Assembly: GCA_018064905.1 (NCBI GenBank)
Contig: JAGHUJ010000023.1
Location: forward strand, 29,711 to 93,710
DNA from: Candidatus Treponema equifaecale
Lineage (GTDB): Bacteria; Spirochaetota; Spirochaetia; Treponematales; Treponemataceae
Direction of reading: 5' to 3'
DNA: 64,000 nucleotides
This document shows, piece by piece, positions 1 to 64,000 of this stretch. The notes beneath the pieces are model-generated. The model made no database searches. It was given only the letters and a program-made list of their open reading frames with translations, and was not told the DNA's origin. Positions within the stretch are counted from its first letter, which is position 1; every line of letters begins with the position of its first letter. Both the position numbers and the translations under genes were made by a program.

Positions 1-1
1 T

Positions 2-214
2 TGCGGTAAAGGTTCTCAGTCTGGTAACAGAGTTAGTAAATCATACAACCACACACGCCACACATGGAGACCAAACATCATCAAGGTTAAGACAGAAGAT
101 TTCGGAAGAACAGAAACTTTGAACATCTGCACACGCTGCTATCGTTCTGGTTTTGTAACAAAGAAAATCACTGTAGTTCCTGCAAACGCTGGCGCTCCAG
201 TAGCTGCTAACTAA
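2..214 (+). CDS. rpmB: 50S ribosomal protein L28, 5'-truncated by the window edge
   Basis: Open frame from base 2: CGKGSQSGNRVSKSYNHTRHTWRPNI...TLNICTRCYRSGF, L28-like. Confidence 0.85.
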   Translation, partial: CGKGSQSGNRVSKSYNHTRHTWRPNIIKVKTEDFGRTETLNICTRCYRSGFVTKKITVVPANAGAPVAAN

Positions 215-239
215 TTTAATCAATTTCGGTTAAATGAAA

Positions 240-271
240 CCCGTGTTCTGTTACGAGCACGGGATTTTTTT
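240..271 (+). terminator. Rho-independent terminator after rpmB
   Basis: CCCGTGTTC-tgttac-GAGCACGGG stem (one wobble pair) followed by a T-run. Confidence 0.85.
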
Positions 272-362
272 ATTTTAAATAATATTGCCCCACGGATGGG
301 GCATGACGTGAACAAATTGCGAGAATTGCAAGGCAATTCTCGTCAGCGACAGGAGGTCGCAT

Positions 363-2360
363 TTATTTTCCGTAAGTTCTTTCAATTTCCATGATCTGGT
401 CTCGGATTGCTGCGGCCTGCTCGTATTCAAGTCTTTCTGCAAAATCAGCCATTTCTTTCTTTAACACATCAATAAGCTTTTTACGCTGCTTTGCGTCAAA
501 GAGATTTGCACCTTTCTTGATCATGCTGAATTCAACCTCTGCGTTTTCTTCAGCATCTTTCTGGGCTCTTACAAGAATGTCCTGAACAGCCTTGCTGACG
601 GTGTGAGGCGTGATTCCGTGCTCTTCATTGTATTTCTGCTGAATTTCACGGCGGCGTTTTGTTTCGGTTACTGCTTCCTTGATTGCAGGAGTCATGTTGT
701 CCGCGTACATTACAACAGTTCCGTTTTCATTTCGGGCAGCACGGCCAATAATCTGAATCAAACTTGTGGTAGAGCGCAGGAAGCCAATTTTATCAGCATC
801 AAGAATTGCAATGAAGGAAACTTCAGGAAGGTCAATTCCTTCTCGAGGCAGGTTGATTCCAATCAAAACATCAATTTCACCGGTTCTCAGGGATTTTAAA
901 ATTTCAACCCGTTCAAAAGTGTCAATTTCAGAGTGAATGTACTTAACCTTCATCTTCAATCCCAAAAGATAGTCAGTCAAATCTTCCGCCATCTTCTTTG
1001 TCAAAGTCAAAATCAGGCTTCTTTCACCCTTTTCAACACGGGCCTGAACTTCCTTGTAAATGTCTTCCATCTGGCCTTCGCTTGGACGAATGTCAACGAT
1101 TGGATCCAGAAGACCTGTAGGACGGATAATCTGCTCAACCACCTGTGTAGACTGGGCGATTTCTTCTTTTCTAGGAGTTGCAGTGACATAAATCACCTGG
1201 TTCAGCTTCTTTTCAAATTCAGCAAATTTAAGAGGCCTGTTGTCCAGGGCTGAAGGAAGTCGGAAACCAAAATCAATCAAATTCTGCTTTCTGCTTCTGT
1301 CGCCTTCATACATTGCACCAATCTGAGGAACTGAAACATGGGCTTCATCAATAAGGCACAAAAAATCATCAGGAAAATAGTGGAGAAGGGTTGCAGGAGG
1401 CTCACCGCTCTTTCTGTTTGAAATCGGCCCTGAATAATTTTCAATTCCAGAGCAGTAACCCATTTCCTTCATCATTTCAATGTCGTATGTTGTTCGTGTT
1501 TTAAGACGTTCAGCTTCCAGAAGCTTTCCCTGAGCATTCAAGGTTTCCAGCCGTTCGTCCAGTTCCTTCTGGATTCTTTCTGTGGCGCTGACCAATGCTT
1601 CGTGAGGAACAACGAAGTGCTTTGAAGGATAAATCTGAAGCTCGTCCAGTTCTTCTTCAATTTCCCTTGTAATCACATTAAATCGGCGGATTCTCACAAT
1701 TTCATCAAAATCCAGCTCAATTCTGTAGGCAGTGTCGGTTTCCATGTAAGGAGGGTAGACTTCAATCACATCACCGTGAATCCTGAAATTTCCCCTGTCC
1801 ATAGCCATATCGTTCCGGCTGTACTGAATCGAAATCAGGCTTTCTGCAAATTTTCTTGTGTCGAGGATTTCACCCTTTGAAACGTGAACCCTCATGTCCT
1901 TGTAAAGTTCAGGCATACCAAGACCGTAAATGCAGCTGACAGTAGCAACAACAATAACATCCCGCCTTTCCATCAAAGAATAGGTTGCACGGATTCGAAG
2001 GTTGTCGATTTCCTTGTTTACCGCCGCATCTTTTTCTATATAAAGGTCACGGGCCGGAACATAAGCTTCAGGCTGGTAATAGTCGTAGTAAGAGACAAAA
2101 TATTCCACCGCATTGTTCGGAAAAAATGACTTGAATTCCCTGTAAAGCTGGGCTGAAAGGGTCTTGTTGTGGGAAATAATCAAAGTCGGCTTCTGAACCT
2201 TCTCAATGATTTTGGCCATGGTGAAAGTTTTTCCAGAACCAGTAACGCCTTTCAAAGTCTGGTAACGGTCGCCCCTCAAAAATCCTTCTGCCAGTTTGTC
2301 AATTGCCTGTCCCTGGTCACCGCTAGGTTCATAAGGACTAACTACCTGAAATTTACGCAT
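363..2360 (-). CDS. uvrB: Excinuclease ABC subunit B
   Basis: 665 aa; GVTGSGKTFTMA Walker A, YYDYYQPEAYVP, helicase motifs, C-terminal UVR motif. Confidence 0.98.
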   Translation of the reverse strand: MRKFQVVSPYEPSGDQGQAIDKLAEGFLRGDRYQTLKGVTGSGKTFTMAKIIEKVQKPTLIISHNKTLSAQLYREFKSFFPNNAVEYFVSYYDYYQPEAYVPARDLYIEKDAAVNKEIDNLRIRATYSLMERRDVIVVATVSCIYGLGMPELYKDMRVHVSKGEILDTRKFAESLISIQYSRNDMAMDRGNFRIHGDVIEVYPPYMETDTAYRIELDFDEIVRIRRFNVITREIEEELDELQIYPSKHFVVPHEALVSATERIQKELDERLETLNAQGKLLEAERLKTRTTYDIEMMKEMGYCSGIENYSGPISNRKSGEPPATLLHYFPDDFLCLIDEAHVSVPQIGAMYEGDRSRKQNLIDFGFRLPSALDNRPLKFAEFEKKLNQVIYVTATPRKEEIAQSTQVVEQIIRPTGLLDPIVDIRPSEGQMEDIYKEVQARVEKGERSLILTLTKKMAEDLTDYLLGLKMKVKYIHSEIDTFERVEILKSLRTGEIDVLIGINLPREGIDLPEVSFIAILDADKIGFLRSTTSLIQIIGRAARNENGTVVMYADNMTPAIKEAVTETKRRREIQQKYNEEHGITPHTVSKAVQDILVRAQKDAEENAEVEFSMIKKGANLFDAKQRKKLIDVLKKEMADFAERLEYEQAAAIRDQIMEIERTYGK

Positions 2361-2390
2361 GGAGATATTCTAAGTCAAAAAAGGAAAATT

Positions 2391-2441
2391 TGGAATTAGG
2401 AAAGAAAATTAGGAATTAGGAAGGAGGAATTAGGAATTTAT
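2391..2441. repeat. Short AATTAGGA-type tandem microsatellite
   Basis: ggaattaggaaagaaaattaggaattaggaaggaggaattaggaattt. Confidence 0.6.
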
Positions 2442-2563
2442 AGGGGAAAAGCCTTTCCCCTAGTCGCAGCCCAAGGTCTGCTTCCATACCCCATTCGCCT
2501 GGGAGCTCGCGCCCCCAAACCCCGCAGAACTCCATGTCATTCTCGTCAATGCCACTAATTTAC

Positions 2564-2619
2564 GGTCATTGAGCTTGTCGAAATGACCTTGAATGGTGGT
2601 TTCGACAAGCTCAACCACC
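2564..2619. repeat. Pair of 25-bp REP-like palindromes (GGTCATT type and GGTGGTT type), inverted relative to each other
   Basis: ggtcattgagcttgtcgaaatgacc (2564-2588) and ggtggtttcgacaagctcaaccacc (2595-2619). Confidence 0.85.
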
Positions 2620-2698
2620 GCTTAAGTTTATGGCATTGGTCATTCCGGTGCTCTGAACTCCATGTCATTCTCGTGCTTCGACACGGGAATCTCCTTCT

Positions 2699-2726
2699 GT
2701 CATTTCGAGCGAAGTGGAGAGGTCTA
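2699..2726 (+). repeat. Half-element of the GTCATTTCGA...GAGAGGTCT repeat family
   Basis: gtcatttcgagcgaagtggagaggtct; same family as 8404 and 58181. Confidence 0.7.
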
Positions 2727-2838
2727 AACAATAAAAATTTCATTTAAAATCTTTCTACCTATCCCCATCCATGATTTAATTCTTCAATATGACTTTTTAT
2801 CAGTCCTATGTTTAAATATTGTCATAGGAGAAATTCTT

Positions 2839-3111
2839 ATGGTCTATTCTTTTATGACATTAAATGACAATACGGAAATCGTACATTCTGAAATGCAGCC
2901 AGATGGCCGTGTAAAAGTTTATATGGAAACTCCTGACGAAAAATTATGTTTTAAACACGCCACTTGTTGGTTGCCAGAGTATGAATGGGAAGATGTTTAT
3001 GGCTATTCCGAAACTGAAATGGAATTTTTCAAAAAACTTATGGAGTCAAATGCACATCTAATAATTGATTTCTCAAAAAACGGAGGATTCTTGAATGCCT
3101 CAGGTCTTTAG
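2839..3111 (+). CDS. Small protein, DUF2442-like partner of the downstream DUF4160 protein
   Basis: 90 aa ORF overlapping the DUF4160-like gene by 17 nt; DUF2442 assignment is by context only. Confidence 0.55.
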   Translation: MVYSFMTLNDNTEIVHSEMQPDGRVKVYMETPDEKLCFKHATCWLPEYEWEDVYGYSETEMEFFKKLMESNAHLIIDFSKNGGFLNASGL

Positions 3112-3373
3112 TATCGGGAGTTTCAAAATTTACTTTTGGACAAATGAAGGAAATCCTAAAGAACCTGTACATGTTCATGTTTCTGAAGGAATACCGTCAG
3201 AAAATGCAACAAAAATTTGGATTACTAAAGAAAGTAAAACGATAGTTGTTCACAATAAATCGAAAATTCCGCAAAAAGCATTGAACAATATTTGTCGATA
3301 CATTGAAGCAAATACTTTTCAGATTTTTTCAAAATGGAAGGATTATTTTGGTGAGTTGACTTTTTATTGTTAA
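3095..3373 (+). CDS. DUF4160-like protein
   Basis: IGSFKIYFWTNEGNPKEPVHVHVSEG resembles the DUF4160 core. Confidence 0.65.
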   Translation: MPQVFSIGSFKIYFWTNEGNPKEPVHVHVSEGIPSENATKIWITKESKTIVVHNKSKIPQKALNNICRYIEANTFQIFSKWKDYFGELTFYC

Positions 3374-3409
3374 ATTCACATTCTCCACTTTCCTTCCGAT
3401 AAATTTAAT

Positions 3410-3793
3410 GTGAAAAAACTTCTTTTCCTGATTTTAACTTTTCTTTTTCTCCTTCCTTTATTTTCACAGAGCTCTAAACCTGCTTACAAATCCACCATGA
3501 CTGAAATCAAAATCGGAAACAATCCTCTTTTGCTTCGGATTTTTGCTTTTGACGATCTTGAAACTGGCAGAAAACTTGCTGAAGAAAACTATGGTATAAA
3601 AAATTTTCTTTCAATTACGCAGGAAAAGGATTTTAAAAAACTGAAAATAATGTTTCCGGACAATGAAATCCATGGCTGGGAATACGGAATGTTCAAAACA
3701 GAAAGAGAATTCTGGGTTTTCAGAAACAAGGGAAATGGATTTCTTTACGGAACCGGCAGGTACATCAAAGGCTACTCAAAAGCTTCTGAATAA
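3410..3793 (+). CDS. Putative secreted protein of unknown function
   Basis: GTG start; hydrophobic signal KKLLFLILTFLFLLPLFS. Confidence 0.6.
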   Translation: MKKLLFLILTFLFLLPLFSQSSKPAYKSTMTEIKIGNNPLLLRIFAFDDLETGRKLAEENYGIKNFLSITQEKDFKKLKIMFPDNEIHGWEYGMFKTEREFWVFRNKGNGFLYGTGRYIKGYSKASE

Positions 3794-3856
3794 TTTTTTG
3801 TAACAGTGCGAATTTTCATTAAACATTTCTTCTATTCTGTGCTATAATCTTAGAAC

Positions 3857-5956
3857 ATGAAAAATCGTTTTCTTCCAATTCTATTCATTTTTTCTCTTTT
3901 TACGCTGTTTTCTTGCGACATGAAGAAGGAAGAAATCAAAATTGATTTGCATGATGAATTGTACTGGGCTCCCTGCGATGCTGAAAGTTCTCCAGAGAAT
4001 ATTGAAGCCCAGAACATTGATTTTCAGAAATTCGAAGTCCACAATGGAAGAAACATCGCCAGACTGGTAGGCATGAAAGGCTCTTACATCTGGCTTAAGG
4101 CTGATTTTGAAATTTCACCTGAATTAAAGAATGAGTCTCTGGGACTTGCGATTTCTTACCTTCACTATGCCTGCAAAACTTATTTAAATGGAAGTTATGT
4201 TGGAAGCAGCGGAACCTTTCCTCCTGAAGAACGCTCCAACATGTATGCGTCCAGCTATTTTTCATTTCCAGAAGGCCTTTTGAATCAGGACGGAAAAAAT
4301 ACACTTCTTTTAAAAGTCTGGTGCCACGGCCGCAGTGCAATTTCAGACAAAGTTTTCGTTATGAAAATGGATGAAGCCAAGCAGCTGGCAAACCAATATA
4401 CGGCAAACAATTCAAGAATGTACATAATGTTTGAAGGCGGTATGTTCTCTGCTTTCATTCTGTTTTTCCTTGTATGGCTTCGCCGCAGGGAAGAAATGGA
4501 CAAGCTTTTATTTGCAATTTTAAATCTTGTTTCATTGGTTTTTACAATTCCTTTCTTTGCAGAAGAAGTTCCATGGTATACCACAACGGCTCTTCCTCAT
4601 ATATGGTTCATAAAGCTTTTCCTTTGTGGAAGCATGTGTGATATCTGTTACTTTCTTGCATCCTTCAACATTCACTATCTCAGAATAAAGGAAAACAAAA
4701 TTGTCAAAAGGGTAAGACTTGGACTTCTGCTTTTTTCACAGTTTGTATGTGCCGTTGCCCCAGATTACGATGCCTTGATGGCTGTCTGTCCGTTTGTAAT
4801 GGTACTTTGTCTCGTTCACATCATGTTCGGACTTGTTTATCTTGGAATCCACATGTACAAAAGAATTAGCCTTAAAAGAGACATTATCTTCCTTAGTTCT
4901 TTCACTCCACTTGCACTTACCATTATTGCGGATTTCATAATTAAAGACGGATTTTACAAGCTGGATGTTCCATACCTTACTGTTTACGGCTGGCAGCTTA
5001 CGATTGTTGCCTTCTTCGTGCACCTCATCATTGAATACACAGGACTTGCAAAACAGGCTGAATATCTCAATGTTGAGCTTGAAAACGAAGTCATTGCCAA
5101 AACCCAGCACCTTATTGAAGTCAATGACAGGCTTGAATTTGAAAAGCGTCGTTCCATTGCTGATCTTGAAATGGCTGCAATCGTTCAGCAAAAGTATTTT
5201 CCATATCCAAACAAAAAATTCCGTGGATGGGACATTGCAATCTGTTACAGTCCTTGTTCAAAGGTTTCTGGTGACCTTTACGACTATTATCACGAAAATG
5301 ACAGCGAAGATTTGCACGGGTTCTCGCTTTTTGACGTTTCTGGACACGGAATTTCTTCCAGCTTGATTACAATGCTTGCCAAAAACATAATTTTCCGTTG
5401 TTTTAAAGAATGCAGGGATCGCCGTAGGCCTGTTTCTGAAGCCCTGTATGAAGCAAATGATCAGATTATTGATGCAAAGGGAAATGTAGAGAATTATCTT
5501 ACAGGACTTATGTTCAGATTTGGAAATTTTGACGAAAAGGATGAAGTTGTAATTGAAATGGCCAATGCGGGGCATCCAAATCCGATTCTTTATTCTTCTA
5601 AGAGCAACATAATTGCAGAAATTGAAAACTCTGTTTCTGAACCTCATTATGGAGCCATTGGAATCAAGGATATTGCAGTTTCATTCCCGCCAATTGACTT
5701 CAAAATGGGAAATGATGATATTCTGGTCTGCTATACTGACGGACTTACAGAAGCCATGAACAGCAACCATGAGCAGTTTGGGGTGGAAACTGTAAAGAAA
5801 ATAATTCGCGACAGTTACGCAAAGAATGCACAGTCAATTCTTGAAGATATCATCGACGGCCTTTATGAATTCATCGGTGACACTCCAAGAGACGATGACC
5901 TGACAATCATGGTGTTCAAGCGCGAAGATTCCCAGAACTTCATCGAAGAACTTTAA
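3857..5956 (+). CDS. 7TMR-DISM-type membrane protein with SpoIIE/PP2C phosphatase domain
   Basis: Lipoprotein-like N-terminus, extracellular domain, seven TM segments, then SGDLYDYY...DVSGHGISSSLITM...DDDLTIMVFK. Confidence 0.85.
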   Translation: MKNRFLPILFIFSLFTLFSCDMKKEEIKIDLHDELYWAPCDAESSPENIEAQNIDFQKFEVHNGRNIARLVGMKGSYIWLKADFEISPELKNESLGLAISYLHYACKTYLNGSYVGSSGTFPPEERSNMYASSYFSFPEGLLNQDGKNTLLLKVWCHGRSAISDKVFVMKMDEAKQLANQYTANNSRMYIMFEGGMFSAFILFFLVWLRRREEMDKLLFAILNLVSLVFTIPFFAEEVPWYTTTALPHIWFIKLFLCGSMCDICYFLASFNIHYLRIKENKIVKRVRLGLLLFSQFVCAVAPDYDALMAVCPFVMVLCLVHIMFGLVYLGIHMYKRISLKRDIIFLSSFTPLALTIIADFIIKDGFYKLDVPYLTVYGWQLTIVAFFVHLIIEYTGLAKQAEYLNVELENEVIAKTQHLIEVNDRLEFEKRRSIADLEMAAIVQQKYFPYPNKKFRGWDIAICYSPCSKVSGDLYDYYHENDSEDLHGFSLFDVSGHGISSSLITMLAKNIIFRCFKECRDRRRPVSEALYEANDQIIDAKGNVENYLTGLMFRFGNFDEKDEVVIEMANAGHPNPILYSSKSNIIAEIENSVSEPHYGAIGIKDIAVSFPPIDFKMGNDDILVCYTDGLTEAMNSNHEQFGVETVKKIIRDSYAKNAQSILEDIIDGLYEFIGDTPRDDDLTIMVFKREDSQNFIEEL

Positions 5957-5970
5957 GACTATTCATTCAT

Positions 5971-6127
5971 ATCAACTTGTCACTTCGCGTGAATTGTGTC
6001 ATTTCACATCAACATGTCACTTCAACTGAATTGTGTCATCTCATATCAACATGTTACTTCGACTGAATTGTGTCATTTTCGTATCAACATGTCACTTCGA
6101 CTGAAGCGTCAGCGGAATGGAGAAGTC
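5971..6127 (+). repeat. 37-38 bp tandem repeat, four copies, the last merging into a GTCA-TTCGA half-element
   Basis: atcaacatgtcacttcgactgaattgtgtcat units starting at 5971, 6008, 6045, 6083. Confidence 0.9.
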
Positions 6128-7164
6128 TACACCTTAAAAATTCCCACCTGTGCACAGGCAAAAATAATTCCAAAAAGGGTGAATGCACTTAGGATGCTTG
6201 TCCAAACCACCAGCTGTCCTGCCAGTTCGTCGTCATTGTTCATTTCTGTTGCCATTGGAACTGAGCTTACGGCTGTAGGTGTTCCGAACAATGCGATGAG
6301 TGCTGGAAATTCCACTTCCCTGAACCCAAAAAAATAAGCACATACCAATGTTGAAACAGGAACAATCAGAACCCTGGCCAGTGTACCGATAGTGATCAGC
6401 TTTTTTAATCTGGCCACCGCGCTGAATGTAAAGGTTCCACCAAGAGCAATCAGGGCTACTGGTGTGGCGCAGCTTCCAACCATCTGAATTGTTCTGTACA
6501 GGAAGGGCAGGTTGTCCTTGATTGTGAACACTTTTTTTGTAATTTCAATTCCTTCTTCATTGAGAAAGGTTGTTTCTGGAATGAAGTATCTGATCACAAG
6601 GAAAACAAAGCCTGAACCGCAGCCAATGATCAGTGGGTTTGTGGCGATTTTTTTTAAGATGCTGAGCAAATCAAATTTCTTTCCTTCTTCCTTCATAAAC
6701 ATTGTAAGGCTCAGAACTGCCAGAATGTTGAAAAGAGGAATGAAGAGTGAAGAAAGGATTGAAGCTACTGCAATTGCCTGAAACTCGTTTCCAACCAGAG
6801 AAATTACCAGGGAAAGTCCGATGATTGCGTTGTTTGAGCGGTATGCGGCCTGAACCATTACACCTTTCTGCCGAACATCCTTCACAAAAAGTCCGCACAG
6901 AACAGCGGCAATGACAAAGGTTCCAAGAATTGCAACAAAAGTGAATGCACAAACCTTGCCATAATTTGCGATGGCACCAAGATTTGAAACATTGTAAACA
7001 TTGTAGAAAAGCATCGTAGGCAAGCAGCATCTGAAGCTAAGTTTGTTCAGCAGTTTAAAAAAATCCTGCGGAAAAACCTTTAAATTTTTAAGAACATATC
7101 CAACAAGAATTGTAAGAACAACAGGAAGAACTGCGTTGCAGGTAAAGAATAATTTAGAAAGCAT
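6127..7164 (-). CDS. AEC family (auxin efflux carrier-like) transporter
   Basis: 345 aa multi-TM; VLPVVLTILVGYVLKNL, GTPTAVSSVPMATEMNNDDELAGQLVVWTSILS. Confidence 0.85.
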   Translation of the reverse strand: MLSKLFFTCNAVLPVVLTILVGYVLKNLKVFPQDFFKLLNKLSFRCCLPTMLFYNVYNVSNLGAIANYGKVCAFTFVAILGTFVIAAVLCGLFVKDVRQKGVMVQAAYRSNNAIIGLSLVISLVGNEFQAIAVASILSSLFIPLFNILAVLSLTMFMKEEGKKFDLLSILKKIATNPLIIGCGSGFVFLVIRYFIPETTFLNEEGIEITKKVFTIKDNLPFLYRTIQMVGSCATPVALIALGGTFTFSAVARLKKLITIGTLARVLIVPVSTLVCAYFFGFREVEFPALIALFGTPTAVSSVPMATEMNNDDELAGQLVVWTSILSAFTLFGIIFACAQVGIFKV

Positions 7165-7480
7165 GAAAAAATTATAGAACTAAATCAAAAAAACTAAAAG
7201 TTAAAAAGCACACATAATCGCCCCACCAGAAAAAATCTGCAACTTTTCACTTTAGAAATGGTCTAATATGATGGATAATGTTATTGATTGAATGTAGAGT
7301 TTTATAAAATTTCACGAAATGTCTAAGAAATAAATGGAGCGGAGCCGAAGTTCTGACAAAAAATTGTCTGCAACTTGTTGCACCACGATATTTTTGGCAG
7401 GTTTTCGGTGGAAGCGCAGTTTATTTCTGAATTTAGGACAAATATATAAAACTCAAAATTTATTTCAAAAGAGGATAAAA

Positions 7481-8242
7481 ATGGCACAGTATATTCAGGG
7501 AAAAGATGAAGACGGTAAATTCCGTTTTGAAACAATGGTTTATTTCTGCGAAGCAAACGACAACAAGCAGCTTTCGCTTTATGATTTGCTTAAAATAACC
7601 TCTGACGGTGCGGTGGAAGACTACAACCAGCAGGGAATGAGCAGAGATGTTCTTTACAACAATCATTATGCGATTCTTGTAAGCAGACTTTCCTTCCACT
7701 TCCACAGAATGCCAAAGGAGAATGAAGCCATCGTATTTAAAACCTGGGAAGAAAAGCCAGAGCCGCTTCAGCTGGTTCGTGCATATGAAATTGAGAGCAA
7801 AACAGGCGAAAAGCTTGTAAGCGGAATCAGTTCATGGATTCTTGTTGATCCAGACAGCCGAAGAATCATTCCTACAAAGAAATTTGAAATGCGTCCTGAA
7901 ATTACAAGAGTTGAAGACCATGAATGCATGAAGTACGGAAAAATTCCTCATCCAGAGGAAGCTGAAATGCAGGTTTTTGACGAAAGAATCATCAAGTATT
8001 CAGATTTGGATGGAAACGGCCACACAAACAATGCCAGATACGGTGCCTTTGTTGCAGACGCTCTTCCAGAACAGCTCCGCCATGTGACTTTTACTGATTT
8101 CCGTTTGAACTACGCAAAGGAAGCCAAAATCGGCCAGAAGCTGACAGTTTACGGAAAGATTGATGAAGAAGTTAAGAAACTGATTTTAATCGGAAAAATG
8201 GAAGACGGAACAGTAAGCTTTGAAGCTGAATTGTGCTGGTAG
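7481..8242 (+). CDS. Acyl-ACP thioesterase family protein
   Basis: Hotdog features: YFCEANDNKQLSLYDLLKI, YSDLDGNGHTNNARYGAF; RBS gagg before ATG 7481. Confidence 0.8.
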   Translation: MAQYIQGKDEDGKFRFETMVYFCEANDNKQLSLYDLLKITSDGAVEDYNQQGMSRDVLYNNHYAILVSRLSFHFHRMPKENEAIVFKTWEEKPEPLQLVRAYEIESKTGEKLVSGISSWILVDPDSRRIIPTKKFEMRPEITRVEDHECMKYGKIPHPEEAEMQVFDERIIKYSDLDGNGHTNNARYGAFVADALPEQLRHVTFTDFRLNYAKEAKIGQKLTVYGKIDEEVKKLILIGKMEDGTVSFEAELCW

Positions 8243-8366
8243 TGAAGATTGCCACGCGGATTTCAGGTTTACAATTGCTAAACCTGAAAAACAAGCGAGT
8301 CAATCCCTTGAACGAAGTGTGGATTGACCGTTTGTATTCGAGATTCCTACGGAATCTCAAAAAAAT

Positions 8367-8387
8367 AGCCACCAAGGATGGTGGCTG
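8367..8387. terminator. Hairpin AGCCACC-aaggat-GGTGGCT downstream of the thioesterase gene
   Basis: Inverted repeat preceded by an A-run. Confidence 0.5.
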
Positions 8388-8396
8388 CTAAAGAAT

Positions 8397-8510
8397 TCCC
8401 TAAATTGTCATTTCGAGCGAAGTCGAGAAATCTATAAATCGTTATAATATAATGAGTTATAGACCTCTCCACTACGGTCGAGGTGACAAAAATGATACTT
8501 TTTCAGTGGC
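8397..8510. mobile_element. MITE-like repeat copy A with ~31 bp imperfect terminal inverted repeats
   Basis: Core 8404-8494 is identical to 58181-58271 except one base; left end GTCATTTCGAGCGAAGTCGAGAAATCTATAA, right end rc GTCACCTCGACCGTAGTGGAGAGGTCTATAA. Confidence 0.75.
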
Positions 8511-8532
8511 CTCAGAAATGGTGGCCATTTTT

Positions 8533-9102
8533 TTAGTTCTTAGCTCTTTCTACGAATGAACCGTCGCGTGTATCGATTACGATGCGGTCATCTGTGTTAC
8601 AGAACAATGGAACTTTAACTTCCATACCTGTATCAAGTGTAGCTGGTTTTGTAGACTTACCAGAAGTATCACCCTTAACACCTGGTTCACAGTAAGTGAT
8701 TGTGCGAGTTACCTGGATTGGAAGGCGAACACCAACTGGTTTTCCTTCGTAGTATGTAACTTTTACTTCGTAGTCATCATCTGGAGAAATGTAACCAGCG
8801 TTGTCGCCGAGGTAGTCCTTTTCCAAAGTGATGTCATCGTAAGTTTCCTGATCCATGAAGTGGAAATCGTTTCCGTCGATGTAAGAAAGTTTTACAACTT
8901 TTTCTACCAATTCAACTTCTTCGAATTTTTCACCAGCATCAAGACCGAGGTCCATTGTGCTTCCTGTTACGATGTTTGCAACGCGGAGCTTTGTAACCAT
9001 ACCCTGGCGTCCTGATTTCTGTCCGAGCATCTTCTGAACGATAAGTGGTGCACCTTCATACATGAAAGCTGTTCCAACTTTGATTTCGTTTGTCATCAAC
9101 AT
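8533..9102 (-). CDS. efp: Translation elongation factor P
   Basis: EF-P fold; tip motif QKSGRQG with Arg at position 32; SGKSTKPATLDTGMEVKVPLF. Confidence 0.96.
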   Translation of the reverse strand: MLMTNEIKVGTAFMYEGAPLIVQKMLGQKSGRQGMVTKLRVANIVTGSTMDLGLDAGEKFEEVELVEKVVKLSYIDGNDFHFMDQETYDDITLEKDYLGDNAGYISPDDDYEVKVTYYEGKPVGVRLPIQVTRTITYCEPGVKGDTSGKSTKPATLDTGMEVKVPLFCNTDDRIVIDTRDGSFVERAKN

Positions 9103-9197
9103 AATATGTTACCTCAAAAAAAATAGTATGAATGTTTATTTAGTAATTTTAGAATGTTTTTCCAAGAATTTCAAGGACTCAAAATCACTGCGGCAAT

Positions 9198-10568
9198 CTA
9201 CATTTCAAGTTTGTCAATAAAATCAAGCAGGTGCTGGGCCAGGTTTCCGTTTGAAATCAGTTTTTCGCTGAATTTTCTGAAACTTTCCGTAAATCCACTT
9301 TCCTTTAAAGCAGAGTAGTGCAGCAGTTTTTTTAATAATTCTTTGGGCGTTGCCTCGCACCTTAAAGGTGCTCCGCCGGGCTCTTGCTGCAACTCCTCGC
9401 TGCGCTGTGGTGTTTCCGCAACGATCCCTAACGCAAAGTTTTCCGCTGTGGACTTGTTGTAGCTGTTCCAATATTCCTTCAAAACTCTGAATTGTTCTTC
9501 ATCAAAAAAAACTTCCATTCTGTCCAGCAAAGCGTTCACTTTTACCAGCTGATAATCTTCATCCTGAATATAAGCATGCCACACATAAGGAATGCCGCTC
9601 AAAGCCGCTCTGGAAAGAGAATCTTCACCCCGGATAAAGTTGAAATTCATCTGTGTTAAAAGGTAGTCCCATTCTTCCTGCTGAAGAAACGGCAGCTCCA
9701 GGACTTTAAATGGTTTTCCTGCTGCTTCATATGCCTTCATAAAAGGATCATGTCCTTTTCCAGAAGCAAGATTTACGCAAACGGAAAAATTTTTGTCCTT
9801 TCTCTGCATTTCATCCTGAAATTCCTGAATTGCCTGAACTATTGGAACACAGTTCCTTTCATATGAAAAAAATGAAATGTTAAAAACCGAGCAGGTGTTG
9901 ACTTCAACACCCAGGAACGAGCGGGTGTTGAAGTCAAGGCCCAAGAAGGAGCGGGCCTTGCGGGTGGCGTTTGAACCCGCAGAGGGGGTAGCGGAAAAGC
10001 TTTGCTTTGGAGCGAGGGGGAGACTTCCCCCACCTTTTGAAAAAATCAAACCTCCGGTTTTTTCAGTGAATCCGGGCATGAAGAAACGTTTTTTGATGTT
10101 GGTCTTGCGGGTGCCGCTTCTGAGAAGGTGAAAGTCGTCAGCATATTCTTCAGCAGTGAGATAATCCAGGTTCAGAATTTGAACAGGATTTGTAAAGGCC
10201 TCGGAAAAAATGCTGTTTTCAAGCCAGTCTGGTCTTCCGCACTGAAATCCTTCAATTATCACTGGATAATCTGCAATGTTCAATTCCAAATTATCTGCTT
10301 TTATCACGAAATTTTTGTCCGGAGTGCAGTTTTCCAGATCCCACTTTACAACTTTCCAGACAGAATCCTTGTAGTGGAATTCCTGAATGTCCTTTGAAGG
10401 ATTCACATCTTTTGCCATGGACTTAAAACTTTCCAGATTGCTTACCACCAGTGCCAGTTCAAGCTGTGGACGCAAATCTGAAACAGCCTTTGCAAGACGG
10501 TAGAGAACTCCGATGTCTCCAAAATTGTCCACTACCTTGCACAGAATCATCATGCTGTTAATTTTCAT
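9198..10568 (-). CDS. earP: EF-P arginine glycosyltransferase EarP, with apparent internal insertions
   Basis: CKVVDNFGDIGVLYRLAKAV, PGFTEKTGGL, FIRGEDSLSRAALSGIPYVWHAYIQDEDYQLVKVNALLD; adjacent to efp. Confidence 0.92.
   Translation of the reverse strand: MKINSMMILCKVVDNFGDIGVLYRLAKAVSDLRPQLELALVVSNLESFKSMAKDVNPSKDIQEFHYKDSVWKVVKWDLENCTPDKNFVIKADNLELNIADYPVIIEGFQCGRPDWLENSIFSEAFTNPVQILNLDYLTAEEYADDFHLLRSGTRKTNIKKRFFMPGFTEKTGGLIFSKGGGSLPLAPKQSFSATPSAGSNATRKARSFLGLDFNTRSFLGVEVNTCSVFNISFFSYERNCVPIVQAIQEFQDEMQRKDKNFSVCVNLASGKGHDPFMKAYEAAGKPFKVLELPFLQQEEWDYLLTQMNFNFIRGEDSLSRAALSGIPYVWHAYIQDEDYQLVKVNALLDRMEVFFDEEQFRVLKEYWNSYNKSTAENFALGIVAETPQRSEELQQEPGGAPLRCEATPKELLKKLLHYSALKESGFTESFRKFSEKLISNGNLAQHLLDFIDKLEM
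9889..9961. repeat. 30-bp in-frame tandem repeat inside earP
   Basis: gagcRggtgttgaMttcaasRcccaRgaas at 9889, 9919 and partial 9949; encodes RSFLG(V/L)(E/D)(V/F)NT repeats. Confidence 0.8.
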
Positions 10569-10579
10569 TTCTGATTCCT

Positions 10580-12760
10580 TTAGAATTTCAAACCGAATCG
10601 AATTGAAGGCACAAGATGCACAGAATCTCCAAAGTTGATGGAACCGATTCTCTGTTTTCGTATTTCCTGGTCGAATGCACCGTCGTTAAAGTCATTTATG
10701 TTCAGGTCAAATACTCCTGCCACAAAAATCTGAAAGCGATGGACAGGTTTAAATGAAAGTGAAAGCCTCAAAGAAGGAACAAGATTCAATCCCTTGTCTT
10801 CGATATCTTCAAAAATGTAAATGAAGCGTGTGTAAAGTTCTGTATCCAGCATAAGGTTTCCGTAGAGAGGATGCTGATGTCCAATTCCCGGCGAAAGTTC
10901 AAAAATATCACCAAAATTTGAAAGAGGCTGATGGGTCAAAATGCTTCCATAAATGTTTTTTGTTCCAAAATGAACTCCAAGTCCAATGTGCTGGTCAATG
11001 TCTATGTTCAGTTCAGGCTGAATTGTAAATTTTTTGTTAAGTTCAAGTCCTGCCTCTTGAACCTGCTTTTTGAGTTCAAGACCGTGTATTTTTTTTGCTG
11101 TAATCTGTTCATCTTCAAGCAGCACTTGTCCTGCTTTAAAACTCAGACCGATTCCTTCCCGTGGATAAAGGTTCTGTTTTTCTGAAGTGTGAACCAGATA
11201 ACCTGCCACGTCATATTGTTCAACCGTTGCGCGGATTATGGTTGGAATGAGGCTTGGTTTGTATATCAGCACTTTGAAATTTTCATTTGCAGGAAAACCA
11301 ATGACTGTTTTCTTTCCCAACAGTGGCATTGCAGCAATCGGAACCTTTATGTTTTTGTACTGAATTACTCCATCCAGTACCTGCGCAAGAAGATTTCCAT
11401 CAAAGTCAAATATTGCACATTCGTAGTAGCCGTCCAGAATAATCTGAGTGCTGCCTAATGTAGAACGAATTTCATTTTCATTCAATGCAAGCATGCAGGA
11501 AAGGTACAGTTCGCAGGCGTGCATATCAACAAAGGCATTCTTCACATAGTCAACTCCGCCGTCTGTTGATTCGTTCAGTCTTTCTGCCAGCCTGTTGAAA
11601 ATACCATCGCTTTCGTTCTGTGCGTTTTCTGTCTGATTTTCATTCTGTTCATTTACGACAGCCGTTGTTTTTTCAGTGGCCTTTGGAAATATCTGCCACA
11701 TCATTTTTTCGCCACGGTTTCTCAGATTAAATGTACCTGAATAATAGGAATGAACGTCCTTGTAGAAGCTGGTAAGAAAACGCGCTATTCCACTCTGAAT
11801 GAAGGTTCCGTTTTTGAATGGACAATAGTCACGCTCCAAAAGTATGTTGTAATATTTGTTGATTCTTGGAACATAGCTTTTGTCGTACAGTTCTTTATCC
11901 GTGTTCCAGCGGTTCGGCAGTGTGATTATATGACCGTATTTTTTGAATTTCCAATTGTTTCTGCAAGGTGGAACCGTAGGAACAATGTCCTCACCGTTCA
12001 CGATATTCCAGATGAAGTTATATTTGTAGTTGTTTACATCGTCGGCCTGAGTTACGTTTGGTGCAGCGAATGTGTAAACGAACATTTTTTCAGAATTGAA
12101 TATGCTCTGGTCAACAAGACTTGCCCCAAGAAGATTTGCAACTGCTGCTCCACGGCTGTGACCTGTAATCAAAAAACAGGCCTCGTCAGGATCGATTTTT
12201 TGTTTGAGCATGTAGTACACAAGTGCATTCTGAACCTGAACCATAGTTCTGTAGAAGCCCTCATGCATGATGGTGTCCGCTCGTGTTGAATCGCTGATGG
12301 CAAGATTTGAGATCCATTCGTTTGCATTCAAAGGGGTTCCTCTTATGACTACAAAAATCAGCGTCTTGTTTCCGGATGGCCCTGAGATTTGTTTAGAAGC
12401 AAAACTGAAGGCTGCCTGATTGTCACCAAGCACAGGGGTGGAATAATCTATCTTGTAGTGAAATTCCATTGCGTTTTCTTTTATTCCCAATGCCTTGTAG
12501 CTGAGTTTGACTTCATTTTCATTTGGATTCTCTGCAACATCAACATAAGAAATTTCCGAAAGCATCGCGGCAACTCTTGCAATTCCGTGATGGTATTCAA
12601 AGGCTGAAGCTTCCAGAATCCAGTTGTCGTTCCATTCTGTTGAAACAGGCTGAGGTCTTGGAGAGACGGTCATAAGTCCAGAAACTGGAAATGTGAGATT
12701 TAATGAATAAGCGTTTATTGCACCAAAAAGGGCAGCTGCCAGTGTGAGTAATTTTTTCAT
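10580..12760 (-). CDS. Class 3 lipase-family protein with signal peptide
   Basis: GHSRGAAVANLLGASL nucleophile elbow, VIRGTPLNANEW; N-terminal signal. Confidence 0.8.
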   Translation of the reverse strand: MKKLLTLAAALFGAINAYSLNLTFPVSGLMTVSPRPQPVSTEWNDNWILEASAFEYHHGIARVAAMLSEISYVDVAENPNENEVKLSYKALGIKENAMEFHYKIDYSTPVLGDNQAAFSFASKQISGPSGNKTLIFVVIRGTPLNANEWISNLAISDSTRADTIMHEGFYRTMVQVQNALVYYMLKQKIDPDEACFLITGHSRGAAVANLLGASLVDQSIFNSEKMFVYTFAAPNVTQADDVNNYKYNFIWNIVNGEDIVPTVPPCRNNWKFKKYGHIITLPNRWNTDKELYDKSYVPRINKYYNILLERDYCPFKNGTFIQSGIARFLTSFYKDVHSYYSGTFNLRNRGEKMMWQIFPKATEKTTAVVNEQNENQTENAQNESDGIFNRLAERLNESTDGGVDYVKNAFVDMHACELYLSCMLALNENEIRSTLGSTQIILDGYYECAIFDFDGNLLAQVLDGVIQYKNIKVPIAAMPLLGKKTVIGFPANENFKVLIYKPSLIPTIIRATVEQYDVAGYLVHTSEKQNLYPREGIGLSFKAGQVLLEDEQITAKKIHGLELKKQVQEAGLELNKKFTIQPELNIDIDQHIGLGVHFGTKNIYGSILTHQPLSNFGDIFELSPGIGHQHPLYGNLMLDTELYTRFIYIFEDIEDKGLNLVPSLRLSLSFKPVHRFQIFVAGVFDLNINDFNDGAFDQEIRKQRIGSINFGDSVHLVPSIRFGLKF

Positions 12761-12775
12761 TTTTCTTTTCCGATT

Positions 12776-14134
12776 TTAGAGAGCGGTTCTCGAATTTGAA
12801 GATAAACCTGAGCCTTCAGTTTGTTGCTGGGAAGTCTGCTGCGATTCCCTGGAATCCAGAGTTACCTTCAGTTTTTTGTATTCGTCATTTCTGTATACGG
12901 TTACTGTAACAGTGTCTCCCGGTTTTTTTGCTTCCAGTGCACTTGTGTAATCTGCGTATGTTCGAACATCAATATTGTCGATTTTTGTGATTATGTCACC
13001 GCCAAGATAAATCGTAGTCGGATTGAAGCGGCTTCCATACTGAACTTGTTCCGTTCCACCAAGAATTCCGCACTTGTCTGCAGATGAACCAGACTCAACC
13101 TGGCTTACGAGAATGCCATAGTTTATTTTGATTCCTGCATATCTTGCGATTGATGAAGTCATCTGAACCGGCTTGATTTTCATGACACCACGGCGAACTT
13201 TTCTGTAGGTGATAAGGTCTTCCACAACTCTGCGGGCTGTGCTTACAGGAACTGCAAATCCAATTCCCGCAGAACTGCCTGAATTTGAAATGATCATTGT
13301 GTTGATTCCGACCATTTTTCCTTTTGTATCAAGAAGCGGGCCGCCAGAATTACCTGGATTGATGGCTGCATCTGTCTGAATCATGTTTCTGATGATTACA
13401 TTTGAACTTTCCTGAATCGGGCGTCCAAGACCTGAAATTATTCCGGTTGTCATGGTTCTTTCAAGGGCAAATGGGTTTCCAATAGCGATTACTTTCTGTC
13501 CAACCTTAAGCTTGTCCGAGTCTCCAAAATCAATTGTCTTAAGCTGAACATTATCAGGAGGATCAAATTTTATTACGGCAATGTCGCTTTCAACATCTTT
13601 TCCTATTACAACGCCTTCGTATGAGGTTCCGTCTGCCAGAGAAATATTTATCTTGCTGGCATTTGAAATTACATGAACATTTGTCACTACATAACCGCGT
13701 TTGTCGATGATGGAGCCTGAACCGGAACCACCGTCCTGAACAATCGGTTCAAGAAACCAGTTTACTCCCATGACCTGAGTGGTGATGTTAACTACGGCCT
13801 CATTGCATTTTTCGTATACAGAAATGTTCTGAAGCTCATCCTGAGTGTAGGCTGAGTCAAAATTCTGTGAGGAATTCTTTGAGGCTGCCACTGTATATGT
13901 TTTTTCATCAAAAGATTTTTCTTCAATAATAAGGGCAGTTTTATTTGAATCTGGGGTCTGAACTGTTCCATCCTTCTGATTTGCAGAAGCTTCAGAAACT
14001 TCCACCTGTGCGTCGTGCTTTACTTCTGTTTCTGTCTTTGAAAGAAAAGCAAATCCAGCAACGGCAAATACAATTCCCGCCAGAATTCCAAAAAAAGTTG
14101 ATTTTATAAGTTGCAGTTTTGAATAAAGTTTCAT
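12776..14134 (-). CDS. HtrA/DegP-type trypsin-like serine protease with PDZ domain
   Basis: VTNVHVI (His), ESDIAVIKF (Asp), TDAAINPGNSGGPLLD (Ser), C-terminal PDZ. Confidence 0.95.
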   Translation of the reverse strand: MKLYSKLQLIKSTFFGILAGIVFAVAGFAFLSKTETEVKHDAQVEVSEASANQKDGTVQTPDSNKTALIIEEKSFDEKTYTVAASKNSSQNFDSAYTQDELQNISVYEKCNEAVVNITTQVMGVNWFLEPIVQDGGSGSGSIIDKRGYVVTNVHVISNASKINISLADGTSYEGVVIGKDVESDIAVIKFDPPDNVQLKTIDFGDSDKLKVGQKVIAIGNPFALERTMTTGIISGLGRPIQESSNVIIRNMIQTDAAINPGNSGGPLLDTKGKMVGINTMIISNSGSSAGIGFAVPVSTARRVVEDLITYRKVRRGVMKIKPVQMTSSIARYAGIKINYGILVSQVESGSSADKCGILGGTEQVQYGSRFNPTTIYLGGDIITKIDNIDVRTYADYTSALEAKKPGDTVTVTVYRNDEYKKLKVTLDSRESQQTSQQQTEGSGLSSNSRTAL

Positions 14135-14466
14135 AGTTCCATTATACTTTTTTTCAGCTCAACATAAAAGTTCTGACGAAGACCTTTTTCCACCTGAATC
14201 TCATATTCTTCAGACTTGTGGCCTTTTTTTGTGACTTTAAGACTGTATGTGCCTTCCCGAAGATTTTTTATCTTAAGCTCAGTTTTTCCCTGATACTCTC
14301 CGTTTATGTAGACAGAGGCCTTTGCTGTGTTGCAGCGAATTGAAATTTCAGTTTTGTCTTCTGCTATTTCCACATTTTCCTCACTTAAAAGAGGTTCTGA
14401 AAAAGCAGGTGCAGAGAAGAGTAGAAAAAAAACAGCGGACAATATAAAAATCAGTCTTGAATTCAT
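14131..14466 (-). CDS. PEGA domain protein
   Basis: KASVYINGEYQGKTELKIKNLREGTYSLKVTKKGHKSEEYEI; 4-nt overlap with the protease gene. Confidence 0.85.
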   Translation of the reverse strand: MNSRLIFILSAVFFLLFSAPAFSEPLLSEENVEIAEDKTEISIRCNTAKASVYINGEYQGKTELKIKNLREGTYSLKVTKKGHKSEEYEIQVEKGLRQNFYVELKKSIMEL

Positions 14467-14475
14467 GCTTTTAAA

Positions 14476-15159
14476 CTATTGCGAATCCATCTCTTTGTCA
14501 AATTTATCAAGCAAACCGTGTTCCAGAAAACTGAAATGGCCGTTTCTTGTGATGATTATGTGATCAACCATTGTTATTCCCAGCAGATAAGATGCCGCAT
14601 ACAGCCGTTTTGTTGTGTTTATGTCATCTTGTGAAGGAGCTGGATTTCCTGCAGGATGATTATGGCTCAAAACAACAGCCGAGGCGTGCTCTTTTATTGC
14701 TTCTATGAAAACTTCAGCAGGCCGCATTATGGCCATATTTCCTGAACCAGTGCAGATTACCCTAATAGAGATTATTTCTTTTGCTCCGTTCAAGCTGACG
14801 CAGATGAAATGTTCCGTGTTCTGGACTGCGTAATTTTGAATGTATGGAATTACATCCCGTGGAGTTTTTAGCGCACACTGAGGCTTTCTGTTCAGTCTTC
14901 GTCCCAGCTCCAGTGCCGATGCAATGGAAAGGGCTTTGTTTGGTCCGATTCCGTTTATCTTCAAGAGATTTTCCACAAGATTTTCGGGATTTGACTTCAT
15001 TACAGCTTCCAGCACTTTTTGAGAAAGCGGTTCTATTGGCAGCTGTTTTGTTCCGGAACCCAGTACCATCATCAAAAGCTCCTCATTGCTTGGATAGCTG
15101 ATTCCATTCTGCAAAGTAAGTTCCCGCACTCCGATTTTGTCTTTAATTTGATTTTCCAT
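14476..15159 (-). CDS. radC: RadC/JAB-domain DNA repair-like protein
   Basis: VVLSHNHPAGNPAPSQDD; LLGITMVDHIIITRNGHFSFLEHGLL. Confidence 0.95.
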   Translation of the reverse strand: MENQIKDKIGVRELTLQNGISYPSNEELLMMVLGSGTKQLPIEPLSQKVLEAVMKSNPENLVENLLKINGIGPNKALSIASALELGRRLNRKPQCALKTPRDVIPYIQNYAVQNTEHFICVSLNGAKEIISIRVICTGSGNMAIMRPAEVFIEAIKEHASAVVLSHNHPAGNPAPSQDDINTTKRLYAASYLLGITMVDHIIITRNGHFSFLEHGLLDKFDKEMDSQ

Positions 15160-15272
15160 CTTCTACCTTTTTTCGTTTTTTGAAATAAAATTCCTCATTA
15201 TATAAGTAGAAAAAAATGTTCAGTTTCGGCAGTATTTTTCAGAAAAAATGCAAAAATTCCGATAATTTTTTT

Positions 15273-15869
15273 ATGAGGAATTTAAAAATTAAACATTTTG
15301 GAGTTTTTTCAGCGATTTGTGCTGTGATCTTTGCTTTTTCTGCCTGTGTTTCCACAAAGCATGTGGAGCCTTGTTCAAGAGAACTGTTGGGTACTGGAAT
15401 TAAAAGTCCTGTTCAGCTGGCAGATTTTTTCATTTCACACAATCCTGAGTATGGAAAAACTGAAATCTTAAAAATGGCGGAAGTTTACGTGGCTGAAGCG
15501 GCAATGGAAAACATAAATTCAGATGCAGCTTTTGTTCAGATGTGCCTGGAAACTGGTTTTCTGCGATACGGTAATCTGGTTCAGCCTGAATGGAACAACT
15601 TTTGTGGACTTGGAGCAATGGGACCAGAACATCCCGGAGAAATTTTTGAGACAATGGAAATTGGTGTACGCGCCCATATTCAGCACTTGCAGGCCTATGC
15701 AACCACGGCAGAAGTTGAGCTGAATAATCCTCTTGTGGATCCGCGATACAGCTGGCCGCACAAGACCAGAAATGCAAAAACCGTATTCGAGCTGGCAGGC
15801 ACCTGGGCCACCGACAAGGAATACGGCTTTAAGTTGGACAATCTTCTAAGCGAACTGGAAAATTTCTAG
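15273..15869 (+). CDS. Glucosaminidase-domain lipoprotein
   Basis: Lipobox-like FAFSACVS; SDAAFVQMCLETGFLRYGNLVQPEWNNFCGLGA. Confidence 0.8.
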   Translation: MRNLKIKHFGVFSAICAVIFAFSACVSTKHVEPCSRELLGTGIKSPVQLADFFISHNPEYGKTEILKMAEVYVAEAAMENINSDAAFVQMCLETGFLRYGNLVQPEWNNFCGLGAMGPEHPGEIFETMEIGVRAHIQHLQAYATTAEVELNNPLVDPRYSWPHKTRNAKTVFELAGTWATDKEYGFKLDNLLSELENF

Positions 15870-16565
15870 TTATTTTATTGTTGTTCCTGTGTAAGATTTT
15901 CCTTCAAGAATTGCGCGGGTGTTTTCGATATTTTTGCCGCCTGCACAGATTACAACCAGCTTCATGCTTTCAGCTTTCTTTGAAGCGATTGGATCAAACG
16001 GACAGTTTTTGCCTGGAACCCATTCATCACCAACCATTTTTCTAAAATCAGCCCAAGAGATTTCGTCCAATGGCTTTGCATCTGGATTTTTTCTTGGGTC
16101 GTCTGTGTAAACCTTTTCAGTGTTGCTCAAATTTACAACAGTGTCTGCGTTGAATTTTTCAGCAAGAAGAACTGCATCATTGTCTGTTGAAAAACCTGGC
16201 TTCCATCCTGCAGCAACCAGAATTTTTCCTGTGAATTCATTTGCAACTGTTGGATCTGTCACAACTGCTTCCTTGCACAAATCGCCAAAGCTTGCCTTTA
16301 CAAACTGTGCGTTCAGACGAGTTGCCATGATTCCGATCCAGTCTGCAGCATCTGTTCCTGCATCTGGAGCTGTTCCTGTTACATCACGGAATGCCTTCTG
16401 GTAAATTCTTGCAGGTCCGCCGCCGCCTACAACCAGAATAAGACGGTCTTCAGGATTCTTTGCAAGAAAGTCCTTTACCATTTCAACAAATTTAGAAACA
16501 AAATCAACGTCAGGATATTCCGGAGCTACAATTGAGCCTCCAACTGACAAAACTTTAGTAGACAT
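15870..16565 (-). CDS. pyrH: UMP kinase, archaeal-type
   Basis: Amino acid kinase fold VLSVGGSIVAPEYPDVDFV, GGGGPARIYQ, ADTVVNLSNTEKVYTDDPRKNPDAKPLDEISWADF. Confidence 0.8.
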   Translation of the reverse strand: MSTKVLSVGGSIVAPEYPDVDFVSKFVEMVKDFLAKNPEDRLILVVGGGGPARIYQKAFRDVTGTAPDAGTDAADWIGIMATRLNAQFVKASFGDLCKEAVVTDPTVANEFTGKILVAAGWKPGFSTDNDAVLLAEKFNADTVVNLSNTEKVYTDDPRKNPDAKPLDEISWADFRKMVGDEWVPGKNCPFDPIASKKAESMKLVVICAGGKNIENTRAILEGKSYTGTTIK

Positions 16566-16586
16566 ATAAATAACCTCCAAATAGTT

Positions 16587-18305
16587 TTAGTAAATTCCAA
16601 GTACAACAGGATTGTTCCAAAGGGAGCTGTAGTTCACGTTTCCCTCGCTGGATTCTTCCCATATTGATTGTAATGCATAAGTTTTTGGTCTGTAAACGAT
16701 TTTGCTGTTGTCAGAAATTGTCTGCTTCAGTTCGTTCCATCCCCGTGAAAAAGCAATATGCTGACCGTCCAGATTTCCAAAATAGAATTCCGCAGAATTT
16801 TCCACAGCTTTAAATGATTTGTATTCCATTCCAAATCCCAGTGCAATGTCTGCCGGAACCCAGCCATAGCCTTCAAAATAAATTTCGTTCCACCAGTGGT
16901 TCTGTGCGTTCAGTTCTGAATCTACCAGAATTCCGCTTACAGGATTTGCAGGAATTCCAGATGCGCGGAGAAGTGCGGCGTAGAAAATAGAAAAGTCATA
17001 GGCATCTCCGTCTTTATTTTTCAGAAGATCCATTGGAGAATAATCTGATTTTCTAAGCTTGTCCTTGAGTTTGTAGTTCTGCAGGATGTATGTGTAAATC
17101 AGCTTTGCCTTGTTGAATGGATTCTTTTCCTTTCCTGTGATTTTTTTTGCCAGTTCGATTATTTCTGCATTTTCGCTGGCCACAAGATTGTCTGCCTGAG
17201 TGAAAACCTTGAAAATCTGTCGTTCCTTTTCAGAATATTGGCGAACCAGTTTTGAGGAAAGGTTTGTGTCCACGGCGTATGTTGAGACGATGTAACTCTG
17301 CTGATACCGTGTCTTTCTGTTTGCAGAATTTGATTTAGCCAGCTCAAACTTGTACACAACGGTATTTCTGAAGTCTTCCAAAACAGGCTCCGGAATGCAT
17401 TCTGTTAAAGTTGCCATTGGCTGGCTTGCTGAAACTACTGGTTTTGGCATTCTCAAAGTGATGCTGGTGCTGTTCTTTGAGTTGATGTTTTCAATATCTG
17501 CATTTACTTGAATTACGTATGTTTTTCGGGAATGGAAGAATTTGTTTTCCTTTGAAACAGTGACTTCCATTCCATAGGTGTTGCTTTTTCCTTTGTCTGA
17601 AGCAATCACAAGAGGGCCTGAAGCAGCTCCATCAGGAATTCTCACGCGGATTTCATTGTCGCTCCAGTATTCGTAGTCAAAATCAGTCATGCTGGCAGGA
17701 ATAAACTGAAGATCCATTTCTCCTGTTGTGTCACCTGCTGTCTGTTGTGCCATGTCCGCATCATCTCGTGCTGCAGAGAACAAAACCTGGCTGTTGCCCC
17801 TGATTGAACCGAAATTTGAACCGGTAATTGTGATCAAAGTTCCGTATCCGCCGGTTGCAGGTGAGATTGAAGCAATTGTTGGAGAAGTTGTCTTTGCATC
17901 TTTTGGAACAGCTACAGGAATGCCGGTTTCATTTGCAAAAAATCCGGGTTTAGAACGACCTGCCTGAGTGTGAACAACGATGAGTCCGTCCTGAACATTT
18001 GAAGGAAGAACAAGCTTAATGAGGCTGTCTGTCCAAACAATGTAGCTGGAAGCCGTAATTCTGCTGCCGCCGATTTCAACACAGCTGGAACCGCGGGTTG
18101 AGCCAAAATTGGTTCCACGGATTACCATTGTGTCCCCTGGTGAGCCAACAGAAGGAATGACGGTTGCAATTGACGGAACTTTTTTTGCCTTTACTGTTGC
18201 AAAGGTCAAAATTACCAGAGCCATCAAAACAAGAGCTATCAATAGAAAAAATCTGATTGAAGAATATTTGCGAAAAATAAGTGATAAGGTTTCTTTAAGT
18301 TTCAA
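16587..18305 (-). CDS. Membrane-anchored IPT/TIG and transglutaminase-like protein
   Basis: Two IPT/TIG repeats (PSVGSPGDTMVIRGTNFGSTRG, PATGGYGTLITITGSNFGSIRG) and DAYDFSIFYAALLRASGIPANPVSG...WWNEIYFEGYGWVPAD. Confidence 0.85.
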   Translation of the reverse strand: MKLKETLSLIFRKYSSIRFFLLIALVLMALVILTFATVKAKKVPSIATVIPSVGSPGDTMVIRGTNFGSTRGSSCVEIGGSRITASSYIVWTDSLIKLVLPSNVQDGLIVVHTQAGRSKPGFFANETGIPVAVPKDAKTTSPTIASISPATGGYGTLITITGSNFGSIRGNSQVLFSAARDDADMAQQTAGDTTGEMDLQFIPASMTDFDYEYWSDNEIRVRIPDGAASGPLVIASDKGKSNTYGMEVTVSKENKFFHSRKTYVIQVNADIENINSKNSTSITLRMPKPVVSASQPMATLTECIPEPVLEDFRNTVVYKFELAKSNSANRKTRYQQSYIVSTYAVDTNLSSKLVRQYSEKERQIFKVFTQADNLVASENAEIIELAKKITGKEKNPFNKAKLIYTYILQNYKLKDKLRKSDYSPMDLLKNKDGDAYDFSIFYAALLRASGIPANPVSGILVDSELNAQNHWWNEIYFEGYGWVPADIALGFGMEYKSFKAVENSAEFYFGNLDGQHIAFSRGWNELKQTISDNSKIVYRPKTYALQSIWEESSEGNVNYSSLWNNPVVLGIY

Positions 18306-18340
18306 AGTCAGTTTCCTGCATCTTTCCGGCAGCAGGAATT

Positions 18341-19108
18341 TTACTGCTGCTTCTGAGTATCTTCTAAATTATTACTCATTTCCTGGAAATTTGGAACAGA
18401 CATTCTTCTTGGAGGAGCAGAAAAATTTGGTCTGAAAGGATCAACTGAAGGAAGTGAATGTCTGAATCCGCCTCTTCTGCCTCCTGAAACCATAGCTGAA
18501 GCTCTTACAGTCTTCTGTTCAATCAATTCTCTTTGTGGTTCTTCCAGAATGAAGTTCTGAAGGTTTGTGTCGTTCTGAGCAGCCGCTTCTTCAGATGCCT
18601 GATCTGATTTTTTGAGTGAAGCCAATGCAATTCCCTGAGACAGGCTTTCTGAACGGATTGAACCGTCGATTACAACCTGCTTTTCTGAAATTGGCTGAAT
18701 GTTGTTTTCTGTCTTGATTTCGATGGCGGCAACTTCTTTTGCACCTGCATCTGAAACAGCCTTGTTGTGCATTGGAATAAATACAACGGCAAAAACCGCC
18801 GCCGCTGCTGCAAAGCTTGAAGCATATTTTGCAAATGGAATTACATAGGATTTCTTGGTTACGCTGATTGTTCTGGAGTAGCTCATTCTGCTCTGAAGTC
18901 TTTCAAAGCTTTTGTCCGCGAAACTCTGGTCTACGGTCTTTGATTTTGCATCTTCCTGCAGAATATTGTGAAGGGACTGCATTTTTTCAAACTCAGCTTT
19001 TGCCGCTGGATCAGCCTCAACTGCCGCCTTATATTGAGAAACATATTTTTCTGGCATTTCTCCGTCAATGTAAACGGAATGCAGGTCTTTTTCAGGAGAT
19101 GTAGACAT
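18341..19108 (-). CDS. Probable anti-sigma factor
   Basis: N-terminal LHSVYIDGEMPEKYVSQYKAAVEADPAAKAEFEKMQSLHNIL, single TM, downstream of and overlapping the ECF sigma gene. Confidence 0.75.
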   Translation of the reverse strand: MSTSPEKDLHSVYIDGEMPEKYVSQYKAAVEADPAAKAEFEKMQSLHNILQEDAKSKTVDQSFADKSFERLQSRMSYSRTISVTKKSYVIPFAKYASSFAAAAAVFAVVFIPMHNKAVSDAGAKEVAAIEIKTENNIQPISEKQVVIDGSIRSESLSQGIALASLKKSDQASEEAAAQNDTNLQNFILEEPQRELIEQKTVRASAMVSGGRRGGFRHSLPSVDPFRPNFSAPPRRMSVPNFQEMSNNLEDTQKQQ

Positions 19109-19640
19109 CATCAGCCCCCAGTAATTTTTCAAGCTGTTCTCTGGCACGGAACATTCGAATCTTTACATTGCCTTCAGTGATTCCAAGCACCTTGCCGATT
19201 TCCTTGTAGTTTAAGTCACCATACTCACGAAGAATGAGCACTTCACGGAGACTTTTTGGAAGTTTGTTGAGGGCTTCAAGGGCAATCCGTTTTGCGTCCT
19301 CTTTAAGAAGATTTGTGTCGGCACTTTCTGCAACCTTCTTGCCTTCGTAGAGAGCCTTGTGATAAGCCTTTGCTTCACGAAGCTTTCTCTTGGCATAGTT
19401 CAGGCTGGCGTTCTTTACAACTCTGATAAGCCAGAATTTGGCATCATCCATTGAAGGAAACACCATCTTCTTTTCGCTGGCCTTGATGTAGGAGTCGTGA
19501 ACCAGGTCCTCAGCTGCCTCTTCCTCATTTACAACGCGCCATGCAACTCTGTAGAGCAGGGTGAATGTCTCATTGTAAATGGCCCTGAAATCAGCCGGAT
19601 TTGCAGCGTCATATGTTCTATTGTTCTGTAAGTCCAGCAT
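19092..19640 (-). CDS. ECF-type RNA polymerase sigma factor
   Basis: Sigma-70 regions 2 and 4: EEAAEDLVHDSYIKA, LREVLILREYGDLNYKEIGKVLGITEGNVKIRMFRAREQL. Confidence 0.93.
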   Translation of the reverse strand: MLDLQNNRTYDAANPADFRAIYNETFTLLYRVAWRVVNEEEAAEDLVHDSYIKASEKKMVFPSMDDAKFWLIRVVKNASLNYAKRKLREAKAYHKALYEGKKVAESADTNLLKEDAKRIALEALNKLPKSLREVLILREYGDLNYKEIGKVLGITEGNVKIRMFRAREQLEKLLGADDVYIS

Positions 19641-19696
19641 GATCCCCTTCCTCATACAAACAAACAAGCATTATAAAAAAAAGTTACAAAAAAAAT

Positions 19697-21243
19697 TTAA
19701 TTACGTTTCCAGGTTGGGCCGGTTGGAGTATCGATTATTGTGATGCCCCTTGCAGCAAGATCGTTGCGAATCTGGTCAGCCTTTGCAAAGTCCTTGGCTT
19801 TTTTAGCTTCTGTTCTTGCAAGTACAAGAGCTGTGATTTCTTCAGCCTCAGGATCTCCTGCATGGTCATCTGCGGCAGGTGAATTTGCAGAAGTCTGCTG
19901 AGCCAAAGCTTCAAAACCGTATTTAATCACATCCAGCGAAATGACCTTGTCCATTTCAAAAATTGCAGCCAAAGCGTCCAGAGCCTTTCTGCCTTTTCCA
20001 TTTGATTCTTTCTGAAGTGCAGAAAGTGCAATTGGAGTTGCCAGATCGTTTTCAAGACCTTCCTTAAAGCGTACAAGATTTTCAGACTCAACCTTCATCT
20101 TGCCAAGAATTTCAGCATAGTTTTCTTTTGTAAGACCTGCCTTTTCTTCATCATTTGCCTTCTGAATCAGTTTTGCGATTCTTGAATTCAATGCGGCACG
20201 GCCCTGTTTTGCAGAGTCCATTCCATTTGCTGAATAAACCAGAGGTTTTCTGTAGTGGCCGCCCAAAAGGAAGAATCTGTAGTCCAAAGGTTCATATCCC
20301 TTATCTTTTAAAGAATAGCCCTTGTTTTCTGGAAGTGGTGTCTGCAAAGTGATGAAATTTCCTGAAGACTTGGACATTTTTCCGCCTTCAAGAATAAGGA
20401 ATTCATTGTGGAGCCAGTAATTAACCCAAGGTCCTTCCTTTCTGTCTTCTTCTGAGAATGAACCTTCACTCTGAGCAATTTCATTTGTATGGTGACAGGA
20501 ACATGGTCAATTCCGCCTGTATGAATGTCAAAATGCTTTCCAAGATATTTCATAGACATAGCTGAACATTCAATATGCCAGCCAGGATATCCCCGGCCCC
20601 AAGGTGAATCCCATGTCATTGCCTGATCTTCAAATTTAGATTTTGTGAACCAGAGAACAAAGTCTCCCGGATTCTTTTTATTTTCATCAACAACAGCAAC
20701 CTTACGCTTTCCGGCACCTGCAACAAGGTCTTCAAGATTAAGGTTTGCAAGCTTTGTGTAGTCAGAATAAGTTGAAATATCAAAATAAAGGTTTCCACCA
20801 GCCATGTAAGTGTGACCGTTGGCTTCGATTTTTTTGATAAGTTCAATCATCTCATTGATGTGTTCGGTTGCCTTACAGATTACATCAGGATGGCGGATGT
20901 TCAGGGCGTCAATGTCCTTCATGAAGGCTTCTGTATAGAACTGTGCAACTTCCAGAACGGACTGGTGGCGTTCAGCTGCAGATTTTTTCATTTTGTCTTC
21001 ACCGTCATCACCGTCTCCAGTAAGGTGTCCAACATCCGTGATGTTCATTACGTGCTTGATGTCATATCCAAGGTACTGCAGGGTTTTGTCGAGAATGTCC
21101 AGAAAAACGTATGCACGAAGGTTTCCGATGTGAGCATAGTTGTAAACCGTAGGGCCGCATCCATAAAAGCCAACGAAATTCTCCCTGATAGGTTTGAATT
21201 CCTGCATTGCATGACCCATTGTGTTGTAAAGTTTAAGTGCCAT
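19697..21243 (-). pseudogene. cysS: Cysteinyl-tRNA synthetase split by a single-base frameshift
   Basis: N-part ORF 20308-21243 ends its homology at GIDHVPV; C-part ORF 19697-20377 begins MSKSSGNFI. Adding one base near 20493 restores HVPVHHTNEIAQSEG. Confidence 0.9.
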
Positions 21244-21334
21244 AATCGTCCTCTGAAAAAAAAGAAAGTGGGTGTTACGGCTTACGCCGTCGGGCTTTCC
21301 GCAATTCCGGCTTTAGCCTTCAATGTTTTGTTCT

Positions 21335-21359
21335 GGTTGTTTCGACAAGCTCAACCACC
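21335..21359. repeat. REP-like 25-bp palindrome (GGTGGTT type)
   Basis: ggttgtttcgacaagctcaaccacc inside a GC-rich stretch. Confidence 0.8.
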
Positions 21360-21549
21360 GCCACAAAACATCGCTTCGCGTTGCTACAATCCCTAACACA
21401 TTTCTTCAATTTTATTCCAATTTTTGCTTATGTTCAATTGGAAGAGAAAAAGTGAGAAAATTACTTTGCACTCAATTTCCACCTGGGATTTTCCGATACT
21501 ATGAAAGACAATGTTTTTTTTGATATAATAAAGCTAACGGGTGGAAAAC

Positions 21550-22758
21550 ATGCTTCAGTTATCATTTGTAAATTTTAGAAAAGACACTTATATTCTCGTT
21601 GAGGGCAAGGAAGATACTGACCGCTTCTACATCATTCAAAGCGGCCACGTAAAGATTGTTCACCAGAACGAAATTCCTGGCACACCTCCAGAGGTTCTTG
21701 GACCTGGAGACTTCATCGGCGTTATTTCCAGCATGTCCGGCCATTCTCAGATTGAAACTGTTGTTGCCATGTCCGACGTTGTTGCAATTTCTGTTAAGCG
21801 TGACCAGTATCCAGAGCTTATTGAAAAAAACACACCTGTAGCTATGAAAATCATCCGCACCTTCGCACACCGAATGCGTGTTCTGAACGAAACACTGATG
21901 AAGCAGACCCTCAAGAATTCTTCAACAGAACAGCCTGTTCAGATTTACAATGTTGCGGAATACTATTACAACCAGAAGCAGTACGATATTGCAGCCTTTG
22001 CATACTACCAGTTCATCAAACTGTGCAAGACTGGTCCACAGGCAGAAAAGGCAATGAAGCTGTTTGCGGCTCTCAGAAAATCTTCAAAGGCCGTTTATCT
22101 TGAATCTAATCAGGATTTGCTGCGTGTTTACCCTAAGGGAACAATGATTATGTCAGAGTCTCAGGGTGGAGCAGATATGTTCATCATTCAGGACGGTACA
22201 GTCAAGATTTCCAAGATTGTAGACGGAACAGAAGTAACACTGGCAATTCTCAAAAAAGGTGATATGTTCGGTGAAATGGCTTTGCTTGAAAATAAACCTC
22301 GCTCAGCTTCTGCTATTGCCACAGATGACTGCCGTCTTATGACAATCAACAAATCGAACTTCAATCAGATGGTTGCCACACAGCCTCAGCTGGTTTCCCG
22401 CCTTACAACAATGCTGGCAGACCGTCTCTGGTCTATGAACCGTCAGCTTGCAAACTCTTTGCTGGGTGGAAATCCTGTTGCAAAAATGACAGACATGCTG
22501 GCTCTTCAGGTTGAAAAGAACAGAATCGAACTTAAGAAAGGCACTCAGTACCAGACAACTCTTACAGTTGAAGATATTGCTACAATGTGCGGTCTGAAAA
22601 AACAGGATCAGATGCGCCACATCTATTCATTCCAGAATTCCAGCCTCATCAAAATCAACGGCGGCAAGATTTTCATTCCGGATTGTCTTGAATTGGTAAA
22701 ACAGGCAGCCTTCTACAGAAAGCAGATTGCAAAACAGCAGGCCACAACACAGAAATAA
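21550..22758 (+). CDS. Protein with two cyclic-nucleotide-binding domains and a CRP-like wHTH
   Basis: Two cNMP-binding modules (GPGDFIGVISSMSG; ILKKGDMFGEMALLENKPRSASAIA) and TLTVEDIATMCGLKKQDQMRHI. Confidence 0.85.
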   Translation: MLQLSFVNFRKDTYILVEGKEDTDRFYIIQSGHVKIVHQNEIPGTPPEVLGPGDFIGVISSMSGHSQIETVVAMSDVVAISVKRDQYPELIEKNTPVAMKIIRTFAHRMRVLNETLMKQTLKNSSTEQPVQIYNVAEYYYNQKQYDIAAFAYYQFIKLCKTGPQAEKAMKLFAALRKSSKAVYLESNQDLLRVYPKGTMIMSESQGGADMFIIQDGTVKISKIVDGTEVTLAILKKGDMFGEMALLENKPRSASAIATDDCRLMTINKSNFNQMVATQPQLVSRLTTMLADRLWSMNRQLANSLLGGNPVAKMTDMLALQVEKNRIELKKGTQYQTTLTVEDIATMCGLKKQDQMRHIYSFQNSSLIKINGGKIFIPDCLELVKQAAFYRKQIAKQQATTQK

Positions 22759-22768
22759 CAGGAACCAG

Positions 22769-23296
22769 ATGAAAAAATTAGCAGCATTTGCAGCAGTTTT
22801 GTTTTCAGTTTTCTCAACCTTTGCACTTCCTGACGGTTTTTCTAAGATTCATCTTGGAATGTCGCTGGATGAGCTTAAGTCCGAGCTTAAAAAAGATCTG
22901 CAGTTCTGCTACCGTGGTGACAGGGATGTTTCTCTTTCTCCAAGTGATGGCCAGATTTTGATTGAAACCGATGCTTCCGGGGCGGACTATTCGTTTTTGG
23001 ACCGCTGTTATTTTCAGTTTGCCGATGAAAAGCTTTATATAATCACAATCAACATGAAGAATTCCAAGATTGACCATTATTCAATTTTCTCAAAGTTGTG
23101 TGAAAAATATGGTCAGCCAAAGGAACTCAATCCAAACAAATCCTTGTGGCAGGATTCTTCTGTAATTATGACACTGGAGCGTCCCCTTACTTTAAAATAT
23201 GTTGATGCAAAGTCTTTCAAAGACAAAAAGGACAAGTCCAACATAGAAAAGACCACCGGCGAAAAAGCCAGAGACGCATTCCTTGATTCTCTGTAA
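22769..23296 (+). CDS. Secreted hypothetical protein
   Basis: MKKLAAFAAVLFSVFSTFALPDGF signal peptide. Confidence 0.65.
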   Translation: MKKLAAFAAVLFSVFSTFALPDGFSKIHLGMSLDELKSELKKDLQFCYRGDRDVSLSPSDGQILIETDASGADYSFLDRCYFQFADEKLYIITINMKNSKIDHYSIFSKLCEKYGQPKELNPNKSLWQDSSVIMTLERPLTLKYVDAKSFKDKKDKSNIEKTTGEKARDAFLDSL

Positions 23297-23438
23297 CATG
23301 TCTTTTCGAACTTAGTTCATTTGTCATTACGGATTTGATTCGATCTGTCATTTTGAGCGTACTCGACAAGTACACTCGTTGTCGTGCTTGTTCGAAATCT
23401 ACATATAAAAACTGTACTTGCTGTTAGGAATTTTTACC

Positions 23439-23885
23439 ATGAAAAGAATACTGAAGAATTTATTTCTGTTCTGTTTGCTTGCCCTTATGCTTACGGCCTG
23501 TTCAGCAACGGAACTTCCTGTCAAAAATCTAAAAATCACAAAAGCCGACGGGACTGAAATTACTGTAAAGGCTGAAATTGCAAAAAAAGTAGAGGAGAGA
23601 AACAGGGGCTTTATGTTCAGAAAACACATTCCCGATGGTACTGGAATGCTGTTCATATTTGAGCGTGATCAGATTCTGAATTTCTGGATGAAAAACACTC
23701 CGCATCCGCTTTCAATTGCTTACATCGATTATTCTGGAAAAATCAGAAATATCTACGATATGAAACCCTTCAGCGAGGCGGGAATTACCAGCACCGTCAG
23801 CGTTCGATATGCTCTTGAAGTGCCTCAGGGCTGGTATGAAAAAACAGGAATAAAGGTGGGTGACACCTTAGACCTCAAGTTTTAA
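23439..23885 (+). CDS. DUF192 family lipoprotein
   Basis: LLALMLTACSATE lipobox; RNRGFMFRKHIPDGTGMLFIFERDQILNFWMKNTPHPLSIAYID. Confidence 0.88.
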   Translation: MKRILKNLFLFCLLALMLTACSATELPVKNLKITKADGTEITVKAEIAKKVEERNRGFMFRKHIPDGTGMLFIFERDQILNFWMKNTPHPLSIAYIDYSGKIRNIYDMKPFSEAGITSTVSVRYALEVPQGWYEKTGIKVGDTLDLKF

Positions 23886-25013
23886 AAGCTCCATTGCAGC
23901 AATCTTGTCATCAGGATCAATTTCCAGAACAGTCTGGAAGTAGCTTGCCGCAACTGCAGGATTTCCTTCCTTAAGCGCAACGTATCCCAAATTTGAAATA
24001 ATCTTTGTGTTTTCGCTGTCCTTAGCGAGAGCCTTTTCAAGAATCTTCTTTGCACCGGCCAGGTCTCCTGTTTCCAAAAGACAGATTGCCAGCTCGTTGT
24101 AAGTGTCGCTGGTATCTCCGCTGTCACAGGTAAGGGCTTTTTCAAATGCAGCCTTTGCATCTTCAAATCTGCCCAGTTTTCTTAAACCCCATCCAAGCAT
24201 GAACCATGCGTTCCAGACATGAGGATTCTTCTGAATGAAAAGTCTGATTTCTTCAAGTCCTTTTTCTTCTTCACCATTGCTGATGAAGTCATAGGCAGCC
24301 TTAAAGTGGTCGTCTTCCATGTTGCGGTTTGAAATATCGTTTATGAGTTCCTGAGCACGGTTCTTCTTGTAAAGTCCGTTTTCTCCCAGTTCTTCATCGC
24401 TGATATCGCAGGTAAGGGCAAGGTATGTTTCAAAATTGTCCTTTGCTTCACCATACTTGCGCTTTTTAAGATTGAAGAAGCCTGCGTTAAAGAATGCGTC
24501 TGGCATTGGTGGTTCTGCTTCAAGTGCTTCGCGGTAATAGTTCTGGGCGTCCTCATCATATGCGTTGGCATCGTCAATAAGCCCTGAGCGTCTGTATGAA
24601 TCTGCACGCTGATCAAAGAAAAGCGCCATGTTCAGAACTGTAATCATGTCTTCTGGATCAAAACCGCGCAATCCTCTGAAAATTTCTTCAGCCAATTCCC
24701 AGTCTTCGTTCTTTGCTTTGAGAATAGCCGCTTCCATCAGTTCCTTTTTAATGTCCGGGCGTGCTGATTTTAAGATTGAGCGATAGTAGAGAATGTGCTC
24801 ATGCTTTGGATCATATGCCATTACTGTAAGGAGACCTGCAAGAATCTGTTCCTGAGTGAGTTCCTTCATGTCAAAAGTGCCAGGAGCATCAGAATCTTTT
24901 TTTTGTACTGGCAGAGGAATTGTTGTGTCCAAATGCATTGCCTGAGAGGAGAGTTTAAAATCCTCCGGCAAGTTTATGAAATAAATTGAGTCTAATGGTG
25001 ATACTGGATTCAT
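23868..25013 (-). CDS. TPR repeat protein
   Basis: Tandem TPR motifs, e.g. WNAWFMLGWGLRKLGRFEDAKAAFEKAL. Confidence 0.85.
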   Translation of the reverse strand: MNPVSPLDSIYFINLPEDFKLSSQAMHLDTTIPLPVQKKDSDAPGTFDMKELTQEQILAGLLTVMAYDPKHEHILYYRSILKSARPDIKKELMEAAILKAKNEDWELAEEIFRGLRGFDPEDMITVLNMALFFDQRADSYRRSGLIDDANAYDEDAQNYYREALEAEPPMPDAFFNAGFFNLKKRKYGEAKDNFETYLALTCDISDEELGENGLYKKNRAQELINDISNRNMEDDHFKAAYDFISNGEEEKGLEEIRLFIQKNPHVWNAWFMLGWGLRKLGRFEDAKAAFEKALTCDSGDTSDTYNELAICLLETGDLAGAKKILEKALAKDSENTKIISNLGYVALKEGNPAVAASYFQTVLEIDPDDKIAAMELLKLEV

Positions 25014-25019
25014 GTTTTC

Positions 25020-25982
25020 CTATTCCGTTTGTGCTGGGGAAGCAGGCTGAGCTGGAGCAGGGGATGCTGGTGACGGCTGCTGTGCATTTGCCTGTGGTTG
25101 AGCTTTTGCCGCTGCCTGAGCCTGCTGTACATGTGCTGCCTTTGCTGCGGCCAGCTGATCTGTAACTGAAAGCTGTGTTTTGCGTACTGCAGTAAGGTAG
25201 TTGTTTAAGTGCAGTTTGAATGGCAATGGAATTGATGTTTCGTCAAATTTAATGCTGACTGCACAGATGTCTTTTCTTCCCTGAATCAAATCTGCAGAAA
25301 CAATCATACCATTGATTGAAACTACTTCCTGCGGCTCGTCAAATTCAAGTCTGAGGACAGAAGGCTTGTTTGCAAGGAACTGTGACAGACCGATAAGGAG
25401 AACTTTTGCACCAGAGAATGAAATGTCTCTGAGAACACAATGTCTTGGAACACCTTGAACGATTACAACACATTCTTCCTTTGTGAGTCCAAGCTTTCGT
25501 TTGCTGTCTTCATTGATTACAACCCTTTCTTCTCTGCGGCGAATCGCATTTGCATTTGCTTCAAGAAGTCTTCCTACGATTTCAATCAAATCATCAGGCG
25601 GACGCTGAGTAAACTGAAGAGTAACTACAACAAGATCCTTGGAATTCATGTAAGGCTGCATTTTTGCAACCCTGGCTGAAACCAGGAATGTGATTATGTC
25701 CTTGTCCTGTTCTGAAAAACAGAAGCGCAGGTTTACAGTCTGATTCTGATTGTCTTTGTTGGCCAATGCAGCAAAAGCTCCGCCTTTAGTTCCGACGATA
25801 ATTTTTGCAGCCATAAAAGATGTGGAATTAATGATACAAGGCCACTGACCACCGTTGCACTTAATATACACCTGTCTTGGATCCAAGCCCAATGCACGGA
25901 TTATGTCCTTTGTGAAAGTTACTTCTGTGTCGCGATACTGGTCGTAATATTTTGTAAGCTGTTGACTTGTAGCAATACCCAT
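25020..25982 (-). CDS. PilZ-domain-like protein with Ala/Gln/Pro-rich tail
   Basis: RRREERVVINEDSKRKLG...LRDISFSGAKVLLIG; tail QAAAKAQPQANAQQPSPASPAPAQ. Confidence 0.75.
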   Translation of the reverse strand: MGIATSQQLTKYYDQYRDTEVTFTKDIIRALGLDPRQVYIKCNGGQWPCIINSTSFMAAKIIVGTKGGAFAALANKDNQNQTVNLRFCFSEQDKDIITFLVSARVAKMQPYMNSKDLVVVTLQFTQRPPDDLIEIVGRLLEANANAIRRREERVVINEDSKRKLGLTKEECVVIVQGVPRHCVLRDISFSGAKVLLIGLSQFLANKPSVLRLEFDEPQEVVSINGMIVSADLIQGRKDICAVSIKFDETSIPLPFKLHLNNYLTAVRKTQLSVTDQLAAAKAAHVQQAQAAAKAQPQANAQQPSPASPAPAQPASPAQTE

Positions 25983-26085
25983 AAAGATAATTTTAACCCA
26001 ATATAGTCTAATGGTCAAATGAAAACATGCCGATAATGTCCGGTTGTCTTCAATTTTTTAAAACAACCTTAAATAAAATTCCGGA

Positions 26086-27159
26086 TTATCGAAGATTGTC
26101 GTTGTTCTGTTTTTCGCGATTCTTTTCCATTACAAAGCTGATGAAGTGGTCTTCCAGTGTTTTGTGCGGGCCCGGAATATTCAGACGCTTTCTGGCGCGG
26201 GCATTGTCTCTTCGAAGTGTGTACTGCTGGTAGAAATCGCGGTAATCTTCGCTGACATCTGTCTTAACGTCTGCACCCAAGAATGATGAAACTTCATCAC
26301 GGCCAATTGCACCGATTCCCTGTTCCTTAAGAATGGATTTAAGCTTTGTTATCTGCTCGTATGAAATTCCGAACAAAAATTCTTCCATAGCCTGGTTTAC
26401 ATCAGGTGTTCCAAGCTGAGTCTTGATGAATTCGCTCCACTGGTCGTCCAGCTGAAATGAAATCATAATAAGCTCGCTGGTACCCATCATAGTCCCAAAA
26501 GCCGGCGCAAGTCTTGAACGGGCCTTCCATACGGACTGCAATACAGGTGAAATATCTGAAATGTTCTGGTCGGCACGATGTTCCCAAAGCAAAAGTAAGG
26601 AAAGAGCCAGCTGGCGGCGGGAATCCATGGAAAGAGAAGTGTCACGAATCAAATTCAGGTAGACATCCTCTGCAAGAAGCAGAAACATCATTGAAACTGT
26701 CTCATCGTGGAATGCTCTGTTGAATTTATCCTCAAAACCTGCATTTTTTGAAAGTTTTTCCAGTGAGGAGAATGTATGAAGCTTTGAAACAAGAAATCCT
26801 TTGCCAAGAGTTGCTTTAGATGGCAGCTGAAGGGTTGTGTCACCTTCACGGGTTGAGTTTATGAGTGACTCAATCAGGGACTGAGGTGTTCGTGAACCAA
26901 CTGTAAGATCTGCCCGTTCCAAAAGTGAAGGGAAGTTCGCAATAGCCAATGCCAGCTGCTTTAAGTCTTCGATTCTTTTGTTCAGCAGCTCCAGGTGCTC
27001 TACGTCTGTTTCTGCAAGTTTTGCACGAAGCTCAACTACCATTTCCCGCTGTTTTTCAGTGAAAACGACGATACCAGTGTCAATTTCTTCACCGGTTGGT
27101 TTTTCTTCTTCAAAAAATTCACTGAGGTCTACTGATGTGAACTGATTTTCGGCTTCCAT
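26086..27159 (-). CDS. Conserved hypothetical protein
   Basis: 357 aa ORF with RBS-like sequence; no recognised domain. Confidence 0.65.
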   Translation of the reverse strand: MEAENQFTSVDLSEFFEEEKPTGEEIDTGIVVFTEKQREMVVELRAKLAETDVEHLELLNKRIEDLKQLALAIANFPSLLERADLTVGSRTPQSLIESLINSTREGDTTLQLPSKATLGKGFLVSKLHTFSSLEKLSKNAGFEDKFNRAFHDETVSMMFLLLAEDVYLNLIRDTSLSMDSRRQLALSLLLLWEHRADQNISDISPVLQSVWKARSRLAPAFGTMMGTSELIMISFQLDDQWSEFIKTQLGTPDVNQAMEEFLFGISYEQITKLKSILKEQGIGAIGRDEVSSFLGADVKTDVSEDYRDFYQQYTLRRDNARARKRLNIPGPHKTLEDHFISFVMEKNREKQNNDNLR

Positions 27160-27262
27160 TTTTTTCTTTCTTCTTTTCTTAAAATTTCTAAAATCTCTAA
27201 TTGTTTAAAGTATACCACAGTTTTGACTAATTTCAACAATGCAAACAGCCGAATTTCTAAGT

Positions 27263-28567
27263 ATGAAAAAGTTTTTTGTTTTCTTTTTAGTATGTTTTTG
27301 TTGTTTTTCTTCAGTTTTTGCAGCTGAAGATATGTTGATATTGAGTCAGGACATTCGTATTGAAGCTGACAAGGGCAATGATTTTAAAACTGCCGGTGGA
27401 TATCATCTTTATATAAGGAAGAAACCGGGAATTGAATCTGTCATGCTTGTTGAAACGACAAAGGATCCTGAAGGAAAAGAAGACAATTACGCTTACAGAG
27501 CCTTGGAATACAATCCTGTTAACGGAGACGAAATTCGTTATCTGAATGGAAAGGTTCTGGATTCAAAATATGCAAGATACAGCCTCATTGATTCCACTGC
27601 AGAAGCTGATGAAATTTTCGGTCAGGCCTTTCATATTTATATTCCTTCAGAAATTGCATACGGTTATCCCTGGACCAGAAACGGTACTGTTCAGATTGAC
27701 CGTGGAACCTTCATCAACATTCGCTCTTTCAGCAAAAAATATGGAGACTACACTGGAGAATATGCTGACAATGCCTTTATGTTCGATTTTGGCGCACCTG
27801 TAATAAGAAGAAAACCAAAACCAGCTCCTGTAGTGATTGAAAAACCTGTTCCTGCACCTGTAGTTCCACCTGCACCTCCTGCACCAGTTCCAGAACCAGA
27901 GCCAGATCCGATTGAGGAACCTGAAGTAATCATTCTTACGGACAACTACAATTCCATTGCCGCTGAGAAATTCAAGGAAATCGCAGATTTTGGAAATGGT
28001 GAAATGTATTTTTCAAAAGGACCAAAATTTCTTCCTGCAGATGTGATGAAGGCCCTGGATTCAATTTCACCAAAAAAGAAGGTTGATGTGGTGTTTGCCA
28101 TTGATACAACCGGTTCAATGAAAGACGACATGCAGGAGCTTAAGGAAGTGTGGATTCCAGAGCTTATTGAAAAAGTGAAGGAATTTGAGAGCCTTAGACT
28201 GGGACTTTTGCTTTATCGTGATTACGGTGACACTTACAGATATATGGATCTTCCTGTCCGCCGCTATGATTTTACTGAGAATGTTGAATATTTTAAGAAA
28301 AATCTGAATGAAGTGAAGATTCTTGGAAAGGAAGGCGGAGATATTCCTGAAGCAGTTTATGAGGCTCTGTATGCTTCAATGGATTTTTATAAATGGCGAT
28401 ATGACGCTTACAGAAAAATTATTCTGATTGGTGATGCTGAACCTCATCCAAAGCCAAGAGGTCTTGGAAAATTCTCAAAGGATCTGGTTGAAACAATCGC
28501 AAAACAGAAAGGAATTGTCATCGACACAATTATCGTGCCTGATGACAAATCAGAAAGAGGCCGTTAG
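27263..28567 (+). CDS. von Willebrand factor A domain protein with Pro-rich linker
   Basis: VDVVFAIDTTGSMKDDMQELKE MIDAS; PAPVVIEKPVPAPVVPPAPPAPVPEPEPDP linker; signal peptide. Confidence 0.88.
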   Translation: MKKFFVFFLVCFCCFSSVFAAEDMLILSQDIRIEADKGNDFKTAGGYHLYIRKKPGIESVMLVETTKDPEGKEDNYAYRALEYNPVNGDEIRYLNGKVLDSKYARYSLIDSTAEADEIFGQAFHIYIPSEIAYGYPWTRNGTVQIDRGTFINIRSFSKKYGDYTGEYADNAFMFDFGAPVIRRKPKPAPVVIEKPVPAPVVPPAPPAPVPEPEPDPIEEPEVIILTDNYNSIAAEKFKEIADFGNGEMYFSKGPKFLPADVMKALDSISPKKKVDVVFAIDTTGSMKDDMQELKEVWIPELIEKVKEFESLRLGLLLYRDYGDTYRYMDLPVRRYDFTENVEYFKKNLNEVKILGKEGGDIPEAVYEALYASMDFYKWRYDAYRKIILIGDAEPHPKPRGLGKFSKDLVETIAKQKGIVIDTIIVPDDKSERGR

Positions 28568-28950
28568 TTTTTTGCTGGAATTTTAGCAAGTTCCAGCTTT
28601 GCCAGTTTTTCATAGGCACCTGGAATTTCACCTGGTGCTGTGTGGGCATAAAGTGAAACAACTTCGTTCAGGATTACGGAAGCCTTTTCGTAGTCCTTTT
28701 CTTTTATGTAGATGTGTCCGATTTCGTAGCTTGCTTCTGCATAAATTGGAAGTGCATCGGCATAGCGTTCTGTAACGGCATTGTAGTAGCAGAGGGCAGC
28801 CTTGTAATTGCCGGATTCAAAGGCGTCCTGTCCTTTCTGAATGAGTTCCTGTGCTGTAAGTTCCATTGGAATTTCCTTTGGAACGGATGAACAGGATGCA
28901 AATACAAAAAATATTGAGATAAGTGCCAGGTTAAGAATTAATTTTTTCAT
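28564..28950 (-). CDS. TPR-like lipoprotein
   Basis: ISIFFVFASCSSVPKE lipobox; GNYKAALCYYNAVTERYAD. Confidence 0.75.
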   Translation of the reverse strand: MKKLILNLALISIFFVFASCSSVPKEIPMELTAQELIQKGQDAFESGNYKAALCYYNAVTERYADALPIYAEASYEIGHIYIKEKDYEKASVILNEVVSLYAHTAPGEIPGAYEKLAKLELAKIPAKN

Positions 28951-29028
28951 AAATTTATTTTACCATTTCTTTTAGACTTGTGATACAATTTTTAGCAGAA
29001 AAAAACGATTTCATCAGGAGGTTCACCT

Positions 29029-29850
29029 ATGGCTGTAATAACAATTTCTCGACAATATTTTTCTGGCGGTGATGAGATTGCGCAGATGGTTGCTGAAAAA
29101 CTGGGCTATAAGCTTTATGACCGTAATGCCGTTTACAAAAAAATAATTGAGCTGGGCTGTCCTGAAGAAAAAATCAAGAATTATGATGAGGTTCGTCCTG
29201 GAATTTTTTCTGCACTTTCAAAGTACAATGATGAATATCTTTACTATCTTAAGACTGCGATTCTTACAATTGCCGAGGAAGGAAACTGTGTAATTGAAGG
29301 CCGTGGTGCCTGCTTTATTCTGGAAGGAATTGAAAATCATGTTTCTGTCCGGGTTTTTGAGGATGCTGAGGACAGAATCAGAAAGCTGGCAGAAAAAGAC
29401 GGAATTTCGCTTCAGACTGCTGCAAGAAAAATAATCAGGTCAGACAAAAAACAGTACAACTTCATAAAATATTATTTTGATGCTGATATCCGTCAGGCAA
29501 GGGAGCAGAATCTTTTGCTGAACACCAGTATTTCAGACGTGACTTCCTGTGCACAGGCCATCATCGGTTTTACAAAAGCTGTGGCAACTTCAGAACGGGA
29601 ACACAAAGGTGATGAAGTCCTGGGTGAATTGCTGCTTGGTCAGAAAATCATCAATATGCTTCGATTCGTGTATTTCATCGACATTGACTCAATGAAGGCC
29701 GAAGTTGAAGACAAGAAGATCACGTTGCAGGGAATCGCCAGCACAAAGGGAATCGTGGACAATGCCATCAAAATCCTGAACTGTGAATTCTCAGACTATG
29801 ATGTTGTCTCAAAAATTCGCATAGTTCAAGGCGGAATGGGAGAACGGTAG
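29029..29850 (+). CDS. Cytidylate kinase-like protein with C-terminal BON-like domain
   Basis: AVITISRQYFSGGDEIAQMVAEKLGYKLYDR; VIEGRGACFIL; C-term VEDKKITLQGIASTKGIVDNAIKIL. Confidence 0.8.
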   Translation: MAVITISRQYFSGGDEIAQMVAEKLGYKLYDRNAVYKKIIELGCPEEKIKNYDEVRPGIFSALSKYNDEYLYYLKTAILTIAEEGNCVIEGRGACFILEGIENHVSVRVFEDAEDRIRKLAEKDGISLQTAARKIIRSDKKQYNFIKYYFDADIRQAREQNLLLNTSISDVTSCAQAIIGFTKAVATSEREHKGDEVLGELLLGQKIINMLRFVYFIDIDSMKAEVEDKKITLQGIASTKGIVDNAIKILNCEFSDYDVVSKIRIVQGGMGER

Positions 29851-29955
29851 AAGACTGGAGAGTTGAGGACTGTTTTTGCTTCATAATAGAATATTCTTTT
29901 TTCTTTTTTAAATTTCCATGATAGAATATCAAAACATCTTTTAGGAGTGATATAA

Positions 29956-30411
29956 ATGAAAAAAATTATTTTATTAGTTCTGACAGTTTTTATGACTGCT
30001 GCCCTTTATGCACAGAATGCAAAATCAACAGGTCTTACAGACAAAGATGTGCAGAATTTTGCAAAACATTTCAATTCTATTTCCGCTGATATGGAAAAGG
30101 CTTTTGGAGATGGTGCTGAAAACCAGGGTTACATTTCAAAAAAAGCCGATTATTTGAAAGCTGAAAAAATTCTTGCAAAATATGGCTTTACCGGTACAGA
30201 CGCAGTAGAAAAATATGCAATGCTTGGCCGATGTGTTGGTGTTCTCACTGTAGAAAAAAGTGGTGCCATGGAAATGTACAAGGCTATGGGAATGGCAGGA
30301 ATGGATCCTATGGCCGCACAGAGACCTTATATCAATCAGAAAGACTATGAGGTTGTTGAAAGAAACTGGGCCGCTGTTGCAAAAGCAATTGCTTACGAAG
30401 GTGCTCAGTAA
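29956..30411 (+). CDS. Secreted hypothetical protein
   Basis: Signal MKKIILLVLTVFMTAALYAQ. Confidence 0.65.
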   Translation: MKKIILLVLTVFMTAALYAQNAKSTGLTDKDVQNFAKHFNSISADMEKAFGDGAENQGYISKKADYLKAEKILAKYGFTGTDAVEKYAMLGRCVGVLTVEKSGAMEMYKAMGMAGMDPMAAQRPYINQKDYEVVERNWAAVAKAIAYEGAQ

Positions 30412-30486
30412 GATGCAGAACAGGAAACTGCATTGTTTGATTTTCTCTGAAAGATTTCAAACACGCAGTCTCCACGGATATTCTGT

Positions 30487-30706
30487 CCTGTCCTAACAAG
30501 AATTGCCAGATGGCAATCCTTGCATTTCAGTTAAAAATTTCTGCGGCATCCGTGCCGCAATTTTATTTGTCAAGAAATGTTTTGCATTTCTTGTGGAGCG
30601 TTAGCGACAGAATTCACGGACATCCTGTCCTAACAAGAATTGCCAAATGGCAATCCTTGCATTTCAGTTAAAAATTTCTGCGGCATCCGTGCCGCAATTT
30701 TATTTG
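30487..30706. repeat. 83-bp direct duplication, copies at 30487-30569 and 30624-30706
   Basis: Copies differ at one base; each has hairpins ATTGCCAnATGGCAAT and TGCGGCatccgtGCCGCA. Confidence 0.93.
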
Positions 30707-32199
30707 CAAAATTCTTTCTTCAAGAAATCCAAATCCAATTCTGGGTAGAGAACGAACTTGCTCAAAAGTGCCTGAACTCTCTTTGAAGCAGCTTCTTTTA
30801 CTGCTGGGTCGAGCTCAATCTTGAGCTTAGCTGGTTTTCCGTCTTTTGTAACGCCTGGTTTTGTTCCCTTGAGAACCTGGTCGATGATTGAAGCAACTTC
30901 TTTCATTTCTTCTTCTTTCATTCCCAAAGTTGTGAGGGCTGGAGTACCAAGGCGGAGACCTGAAGTATACCATGCACCGTTCTTGTCATAAGGAAGTGCG
31001 TTTGCGTTAACTGTAACACCAGCCTGGAACATTGCAGCTTCAGCCTGTTTACCTGTAAGGCCGTAAGATGTTACGTCAGCAAGCATAAGGTGGTTGTCTG
31101 TACCGTCTGTCTGGAGACGAACGCCAAGAGCCTGAAGTTCTTTAGCCAGAGCCTTAGAGTTTGCAACAACCTGTGCTGCGTAATCCTGATATTCCTTTGT
31201 GTTTGCTTCTTTGAAAGCCAAAGCTTTTGCAGCCATTACGTGTGGAAGTGGACCACCCAAAACCATTGGACAACCCTTGTTTACGTAGTCAGCAAATTCT
31301 TTCTTACAGAGAATCATGGCACCGCGTGGACCACGGAGTGTTTTGTGTGTTGTTGTTGTAACGATGTCTGCCCATTTTACTGGATCTTCATCGCCTGTGA
31401 ACACTTTACCAGCAACGAGACCTGCGAAGTGTGACATATCTACCATGAGAACTGCTCCAACTTTGTCTGCGATTTCGCGGAAACGTTTAAAGTTGATTGC
31501 TCTTGGATAAGCTGAATAACCAGTCAAAAGGATGAGAGGTTTAACTTCCATTGCCTGCTTTTCGATTGCATCGTAGTCCAGGAGACCTGTTTTTTCATCA
31601 ACGCCGTATGGATGAGATTCAAACATGCGGGCAGAAACGTTCATTTTGTAACCGTGTGTAAGGTGGCCACCGCAAGAGTAGTCCAGACCCATCAATTTCT
31701 GGTTTCCGAAGCGTTTGCGGAGTTCTGTGAACTGTTCTTCTGTAAGATCGTTGAGTGATTTTACACCAAGTTCTTCCAAAGTTGGTGTTTCAACCTTTGC
31801 AGAAAGAATTGCCCAGTATGCAACCAGATTTGTGTCAGCGCCTGAGTGTGGCTGAACGTATGCATAGTCTGCACCAAAAAGGGCTTCTGCTTCGCGGGCT
31901 GCTGTCATTTCTACAGAGTCAACGTTTACACAGCCACCATAGTAGCGGTGTTCTGGATAGCCTTCAGCATATTTGTCTGTAAGAAGGTTTCCCATTGCTG
32001 CCTGAACTGCCAGTGAACAGTAGTTTTCAGAAGCGATGAGCTTAAGGTGTGAGCGCTGGTTTTCGATTTCGTTTACAACGTCAGCAGCGATTGAAGGATT
32101 TACAGTTGCAACCTGCTGAAGATTAGCAACGTAAGCACACATTGCAGCAGTTGGTTTGTTGCCGCAAGAAGAAAGATAATTCTCTAATGGTGTAGCCAT
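30700..32199 (-). CDS. glyA: Serine hydroxymethyltransferase
   Basis: IASENYCSLAVQAAMG, YAEGYPEHRYYGG, TTTTHKTLRGPRGAMI. Confidence 0.97.
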   Translation of the reverse strand: MATPLENYLSSCGNKPTAAMCAYVANLQQVATVNPSIAADVVNEIENQRSHLKLIASENYCSLAVQAAMGNLLTDKYAEGYPEHRYYGGCVNVDSVEMTAAREAEALFGADYAYVQPHSGADTNLVAYWAILSAKVETPTLEELGVKSLNDLTEEQFTELRKRFGNQKLMGLDYSCGGHLTHGYKMNVSARMFESHPYGVDEKTGLLDYDAIEKQAMEVKPLILLTGYSAYPRAINFKRFREIADKVGAVLMVDMSHFAGLVAGKVFTGDEDPVKWADIVTTTTHKTLRGPRGAMILCKKEFADYVNKGCPMVLGGPLPHVMAAKALAFKEANTKEYQDYAAQVVANSKALAKELQALGVRLQTDGTDNHLMLADVTSYGLTGKQAEAAMFQAGVTVNANALPYDKNGAWYTSGLRLGTPALTTLGMKEEEMKEVASIIDQVLKGTKPGVTKDGKPAKLKIELDPAVKEAASKRVQALLSKFVLYPELDLDFLKKEFCK

Positions 32200-32270
32200 G
32201 ATTTTTCTCCAAAAATTCAAAAAATAATCGCTACAAGTTTAATGAAAAATCAGGCTCTTTTCAATTAAAT

Positions 32271-34163
32271 TTAAATTTCTTCCAGATCTTCAAGCTCTTC
32301 TGCTGAATCAGCTTCTTCAATCTCTTCCATATCATCAACATCTTCAATTTCTTCAACTTCATCCAAATTTTTTGGTTTAGCTGCGATTTTTGGATTAGCG
32401 ACAGAAGTATCTGAACTGTGATGGATTGCAAATTCTTCAAGGCCTTCCTTGTTTACCAGATTCATCAGAATATGTTTCTTTACGGCGTTCATTTCAATCA
32501 CCATCTTTCGGCTGAGTTCAAGCACTTCTGAGAATTCCAATGTTGCTTCTTTTTCTCGGCCTGCATCCACCAGTTTGATCAAAGTGAGGGCCTTCATTCG
32601 AAGCTCTTCGTTAAGTTCTTTAAGCTGAATCATATTCGGCATACGGCCATACTTTTGAGTTCCGTCACCGTAAAGCCATTTGTCAAAGTCCGAAGTGCCC
32701 TGCTCAACATAATTTGTGATCGTTTTGGAATTGCCGTGGAGATATTCAAGGAGAAGGACGGTCCAGTCAAGGTGAGCATACATTGCTTCAATAACAATCC
32801 AAAGCTCGCTTTTGTCCGCTGTCCATACTTGTTCAGAAACATTTGTAAGCTTGAAGAAGTCAATGTCGCGGCGGATTTCCTCAAGGTTCTTACCGTTTGC
32901 AACAGCATTTACATAAATTGGATCCTGACTGCGGCTCATGGCCAGAGCTTCTGTTGTGTTCTGTTTTACGATGTCCGAAATTTCACTGACACATTCTTCG
33001 ATTCCTTCAAGGCTCTGGTTGTTTTTGTCAATGCTGTCTGAAATGCTTTCAACCTGACGGGAAACAACTTTTTCACCTTCAGAAACAGAAGAGAAGTGGG
33101 CGTTGATTTCTTTGTTTCGCTGAACTACAACTCCATAGTCGTCAATTACCTGTTCAAAAGATGTGATGAAGTCCGTAACCTGAGCAGAAATTTCTCCAAA
33201 GGCAATTCCGGCTTTTTTACTTGATTCAGAGGCATTGCTGATGAAATTTGTCATCTGTTTAAGTGAAGAAGTGATTTCCTTTACATGGCCTGCAGTCTGT
33301 TCACTAAGCTTTCTGATTTCGTCCGCAACTACAGCAAATCCCCGGCCTGCATCTCCTGCGTGTGCTGCTTCAATTGATGCGTTCATGGCAAGAAGGTTTG
33401 TTTCACTGGCAACAGAGGCAATCAGGGAAATTGTCTGGTTCAGAAGAACGATGCCCTTGCTGATTTTTTCTACGTCTGCAACAGTTGTCTTTACAAGGGC
33501 CGCACCGTTTTCAGTTACGCTCTGAAGCTGTGACGAGGACTGTTTCTTGCTGTTCAATTCAACGATTTTTTCATTCAGAGCCTGACCGACTTTTTCAATG
33601 ATTATTCCGGTTTGCTGAATTTCTTCTGCCTGCTGCTGAACCCGCTGACGATATTCCGTAATGTTTTTTCCGATTTCCTGATTTTCTGAGATTGCTGAAT
33701 TTTCAAGGCGTTCAAGATTCTTTACTTTTTCGTGGATGTAGTCGGCACCAAGCGAGATTCGTGATGAATTTGTAACTGCATCCTGAACCTTTGCCAGAAA
33801 TTCGTTGGAATTGTCCTGAGTGTGGATTACGTTAAGTTTGAGCTGATGAAGAAGCTTGTCCAGACGGCCACCGATAAATTCCTGCAGCTTTTCACTGAGC
33901 TTCTGAAGTTCCCTCGCTGGTGTGTGAACCTTGTTTCTGCGTGAAAAGTCACCCTGATAAACTGAATCTATATAATTTGAAAGATGACGAATCTGAAGGT
34001 GAACGAAAATATAATAGGAGAAAAATATCACCAATGCTATGATTGCCGTTCCAATGGCAAAGGCAGAATCAGTTTGTGTGAATTTTTTTAGAAGAATTTC
34101 AGCTGCAACGCAGGCAATGATTGCTACAAGCATTAAAAATGGAAACTTAGTCTTATTATTCAT
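32271..34163 (-). CDS. Methyl-accepting chemotaxis protein with C-terminal CZB-like domain and acidic tail
   Basis: [39 protein letters not shown] hairpin; C-terminal [15 protein letters not shown]...[14 protein letters not shown]. Confidence 0.9.
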
Positions 34164-34229
34164 ATCCTTTTTATTCTATAATCAAAACATTAGATTTTCA
34201 ATTTTTTTCTAATACGGTAGAATAAAAGA

Positions 34230-35192
34230 ATGATTAAAGCTCCTATTTCAGATAAAGATTTGCTCAAGCACCTGGATTCAATTCACAAGGATGAGATGAC
34301 TATTTTTGTTATGGCCGACGGTCAGTTCCGCGGTGCATTTTTTAACGGCACAAGACTTGTGAACCAGATGCGTGTTCAGCACAATCTGGGAATTTTGGAA
34401 ACAATGGTTTTGGGGCAGGCAATGCTCTGTGGCGCGCTTCTGGTTCCTACAATGAAAGGCAGAGAGCATCTTACCTTCAGATATGACACAAATGGTCCTG
34501 CTGCGGGATTTTCTGTTGAAGCTGATTCCACCGGTTATGTCCGCGGCTATCTTATGCAGAACCACATTCCAATCGATAAGCCTTTGGAAAACTGGGATTT
34601 GTCTCCGTTTCTTGGGGATGGAACTGTAACCATTTCCAGAATCGGTGAAGGAATGAAGCAGGCTCAGGTGGGTACTGTTGAAATCATGTACAAGAATATT
34701 GCAAAGGATCTGGCCTGGTATTTTGATCAGAGCGAGCAGACTCACACAGCCTTCAACACCAGCATTCAGTTTGATGAAAAGGGACGTGTAATCGGTGCCG
34801 GTGGAATGTTCATTCAGCACATGCCTGGAAACGGCGGCTATGCTAAGAAAGAAAATATTTCTGAGGAAGAAAGGCTCCATCAGGAAAGCGTGCTGATTCA
34901 GAAAGTTGAGAACGCCTTTACTGCAATGCCAAGCATCGGTAAATGGTTTGCTGACGGCGGTGACATGGAGGACGTGATCTACGGTCTTTTCCGTGAGTTC
35001 AACCCGTCGGCAGTTTTGAACCGTGACATTGTCTTTGACTGTCCTTGCAACATGGACTACTACGTTCAGCACATCAAGCATCTGCCAAAAGCCGAAGTGG
35101 AAGACATAATTGCCCACGACCCTGAACCAATTGAAGTAGTCTGCCATAATTGTGGAAGCAGTTATAAGATTATGAAAGATATGCTAAAATAA
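34230..35192 (+). CDS. hslO: Hsp33 redox-regulated chaperone
   Basis: C-terminal DCPCNMDYYVQ...VVCHNCGSSYKI CxC/CxxC motifs. Confidence 0.95.
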   Translation: MIKAPISDKDLLKHLDSIHKDEMTIFVMADGQFRGAFFNGTRLVNQMRVQHNLGILETMVLGQAMLCGALLVPTMKGREHLTFRYDTNGPAAGFSVEADSTGYVRGYLMQNHIPIDKPLENWDLSPFLGDGTVTISRIGEGMKQAQVGTVEIMYKNIAKDLAWYFDQSEQTHTAFNTSIQFDEKGRVIGAGGMFIQHMPGNGGYAKKENISEEERLHQESVLIQKVENAFTAMPSIGKWFADGGDMEDVIYGLFREFNPSAVLNRDIVFDCPCNMDYYVQHIKHLPKAEVEDIIAHDPEPIEVVCHNCGSSYKIMKDMLK

Positions 35193-35208
35193 AAATGAGG
35201 TATTAAAA

Positions 35209-35592
35209 ATGAAACTTTATGTAGGAAATTTGAGCTATAACACAACAGAAGAAACACTTAAGGAAGCTTTTTCAAACTACGCGGAGGTTGCTTCAGTTTC
35301 TTTGATTAAGGATAAATTCACGGAGCAGTCAAAGGGCTTTGGATTTGTAGAAATTGAAGACGAAATCAGAGCTGAGCGTGCCATTGGCGGAATGAACGGA
35401 AAGGAAATTGACGGCCGCAGAATCCGTGTAAGCGTTGCCACAGAAAAAACAGGAAAAAGTTCAGGCGGTGCAAGAAAATTCTTTAAGCGTGACGGAGATT
35501 CTTCTGAACGCCCTGCAAGACGAGAAGGCGGTTTTAAAAGAGAGGGCGGATTCAAACGTGAACGCCGTGAAAGAAAATCAGAAGAGTACTAA
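35209..35592 (+). CDS. RRM RNA-binding protein
   Basis: KLYVGNLSYNTTEETLKEAF...SKGFGFVEIE; RGG/KR-like tail. Confidence 0.95.
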   Translation: MKLYVGNLSYNTTEETLKEAFSNYAEVASVSLIKDKFTEQSKGFGFVEIEDEIRAERAIGGMNGKEIDGRRIRVSVATEKTGKSSGGARKFFKRDGDSSERPARREGGFKREGGFKRERRERKSEEY

Positions 35593-35715
35593 TTCAGTTC
35601 ATCTTTAAGAATTGCGGTTTTTCTTTATTTTGTTTTGAATTTATCTTAAAATTCAACATAATGGACTTTTCTGCCGATATAATATGTAGAAAACTATCTC
35701 TTTCTTTTAAAAGGA

Positions 35716-37134
35716 GTGTATATGTATAAGGCCAGACGACGAGCTGCGTTGATTACTATCAATGTTATTGCCGCCATTTCATTCATCTTTATTGCGACCT
35801 ACCTTGCGCCACAGATCAGGCTTACGGACTACGTGGAATATTCCAACCTGTTCCCAATTGTAGTTACGTCAACTGTATTTGCCCTCCTTTTGTTTACAAG
35901 TATTACAATTTATTTGACTTACAAGGAGCGTATCGAAAAGCACGTAATGTCAAATGGTGCTACGGCTTATATCTCAAAATTTATTGAAAGGCTTCGTTTC
36001 TGCTATTCTCTGGATGATTTTAAGCTGGCTGTTGCTGAAATTCTGGAAGAGCAGGCTGACTGTGCCGTTCTTTATGTTGACCGTGATTCAAACTATGTTC
36101 TTTATAACAGTACTAGTAAGATGACGACTGATCCAAAAATTCTGGACAAGCTTGCTCAGAACTTTACTGCCAGCTGGCATGAACCTATAAACTTCTTTGG
36201 TGACAACCTTGGACTGGTTGAAGACCGTAAAAAGGCTCGTGGATTCTTCTTTGCCAGTGATGAGGAACATTTCTACATCTTCAACCGCTATACATATCTT
36301 TTTGACAGCGAAATTTATACAAAGCTCTATGAAGAGTTCTGTCGTTTCCAGAACCGTTCCCGCATCATTTCTTCTCTTTCTGAAATTTCTTCTCTTTCAA
36401 ATGAATGGGAACAGCTTGCTGATGCGCAGAAATCCTTCCTTCCACCAAAAATGCCTGAAATCAAGGGACTTCAGCTGGGTGCTTACTTCCGTCCTTTGAT
36501 CAACGTTTCCGGTGACTACTACACTGTTCTTCCAATCGACGAGCACAAGACTCTTCTCATGCTTGGTGACGTATCTGGTAAGGGGCTTGCTGCGGCTCTT
36601 GTAATGGGTCTGGTAATGAACACTGTTAAGATTAAGGAAAACAAGGAAGACTTGCCTGGAATGATCGTTGCTATTGACTCGGCTATCAAGAGCATGCATC
36701 TTCAGGATAAATATACTGTACTTTTCATTGGTATCGTTGATACTGAAAAAATGAAGATCACTTATGTAAATGCTTCCATGTCTGATCCTATCGTTGTAAC
36801 TCGTTCTCCTGAAGGTTACAGAATCAAGTCGCTTTCATCAAACTGTTCCATCGTTGGAATCATTCCTATTGATCTGGAGGATATCAAGGTTTCTGAGCAG
36901 AGACTTTTCTCTGGTGACCTGATTATGATGGCTTCAGACGGTATTTCTGAAGTAATGAATGAAGATAAAATTGAGTTGGGTGACACTCAGCTCTTTACAG
37001 ATACAATCAAGGCCAGCGCATCAAAGACTCCAGAGGAATTCATCAAAGATATGGTTGATCTCGTTATGTCTTACAATGCGGATACAAGGCTTCACGATGA
37101 CCTTACAATGCTCGTAGCAAAAATCCAGAGGTAA
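35716..37134 (+). CDS. Membrane PP2C/SpoIIE-family phosphatase
   Basis: SGDYYTVLPI...LMLGDVSGKGLAAALVMGLV...HDDLTMLVAKIQ. Confidence 0.9.
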   Translation: MYMYKARRRAALITINVIAAISFIFIATYLAPQIRLTDYVEYSNLFPIVVTSTVFALLLFTSITIYLTYKERIEKHVMSNGATAYISKFIERLRFCYSLDDFKLAVAEILEEQADCAVLYVDRDSNYVLYNSTSKMTTDPKILDKLAQNFTASWHEPINFFGDNLGLVEDRKKARGFFFASDEEHFYIFNRYTYLFDSEIYTKLYEEFCRFQNRSRIISSLSEISSLSNEWEQLADAQKSFLPPKMPEIKGLQLGAYFRPLINVSGDYYTVLPIDEHKTLLMLGDVSGKGLAAALVMGLVMNTVKIKENKEDLPGMIVAIDSAIKSMHLQDKYTVLFIGIVDTEKMKITYVNASMSDPIVVTRSPEGYRIKSLSSNCSIVGIIPIDLEDIKVSEQRLFSGDLIMMASDGISEVMNEDKIELGDTQLFTDTIKASASKTPEEFIKDMVDLVMSYNADTRLHDDLTMLVAKIQR

Positions 37135-37137
37135 CAG

Positions 37138-39297
37138 ATGATATACGCGGTTTTGAACATTGCTTTTACGCTTTTTCTTTCGTGGCTTGCCCTTTACACT
37201 GACTCAAAGACCGGTGGTGAAGGTTCCAGCCCTGTAATTTCACTTAACGTTCTTCTTGCTGCTGCCTGTGGTGTGCTTTCTGTTACAATTGCAACTTCTG
37301 GAACTGCACCAAGCAGCTTCACTTCTGTTATGGGTGAATTGGTTTATGCTCTCTTTGGCATCTACATAATCAATTTCAGTATTTACTGCATTATGTATCC
37401 GCTGGTTGAACGAAATCTTTTCATCAGACTTGCTGGTATCGGTGGTTCTGTCTGGTGTGTTTGGGCTGTATTCTTCCACTTTACTGGTGTTACAGTTACA
37501 AACTTCATCGGTCTTAACGTAGAATCTATGTCGATTTTCTACGGCAACCTTTCACGATTGCTTCCATATAACTGGTTCGACCTTTACCGTGCAATTATCT
37601 TTGTTGTTGTACCGGCTTTTGCCATTCTTATAATGCTCCTGCGTTCTGAAACCCGTGAAGGACGATTGGATCACCAGAAGACAATTCTTAATGCCATTGC
37701 CTGCTTCCTGGGTTGGGCTGGTCTGTTCGTAATCTCAAAGGCAAACAACCGTGTTGCAATGTTCTCAACCTTGTTCATGGCTCCTTTTGTACTTGCTCAG
37801 TGGGTTGTTGTTCGTGCGATTGTAATCAACTTCCTTTATGACATAAATTCTATCGGTGCATTCTTTGTAAGGGGATTTGCCTGTTATATCATTCCTGCAA
37901 TTATTGCCGGAATTGCATTTGCAGGACTCTGGCCAATTCATATGATGCATCCTGTTCGCTTCTATGTTTATCTTCTGGCTGTTATTTCTGCTCTGGTTGC
38001 CGCAACATACCAGTTCATCAAATTCTTTGACAGACGAGTTGGTTTCCGTACCCAGCAGTATGCGGCCCGGTTCGAGGAAGATCTTTCAAACTTCGACTTT
38101 TCTGATGACCCTGAAAACATTGTCCGAAACATGCAGGAAATCTTCAAGCGCAACATCGGTATGTCATTCATGCGTATTCTTATTGAAAGCGGAAACGAAG
38201 ATCTGGATTCTGTATATGATCTGCCTGAAGAAAAACACCTTAAGGTTTCAATCAAGGGCCGCTTGTTCGACTCGATTTTGAACCAGAATAAGCGTATTGT
38301 CTTGAAGAGCCAGGTTGAATCCAGCTTGCTTTATTCAAATATCCGTAAGGACTTGCTGGAGCTTTTTGCCAGCACAGGTTCAGATGCCATCATCATCTTG
38401 AATGAAGGTCGTCATATTCTTGGTTTGATTGTACTTGGTCAGAAATCCGGTGGAAACATCTACACTGATTACGATAATGAAGTATTTACAAAGCTTTATT
38501 CATACTTCTTCGTGCTTGGTTACTATATGAAGAACATTGGTAACCAGGATATCGTTGGTACTGTAAACCGTGAAATCCGTATGTCTGAGCAGATCATCGG
38601 ATCTATTCAGGGAAACATGGATCCAATCAAAAACAAGCGCTACGATTACGGTACTATGATGATTCACGCCCACAACATTGGTGGTGAGTTCATTGACTTG
38701 ATTAAGCTCAGTGAAGACCGCCACATCTTTGTAATGGGTGACCTTTCTGGTAAGGGTATTGCGGCTTCTATGTCCATGGTTATCGTTAAGTCTGTAATCC
38801 GAACCTTCTTGCAGGAAACAAAGGACTTTAAGCTTCTTGTTGAAAAGGTTAATCAGTTCATCCGTTACAATCTTCCAAAGGGAACTTTCTTTGAAGGTGT
38901 GTTCGGATTGATTGATTTTAATGAAAATACAATTTACTACATCAACTGTGCCGTTCCAGCTTTGTTCCTCTACAACCGTGCTTACAACAACGTAATGGAA
39001 ATTCAGGGAGAAGGGCATGTTTTGGGCTTCGTAAAGGATATTGGACCTTATCTAAAAGTAAAGAAGGTTAAGCTCAATCCTGGTGACGTTGTTTTTGCTG
39101 TAACAGACGGTATTTTGGATTCCAAGTCCCTTCGTGGTGAACCTTTTGGCAAGGACCGTGTTCAGAAGGCTATTGCTGAAAATACATCTGTTTCTGCTGA
39201 AAATATGGCTCGTGCCGCTTACGATTCGTTGATCAACTTCCTTTCAAAAGAACTTGATGATGACGTAAGTATTTTCTCTCTGAAACTTTTGAAATAG
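37138..39297 (+). CDS. Polytopic membrane PP2C/SpoIIE-family phosphatase
   Basis: Multi-TM N-terminus, GAF-like middle, VMGDLSGKGIAASMSMVIVKSV...LDDDVSIFSLKLL. Confidence 0.9.
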   Translation: MIYAVLNIAFTLFLSWLALYTDSKTGGEGSSPVISLNVLLAAACGVLSVTIATSGTAPSSFTSVMGELVYALFGIYIINFSIYCIMYPLVERNLFIRLAGIGGSVWCVWAVFFHFTGVTVTNFIGLNVESMSIFYGNLSRLLPYNWFDLYRAIIFVVVPAFAILIMLLRSETREGRLDHQKTILNAIACFLGWAGLFVISKANNRVAMFSTLFMAPFVLAQWVVVRAIVINFLYDINSIGAFFVRGFACYIIPAIIAGIAFAGLWPIHMMHPVRFYVYLLAVISALVAATYQFIKFFDRRVGFRTQQYAARFEEDLSNFDFSDDPENIVRNMQEIFKRNIGMSFMRILIESGNEDLDSVYDLPEEKHLKVSIKGRLFDSILNQNKRIVLKSQVESSLLYSNIRKDLLELFASTGSDAIIILNEGRHILGLIVLGQKSGGNIYTDYDNEVFTKLYSYFFVLGYYMKNIGNQDIVGTVNREIRMSEQIIGSIQGNMDPIKNKRYDYGTMMIHAHNIGGEFIDLIKLSEDRHIFVMGDLSGKGIAASMSMVIVKSVIRTFLQETKDFKLLVEKVNQFIRYNLPKGTFFEGVFGLIDFNENTIYYINCAVPALFLYNRAYNNVMEIQGEGHVLGFVKDIGPYLKVKKVKLNPGDVVFAVTDGILDSKSLRGEPFGKDRVQKAIAENTSVSAENMARAAYDSLINFLSKELDDDVSIFSLKLLK

Positions 39298-39309
39298 GAG
39301 ACTAGAAAA

Positions 39310-39636
39310 ATGGATGCTCTTTCGATTACTGAAAAAAACGGTGCCAACTATATTCTTTATGAATTGGCTGGGGCAATTACCACATATACTTCTGCAGAAT
39401 TGCAGGAAAAAGCTTTTGAACAGATAAAGCGCACAAATCTTGTATTCGACCTTTCTGATGTGGAGGAAATTGATTCTGTTGGTGTTGGGCTTGTAATGGC
39501 TACTTTTAATGATGCAGAAGATGCAGGCCGCAAGCTTTATCTGATGAATCCTTCACCTGCTGTCCGACAGGCCATTGAAGATACTGGATTCTACAACATT
39601 TTCCATTTCATTCACTCTGTAACTGAGATGATTTAA
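39310..39636 (+). CDS. STAS-domain anti-anti-sigma-like protein
   Basis: NLVFDLSDVEEIDSVGVGLVMATFNDAEDAGRKLYLMNPSPAVRQAIEDTG. Confidence 0.92.
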   Translation: MDALSITEKNGANYILYELAGAITTYTSAELQEKAFEQIKRTNLVFDLSDVEEIDSVGVGLVMATFNDAEDAGRKLYLMNPSPAVRQAIEDTGFYNIFHFIHSVTEMI

Positions 39637-39657
39637 GTTTGTTGTATTTATAAGCAG

Positions 39658-39697
39658 GCGGTAGTTGAGAAAATCTGAACTGCCGCTTATTTTTTTT
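39658..39697 (+). terminator. Rho-independent terminator of the SpoIIE/STAS operon
   Basis: GCGGTAGTT-gagaaaatctg-AACTGCCGC then T-run. Confidence 0.8.
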
Positions 39698-39707
39698 GAG
39701 GTAAACT

Positions 39708-40478
39708 ATGAAAAAAAACATATTTGCAATTATTTTGATGGGACTTATGGCGGCAGGTTTTGCAAGGACTTCTCCAGAGGTTGAAAAACTTGGTCGGGTG
39801 CTTTCATCAATGAGTCAGCGTGCAAAGGATGCAATTCCAAACGGAAATCCTGAAGAATTTCTTGCCGACTTGCATATGGTTTTGGAATCTGAAAAACAGT
39901 TTTCTTCTGCTGATTTGTCGCCATTTTATTTGATAGATAAAAAACATACAGTTAGCGCAGATTATGTTCCAAAAGGACTTATTTCTCTGGTAAAAAACAA
40001 CGACTATTACATCAACAAAAACAATCTAAGCCTTCGTCCTGAAGCTTTTGAAGCCTTGAAGACTCTGGCACAGGCCGCAAAAAAAGACGGAATCATGCTG
40101 ACAGTAAGTTCAACCTACAGAAGCTACGACTATCAGAAAAATCTGTTTGATTACTGGGTAAAGGTTGATGGTCTTGAAGAAGCGGAGCGGGAGAGTGCAA
40201 GACCTGGAACAAGTCAGCATCAGCTGGGACTGGCTCTGGATTTTGCACCAGTTGACGATGCCTTTGATAAAACTGCTGCAGGTGCATGGGTTTACAAGAA
40301 TGCTGCAAAATACGGCTGGAGTTTGAGTTTTCCAAAAGGCTATGAGGATGTAACCGGCTACCGCTGGGAATGCTGGCATTTCAGATATGTTGGCGTGGAA
40401 GCCTGCAATTTTCAGAAAAAGTGGTTCAGTGACGTGCAGCAGTTTATGCTGGAGTTTATAGAAGAATGGAAAAAGTAG
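39708..40478 (+). CDS. M15-family D-Ala-D-Ala carboxypeptidase (VanY-like)
   Basis: SSTYRSYDYQKNLFDYW, RPGTSQHQLGLALDFAP, WECWHFRYVG. Confidence 0.92.
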   Translation: MKKNIFAIILMGLMAAGFARTSPEVEKLGRVLSSMSQRAKDAIPNGNPEEFLADLHMVLESEKQFSSADLSPFYLIDKKHTVSADYVPKGLISLVKNNDYYINKNNLSLRPEAFEALKTLAQAAKKDGIMLTVSSTYRSYDYQKNLFDYWVKVDGLEEAERESARPGTSQHQLGLALDFAPVDDAFDKTAAGAWVYKNAAKYGWSLSFPKGYEDVTGYRWECWHFRYVGVEACNFQKKWFSDVQQFMLEFIEEWKK

Positions 40479-40500
40479 TGTAATCTACAGACAAAAAAAG

Positions 40501-40591
40501 GTGGTTGAGCCTGCTCAACCACCGCGGAAGTTTTGCCTAACCACCTTTTTAATGAAAACAGCTGCGCTGATTGAGCTTGTCGAAATCACTG
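40501..40591. repeat. REP-like palindrome pair
   Basis: ggtggttgagcctgctcaaccacc (40501-40524) and gattgagcttgtcgaaatcac (~40571-40590). Confidence 0.75.
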
Positions 40592-40607
40592 CAGCTGTTT
40601 TTGTTTT

Positions 40608-43151
40608 TTACTTAACTACAACGTTAACAAGTTTTCCAGGTACAACAATAAGCTTTGCAACTGTCTTTCCTTCTGTGAACTTTTTGAAACCTTCGGTTTC
40701 TTTTGCCATTGCTTCAAGAGTTGCACTGTCTGCGTCTGCTGCAGCTTCGAACTTGTCGCGGAGCTTACCGTTGATCATTACAGGATATTCTTTTGAATCT
40801 TCCTTGCAGAATTCTTCGCTGAATTCTGGCCATTTTTCGTAAGCGTTTGATTCTTTGTGACCGAGTTTTTCCCACAATTCTTCACCAAGGTGTGGTGCGT
40901 ATGGAGAAAGCATCAGTACGAATCCTTCCCACATAGCTTTTGGAAGTGAATCAAATTTGCTTGCTTCGTTGATGAAAATCATCATCTGTGAAATGGCAAC
41001 GTTAAAGTCCAGATTGTTTGTATCTTCTGTTACCTTTTTTACAGTTTTTGCATAAGTCTTGCGAAGAGCTGCCAGATCTTTGTCCAGCTTGCCCTTAATG
41101 TCAATGTCAGTCATTGGTTTTTCAGAAACGTTCCAGATTTTATCGAGGAAGCGGTTTACACCAATGAGTCCCTGTGTATTCCATGGCTTAGAAACTGTAA
41201 GTGGTCCCATGAACATTTCATACATGCGAACTGAGTCGGCTCCGTAGTTCTGAATCATTTCGTCAGGATTTACAACATTTTTGAGCGACTTAGACATTTT
41301 TGCAATTACGCGTTCCAGTTCTTCACCGTCGTCCTTTGCAAAATATTTTCCGTCTTTTTCTTCAACCATATCAACTGCAACCAGAGACTTTGTTTTTCTC
41401 TGGAATGCAAATGAAGTAATCATACCCTGGTTGATCAGGCGCTGGAATGGTTCTTTTGTAGAAACTACACCGCAATCATAGAGAACCTTGTGCCAGAAGC
41501 GAGAGTAGAGCAGGTGAAGTACTGCGTGTTCAGCACCACCAACATAAAGATCAACAGGCATCCAGTAAGATTCCTTTGCCTTGTCTGCAAAAGTTGCTGT
41601 GTTCTGTGGATCAATGTAGCGAAGATAGTACCAGCAAGAACCAGCCCACTGAGGCATTGTGTTTGTTTCACGCTTTGAATCTGCTCCACATTCAGGACAC
41701 TTGCAGTTAACCCATGAATCAATTCCAGCCAGTGGAGATTCACCAGTACCAGTTGGCTGATAAGTCTTAACGTTTGGCAATTCCAATGGAAGCTGATCCT
41801 CTGGAACTGGAACAATGCCGCATTTTGGACAGTGTACAAGAGGAATTGGTTCACCCCAGTATCTCTGGCGGCTGAATACCCAGTCACGGAGCTTATAGTT
41901 TACAGCCTTTTTACCGATTCCCTCTTCAGCAAGGAATTCAAGCATTTTTGCAATGGCATCTTTTTTGTTGAGGCCGTCAAGGAATTCAGAATTAACGTGG
42001 ATTCCGTCTTCAGTCCATGCCTGAGTCTGAACATCAACTTCGCTCTTCAAAACTTCAATGATTGGAAGATTGAATTTCTTTGCAAAATCCCAGTCGCGAG
42101 TATCGTGAGCAGGAACGGCCATGATTGCACCAGTTCCGTAAGAAATCAAAACATAGTCAGCAACCCAGATTGGAATGAGTTTTCCGTTTACAGGATTTAC
42201 AGCATAGCTTCCAGAGAAAACACCAGTCTTGTCTTTTGCAAGGTCAGTGCGTTCAAGGTCTGATTTTTTTGCAGCCTGTTCCCGGTATGCAGCAACAGCT
42301 TCCTTCTGCTCTGGAGTTGTAAGGCGTTCAATAAGAGGATGTTCTGGAGAAACACCCATGTAAGTAGCACCAAACAAAGTGTCACAGCGAGTTGTATAAA
42401 CTGTGAGCAGGTCAGAAGTAGCTTTTCCGTCTTTGTCAGCGATTGCAAAGTTAACTTCAGCACCTTCTGAGCGGCCGATCCAGTTTCTCTGCATTGCCTT
42501 TACTGATTCAGGCCAGTCCAGAGTAGCCAGGTCTTCAAGAAGTTTTTCAGCATAGGCTGTGATCTTTAAAATCCACTGGCGGATAACTTTATGTGTTACC
42601 TGAGCGCCACAACGGTCACAGTGACCTTCTTTTACTTCTTCGTTTGCAAGACCTGTCAGACAGCTTGGACACCAGTTGATTGGAGTTTCAGCTTCGTAAG
42701 CAAGACCTTTTTTGTACAGCTGAAGGAAAATCCACTGAGTCCATTTGTAGTAGTCCGAGTTACATGTACGGATTTCGCGGTCCCAGTCATAAGAAAATCC
42801 CAAAGCCTTGATCTGTTCAGTAAAGTGAGCAATGTTTGCGTTTGTTGTTGTAGCTGGATGAGTTCCAGTCTTGATTGCATAGTTTTCAGCAGGCAAACCA
42901 AAAGCATCGTAGCCCATTGGATGAAGGACATTGTAGCCGTTCATGCGCAAAAATCGTGAGTAAATATCAGTAGCAGTGTAGCCTTCAGGGTGACCAACAT
43001 GGAGACCAGCTCCCGAAGGATAAGGGAACATGTCCAGAATGTATCTGCGTTTTTCTTTTGGAACGCTTGGATCTTCCTTAGCTTTAAAAGTCTTGTGCTC
43101 GTCCCAATATTTCTGCCATTTAGGCTCAATGTTTTTGAATGGGTATGCCAT
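40608..43151 (-). CDS. leuS: Leucyl-tRNA synthetase
   Basis: [23 protein letters not shown] (HIGH), [13 protein letters not shown] (KMSKS). Confidence 0.98.
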
Positions 43152-43257
43152 TTTATGCAACTCCTGTATGTGCCGCCAGCGCGGAAAATAATTACAAAAT
43201 GTGTTCTATTATTATATCAATTTGCCGAAATGTTGAAAATATGGTGAATAAAGGTGG

Positions 43258-43372
43258 GGCTTACGGCAACAAGTTGCCGTCGCTACGTCCAGGGTTCCGC
43301 TGTCGCTCCATTCCTCCGCTGCGCTACGGAACGCCGCCCTTCCCATCGCTAAGCCGTTCAGCAGTCAGCACT
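43258..43372. repeat. GC-rich intergenic repeat-like segment
   Basis: ttccgctgtcgctccattcctccgctgcgctacggaacgccgcccttcccatcgcta, compositionally unlike its surroundings. Confidence 0.5.
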
Positions 43373-43387
43373 TGGATCACCTGAACC

Positions 43388-43717
43388 TGTATATATTTCT
43401 GCGGCAAGTCTGAATATATATACAAATTTTACAAGCCATGGCAGCCTGTTTACCTGAAATGTATATATATTTTGGTGAACTTGCAGAAATATATACAAAA
43501 TTGGTTCATTGTTACTGTGAATCAGGCTGGAAATGTATATATTTTTCTCGCAACCAAGAAAAATATATACACATCTGAAAGAATCCTTCCTCTGTTTTCA
43601 CGGATTTTGTATATATTTCCAGCCTTTGTTCTGATATATATGCATTTTCCTCATTTCAAACCCCTCTGATGCCTGAAAACTGTATATATTTTTACAAATG
43701 TTGTTCCTCTATATACA
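43388..43717. repeat. Five-unit array of inverted TGTATATATTT / AAATATATACA motifs with 73-74 bp period
   Basis: Forward motifs start 43388, 43460, 43534, 43608, 43681; reverse TATACA/TATGCA at 43419, 43492, 43566, 43639, 43712. Confidence 0.93.
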
Positions 43718-43794
43718 TTTTTGAAAAAATCTAAACTTTTCCTAGCCGATGCTTACTTGTTTTGCTTATATTTAATAGGTACACAGGAGGAAAA

Positions 43795-44592
43795 ATGCAG
43801 GATTCACTTGTTGTCATTGCCGAGGCGCGCTTAAAAAAATTAAAGCCCTTGTATGCAAAGTTGACTGCGCGCCTCAAATCAGCTCCAGTCGGAATTCTTC
43901 GTGTTCTTACCCGGGGCCGCAGTTTTAGTTATTACCACATAACAAAGAAAGGTGACACAAACGGAAAAATAATTCCAAAGAACAACCAGAAACTGGCGGC
44001 GGCCCTTGCACAGCGGGATTACGAAAAGAAACTTAAACAAAGTGTAGAAAAAGAAATAAGGCTTTTGGAAAAAGTGACTAAAAATTATAGAAAAATCCCG
44101 CTGGAACAATATTACGAAACTCTTTCAGCTGGCAGAAAACGTCTTGTGGAGCCACTTGTTTTGTCAGACAGAGAATTTGCAGAAAAATGGCAGAAAGTTT
44201 CCTACAAAGGAAAAACTTTTGCAAGCGATGCTCCACAATACTACACTGAAAACAATGAGAGGGTTCGGTCTAAGTCTGAACTGATGATTGCAAACGCATT
44301 AAAACGGGCGGGTGTTCCATATCGTTATGAATTTCCGCTGGAACTAAAGGAATTTGGAACGGTTTACCCTGACTTTACTTGTCTTGATTCAAACACCCGC
44401 ACTGAAATTATCTGGGAGCATCTTGGAATGATGGACAGTCCTGAATATGCTGCCGCTGCCGTAAAAAAGGTGAACCATTATCTTTTGAGCGGTTATATTC
44501 CAGGCAGGAATATGATTCTTTCAATGGAAGGCAGTGGCAGTCCTTTAAGCACAAAAATTGTGAGCAAAATTATAGAAGAATGTTTTGCCTGA
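43795..44592 (+). CDS. Putative PD-(D/E)XK-like nuclease of unknown function
   Basis: SKSELMIANALKRAGVPYRYEFPLEL...GTVYPDFTCLD...TEIIWEHLGMMDSPEY; AGGAGG upstream of ATG 43795. Confidence 0.7.
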   Translation: MQDSLVVIAEARLKKLKPLYAKLTARLKSAPVGILRVLTRGRSFSYYHITKKGDTNGKIIPKNNQKLAAALAQRDYEKKLKQSVEKEIRLLEKVTKNYRKIPLEQYYETLSAGRKRLVEPLVLSDREFAEKWQKVSYKGKTFASDAPQYYTENNERVRSKSELMIANALKRAGVPYRYEFPLELKEFGTVYPDFTCLDSNTRTEIIWEHLGMMDSPEYAAAAVKKVNHYLLSGYIPGRNMILSMEGSGSPLSTKIVSKIIEECFA

Positions 44593-44667
44593 ACGGGCCA
44601 GGGTATGGAGCTGCGCGAAGCGGCCGCTGGAAAGCGGCTGACCGTTAGGGAACGGCGGAACACCCGG

Positions 44668-44799
44668 TGTGAGGGGGGCTGTCTAATAAGTAAGAAGTGT
44701 AGCGCTCATTGAGCCTGTCGAAATGACTGCTACACTCGATATGGTGGTTTCGACAAGCTCAACCACCGCGAACAATACTTTTGGGACAGCCCCCTCACA
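44668..44799. repeat. Nested inverted-repeat element containing a REP-like pair
   Basis: Outer TGTGAGGGGGGCTGTC / GACAGCCCCCTCACA, middle AGTGTAGC / GCTACACT, inner cattgagcctgtcgaaatgac and ggtggtttcgacaagctcaaccacc (44743-44767). Confidence 0.85.
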
Positions 44800-44920
44800 G
44801 GCCCCCATATATTGAATATAACCCTTAAAATATTGTATAATTATCGATGTATTTACGAAAAATTGCATATTTATACAGTTTTTATGCATAATTTCCATTC
44901 GTTTTATACAGGAGATTTCC

Positions 44921-46273
44921 ATGACTGACAACGAAAGCTTATTTATCGGACGATTATCTGTTTTGGCGGAGAGAAACGACCCTATTGATCCATCCCTCTA
45001 TCCAAAATACGATGTCAAACGTGGTCTCCGCAATGCAAATGGAACTGGTGTACTTGTTGGACTTACCAGCATTGGTGATGTAGTTGGTTACGATGTTCAG
45101 GACGGTAAAAAAATTGCAATTCCTGGACGCCTGGTTTACCGCGGCTACAATGTTGAAGAACTTGTAAAGGATGCTGAGGCTCACAATCAGTTTGGCTACG
45201 AACAGACAGTTTATCTTTTGCTTTTTGGTGAATTGCCAACTCAGAATGAACTGGAACACTTTAAGCAGTATCTGGGCGAGCTTAGAACTTTGCCTGAAAA
45301 CTTTACTGAAGACATGATCATGAAGGCTCCTTCTGCAGACATTATGAACAAGCTTTCCCGCGGTGTATTGGCTTCTTATTCCTATGACAAGGATCCTGAG
45401 AACCGCTCCCTTTCAAATGTTCTCCGCCAGTGTCTTGAACTTATCAGCCGCTTTGGAACATTGACTGCTTATGGCTATCAGGCAAAACGACGTTACTACG
45501 ATGGAAAATCAATGTACATTCATAATCCGCTGCCAGAGCTTTCAACTTCTGAAAATTTCCTGCGCCTTATCCGCAACAACAAGGCATTTACAGATGATGA
45601 AGCAAAACTTCTGGATCTTGCACTGATTCTTCACGCTGAACATGGTGGCGGTAACAACTCGTCTTTGACTGTTCACGTTGTATCTTCTGCTGATACAGAT
45701 ACTTACTCTGCAATTGGTGCTGCCGTTGGTTCCCTTAAAGGTTACCGCCATGGTGGTGCAAACATTCAGGTAATGGAAATGATGGACGACATCAAGGCAA
45801 ATGTTAAGGACTGGACAAGTGAAACTGAGGTTTACGCATACCTTCAGAAAATTTTAAACAAACAGGCTTACAATAGAACCGTCCTTATTTACGGTTTGGG
45901 CCACGCAATTTATACAATCAATGATCCTCGTGCTTCAATTCTCCGTGACCATGCTGCTAAATTGGCAAAGGAAAAGGGCCTTGAAGACGAATACAATCTT
46001 TACAAGCTGATTGAAAAGCTGGGACCAGAGGTTCTTTACGAAAAGCACGGTGATGAAAAGAAAATCTGTGCCAACGTTGACCTTTACTCTGGATTTGTTT
46101 ACTCAATGCTGAACATTCCTCGCGAATTGTTCACACCATTGTTTGCCGTTTCCAGAATTGCAGGCTGGTCTGCTCACCGTATTGAGGAAATTATTGCAGG
46201 CGGCAGAATTTATCGTCCAGCTTACAAGAACGTTCTTCAGGAGCGTGAATATATTCCTATTGAAAAACGCTAA
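44921..46273 (+). CDS. gltA: Citrate synthase
   Basis: IPGRLVYRGYNVEELV, LHAEHGGGNNSSLTVHVVSSADTDTYSAIGAAVGSLKGYRHGGAN, GHAIYTINDPRA. Confidence 0.9.
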   Translation: MTDNESLFIGRLSVLAERNDPIDPSLYPKYDVKRGLRNANGTGVLVGLTSIGDVVGYDVQDGKKIAIPGRLVYRGYNVEELVKDAEAHNQFGYEQTVYLLLFGELPTQNELEHFKQYLGELRTLPENFTEDMIMKAPSADIMNKLSRGVLASYSYDKDPENRSLSNVLRQCLELISRFGTLTAYGYQAKRRYYDGKSMYIHNPLPELSTSENFLRLIRNNKAFTDDEAKLLDLALILHAEHGGGNNSSLTVHVVSSADTDTYSAIGAAVGSLKGYRHGGANIQVMEMMDDIKANVKDWTSETEVYAYLQKILNKQAYNRTVLIYGLGHAIYTINDPRASILRDHAAKLAKEKGLEDEYNLYKLIEKLGPEVLYEKHGDEKKICANVDLYSGFVYSMLNIPRELFTPLFAVSRIAGWSAHRIEEIIAGGRIYRPAYKNVLQEREYIPIEKR

Positions 46274-46293
46274 ACTTCAGTTGGATTTTTAAT

Positions 46294-47157
46294 ATGGAAA
46301 GACTTGATAAAATTTTAGCACATCACGGTTTTGGTACCAGAAAAGATGTTAAGCGGCTCTGCCATGATCAGGTGGTTTTTGTTAATGGAAATCTTGTGAC
46401 AGATCCTGGATTTAAGGTGGACATTTCCTGTGACAAGCTGGTGATTGATGGTGAAGAAATCAAGTTGCAGCACGATTTGTACATAATGATGAACAAGTGT
46501 CAGGATGTGGTTTGTGCCAATAAAGACGGCGAGCATCAGACTGTGTTTGATTTGCTGGATTCTGGCTTGCGGCACAAATTTCTTGGCGGTGACCTGCACT
46601 GTATGGGCCGTCTGGACATTGATACTGAAGGCCTGTTGATTTTGACTACTGACGGTCAGCTTACTCACAAGCTCCTTGCACCTAAAACTCATGTTCCAAA
46701 AACTTATGCGGTTGGTTTGCGTGATGAAATCCCAGTAGAAAAAAAATCTGAACTGGTAGAACTGTTCAAAAAAGGATTTCACATTGACCGGGATCAGAAT
46801 GAAAGCGAATTTGAATGTGCTCCAAGTGAGTTACAATTCGCAATTCGTAATTCGCAATTCTCAATGGAAAATATGGAGAGTGGTGATTCTGTCATTTCGA
46901 CTGGAGTACAGTGTAACGATTCTGTCATTTCGACTGGAGCGGAGCGTAATGGAGAAATCTCCAGAAAAATTGACTGCCTTTTGACCATTTACGAAGGAAA
47001 ATTTCATCAGGTTAAGAGAATGTTCAGTCAGATTGGAAACGAAGTGGTTTATTTAAAGCGTGTAAAAATGGGAAATCTGGAGCTGGATCCTTCAATTAAA
47101 GTGGGCGAGTACAGGGAACTTACGGAAGACGAGATTAAGCTGCTCAAGATGGAATAG
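46294..47157 (+). CDS. rRNA pseudouridine synthase (RsuA/RluB family) with in-frame repeat insertion
   Basis: MGRLDIDTEGLLILTTDGQLTHKLLAPKTHVPKTYAV; CLLTIYEGKFHQVKRMFSQIGNEVVYLKRV. Confidence 0.92.
   Translation: MERLDKILAHHGFGTRKDVKRLCHDQVVFVNGNLVTDPGFKVDISCDKLVIDGEEIKLQHDLYIMMNKCQDVVCANKDGEHQTVFDLLDSGLRHKFLGGDLHCMGRLDIDTEGLLILTTDGQLTHKLLAPKTHVPKTYAVGLRDEIPVEKKSELVELFKKGFHIDRDQNESEFECAPSELQFAIRNSQFSMENMESGDSVISTGVQCNDSVISTGAERNGEISRKIDCLLTIYEGKFHQVKRMFSQIGNEVVYLKRVKMGNLELDPSIKVGEYRELTEDEIKLLKME
46831..46962 (+). repeat. Repeat block embedded in frame in the pseudouridine synthase gene
   Basis: caattcgcaattcgtaattcgcaattc (46834-46860) and gattctgtcatttcgactggag at 46885 and 46918 (33-bp period). 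Confidence 0.85.
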
Positions 47158-47176
47158 AAAGCTGCAATTAATAAAA

Positions 47177-47206
47177 CAGGCTGATGTTCATTCAAACATC
47201 AGCCTG
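47177..47206. terminator. Bidirectional terminator
   Basis: CAGGCTGATGTT-cattca-AACATCAGCCTG with flanking A/T runs. Confidence 0.8.
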
Positions 47207-47245
47207 AAAAAAGGATTTTAGCTTGTAATAATAATCTCTGCTTTT

Positions 47246-49861
47246 TTACTCAACCCAAATTTTATAGATATGAGCACCACCTGTTGCTGACGGAGAACCA
47301 TTGCTACCTGTTTTCATCATTCCTTCACGGCTGAAGAGAATGTAAGCGTCACCTGTGATTGCGACTGAATATTCTGTGGCTTGTGCAGCATCGTTTGCAT
47401 CAGTTGTTGTTCCGCATGTTTCTGCCAGCAAGATTTTTCCAGTGCTGTCTGCAACTACAAATTTTCCGCAATAATCGTTGTTAGCACTTACACCGGTAAA
47501 TTTGAGTGTTCCGTTTTCTTTTACTGGAACTTTTATGTAACCTTTTGCACTTGCCAGATTAACTGTGTCTGTATCGGCAATCTGTTTTGAATCAGACTGA
47601 GTTAGAATTGATTCTCCGCTAAAGTTAATGCGGACAATTTTTGTTATGTCTTCTTCATCAACATAAAGTCTCATACAGCCGTTTGCAGAAGTATTGTTTG
47701 GAGTTGATTTTACATTCAATCCGTTTATTTTCCACAAACCGGTCAACAATCTGTAACCATTATTGTCTCTTGTATCTGCGAGAGTTGAATCTTCTGAAAG
47801 TTTTGTAAAATTTGATGTCAGAACAGTTCCAAAATCAACACTTTTTCCAGCTTCAACAAATTCTTGTGCAAATGTATCATTTGTCTCGCCGTTATCCTTA
47901 TTATCTTCATCTTCGACTGTTACATAATCCTCGTCATAAGAACCTGTTTCATAAATTGCCTTAAGGTTTTCAGCAAAGATTTTTACAAATTCTGGAACAT
48001 CATTTCCTGCAACCTTCTGATCTACAGGCATTATGTAAACAAAATCATTATCTCTTACTTCTGGAATAAGTTTAACCCAAATGTATTTTTTGTTGTGGCC
48101 GGAAATTCCTTCTGTAAGGAATGTGGCGCGGAACAGAATCTGTGATGGAATTGTCCATCCGTTGATTTCAGTTGTTTCTTCACTTAAAATCACATCTTTG
48201 CTGAAATATTTTGCGATAGTTGCAGAAAGTGTGAGACTTTCTTTTGTGCTTGTGTCTGATGCGTTTGGATAGAATTCAACAGTCTGTTCTGTCAAAGGCT
48301 TTGTCTTGTCAGAATTTGAAGACTTTTTGAAACGGAGTCTATAGTTTACAGCCTTTGAAGCATTTTCTCCTGTCAGTAAACTTCCAGACACTTTTTTTGT
48401 AAGATCAAACAGGTCATACTGAGTATTTGTTCTGATTTGTGTTTCATTTTTATACTCAGCGGCAGATACATTTCCTTTTACTTCACCTTTACCAGATGCT
48501 GTAATCTTTACCAGATATTCTCCATTGTTTGTACCTGCTGTATAATCGCTTCTTGAAATCTGATAGAACTGATAGCTTCCATTTTCTCTAAGTGCGAACT
48601 GACGATTGTTATAAGTTCCATATGAACCTGTCATTACACTTTCTGGATAATCATAATATGCAGAAACAGCCTTATTATTGATCATCTGATAATAGAGAAC
48701 CTGATACCAGCTATTCAAATTATCTTTATCAAAGCTGGTAACTTTTACACTTTTTGAGTCTCCTTCACCTTCCGTAACATATTTATATGTGTACTGAATT
48801 TCCTTTTTTTCTGAAAGCTTTGAAGGATCAATATTCTCTGGGAATGACTGGCACTTGAACACGTTTGGATCGTTGTTTTTTCTGAATTCTGCATATTTTG
48901 CCACATCAATTTCTGTATAATTGTAGCGTGAAGAAGGCAGAACGAATGTTTTTGGAAGTCCTGTCATTTCTTCAAATTTCTGTACAGCTTCCAGAGTCTT
49001 TTCTTCTGAACTTGCATTTGTGATAGCCATGTAAACTTTTGGAGATTCCCAGTTGAGCTGAAACTGAGCGATTTTCTTTTTGTTTTTGTCAAAGTAGTAG
49101 AAATAATCGCTGGCATAAACAACTCCGCCATTTAAATAAGGCATGTTGATTTTTGTGTCACCTTTTTTCCAGCCCTGAACATACTGATTGATGTTTACAT
49201 CGTGCAGCATCTGGTTTACTTTTACTTTTTCCATGTAATGCTGGATAAGATTGTTCTGTTCTGGACTCAATCCTTCAACCTGAATTGCACGGGCACTTGA
49301 AGCGGCACGGCTTGATTCCTGATAGTATGTGTTTGCAAGAACTACAATTTCTTCACCATCAATTGTGATTACATCGCCTGGTGCTGCTTTTTCAATTGGA
49401 ATCTCACCCCATTCGATATCTACATCCAAATCAATGGTTGGCTTTGGATTTGGTGTGATTTTTACTTTTACAATTTTCTTTTCTGCGCTGAATTTGAGTT
49501 CTTCTTCAGTGCTGCCTTTTGCAATTTCTTTTCCGTCTTTGTTAAAGGCTGCAACTTCAATTGTGTATGTTCCTTCCTCTGTAAGGCTGATTGAAACTGT
49601 TTCACCAGGCAGACCTTCTTTTGAAGCGGCTGTTGTTTCTCCAAGTTTTACGGTTACTGAATATTTTTCAGCGTCGTTCTGTGAGTAGTAGCTGGAACGG
49701 TTTTCTGTTTTTCCTGGAAATTTGATTGTAAAGCCTGTTTCCTGTTTTGTTTCTGGTGAGGTCTGGGCTGGTTCATCATTTTCCGCAATGTTCGAGCAGG
49801 CTACCAGGCTCAATGCTGAAACAATGGACGCTGCAAGTGCGATTTTTTTAAGTGTTTTCAT
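47246..49861 (-). CDS. Large lipoprotein of unknown function
   Basis: MKTLKKIALAASIVSALSLVACSN lipobox; GGAGGA before ATG at 49861. Confidence 0.8.
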   Translation of the reverse strand: MKTLKKIALAASIVSALSLVACSNIAENDEPAQTSPETKQETGFTIKFPGKTENRSSYYSQNDAEKYSVTVKLGETTAASKEGLPGETVSISLTEEGTYTIEVAAFNKDGKEIAKGSTEEELKFSAEKKIVKVKITPNPKPTIDLDVDIEWGEIPIEKAAPGDVITIDGEEIVVLANTYYQESSRAASSARAIQVEGLSPEQNNLIQHYMEKVKVNQMLHDVNINQYVQGWKKGDTKINMPYLNGGVVYASDYFYYFDKNKKKIAQFQLNWESPKVYMAITNASSEEKTLEAVQKFEEMTGLPKTFVLPSSRYNYTEIDVAKYAEFRKNNDPNVFKCQSFPENIDPSKLSEKKEIQYTYKYVTEGEGDSKSVKVTSFDKDNLNSWYQVLYYQMINNKAVSAYYDYPESVMTGSYGTYNNRQFALRENGSYQFYQISRSDYTAGTNNGEYLVKITASGKGEVKGNVSAAEYKNETQIRTNTQYDLFDLTKKVSGSLLTGENASKAVNYRLRFKKSSNSDKTKPLTEQTVEFYPNASDTSTKESLTLSATIAKYFSKDVILSEETTEINGWTIPSQILFRATFLTEGISGHNKKYIWVKLIPEVRDNDFVYIMPVDQKVAGNDVPEFVKIFAENLKAIYETGSYDEDYVTVEDEDNKDNGETNDTFAQEFVEAGKSVDFGTVLTSNFTKLSEDSTLADTRDNNGYRLLTGLWKINGLNVKSTPNNTSANGCMRLYVDEEDITKIVRINFSGESILTQSDSKQIADTDTVNLASAKGYIKVPVKENGTLKFTGVSANNDYCGKFVVADSTGKILLAETCGTTTDANDAAQATEYSVAITGDAYILFSREGMMKTGSNGSPSATGGAHIYKIWVE

Positions 49862-49883
49862 ATTTCCTCCGTAAAGTTGTTTC

Positions 49884-50204
49884 TTAGTTAGTTTTATTTT
49901 CCCACTCTGTTTCAATTTCCAGTTCAATTGAATCCGGGATTGGTTCAGGCTCCGGGGTTGGTTCAGGTTCAAGATCTGGGATTGGCTCAGGATCTGGAGT
50001 TGGTTCAGGTTCTGGTGCCGTGTATTTTGGACAACCTTTCTGTTTGTTGCAATTGTCTCTTTCAGATTCGCTGTTGTATTCTGTTTTGCAGTTTTCACAG
50101 GTGAATTTCTGTTCTCCATTGCTGTTGTCTTCTGCTTCACCACAACTAAAAAGTGTCAGGGCGAAAATTCCAAGAGCAATCAGCAGGAGTTGTTTAATTT
50201 TCAT
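49884..50204 (-). CDS. Small lipoprotein with Cys-pair motif and PEPEPTPD repeats
   Basis: LLLIALGIFALTLFSCGE lipobox; CENC...CNKQKGC; Pro/Glu-rich repeats. Confidence 0.75.
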   Translation of the reverse strand: MKIKQLLLIALGIFALTLFSCGEAEDNSNGEQKFTCENCKTEYNSESERDNCNKQKGCPKYTAPEPEPTPDPEPIPDLEPEPTPEPEPIPDSIELEIETEWENKTN

Positions 50205-50328
50205 CAACTGTATCCTCCTAATATATTTAAATCTCTCTTGAATAATTCTAAGTCCACTTTTTTGGTAAAAAAATAGAGAAATTTTCTACATTTTATTTAT
50301 TGTTAATTTGTTATACTTTTCATATATA

Positions 50329-51519
50329 ATGAAGAAAATTTTCTCTTTTGCATTTTTGTTTTTTCTCTCAGTTTCTTTGTTTGCATTTGAAGCTTCGGAT
50401 TCAGAAAGTCAGCGTTTGTTTGAGGCGGGATATGATTTTCTTAATGAATTTGAATTTTATATTGCTTCAGAAGATGATGAGCGGATTGTAATGGCTGCAT
50501 CTGCGCTCCGGGATGAAATTGTTCAGTTCAAGGAAACCAGTCTTTTCAAAAAGTATTCTCTTAAGGACAGAAATTACGACCTCCTTATAAATCGAATGCT
50601 GGCAAATGCAAATATTCTGGCTGGAACTTCAACCAACAAAAAAGAATTTTCTTTCAATGAAAAAATTCGCTTTGGAACAGATATAAATCAGAATCTGCTT
50701 AAACTCAACGAATTCAATTCCTTCTTTTACAATCAGGCTCTCAGAGTTCGGCTTTATGCGCTTATTTCACTGTTCTGCTTTATTATTGCCGTTCTGATTC
50801 TGCTGTATATTTTCAAACGAAAAATTGTACGAACCAAATTTGAGCTTCAGAAAAATCAGGAATACACGGACATAGTTCTGAACGCAATTGAAACTGAGCG
50901 GGACCATATTTCCAATGAGCTGCATGACACAATTGCCCAGGAACTGCGTGCCATAAAATTTGAGGCTGAAAATTCTTCAAAATCAGTACAGAAGGAAACT
51001 GCGGAAAGTTTTCAGAAAATAAAGGAGCTTTCTTCAAAATGTATGGCACAGCTCCGTGTAATCTGCTACAACCTGCTTCCCCCTGACCTAAAGCTCGAAA
51101 AATCTTCTGTTCAGCTGGAAAACCTAATGGAATTCCTTTGCCAGAAATTCAACAAGGAAAATCATGGAAAAATAGAATGCAGTTTTCGCTCGGATGGGAA
51201 TTTGCCGCAGATTAAGAGACAGAAGGTTTTGCTGAATGTGTTCAGAATCGTACAGGAAGCTTTGAACAACATAAAGATTCATTCAAAAGCTGAATTCTGT
51301 TCAATTGCCATTTGCCGTGAACGTAATTTTAACGGTGTGGTCATTTATATCACCGATGATGGAGTCGGAATTCCTAAGGAAATAATGGAAGACGGTAAAA
51401 AAATGCATTTTGGCCTGCATTCAATGAAAAGTCGTGCAGAATCCATTGGTGCAAAATTCAGCATAATAAGCGAAGAAAATGACGGAACAGAAATTGTGCT
51501 GAAGGTTGGAGCAGAATGA
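50329..51519 (+). CDS. Sensor histidine kinase (HisKA_3, NarX/DesK-like)
   Basis: ERDHISNELHDTIAQELRAIKFE; ITDDGVGIPKE; GLHSMKSRAESIGAKFSI. Confidence 0.93.
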   Translation: MKKIFSFAFLFFLSVSLFAFEASDSESQRLFEAGYDFLNEFEFYIASEDDERIVMAASALRDEIVQFKETSLFKKYSLKDRNYDLLINRMLANANILAGTSTNKKEFSFNEKIRFGTDINQNLLKLNEFNSFFYNQALRVRLYALISLFCFIIAVLILLYIFKRKIVRTKFELQKNQEYTDIVLNAIETERDHISNELHDTIAQELRAIKFEAENSSKSVQKETAESFQKIKELSSKCMAQLRVICYNLLPPDLKLEKSSVQLENLMEFLCQKFNKENHGKIECSFRSDGNLPQIKRQKVLLNVFRIVQEALNNIKIHSKAEFCSIAICRERNFNGVVIYITDDGVGIPKEIMEDGKKMHFGLHSMKSRAESIGAKFSIISEENDGTEIVLKVGAE

Positions 51520-52127
51520 AAAATACTCTTTTTATTGTGGACGATCACCTTATTGTCAGTAAAGGTCTTAAAACCTGGATTGAATCTAATTCTCACTGGA
51601 CCGTCATGGATATTGCCGGAGATTCTGAAGAGACTCTTTTTAAACTGGAAAATTGTCCAAAGGAAAATCTGCCGGAAGTTGTAATTTTTGATGTTCAGCT
51701 AAAGGAAGAACAAAGCTTTGATTTGATCAAGGCTGTGCTGAAAAAATTTCCTGAAATAAAGGCTGTTGTGTATTCAATGTTTGAGATTACAGGATATGCA
51801 ATGCTTGCAAAGGAATGTGGTGCCATGGGATATGTTTCAAAAGCGGCATCCGAGGAAGAATTTTTAAAGTGCCTTGAAACTGTTCAGCGTGGCGAAGAAT
51901 ATATTCAGCAGAATCTTGTTCCAAGAATTGAAAAAGCTTTTGATGCTGCCCGTTTTCTCACAAAAAGAGAAAGACGTGTTTTTGAAGAAATCATAAATGG
52001 CTCTACAAACGAGCAGGTTGCAAAAAATCTGAATATTGGAATGCACACTGCTGAAATCTACGTAAGCAGAATCTTCATGAAGCTTGGTGTTCGTTATCGT
52101 GAAGATTTAATTGAAATGTACAAATAA
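51516..52127 (+). CDS. LuxR/NarL-family response regulator
   Basis: FIVDDHLIVSKGL; FLTKRERRVFEEIINGSTNEQVAKNLNIGMHTAEIYVSRIFMKLG; 4-nt overlap with the kinase. Confidence 0.93.
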   Translation: MKNTLFIVDDHLIVSKGLKTWIESNSHWTVMDIAGDSEETLFKLENCPKENLPEVVIFDVQLKEEQSFDLIKAVLKKFPEIKAVVYSMFEITGYAMLAKECGAMGYVSKAASEEEFLKCLETVQRGEEYIQQNLVPRIEKAFDAARFLTKRERRVFEEIINGSTNEQVAKNLNIGMHTAEIYVSRIFMKLGVRYREDLIEMYK

Positions 52128-52162
52128 TAAGGAATGTATTTTTCAGAGCTGCCTGAAATTGA

Positions 52163-52951
52163 TTAAGGTTCAGTTGCCAGATCTGTCAGAAACATTTCTG
52201 AATAAACTTTTGTATTGACACCCGGATAAAGTCCAAACTGAAAAAATCCTCTGGAGAAAGTGTCGAATTTTTCGGTTATCTTTTGAGTTACGGCTTTTTT
52301 ATCGTTGTAAAAGACAGTAAGAAGATTATCTTTTATTTCAAACTTCAGTTTTGCTTCTGTTCCCTGCTTGTAATTTCCCACCGCAACTTCATCACGGTAA
52401 GAAAAGGCTCCTTTTGAAAACCTTGGCAGCATCAAATAAAGTGTGCCGTCTTTGTAAAAAATCTGATACAAGGTTCTGTTCATCGGCTTGTTCATCCAGA
52501 TCCAGAATATCTGAAGAAACTCGCCGGGAGCTGATGAATACAGATTGAATGTAAAGGAAACAAAAGCATCCGTGCCGAGGGTGAAATATCCGTTGGATTT
52601 AAGCTGATTTTTCAAATAGCTGTGGCTTGTGACAGATTCCTTTGAGTCCATGGAAAGGTGAATCCATTGTCTTCCAGTATCATCATTTTGAACTTGAAAA
52701 AATTTGTTGTTGTAGACGTATTCTTTTCCAAGCCTGTAAGTTGAAGTTGCTCCATTTTGAGGAAACACATGGGAAAATTTTTCATAGTTCTCCATTGTGA
52801 TTTCCGGATTTTCCAGCTCGTCCAGTTCTTTGTCTGTAAGGTACCTTTTGTTGAAGTCTAAACCTGGGAGCGGCAATGGTTTTTCTTTGGAAAAAATTAC
52901 CCCTGAGAAAATTATTAGCAAAACAATTTTGAACAAAAACTTTTTTACCAT
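52163..52951 (-). CDS. Secreted hypothetical protein
   Basis: Signal peptide MVKKFLFKIVLLIIFSGVIFS. Confidence 0.65.
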   Translation of the reverse strand: MVKKFLFKIVLLIIFSGVIFSKEKPLPLPGLDFNKRYLTDKELDELENPEITMENYEKFSHVFPQNGATSTYRLGKEYVYNNKFFQVQNDDTGRQWIHLSMDSKESVTSHSYLKNQLKSNGYFTLGTDAFVSFTFNLYSSAPGEFLQIFWIWMNKPMNRTLYQIFYKDGTLYLMLPRFSKGAFSYRDEVAVGNYKQGTEAKLKFEIKDNLLTVFYNDKKAVTQKITEKFDTFSRGFFQFGLYPGVNTKVYSEMFLTDLATEP

Positions 52952-52984
52952 AAAATTTCCTCAGGGGAAGTATAGAGAATCGTT

Positions 52985-53590
52985 TTATTTCTTAATAACC
53001 TTCAGAATTGCATCCAGAAGCTCGTCATATTCTGTGAAGGCTGGAATGTTTGGATAATCTGCCTTGATTTTGTCTGTTGTGCGGAAGAGGAAACCTGCTT
53101 TTGAAGCATGAATCATTCCCAAATCGTTGTAGCTGTCACCAAAGGCAACTGATTCATAGCCCATGCTCTGCAAAGCTTTAACTGTTGTGAGCTTTGACTG
53201 CGGACAACGCATTTTATGAGCTGTGATAAAGCCGTCTGCGTCTACTTCCAGTGAGTTGCAGAAAGTTGTAGGCATTCCAAGCTTTTTGATGATTGGTGCT
53301 GCAAATTCTTCAAATGTGTCGCTCAAAATGATTGTCTGACCTGCATCACGGAGCTTGTCAAGAAATTCCTTTGCACCAGGCAATGGATCAATTTTTGCGA
53401 TTGTGTTCTGAATGTCCTTAAGTGTGAGTCCGTGTTCGCGAAGAATTCCGATTCTCCACTTCATCAATTTATCGTAGTCAGGTTCGTCGCGGGTTGTGCG
53501 GCTGAGTTCAGGAATTCCTGAAACCTTTGAAAATTCAATCCAAATCTCTGGGGCTACTACGCCTTCCATATCAAGACAAGTTACAAACAT
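52985..53590 (-). CDS. thrH: Phosphoserine phosphatase/homoserine phosphotransferase (HAD, ThrH-like)
   Basis: CLDMEGVVAPEIWIEFSKVSGI; ILSDTFEEF; AFGDSYNDLGMI. Confidence 0.88.
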   Translation of the reverse strand: MFVTCLDMEGVVAPEIWIEFSKVSGIPELSRTTRDEPDYDKLMKWRIGILREHGLTLKDIQNTIAKIDPLPGAKEFLDKLRDAGQTIILSDTFEEFAAPIIKKLGMPTTFCNSLEVDADGFITAHKMRCPQSKLTTVKALQSMGYESVAFGDSYNDLGMIHASKAGFLFRTTDKIKADYPNIPAFTEYDELLDAILKVIKK

Positions 53591-53660
53591 TTTGTTTACC
53601 TCTATGCCAAAAATAATAGCAGATTTTTTCGAAGTAATAAAGAAGAAGTGAAAAATAATG

Positions 53661-53710
53661 CACTGTAAAAAAATTTATACAGTTTTGATAGTGCAGAATT
53701 TTATACAGTG
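53661..53710. promoter_or_regulatory. Operator-like inverted repeat cluster upstream of a sigma factor gene
   Basis: CACTGTA (53661-53667), TATACAGT (53676-53683), TATACAGTG (53702-53710). Confidence 0.6.
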
Positions 53711-53910
53711 AAAAAATTTGTAAAAAATTCTGCAAAAAATTGAAAATCGAAAATATTGCGTTATAATTATGTGCAAATGTTAATTCCTTGTATTATAAGG
53801 AATTAGAGTTTGTATTCATTTTCTCTCGTTTTTTCTTAAGAAATCATAAAACTTGGCACGCTTATTGCATATTGATATTTGAGAAAAATTCTATCAAAGA
53901 GAGTGTGAAT

Positions 53911-54738
53911 ATGACTATTTTAGAAAACTATATCTCGGAAATAAGCAAATACCAGCTTCTGGACGCGGAGAAAGAGCAAAATCTGGCTGCAAGAATCGGC
54001 TCAGGAGATAAAAGAGCAGTTACACAACTGATCAATTCAAATCTCAGACTTGTTGTGAGCATTGCAAAAAAAGTCTGCCGTAACGGTTCAAATTCAATAA
54101 TGGATTTGATTCAGGAAGGAAACCTTGGACTTATGGCCGCTGCTGAAAAATTTTCTTCAAAATACAATACCCGCTTTTCAACTTATGCCTATCCATGGAT
54201 TCTGCAGTATATTCTCCGCTATGTGCACAACAAAACTTCAATGATTTCAATTCCACAGCGCAAGGAAATTCTTCTTCGTCAGCTTTCAAAGGTTCAGAAC
54301 AATTTTATGCTGAAGAAGGGCCGTAATCCAACAAAAAATGAACTTTCTTCAATATTAAATGTGGATTTGCCATTGCTTGAAGAAATTATTTCGCTTGAAT
54401 TTTCATTCACAAGCTTGGATGCGGAATGTTCCGATGATTCTGATGCAAGCTACGGTGAGCTGATTCCTGATTATACATTCAATCCAGAATTTCAGCTGAT
54501 AAAAGATGTGGAGCGAAAACAGGTTCATCAGCTGGTGGGAACTCTGGCAGAAAAAGAACAGAAAGTGATTTATTCCCGCTACAATTTTGAAGGACGAACA
54601 ACTGTGCCAACTTTGCGAGAAGTCAGTTCTGCATTGGGAATTTCAACAGAAACTGTCCGACAGATTGAAATTCGTGCCATGAAGAAGCTTAAGAAAATTG
54701 CGAATTCATACAATTATATAGAAGAATTTTCTGCATAA
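53911..54738 (+). CDS. Sigma-70 family RNA polymerase sigma factor
   Basis: NLRLVVSIAKKVCRNGSNSIMDLIQEGNLGLMAAAEKF...STYAYPWILQYI...EVSSALGISTETVRQIEIRAMKKLK. Confidence 0.95.
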   Translation: MTILENYISEISKYQLLDAEKEQNLAARIGSGDKRAVTQLINSNLRLVVSIAKKVCRNGSNSIMDLIQEGNLGLMAAAEKFSSKYNTRFSTYAYPWILQYILRYVHNKTSMISIPQRKEILLRQLSKVQNNFMLKKGRNPTKNELSSILNVDLPLLEEIISLEFSFTSLDAECSDDSDASYGELIPDYTFNPEFQLIKDVERKQVHQLVGTLAEKEQKVIYSRYNFEGRTTVPTLREVSSALGISTETVRQIEIRAMKKLKKIANSYNYIEEFSA

Positions 54739-54777
54739 ATGGACATTAGCCCTTAAAAATAATAAAATTAAGGACTG

Positions 54778-56133
54778 ATGGCTGAACAGAAAAAGACTTC
54801 TGGAACTGCAAAAAAAGTTTCTGGAACTGGAAATACTCAATCAAAAAAAACAACTTCCTCACGCACTGCAACAAAGCGAAAAACAAAGGCAAAAAAGCCA
54901 AAGGTGAAGCTTTCCACAAACAAAGTTTATATTCTCACCGCTGTAATCTGTTTTCTCTGCTGTGCGGCTCTTTTCTTCAGCGTCAAATTGAATTCAGAAA
55001 ATGAAAAGGAACCGGTTGCAAGAAAAGAAATTCCGGCAGTTCCTGCTGAAGAAAATAAAAAAACAGAAAGATCAGCTGAAAAAAAATCAGAAAAAGTTGT
55101 GACAAAGCCGGTTGAAAACAAAACTGTTCAAAAAGTGACAGAAACAAAACCTGAACCAAAAAAAACAGTAGTTGCAAAAACTGAAGCCGTAAAAACTGAA
55201 AATAAAACGCCGGCTCCAGTTACAAAGCCAGTTGAAAAAAAGACCAATGTAAAAGAGGTGAAGGAAAACGTGCTCAAATCTCAGCCGAGCCTCACTTCAA
55301 AAAATTCTGCTCCAGCACCAAAAGTTGAGATGAACAAGGCAGTTCCTTCTGTTGCCACTTCTTCAACCAGTTATGTGGCCAGTGCAAAGACTTCTTCCTA
55401 CAGTGATGTGGTTCAGGAACAGGTGCTTAAATCACCGTTTGACATTCCTCCGGCTCAGAACGGTGCCACAATTGTGCTGATTATTGATGATGCCGGTAGA
55501 AGTGCCGCAAACACAAAGCTGTACGCTCAGCTGCCTTTCCCACTGACAATTGCGGTTCTTCCAAAGCAGCCTCAGACACGGCAATGTGCACAGACTGTTC
55601 TTGCCGGTGGCAAAGAAATGATTCTTCATCAGCCGATGCAGGCAGAAAATCTGAACATAAATCCAGGTCCGGGTGCGATTCGTGCAGATATGAGCACATT
55701 TGAAATTGCGGCAACAATCAAGGAAAATCTAGCGGAGCTGGGGCCTGGCGTAAAAGGGCTGAACAATCATGAAGGCTCCCTGATTACGGCAAATGAAATT
55801 AAAATCGGTGCTGTTCTGGATGTTTGTTCAGAAAAAGGCGTGTACTTTCTTGATTCCAGAACAACAGCAGCAACAAAAGCAAAACAGGCCGCATTGGAAA
55901 GAGATATGTTCATCTTTGAAAAAGCCGGTCCATATATCGACAATGAAATCAGCCGTGAAAAAATGCTGGAGAGAATGCTGGAAACCCTTGCGTATGCAAA
56001 CCGCCACAGTCGTGCTATAGTAATAGGACATGTGGACAAAAGTGCTGCCATTCTTCCTGAATTGCTTACAGAAATGTATCCATACATGAAGAGGGCAGGG
56101 TACAAATTTGCCACACCAAGCATGATCAGATAG
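54778..56133 (+). CDS. Divergent polysaccharide deacetylase family protein with Lys-rich linker
   Basis: ATIVLIIDDAGRS...LPFPLTIAVLPKQPQTRQCAQ...MILHQPMQ...LNNHEGSLITAN. Confidence 0.9.
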   Translation: MAEQKKTSGTAKKVSGTGNTQSKKTTSSRTATKRKTKAKKPKVKLSTNKVYILTAVICFLCCAALFFSVKLNSENEKEPVARKEIPAVPAEENKKTERSAEKKSEKVVTKPVENKTVQKVTETKPEPKKTVVAKTEAVKTENKTPAPVTKPVEKKTNVKEVKENVLKSQPSLTSKNSAPAPKVEMNKAVPSVATSSTSYVASAKTSSYSDVVQEQVLKSPFDIPPAQNGATIVLIIDDAGRSAANTKLYAQLPFPLTIAVLPKQPQTRQCAQTVLAGGKEMILHQPMQAENLNINPGPGAIRADMSTFEIAATIKENLAELGPGVKGLNNHEGSLITANEIKIGAVLDVCSEKGVYFLDSRTTAATKAKQAALERDMFIFEKAGPYIDNEISREKMLERMLETLAYANRHSRAIVIGHVDKSAAILPELLTEMYPYMKRAGYKFATPSMIR

Positions 56134-56151
56134 TATTAATATAGAGGAAAT

Positions 56152-57192
56152 ATGAAAGTTCTTGGAATTGAAAGTTCTTGTGATGAGACAGCCTGTGCCA
56201 TTGTTGAGGACGGCAAGACAATATTGAGCAATGTAGTTGCAACTCAGATACCTTTCCATCAGGTTTACAAGGGAGTTGTTCCGGAAATTGCAAGCCGTAA
56301 GCATGCTGAATGGATTCTTCCTGTGGTAAGACAGGCATTAAAAGAAGCCAACATGACTTTGGATGAAGTTGACGCAATTGCAGCAACAAACAGACCTGGA
56401 CTTATGGGAGCGCTTCTGGTTGGACTTACTTTTGGAAAGACCTTGGCCTGGGCTACGCACAAACCATTTATCGCTGTGAACCACATGCTGGGACACATGT
56501 ACGCAGCACATCTTCAGAACAATATTCCTTATCCATATCTTGGACTTTTGGTTTCTGGCGGACATTCCATCATTGCAAAAGTGAACGGCTTTGATGATCT
56601 TGAAGTGCTTGGAACAACAATCGATGACTCAATCGGTGAAGCCTTTGATAAAGTCAGCAAATTCTACGGACTTGGATATCCGGGAGGAGTAGTTGTAGAT
56701 AAACTGGCACAGCAGGGAGACCCAAAAGCCTTTGCATTCCCTGTGGCAAAAATTGACAAGGGAAATGACCATCGCTATGACGTTTCATTCAGCGGACTTA
56801 AGACAGCAGTAATTCATCAGGCAGATATGTTCCTTAAGCCAGGCTATGAAAAGACAAATGAGAATATCTGTGCGGCATTTCAGGAAACAGCCTGCAAGAC
56901 AATTGTTTCAAGATTGTTCCGTGCAGTAGAAGATACAGGACTTAAAACAGTTGTTGCCGGCGGTGGTGTTGCAGCCAATTCAAGACTCCGGGCAATGCTG
57001 GCAGAACGGACAGACATAAACTGCATCTTCCCGCCACTTAAATTGTGCGGTGACAACGGTGCTATGATTGCAGGAGTAGCTTATCATTTCCTTAAGCGTG
57101 GAGATTTGAGCGACCTGGACACAACGGCCTGTGCACGCATTCCACAGTTTAAGCGTGGACTTGCAAATTTAGAGGCATTCGGCAGGAGATAA
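56152..57192 (+). CDS. tsaD: tRNA N6-adenosine threonylcarbamoyltransferase
   Basis: MKVLGIESSCDETACAIVEDG; NHMLGHMYA; LLVSGGHS. Confidence 0.98.
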   Translation: MKVLGIESSCDETACAIVEDGKTILSNVVATQIPFHQVYKGVVPEIASRKHAEWILPVVRQALKEANMTLDEVDAIAATNRPGLMGALLVGLTFGKTLAWATHKPFIAVNHMLGHMYAAHLQNNIPYPYLGLLVSGGHSIIAKVNGFDDLEVLGTTIDDSIGEAFDKVSKFYGLGYPGGVVVDKLAQQGDPKAFAFPVAKIDKGNDHRYDVSFSGLKTAVIHQADMFLKPGYEKTNENICAAFQETACKTIVSRLFRAVEDTGLKTVVAGGGVAANSRLRAMLAERTDINCIFPPLKLCGDNGAMIAGVAYHFLKRGDLSDLDTTACARIPQFKRGLANLEAFGRR

Positions 57193-57193
57193 T

Positions 57194-58090
57194 ATGAAAA
57201 ATTTAAAAGATTTGACTTACGGAATCGTTGGACTTGGAATTATGGGCGGTTCCATAGCAAAAGCAATCCGGCAGAACATATTGAGCCAGAACGGTGCCAC
57301 AGGAAAAATCTATGTTTGCAACAGAAGCACAGCATGTCTTTCTCAGGCCATGGCAGAAGGAGTAGCAGACAAAAGCTTTACCAGCACAGAATACGACAAG
57401 CTCCTGCCAGAGTGTGACTTGGTTTACGTTTGCCTTTATCCACACGCAACATTGGACTTTCTAAAGGTAAATAAAGAATATTTTAAAAGCGGCGCAATCG
57501 TAACAGATATTTCAGGAGTAAAAGGAATTTTTGAAAAGGAACTTCCTTCAATTTTGCGCCCAGATGTGGATTTTATCATTGGCCATCCAATGGCAGGCGG
57601 TGAAAAGGAAGGTTATGCAAATTCAACAGCCAGCATGTTCATAAACAGAAACTACATCCTGTGCCAGCAGAACTTTAATAAGGAAGAAAACCTTGATTTG
57701 ATGCGACGTTTCATCACAGAAATCGGCTTTACAAGAATAACAGAAACAACCTGTGACATTCACGACTACAAAATCGGTTTTACAAGCCAGCTCTGCCACG
57801 TAATAGCCTGTGCGTTGGTTGATAGTGCCCAGGACGAGCAGATTACAGCATTCGGCGGAGGCAGTTTTGAAGATTTAACCAGAATTGCAATGATCAATGC
57901 CCCATTGTGGACGGAACTTTTTACCAGCAACAAAGAAAAACTGGTTTCCCACATTGAAAATTTCGAAAAACAGATAGAAGCCTTTAAAAAAGCAGTTCAA
58001 AATGAAGACAAAGAAGCGCTGATGAAGCTCATGGAAGAAAGCCGTGAAAAGCGAATGAAAATGGGCTCAGTTCGAACAGTAGCAAAGTAG
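57194..58090 (+). CDS. Prephenate dehydrogenase
   Basis: GIVGLGIMGGSIAKAIR; IIGHPMAGGEKEGYANS; FTSQLCHVIACAL. Confidence 0.93.
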   Translation: MKNLKDLTYGIVGLGIMGGSIAKAIRQNILSQNGATGKIYVCNRSTACLSQAMAEGVADKSFTSTEYDKLLPECDLVYVCLYPHATLDFLKVNKEYFKSGAIVTDISGVKGIFEKELPSILRPDVDFIIGHPMAGGEKEGYANSTASMFINRNYILCQQNFNKEENLDLMRRFITEIGFTRITETTCDIHDYKIGFTSQLCHVIACALVDSAQDEQITAFGGGSFEDLTRIAMINAPLWTELFTSNKEKLVSHIENFEKQIEAFKKAVQNEDKEALMKLMEESREKRMKMGSVRTVAK

Positions 58091-58173
58091 TGCAGTCCGT
58101 AAAAAAATCAAGAATCCCAGATTGATCATAAGGCAGAAAAAAATGCTTCAGGTCAAGGAGGATGCTGAAAAAG

Positions 58174-58287
58174 TCCCTGAATTGTCATTTCGAGCGAAGT
58201 CGAGAAATCTATAAATCGTTATAATATAATGAATTATAGACCTCTCCACTACGGTCGAGGTGACAAAAATGGTGGTTTTTCAGTGGC
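58174..58287. mobile_element. MITE-like repeat copy B
   Basis: Near-identical to 8397-8510; same terminal inverted repeats. Confidence 0.75.
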
Positions 58288-58416
58288 TTCGCATAGTCGA
58301 GAGGTCTTTAAATTCTTGTCCTGCTTGTTTGAGGTCTGAAGACACAATTATTGGCATCTTAAAAAAATCCTGAAAATATGCTAGAATTGGAACAACTTAT
58401 TATTATGGAGAAACAA

Positions 58417-59049
58417 ATGAAAATCGCTCTTATCAACGAAAATTCTCAGGCCGCTAAAAATGAAATCATCTTCAAGGCACTTAAAAAAGTTGCAGATGCA
58501 CATGGCTTTGAAGTTGTGAACTACGGAATGTACTCAGCAGACTCACCATCTTTGACTTATGTTCAGAATGGTATTCTTGCTGCAACTTTGCTCAACTCAA
58601 AGGCTGTAGACTATGTAATCACAGGTTGTGGAACTGGTGAAGGCGCAATGCTGGCACTGAACTCATTCCCAGGTGTAATCTGTGGACACGTTGCAACACC
58701 TCTGGATGCATACACATTCGCTCAGATCAACGACGGAAACGCAATTTCTATTCCATTTGCACTTGGCTTTGGATGGGGCGGTGACCTGAACCTTGAATAC
58801 ATTTTTGAAAAACTTTTCTGTGAACCAAGCGGACAAGGATATCCAAGAGAACGCGCAGTTCCAGAACAGACAAACAAGAAAATTCTGGACGGTGTTCGCG
58901 AAGCAGCATTCAAACCATTCACAGAAATTCTCGAGTCATTGGATAAAAATCTTGTAAAAGGAGCCTTCGCCGGAGAAAAATTCAGCGAACTCTTCTTCAA
59001 AGACTGCAAAGACGAAAAAATCGCTGAAACAGTAAAGAAATTGATGTAA
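58417..59049 (+). CDS. RpiB/LacA/LacB family sugar-phosphate isomerase
   Basis: MKIALINENSQAAKNEII...DYVITGCGTGEGAMLALNSFPGVICGHV. Confidence 0.85.
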   Translation: MKIALINENSQAAKNEIIFKALKKVADAHGFEVVNYGMYSADSPSLTYVQNGILAATLLNSKAVDYVITGCGTGEGAMLALNSFPGVICGHVATPLDAYTFAQINDGNAISIPFALGFGWGGDLNLEYIFEKLFCEPSGQGYPRERAVPEQTNKKILDGVREAAFKPFTEILESLDKNLVKGAFAGEKFSELFFKDCKDEKIAETVKKLM

Positions 59050-59053
59050 CAAA

Positions 59054-59081
59054 AGACCTCTCGACTTTGCTCGAGGTGACA
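59054..59081. repeat. GTCA-TTCGA half-element (reverse orientation) after the RpiB-like gene
   Basis: agacctctcgactttgctcgaggtgac. Confidence 0.65.
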
Positions 59082-59191
59082 TTCAAAGCTTCTTAACTTT
59101 GGATGCACTAAAAATCAAACATGCCTTAAATGATTTTGCGTAGCAAACGGTAATTGCATAGCAATTCAGGAATCCGTGTGGCAATAAAAAA

Positions 59192-59212
59192 ACGGTGGTT
59201 CATTACCACCGT
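59192..59212 (-). terminator. Terminator for the 59221-59577 gene
   Basis: ACGGTGGT-tcatt-ACCACCGT preceded on + strand by an A-run (T-run on - strand). Confidence 0.75.
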
Positions 59213-59220
59213 AAATGTTG

Positions 59221-59577
59221 CTAAAGTTCATCAACTTGTGAATCTTCAAAATCCGTAAAGCTGGCACGAATATCAACTGTTCTGTCAGCTTTTTCTTTTA
59301 TATAGAAGACAATGTTCAAGCTTTTAATGCGGCTCACTCTGAGCTTGTCGCCGGTAACCGTTTCTTCCACCTGAACTGAATCATCCTGCTTGTAGAATCT
59401 GCGCCAGGTTCCCAGCTGAAGTTTAAAAAAGTCAACTGCAGTTTCATAGCTCATGCTTTTATCAGCGTTCTTCAGGATTCTGTCCATTATTTCATCAGCA
59501 TTCTGACTAGGTTTTGCCTTTTGAACAGACATTCTGGACCAGGATTCTTCAGTCTTATTTGTTGAAGCGTAAAACAT
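59221..59577 (-). CDS. Hypothetical protein
   Basis: 118 aa ORF directly downstream of the GDT1-family gene; possible operon. Confidence 0.55.
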   Translation of the reverse strand: MFYASTNKTEESWSRMSVQKAKPSQNADEIMDRILKNADKSMSYETAVDFFKLQLGTWRRFYKQDDSVQVEETVTGDKLRVSRIKSLNIVFYIKEKADRTVDIRASFTDFEDSQVDEL

Positions 59578-59585
59578 ATTCTATC

Positions 59586-60287
59586 CTACTTTTTTGATTT
59601 TTTGTTAAGAAGCAAAATTGTTCCACAGGCAGCAGCAAAAACCACACCAACGATAATCATCACCATTAATATAGAAAGATTCAGCGATTTTGCTTCGTTC
59701 AGCATTCTGATTCCTTCCGGAAGGTTGATAAAACCAAACACAGCAAAAATGATGAAAGCCAATGCCTTAAAGAGCCAGTCCGGAGTCTTTCCATGAAGAA
59801 AATAACCAATAAGCATTCCGATAATATCAGCGGCAAAAAGACCGATTGATGAAGCAATCCAAATATTGATTGAGCTTGGATTCAAACCGTTTGTTGCACC
59901 AAAAGTGATTGCGGTAAGCTGAGTTTTGTCACCAAGTTCAGCCACAAAGAAGGTGCAGAAAACAGCAAGCGGTGCAAAATTGAATTTACTTTCTCCGGCT
60001 TCTTCTTCATCATCTTCCTTCTGCAATGAAGTCACAGAAAAATAGAAGAATGCTGCCGCTGCAATAAGTTTGATTATCCACAGATTAGATTTAAGGAATT
60101 CATTGAGCAAACCGCCGGCAATTACGGCAAGTCCATTCAGAACAAGAATGGCAATCGCTGTACCAATGCAGATGTGACGGATTTTATACTTGGAAGTCAT
60201 TGCAATCAGCATGAGCTGGGTTTTGTCCCCCATTTCAGCAATGAAAACTGTAAATAAAACTGTAAAAAATAAAGAAATGTTTTCCAT
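59586..60287 (-). CDS. TMEM165/GDT1 (UPF0016) family membrane transporter
   Basis: Twin ExGDKTQ motifs: FIAEMGDKTQLMLIAM and FVAELGDKTQLTAITFGA. Confidence 0.95.
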   Translation of the reverse strand: MENISLFFTVLFTVFIAEMGDKTQLMLIAMTSKYKIRHICIGTAIAILVLNGLAVIAGGLLNEFLKSNLWIIKLIAAAAFFYFSVTSLQKEDDEEEAGESKFNFAPLAVFCTFFVAELGDKTQLTAITFGATNGLNPSSINIWIASSIGLFAADIIGMLIGYFLHGKTPDWLFKALAFIIFAVFGFINLPEGIRMLNEAKSLNLSILMVMIIVGVVFAAACGTILLLNKKSKK

Positions 60288-60345
60288 AAAAAAATCCTAA
60301 CAGAGAAAAAACTGTTAGGATAGACTAATTGCGACGTCCTGTCGC
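60288..60345 (-). promoter_or_regulatory. Putative attenuator: terminator-like hairpin abutting the GDT1 start codon
   Basis: - strand TCCTAACAG-ttttttct-CTGTTAGGA-TTTTTTT-ATG; upstream hairpin GCGACaggacGTCGC (60331-60345). Confidence 0.65.
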
Positions 60346-60356
60346 CGATGAGTTTT

Positions 60357-61133
60357 TTACAAACTTTGTCTGTAGCGTTCGTACAATAAAACTCCTGCTG
60401 CAACAGATACATTAAGGCTGTCAATGTTGCCGCAAGTTGGAATTGAAACGATTGAGTCGCAGGATTCTTCCAAAAGCCTTGAAATTCCTGTACCTTCGCT
60501 TCCCATTACAATACAAGTTTTATCCGGAAATTTAAGAGTCTGAACAGATTCACCGCCTGCATCAGCACCGTAAATCCAGAAGCCAGCTTCCTTTAATTTT
60601 GTGGCAGCACGGTTTAAATTTGTAACTATGCTGAAAGGAACATAAGAGCTGGCACCTGCAGAAGATCTGGCAATGATGTCGTTTGCAGCAATATCGGCTG
60701 GACTGTTGCGCTGAGGCATAACAACCAGGCTTGCACCAAACTGATCAGCCGAACGCATGATTGCACCAACATTATGAGGGTCTGTAACAGAATCCAGAAT
60801 CAGAACAGTGGCACGGTCTTCAGAAAGTTTGGCTTCCTCAACCCAAATGTCAAAATTCACTTCATTCTGGGCTTTTTCAACAACACCTTCTACAGAAAGA
60901 ACAATTCCGCGGTGATCACGGGCAACTTCAGGCAAATTCTGAACCAGCTGATCCAGGCGCTTACCATCAACCTGCGAACACTGAATATTTGCAGTTCTGG
61001 CAACTTCCAGAATCTTTTTTACGCGAGGACCTATCTTAGAATAAGAAAGAGAAAGTCCCTCATTTTTGCCAGATTCGGCAGCCTTGCGAACTTTCTCTTC
61101 AATGGCATGAAAGCCAGTTATAACTTGTGACAT
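60357..61133 (-). CDS. rlmB: 23S rRNA 2'-O-methyltransferase RlmB (SpoU/TrmH family)
   Basis: VLILDSVTDPHNVGAIMRSADQFGA; IVMGSEGTGISRLLEESCDSIVSIPTCGNIDSLNVSVAAGVLLYE. Confidence 0.92.
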   Translation of the reverse strand: MSQVITGFHAIEEKVRKAAESGKNEGLSLSYSKIGPRVKKILEVARTANIQCSQVDGKRLDQLVQNLPEVARDHRGIVLSVEGVVEKAQNEVNFDIWVEEAKLSEDRATVLILDSVTDPHNVGAIMRSADQFGASLVVMPQRNSPADIAANDIIARSSAGASSYVPFSIVTNLNRAATKLKEAGFWIYGADAGGESVQTLKFPDKTCIVMGSEGTGISRLLEESCDSIVSIPTCGNIDSLNVSVAAGVLLYERYRQSL

Positions 61134-61142
61134 TTTTACGAA

Positions 61143-61646
61143 TTATCTGCCGCAGCACTTCTTGAATTTTTTGCCTGAACCACATGGGCATGGATCGTTG
61201 CGGCCAACTTTAGCACCTTCGCGAACAACAGTCATTGGCTTGATGTTTCCTACAGAGTAGAGCCATTCGCCGTTAACTTTCTTGAAGTAACCGATTTCGT
61301 GGTGAACATCGCGGAGATTTGTTTTCTTTTCTGTATAAGTAGCTTCGAATTCTACGATACCTTCTTCGTCTGCTTCAGTACCTTTTTCTGTGCGGAGAAT
61401 CTTGAGTCCGTGCCAGATGGAATTTTTTGCCCATTCTTCAGTAGCCTGTCTGTCGATTTCAGCGATTTTTTCGCCTTCTTCACAAGAATTGATGATGAAG
61501 TCAATTTCCTGCTTTTCGTAAGATGTATAGCGAGCACGCATGAGGCTTTCTGCAGTAGGAGCCTTAGTTTTTCCTTTGATGATAGGTTCACAGCATTCGC
61601 CGTATGATTTTCCAGAGCCACAAGGGCACAAATCTTTGTCTGCCAT
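61143..61646 (-). CDS. YchJ-family SEC-C motif protein
   Basis: [18 protein letters not shown]...[13 protein letters not shown]...[18 protein letters not shown]. Confidence 0.9.
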
Positions 61647-61785
61647 TTTTGGTTTTCCTTTTAAATTGAATGTCTTTTGATTATAGTGGATTTTTTTTTG
61701 TAATTCAATTGAAAGAGATTAAATGAAAAGTAGCTAAAATTTGACAAAGTAGACATTTTAAAGTTAGTATGAGTCGGAGGAATTT

Positions 61786-62088
61786 ATGACAACCGTTCCA
61801 GTTAAAGACGCAAAAAACAAATTAACTCAGATTTTACACAGGGTCGAAAAAGGTGAATATTTTGAAATCAAACGCCACAATAAAGTAGTTGCCATTCTTT
61901 CACCAAAAGACGCCATTGTAAAAGATGATGCAAGAAATGAATTTATGGCAGGTTTAAGAAAATGGAGAAATGAATCTGCTGAATTATTTTCAAATGAAGA
62001 AATTGATTCGATTTTTACATCTCCAAGAAAGATCGAAAACTTAAAGCGCGCTGACACCATTTCTAAAATTGCAGATTCCTGGAACTGA
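61786..62088 (+). CDS. Phd/YefM-family antitoxin
   Basis: TTVPVKDAKNKLTQILHRVEKGEYFEIKRHNKVVAILSP. Confidence 0.85.
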   Translation: MTTVPVKDAKNKLTQILHRVEKGEYFEIKRHNKVVAILSPKDAIVKDDARNEFMAGLRKWRNESAELFSNEEIDSIFTSPRKIENLKRADTISKIADSWN

Positions 62089-62090
62089 TT

Positions 62091-62525
62091 ATGAATCCAA
62101 TTTATCTTTTAGATACAAATATATATTCAGAGCCTGCAAAACCGTCCCCTGATTCAGAACTTGTAGAACGACTTGCCAAGAATGTTAAACTTTCGGCAAT
62201 TTCTGTTGTTTCCTGGTCTGAATCACTGTACGGTGTAAAAAAACTTCCAGATGGAATAAAAAAAGCAAGGCTTGAAGATTATCTTCTCAACAACATTCAA
62301 GCAAATTTTGAAATTTTGCCATTTGATGCCAATACAGCCTGGGTTTATACAGATTTAAGAACCAGACTTGAAGAAGCAGGAACTCCAGTTCCAGATGCAG
62401 ATTTAAAAATTGCTGCAACGGCCATTTCAAACGGAATGATTCTAATAACAAGAAACCTTAAGGATTTTGAAAATATAAAAAAACACTCAACTCTGGCTAT
62501 ACTGAACTGGTTTGAAGAGGAGTAA
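62091..62525 (+). CDS. PIN-domain (VapC-like) toxin
   Basis: YLLDTNIYSEPAKP...PVPDADLKIAATAISNGMILITRNLKDFENI; directly follows the antitoxin. Confidence 0.88.
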   Translation: MNPIYLLDTNIYSEPAKPSPDSELVERLAKNVKLSAISVVSWSESLYGVKKLPDGIKKARLEDYLLNNIQANFEILPFDANTAWVYTDLRTRLEEAGTPVPDADLKIAATAISNGMILITRNLKDFENIKKHSTLAILNWFEEE

Positions 62526-62534
62526 AACTGAATT

Positions 62535-63353
62535 TTATTGCAAAACCATCTGGTCGTTTGTCATGCTCTGCTTTTTGATTTGTTTGAATCTTTCTGCAAG
62601 GTCATCCAGAGTTAATTTTGCTTTTTCTTCGCCTGCAATGTCCAGAATTATTTCACCGCCGTCCATCATCAAAAGACGGTTGCCGTAATCCAGAGCCTGC
62701 TGCATGTTGTGGGTTACCATCATTACGGTGAGGTTGTATTCTTCTGCAAATTTTCTGGTCAATTCCATTACGATTGCGGCATTTGTTGGATCAAGGGCAG
62801 CGGTGTGTTCGTCTAGCAGAAGAATTGCAGGTTTTGAAAGAACTGCCATCAAAAGTGTAAGTGCCTGTCTCTGACCACCTGAAAACTGCTCAACATTGTC
62901 ATTGAGTCTGTCTTCCAAGCCCATGTTTAGCTGCTTCAATTTTTCTTTAAATTCTGCACGCAGTTTTCTGTTCAATGAAATGCGAAGTCCCTTCCAGCCT
63001 TTTTTGCTGCAGATTACCATGTTGTCTTCAAGAGACATTTTTCCTGCAGTTCCCAGAAGCGGGTTCTGAAAAATTCTTCCAATATATGCTGCACGTTTGT
63101 ATTCAGGATCCTTTGTGATTTCCCTTGCAGCCAAGTTACCGTTCGAGTCTTCCAGTTCCAAAAAGATTTTGCCTTTTGTTGGAGTCAGGGTACCTGAAAT
63201 AATATTGTAGAGAGTAGATTTACCGGCACCATTTGAACCGATTACGGTGATGAAGTCGCCCTTGTTTATGTTCAGGTTGATTGATTTGAGAGCGGTGTTC
63301 TCGTCAGGTGTACCGGGATTGAAGGTAATTCCAATGTTTTCTAATTTAATCAT
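62535..63353 (-). CDS. ABC transporter ATP-binding protein
   Basis: GSNGAGKSTLYNIISGTLTP Walker A, LSGGQ-like FSGGQRQALTLLMAVL, LLLDEHTAALDP. Confidence 0.95.
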   Translation of the reverse strand: MIKLENIGITFNPGTPDENTALKSINLNINKGDFITVIGSNGAGKSTLYNIISGTLTPTKGKIFLELEDSNGNLAAREITKDPEYKRAAYIGRIFQNPLLGTAGKMSLEDNMVICSKKGWKGLRISLNRKLRAEFKEKLKQLNMGLEDRLNDNVEQFSGGQRQALTLLMAVLSKPAILLLDEHTAALDPTNAAIVMELTRKFAEEYNLTVMMVTHNMQQALDYGNRLLMMDGGEIILDIAGEEKAKLTLDDLAERFKQIKKQSMTNDQMVLQ

Positions 63354-63372
63354 AGTTTTTCTTCACTAAAAC

Positions 63373-63432
63373 GGTGGTTGAGCCCGTCGAAACCACCTGG
63401 TTGTTCTGGTCATTTCGACAGGCTCAATGACC
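63373..63432. repeat. REP-like palindrome pair (GGTGGTT and GGTCATT types)
   Basis: ggtggttgagcccgtcgaaaccacc (63373-63397) and ggtcatttcgacaggctcaatgacc (63408-63432). Confidence 0.88.
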
Positions 63433-63442
63433 GATGTTTTTG

Positions 63443-64000
63443 TTACTGCTTTGCAGGCCTTCTGAAATGTTTCATCAAATCAATCTTTCCCTTGTAGTTT
63501 GCAATTATCAGACAGACAACAATTAAAAGACCTGTAATCAATTTTAAATCATTTGCCGTAAGGTTGATGTAGTGGCCGTATTTTCTTGCAAGGAACATAA
63601 GTCCACGGTAAATGACTGAACCAACCAGCACCCTCAATGTGATCATTCCGATTTTGTTTGAGCGGATGATGAATTCACCAAGCATAAGTGAAGCAAGTCC
63701 AGAAACAATCACGCCGGTTCCACTTCCAACATCTGCAAATCCATTGTACATTGCGGCAAAAGCTCCAGACAATGCAGCCAGTCCGTCACCAAAACAAACG
63801 CCGATTCCACGAACAATCTGCGGATTCACACCCTGAGAAACTACCATCTGCTGATTTGAACCAAGCGCTCCCATTGTAAGACCAAGATCAGTATGAAAGA
63901 AAAGATCCAGAAACAGTTTGAACACAACGATGAATGCTATGAGAAAAATCAGGATTCCCATTTCAGAAGGCAGATTTGGAAAATTGGTCTGGGTGAATTC
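63443..64000 (-). CDS. ABC transporter permease (branched-chain amino acid/TrpX-like), partial at window edge
   Basis: Multi-TM; RGIGVCFGDGLAALSGAFAAMYNGFADVGSGTGVIVSGLASLMLGE; frame stays open to 64000. Confidence 0.85.
   Translation of the reverse strand, partial: EFTQTNFPNLPSEMGILIFLIAFIVVFKLFLDLFFHTDLGLTMGALGSNQQMVVSQGVNPQIVRGIGVCFGDGLAALSGAFAAMYNGFADVGSGTGVIVSGLASLMLGEFIIRSNKIGMITLRVLVGSVIYRGLMFLARKYGHYINLTANDLKLITGLLIVVCLIIANYKGKIDLMKHFRRPAKQ

Follow-up and report, generated by a model that had tools for sequence, protein, structure and literature searches.

Phased arrays of inverted half-sites upstream of a PD-(D/E)XK-type nuclease gene family in Treponema and Lachnospiraceae

Directly ahead of a gene for a PD-(D/E)XK-like protein in Candidatus Treponema equifaecale lies a series of AT-rich inverted motifs, the regular phasing of which raises the question of whether the array belongs to the gene and which molecule may read it. 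The locus was analysed within a 64-kb stretch of the 2.8-Mb genome (G000; contig C53:29711-93710), hereafter the window, and compared with homologous loci in other genomes.

The array in the window and the adjacent gene

TGTATATA occurs at 43388, 43460, 43534, 43608 and 43681, and TATATACA at 43417, 43490, 43564 and 43710, neither having another copy in the 64-kb window, while TATATGCA at 43637 is the right half-site of unit 4, one base off. This recount reproduced the motif coordinates of the sequence-only reading. The array comprises five inverted pairs, to which no strand is assigned: unit 1 (43388..43424, 37 bp), with the pair TGTATATATTT...ATATATATACA, unit 2 (43460..43497, 38 bp), unit 3 (43534..43571, 38 bp), the arms of which are complementary over 15 bp, unit 4 (43608..43644, 37 bp) and unit 5 (43681..43717, 37 bp), which ends 77 bp ahead of the start codon. 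Unit starts are 72, 74, 74 and 73 bp apart, a period of ~73 bp or seven helical turns, and the stretch from 43425 to 43680, with units 2-4 inside it, holds four unconserved inter-unit spacers of 35-36 bp. The alternating centre spacing of 26-27 and 46-47 bp proposed earlier depends on the centres chosen; a pair length of 37-38 bp and the period of ~73 bp hold whatever the choice.

The array is confirmed as real and beyond chance, as evidenced by five inverted pairs where dinucleotide shuffles give 1-2 at most, and by a 700-bp sliding scan of the 64-kb window in which three or more pairs were found only at the array and at one AAAATTTT low-complexity place. Tandem Repeats Finder did not detect it, and the autocorrelation suggested as a check did peak at 73-74 bp (0.384) but stayed below the shuffle maximum over lags 60-90 (99.9% = 0.396), in both cases because conservation is limited to the half-sites. 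A promoter scan of the locus gave eight sites against 4.3 +/- 2.1 in shuffles, with no convincing promoter at the gene.

Other repeats were seen in the window. GC-rich repeat-like sequence lies on both sides of the array and gene (43250-43385 and 44620-44810) and includes the inverted repeat GGGGGCTGTC...GACAGCCCCC; similar-looking dispersed repeats stand beside a gene-free (orphan) array in relatives (L231, ~4075-4290), with many short matches genus-wide. A 37-bp tandem repeat of 3.8 copies at 5966-6105 contains CAACATGTCAC, and a CAACATGTCACTTTGAG stretch also adjoins an orphan array in G048 (L231, ~3759). At 46294-47157, a pseudouridine-synthase-like reading frame carries an in-frame repeat insertion (SVISTGVQCNDSVISTGAERN) as well as a CAATTCG tandem repeat at 46834-46865.

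The gene occupies 43795..44592 on the forward strand, directly behind an AGGAGG ribosome-binding-like site, and encodes a PD-(D/E)XK-type nuclease protein of 265 AA residues, which matched no Pfam, NCBIfam or PHROG family at significant score and no solved structure in a sequence search. Its C-terminal ~125 residues match PDC-S68 (PADLOC, E 1.6e-25), of which only profile positions 1093-1218 are covered, and the C-termini of RecD-like/AAA helicases; the nuclease domain common to these proteins corresponds to codons 150-264 (44242..44586, forward strand). The conserved acidic catalytic-type residues of the PD-(D/E)XK superfamily are present in the family, in which RSKSE162, PD193F and E208-H209 are invariant, as is K225 once the helicases are added, and the canonical E-x-K reads E208-H-x in the window protein. 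Structure prediction from the single sequence was uninformative (pLDDT 42). Prediction with viral helicase C-termini gave a good model for the nuclease domain alone (residues 150-264, built with helicase homologues, pLDDT ~73-93), the best structure matches of which include the PD-(D/E)XK nucleases Bax1, DrdV, Vsr, FAN1 and MunI, none at E <= 0.001. For the N-terminal part, where the model rests on a single sequence, a helix (residues 3-29), three strands (31-38, 44-51 and 58-61) and a further helix (65-97) were predicted with low confidence.

A common layout with changing words

The sequence-only reading had proposed to look for the TGTATATATTT word itself beside homologues. No array of that word was found in the 145 other genomes of the genus, and the layout was therefore searched instead. 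Of 82 homologous loci with at least 350 bp of upstream sequence, 60 carry three or more phased inverted pairs upstream, compared to none in shuffles and none in gene bodies; in about a quarter of the homologues the detector, which compares 8-mers allowing one mismatch and overlooks arrays that are short or decayed, reported no array. Most gene copies have an upstream array of common layout and different word, among them TACGGATAAA, TACGGCTAAAA, GTACATATAATT, TTCCGACTTAAC, GGCCTACAG, GGCTATAAAT and more, including the GC-rich words GGCCTGCA and ACACGCGA in identical layout. Next to homologues, the layout is conserved and the word is not, so that a same-word search would wrongly refute the link between array and gene. 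That link, and the selection on protein-binding geometry with helical phasing suggested from the window, are both supported across ~80 homologous loci.

Three paralogues of the window gene in G000 (C171:21579-22349, C55:45969-46706 and C179:9994-10728; L017, L018 and L019) each have their own word, that on C171 being of the ACAGATAAA type; L018 has its array (CTCCGTAAA) downstream, not upstream, of the gene. Of 24 Lachnospiraceae loci with sufficient sequence upstream, 20 have arrays, often spaced 53 bp and with up to 11 units. Several of them consist of near-identical tandem units, in contrast to the diverged units in Treponema, and at four loci (L208, L199, L203 and L210) arrays flank the gene on both sides, elsewhere being mostly upstream only. 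The number of units turns over quickly: two genes 97% identical in two genomes (L149 and L157) have at least eight units upstream in one and a single unit in the other, with the homology stopping inside the array. Upstream of the G048:C14 gene (L065), three successive half-sites in units 4-5 all carry GGAGAA in place of GGATAA, a pattern resembling the spread of a new word along the array.

The pair length is nearly fixed. In 50 arrays with different words in one register, it is 34-39 bp with a mode of 37-38, made up of half-sites of ~10 bp that are separated by 15-20 bp of unconserved interior. From one pair to the next, the distance falls into clusters of 51-53, 62-65, 72-76, 83-86, 93-95 and 104-106 bp. 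The best common period of 117 distinct spacings is 10.45 bp (R = 0.874; largest value in 2000 random sets, 0.31), and the phase at a period of 10.5 bp is 0.15 bp, indicating that the pairs are whole helical turns apart.

Across eight orthologous array pairs, differences fall at 2-29% of half-site, 5-72% of interior and 2-70% of spacer positions, and half-sites are the slowest-changing class in seven of the eight (e.g. 0.22 compared to 0.72 and 0.70 for interiors and spacers), the pair L060/L146 being too alike to reveal slower half-site change. Spacers drift freely, and interiors change as fast as spacers.

Residues 30-65 of the adjacent protein account for similarity of words between homologues over and above the remaining residues (standardised coefficient 0.315, 0 of 500 permutations), in a permutation-based test in which the correction for common descent is partial. 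Among pairs below 50% identity the dependence is reduced but still present (partial r 0.17, 0 of 1000 permutations), and L073 and L064 have the word TACGGATAAA in common at 42% identity. The predicted three-stranded sheet coincides with the word-tracking residues ~31-61 (codons 31-61 at 43885..43977 on the forward strand; pLDDT ~50-67), making this the putative DNA-reading part. Since the word tracks these residues, the nuclease protein is itself the likely reader of the word in its array, as judged from this sequence coevolution.

Gene-free arrays and distribution of the family

The word of the window array is also dispersed in its genome. In G000, arrays of the same word and 73-bp layout were found on C2, C19 (two), C82, C129 and C130, with no copy of the nuclease gene beside them, and the genome holds 22 exact pairs of the window pattern against none for a reversed control. 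The spacings of these orphan arrays are 72-74, 62-63 and 82-84 bp, and with the half-sites masked there is no detectable mutual similarity except between the duplicated C2 and C82 loci (L010 and L013), the arrays of which lie upstream of MKKI...-type secreted, surface-protein-like genes. A second word, ACAGATAA, forms the gene-linked array on C171 and an orphan array on C168 (spacings 74, 95 and 74), with one further pair near a contig end on C22.

Within the genus, arrays of the words examined were found only where the family occurs. Of the 146 genomes, six have arrays of ACGGATAA and nine have multi-unit CCTRCAA arrays; all of them carry the family (6/6 and 9/9), compared to 37 of the 146 overall, and arrays of TGTATATA are found in a single, family-carrying genome of the genus. 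In G077, one of these genomes, only a broken gene copy was found along with a well-preserved orphan array. Single one-direction CCTRCAA matches in G011, G016, G052 and G100 look like chance. An unbiased scan gave a further orphan array at L115:9242-9520 (G105:C12), with the word CGATAAAA and spacings of 74, 105 and 73.

Several orphan arrays are orthologous between species (G105:C12 with G048:C10; G015:C11 with G077:C1; G105:C8 with G048:C12 and G093:C2). One intergenic site has the array in G048, G093 and G003 but not in G105, where the gap is 171 bp compared to 614 bp. Counted by hand, the majority of orphan arrays have divergent genes on either side, and two sites (L014 and L231/L236) lie between convergent genes.

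The gene family was found in 37 of the 146 Treponema genomes (25%), with up to nine copies per genome, and the homologues are mostly 35-47% identical to the window protein. It is likewise present in 35 of 100 Lachnospiraceae genomes sampled, and no full-length member was found in 199 Bacteroidota genomes, the surveyed genomes often being incomplete assemblies. Searches of 72,556 plasmids and of viral contigs returned the C-terminal domain only, with no full-length relatives, and a 4.2-kb uncultured phage record (MT839528) is the only one to match most of the protein. Among the neighbours of 75 loci there is no widely recurring family and no conserved partner gene; those that do recur look housekeeping-like rather than defence-like. 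In four Lachnospiraceae loci (L126, L188, L207 and L208), gene and array adjoin a DNA polymerase III delta-like gene, which suggests a preferred site there.

Outside the genus, the three Lachnospiraceae genomes behind TGTATATA matches carry the family and the seven other tested genomes do not. Two Lachnospiraceae genomes have TGTATATA orphan arrays but yielded no gene with this word. Two-unit TGTATATA matches in Bacteroidaceae, Helicobacter, Saprospiraceae and others come from genomes without the family and were rejected as other repeats or TA-rich sequence. Four loci of a Bacteroidaceae assembly (Horse_feces99; L027, L028, L034 and L039) contain a different dispersed element, unrelated to the family, which includes TGTGTATATA as well as a ACTACATGG...CCATGTAGT inverted repeat and is present on four contigs or more. 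In the open-licence PMC literature nothing was found on the nuclease gene or the array, and, judged from those papers, the gene-plus-array family of spirochaetes and Lachnospiraceae is apparently undescribed.

Possible roles of the arrays and comparison with known systems

We consider it probable that the array is a cognate multi-site binding platform of the adjacent protein, acting as a stacked operator through which the gene is autoregulated, with action in trans at the orphan arrays. Architecture, phasing, linkage to the gene, the coupling of word and protein, the slow change of half-sites and the confinement of orphan arrays of two further words to family-carrying genomes are observed, and from these we infer the identity of the binder, its binding as a dimer, autoregulation and trans action. 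Each inverted pair of ~37 bp would be bound by one dimer, in which the N-terminal region of helix, three-stranded sheet and helix (residues ~31-61) may read the ~10-bp half-site in duplex DNA, and successive dimers, placed whole helical turns apart, could stack on one face of the DNA and bind cooperatively. Before its own gene, such an array would be a stacked operator, and autoregulation would keep the nuclease protein scarce or parked. At 26 of 58 loci the last unit ends no more than 60 bp ahead of the start codon, a position in which a bound protein would obstruct transcription; autoregulation of the nuclease gene by its own product is thus plausible, given coevolution and position. At the dispersed orphan arrays of its own word the protein would act in trans, and a separate word for each paralogue would allow several such units in one genome without cross-talk. 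Between convergent genes, where several of the orphan arrays are placed, an operator at a promoter would be pointless, and transcriptional control is therefore not the whole story. It is possible, if somewhat doubtful, that the protein is a sequence-specific nuclease anchored on phased arrays of its own word, which would form a site-programmed network for controlled cleavage, recombination or chromosome organisation, beyond the autoregulation of one gene; word and reading domain would then diversify together, with up to nine orthogonal systems per genome, an extension that we hold equally tentatively.

Explanations in which the unit serves itself or defends its host appear less attractive. Nuclease and array could be a selfish or mobile genetic element, a functional analogue of RAYT/REPIN or of homing endonucleases, with the array as its end or recognition site and the orphan arrays as non-autonomous derivatives arising from nuclease-triggered repair. 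The patchy, multi-copy distribution, distant copies at unrelated loci with a nuclease that diverges faster than its neighbours, the arrays on both sides of the gene at the four Lachnospiraceae loci and the presence or absence of an array at the G048/G093/G003 versus G105 site would all fit such an element. We nevertheless think it unlikely, since the orphan arrays of G000 share nothing outside the half-sites except at C2/C82, unlike copied elements, and orthologous orphan sites have retained both half-sites and spacing; no terminal repeats or target duplications were noticed, short of a systematic search, and the family was not seen on the plasmids, with one phage record and only the C-terminal domain on viral contigs. 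A defence module, in which the nuclease is parked on arrays serving as operator and sponge and is released or induced against invading DNA, and in which word diversification keeps several modules independent, seems improbable. In every member scanned, the nuclease domain shares homology with the C-terminal part of PDC-S68 and of related PADLOC candidates, the catalytic-type residues E162, D193 and E208 are invariant, and the gene is patchy, fast-evolving, multi-copy and stand-alone, as would suit defence. However, the match is confined to the C-terminal ~125 residues, a domain that also occurs in ordinary helicases, the recurring neighbours are housekeeping-like and the data give no link to phages.

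Two readings dispense with the adjacent protein as reader. AT-rich words like TGTATATA would fit a wide range of DNA-binding proteins, and the prevalence of orphan arrays between divergent genes, i.e. in promoter regions, would agree with an array that serves another regulator of the host, or a nucleoid protein, as its operator and lies upstream of the gene by chance. This is very improbable, as the word varies from homologue to homologue in step with residues 31-61 of the neighbouring protein, GC-rich words (GGCCTGCA and ACACGCGA) occur in identical layout and, within the genus, arrays are found only in family-carrying genomes. The RNA hairpins that the sequence-only reading had kept as an alternative would form a series (TGTATATATTT-loop-AAATATATACA) within a leader RNA or a non-coding RNA, and every unit is indeed an inverted repeat able to fold in RNA. 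A deviating half-site, however, is matched in its partner at 0.019 per pair compared to 0.020 in other half-sites, and this lack of covariation argues against hairpins, as do the quantisation of unit spacing to the B-DNA turn (10.45-10.5 bp), interiors that drift at the spacer rate and arrays between convergent genes, leaving the RNA-level explanation barely credible.

The family offers a predictive rule, in that a nuclease homologue usually has a phased array of its private word upstream, for a gene common in two gut lineages yet without a Pfam or NCBIfam name. Dozens of natural pairs of protein and ~10-bp word open the putative recognition code of the predicted sheet to direct testing, which bears on the engineering of programmable DNA binders. 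The question is also raised of why putative nuclease-binding arrays are kept at conserved, distant intergenic places.

Among known systems, RAYT/REPIN (PMC2817692, PMC3116915) resembles the present one in that a nuclease-like gene is tied to short palindromic repeats, the cognate repeats are dispersed in intergenic regions of the genome holding the gene and the repeat sequence varies by gene family. The enzyme differs, being an HUH/Y1 transposase in RAYT and a PD-(D/E)XK nuclease here, and a Pfam scan of 26 family members matched no transposase family (Y1/HUH). Unlike REPINs, which are fold-back repeats with a conserved stem and reach more than 100 copies, the present units have unconserved interiors, show no partner covariation, are arranged in whole-helical-turn arrays upstream of the gene and form few arrays per word. 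Homing endonuclease genes interrupt their own recognition site; here arrays stand on both sides of the gene in the four Lachnospiraceae loci and elsewhere mostly upstream only. PDC-S68 and the RecD-like/AAA helicases are homologous over the last ~125 residues, including VRSKSE, PDF, E-H and K225, but are ~1200 residues long (PDC-S68 ~1221), whereas the 265-residue protein has its own N-terminal region and an array and lacks the helicase part. CRISPR arrays share the regular alternation of conserved and variable DNA; in the present arrays conservation is limited to half-sites of ~10 bp, spacer length changes in steps of helical turns and there is no adaptation or effector cas-type gene or other recurring partner. 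Restriction-modification would call for a partner methyltransferase, whereas no neighbour family recurs widely in the 75 loci. Stacked operator arrays of autoregulated DNA-binding proteins combine inverted half-sites, helical phasing and overlap with their own promoter region. The present arrays are like them in all three respects, and differ in that the putative binder carries a nuclease domain, the units number up to 11 and the word diversifies between the paralogues of one genome.
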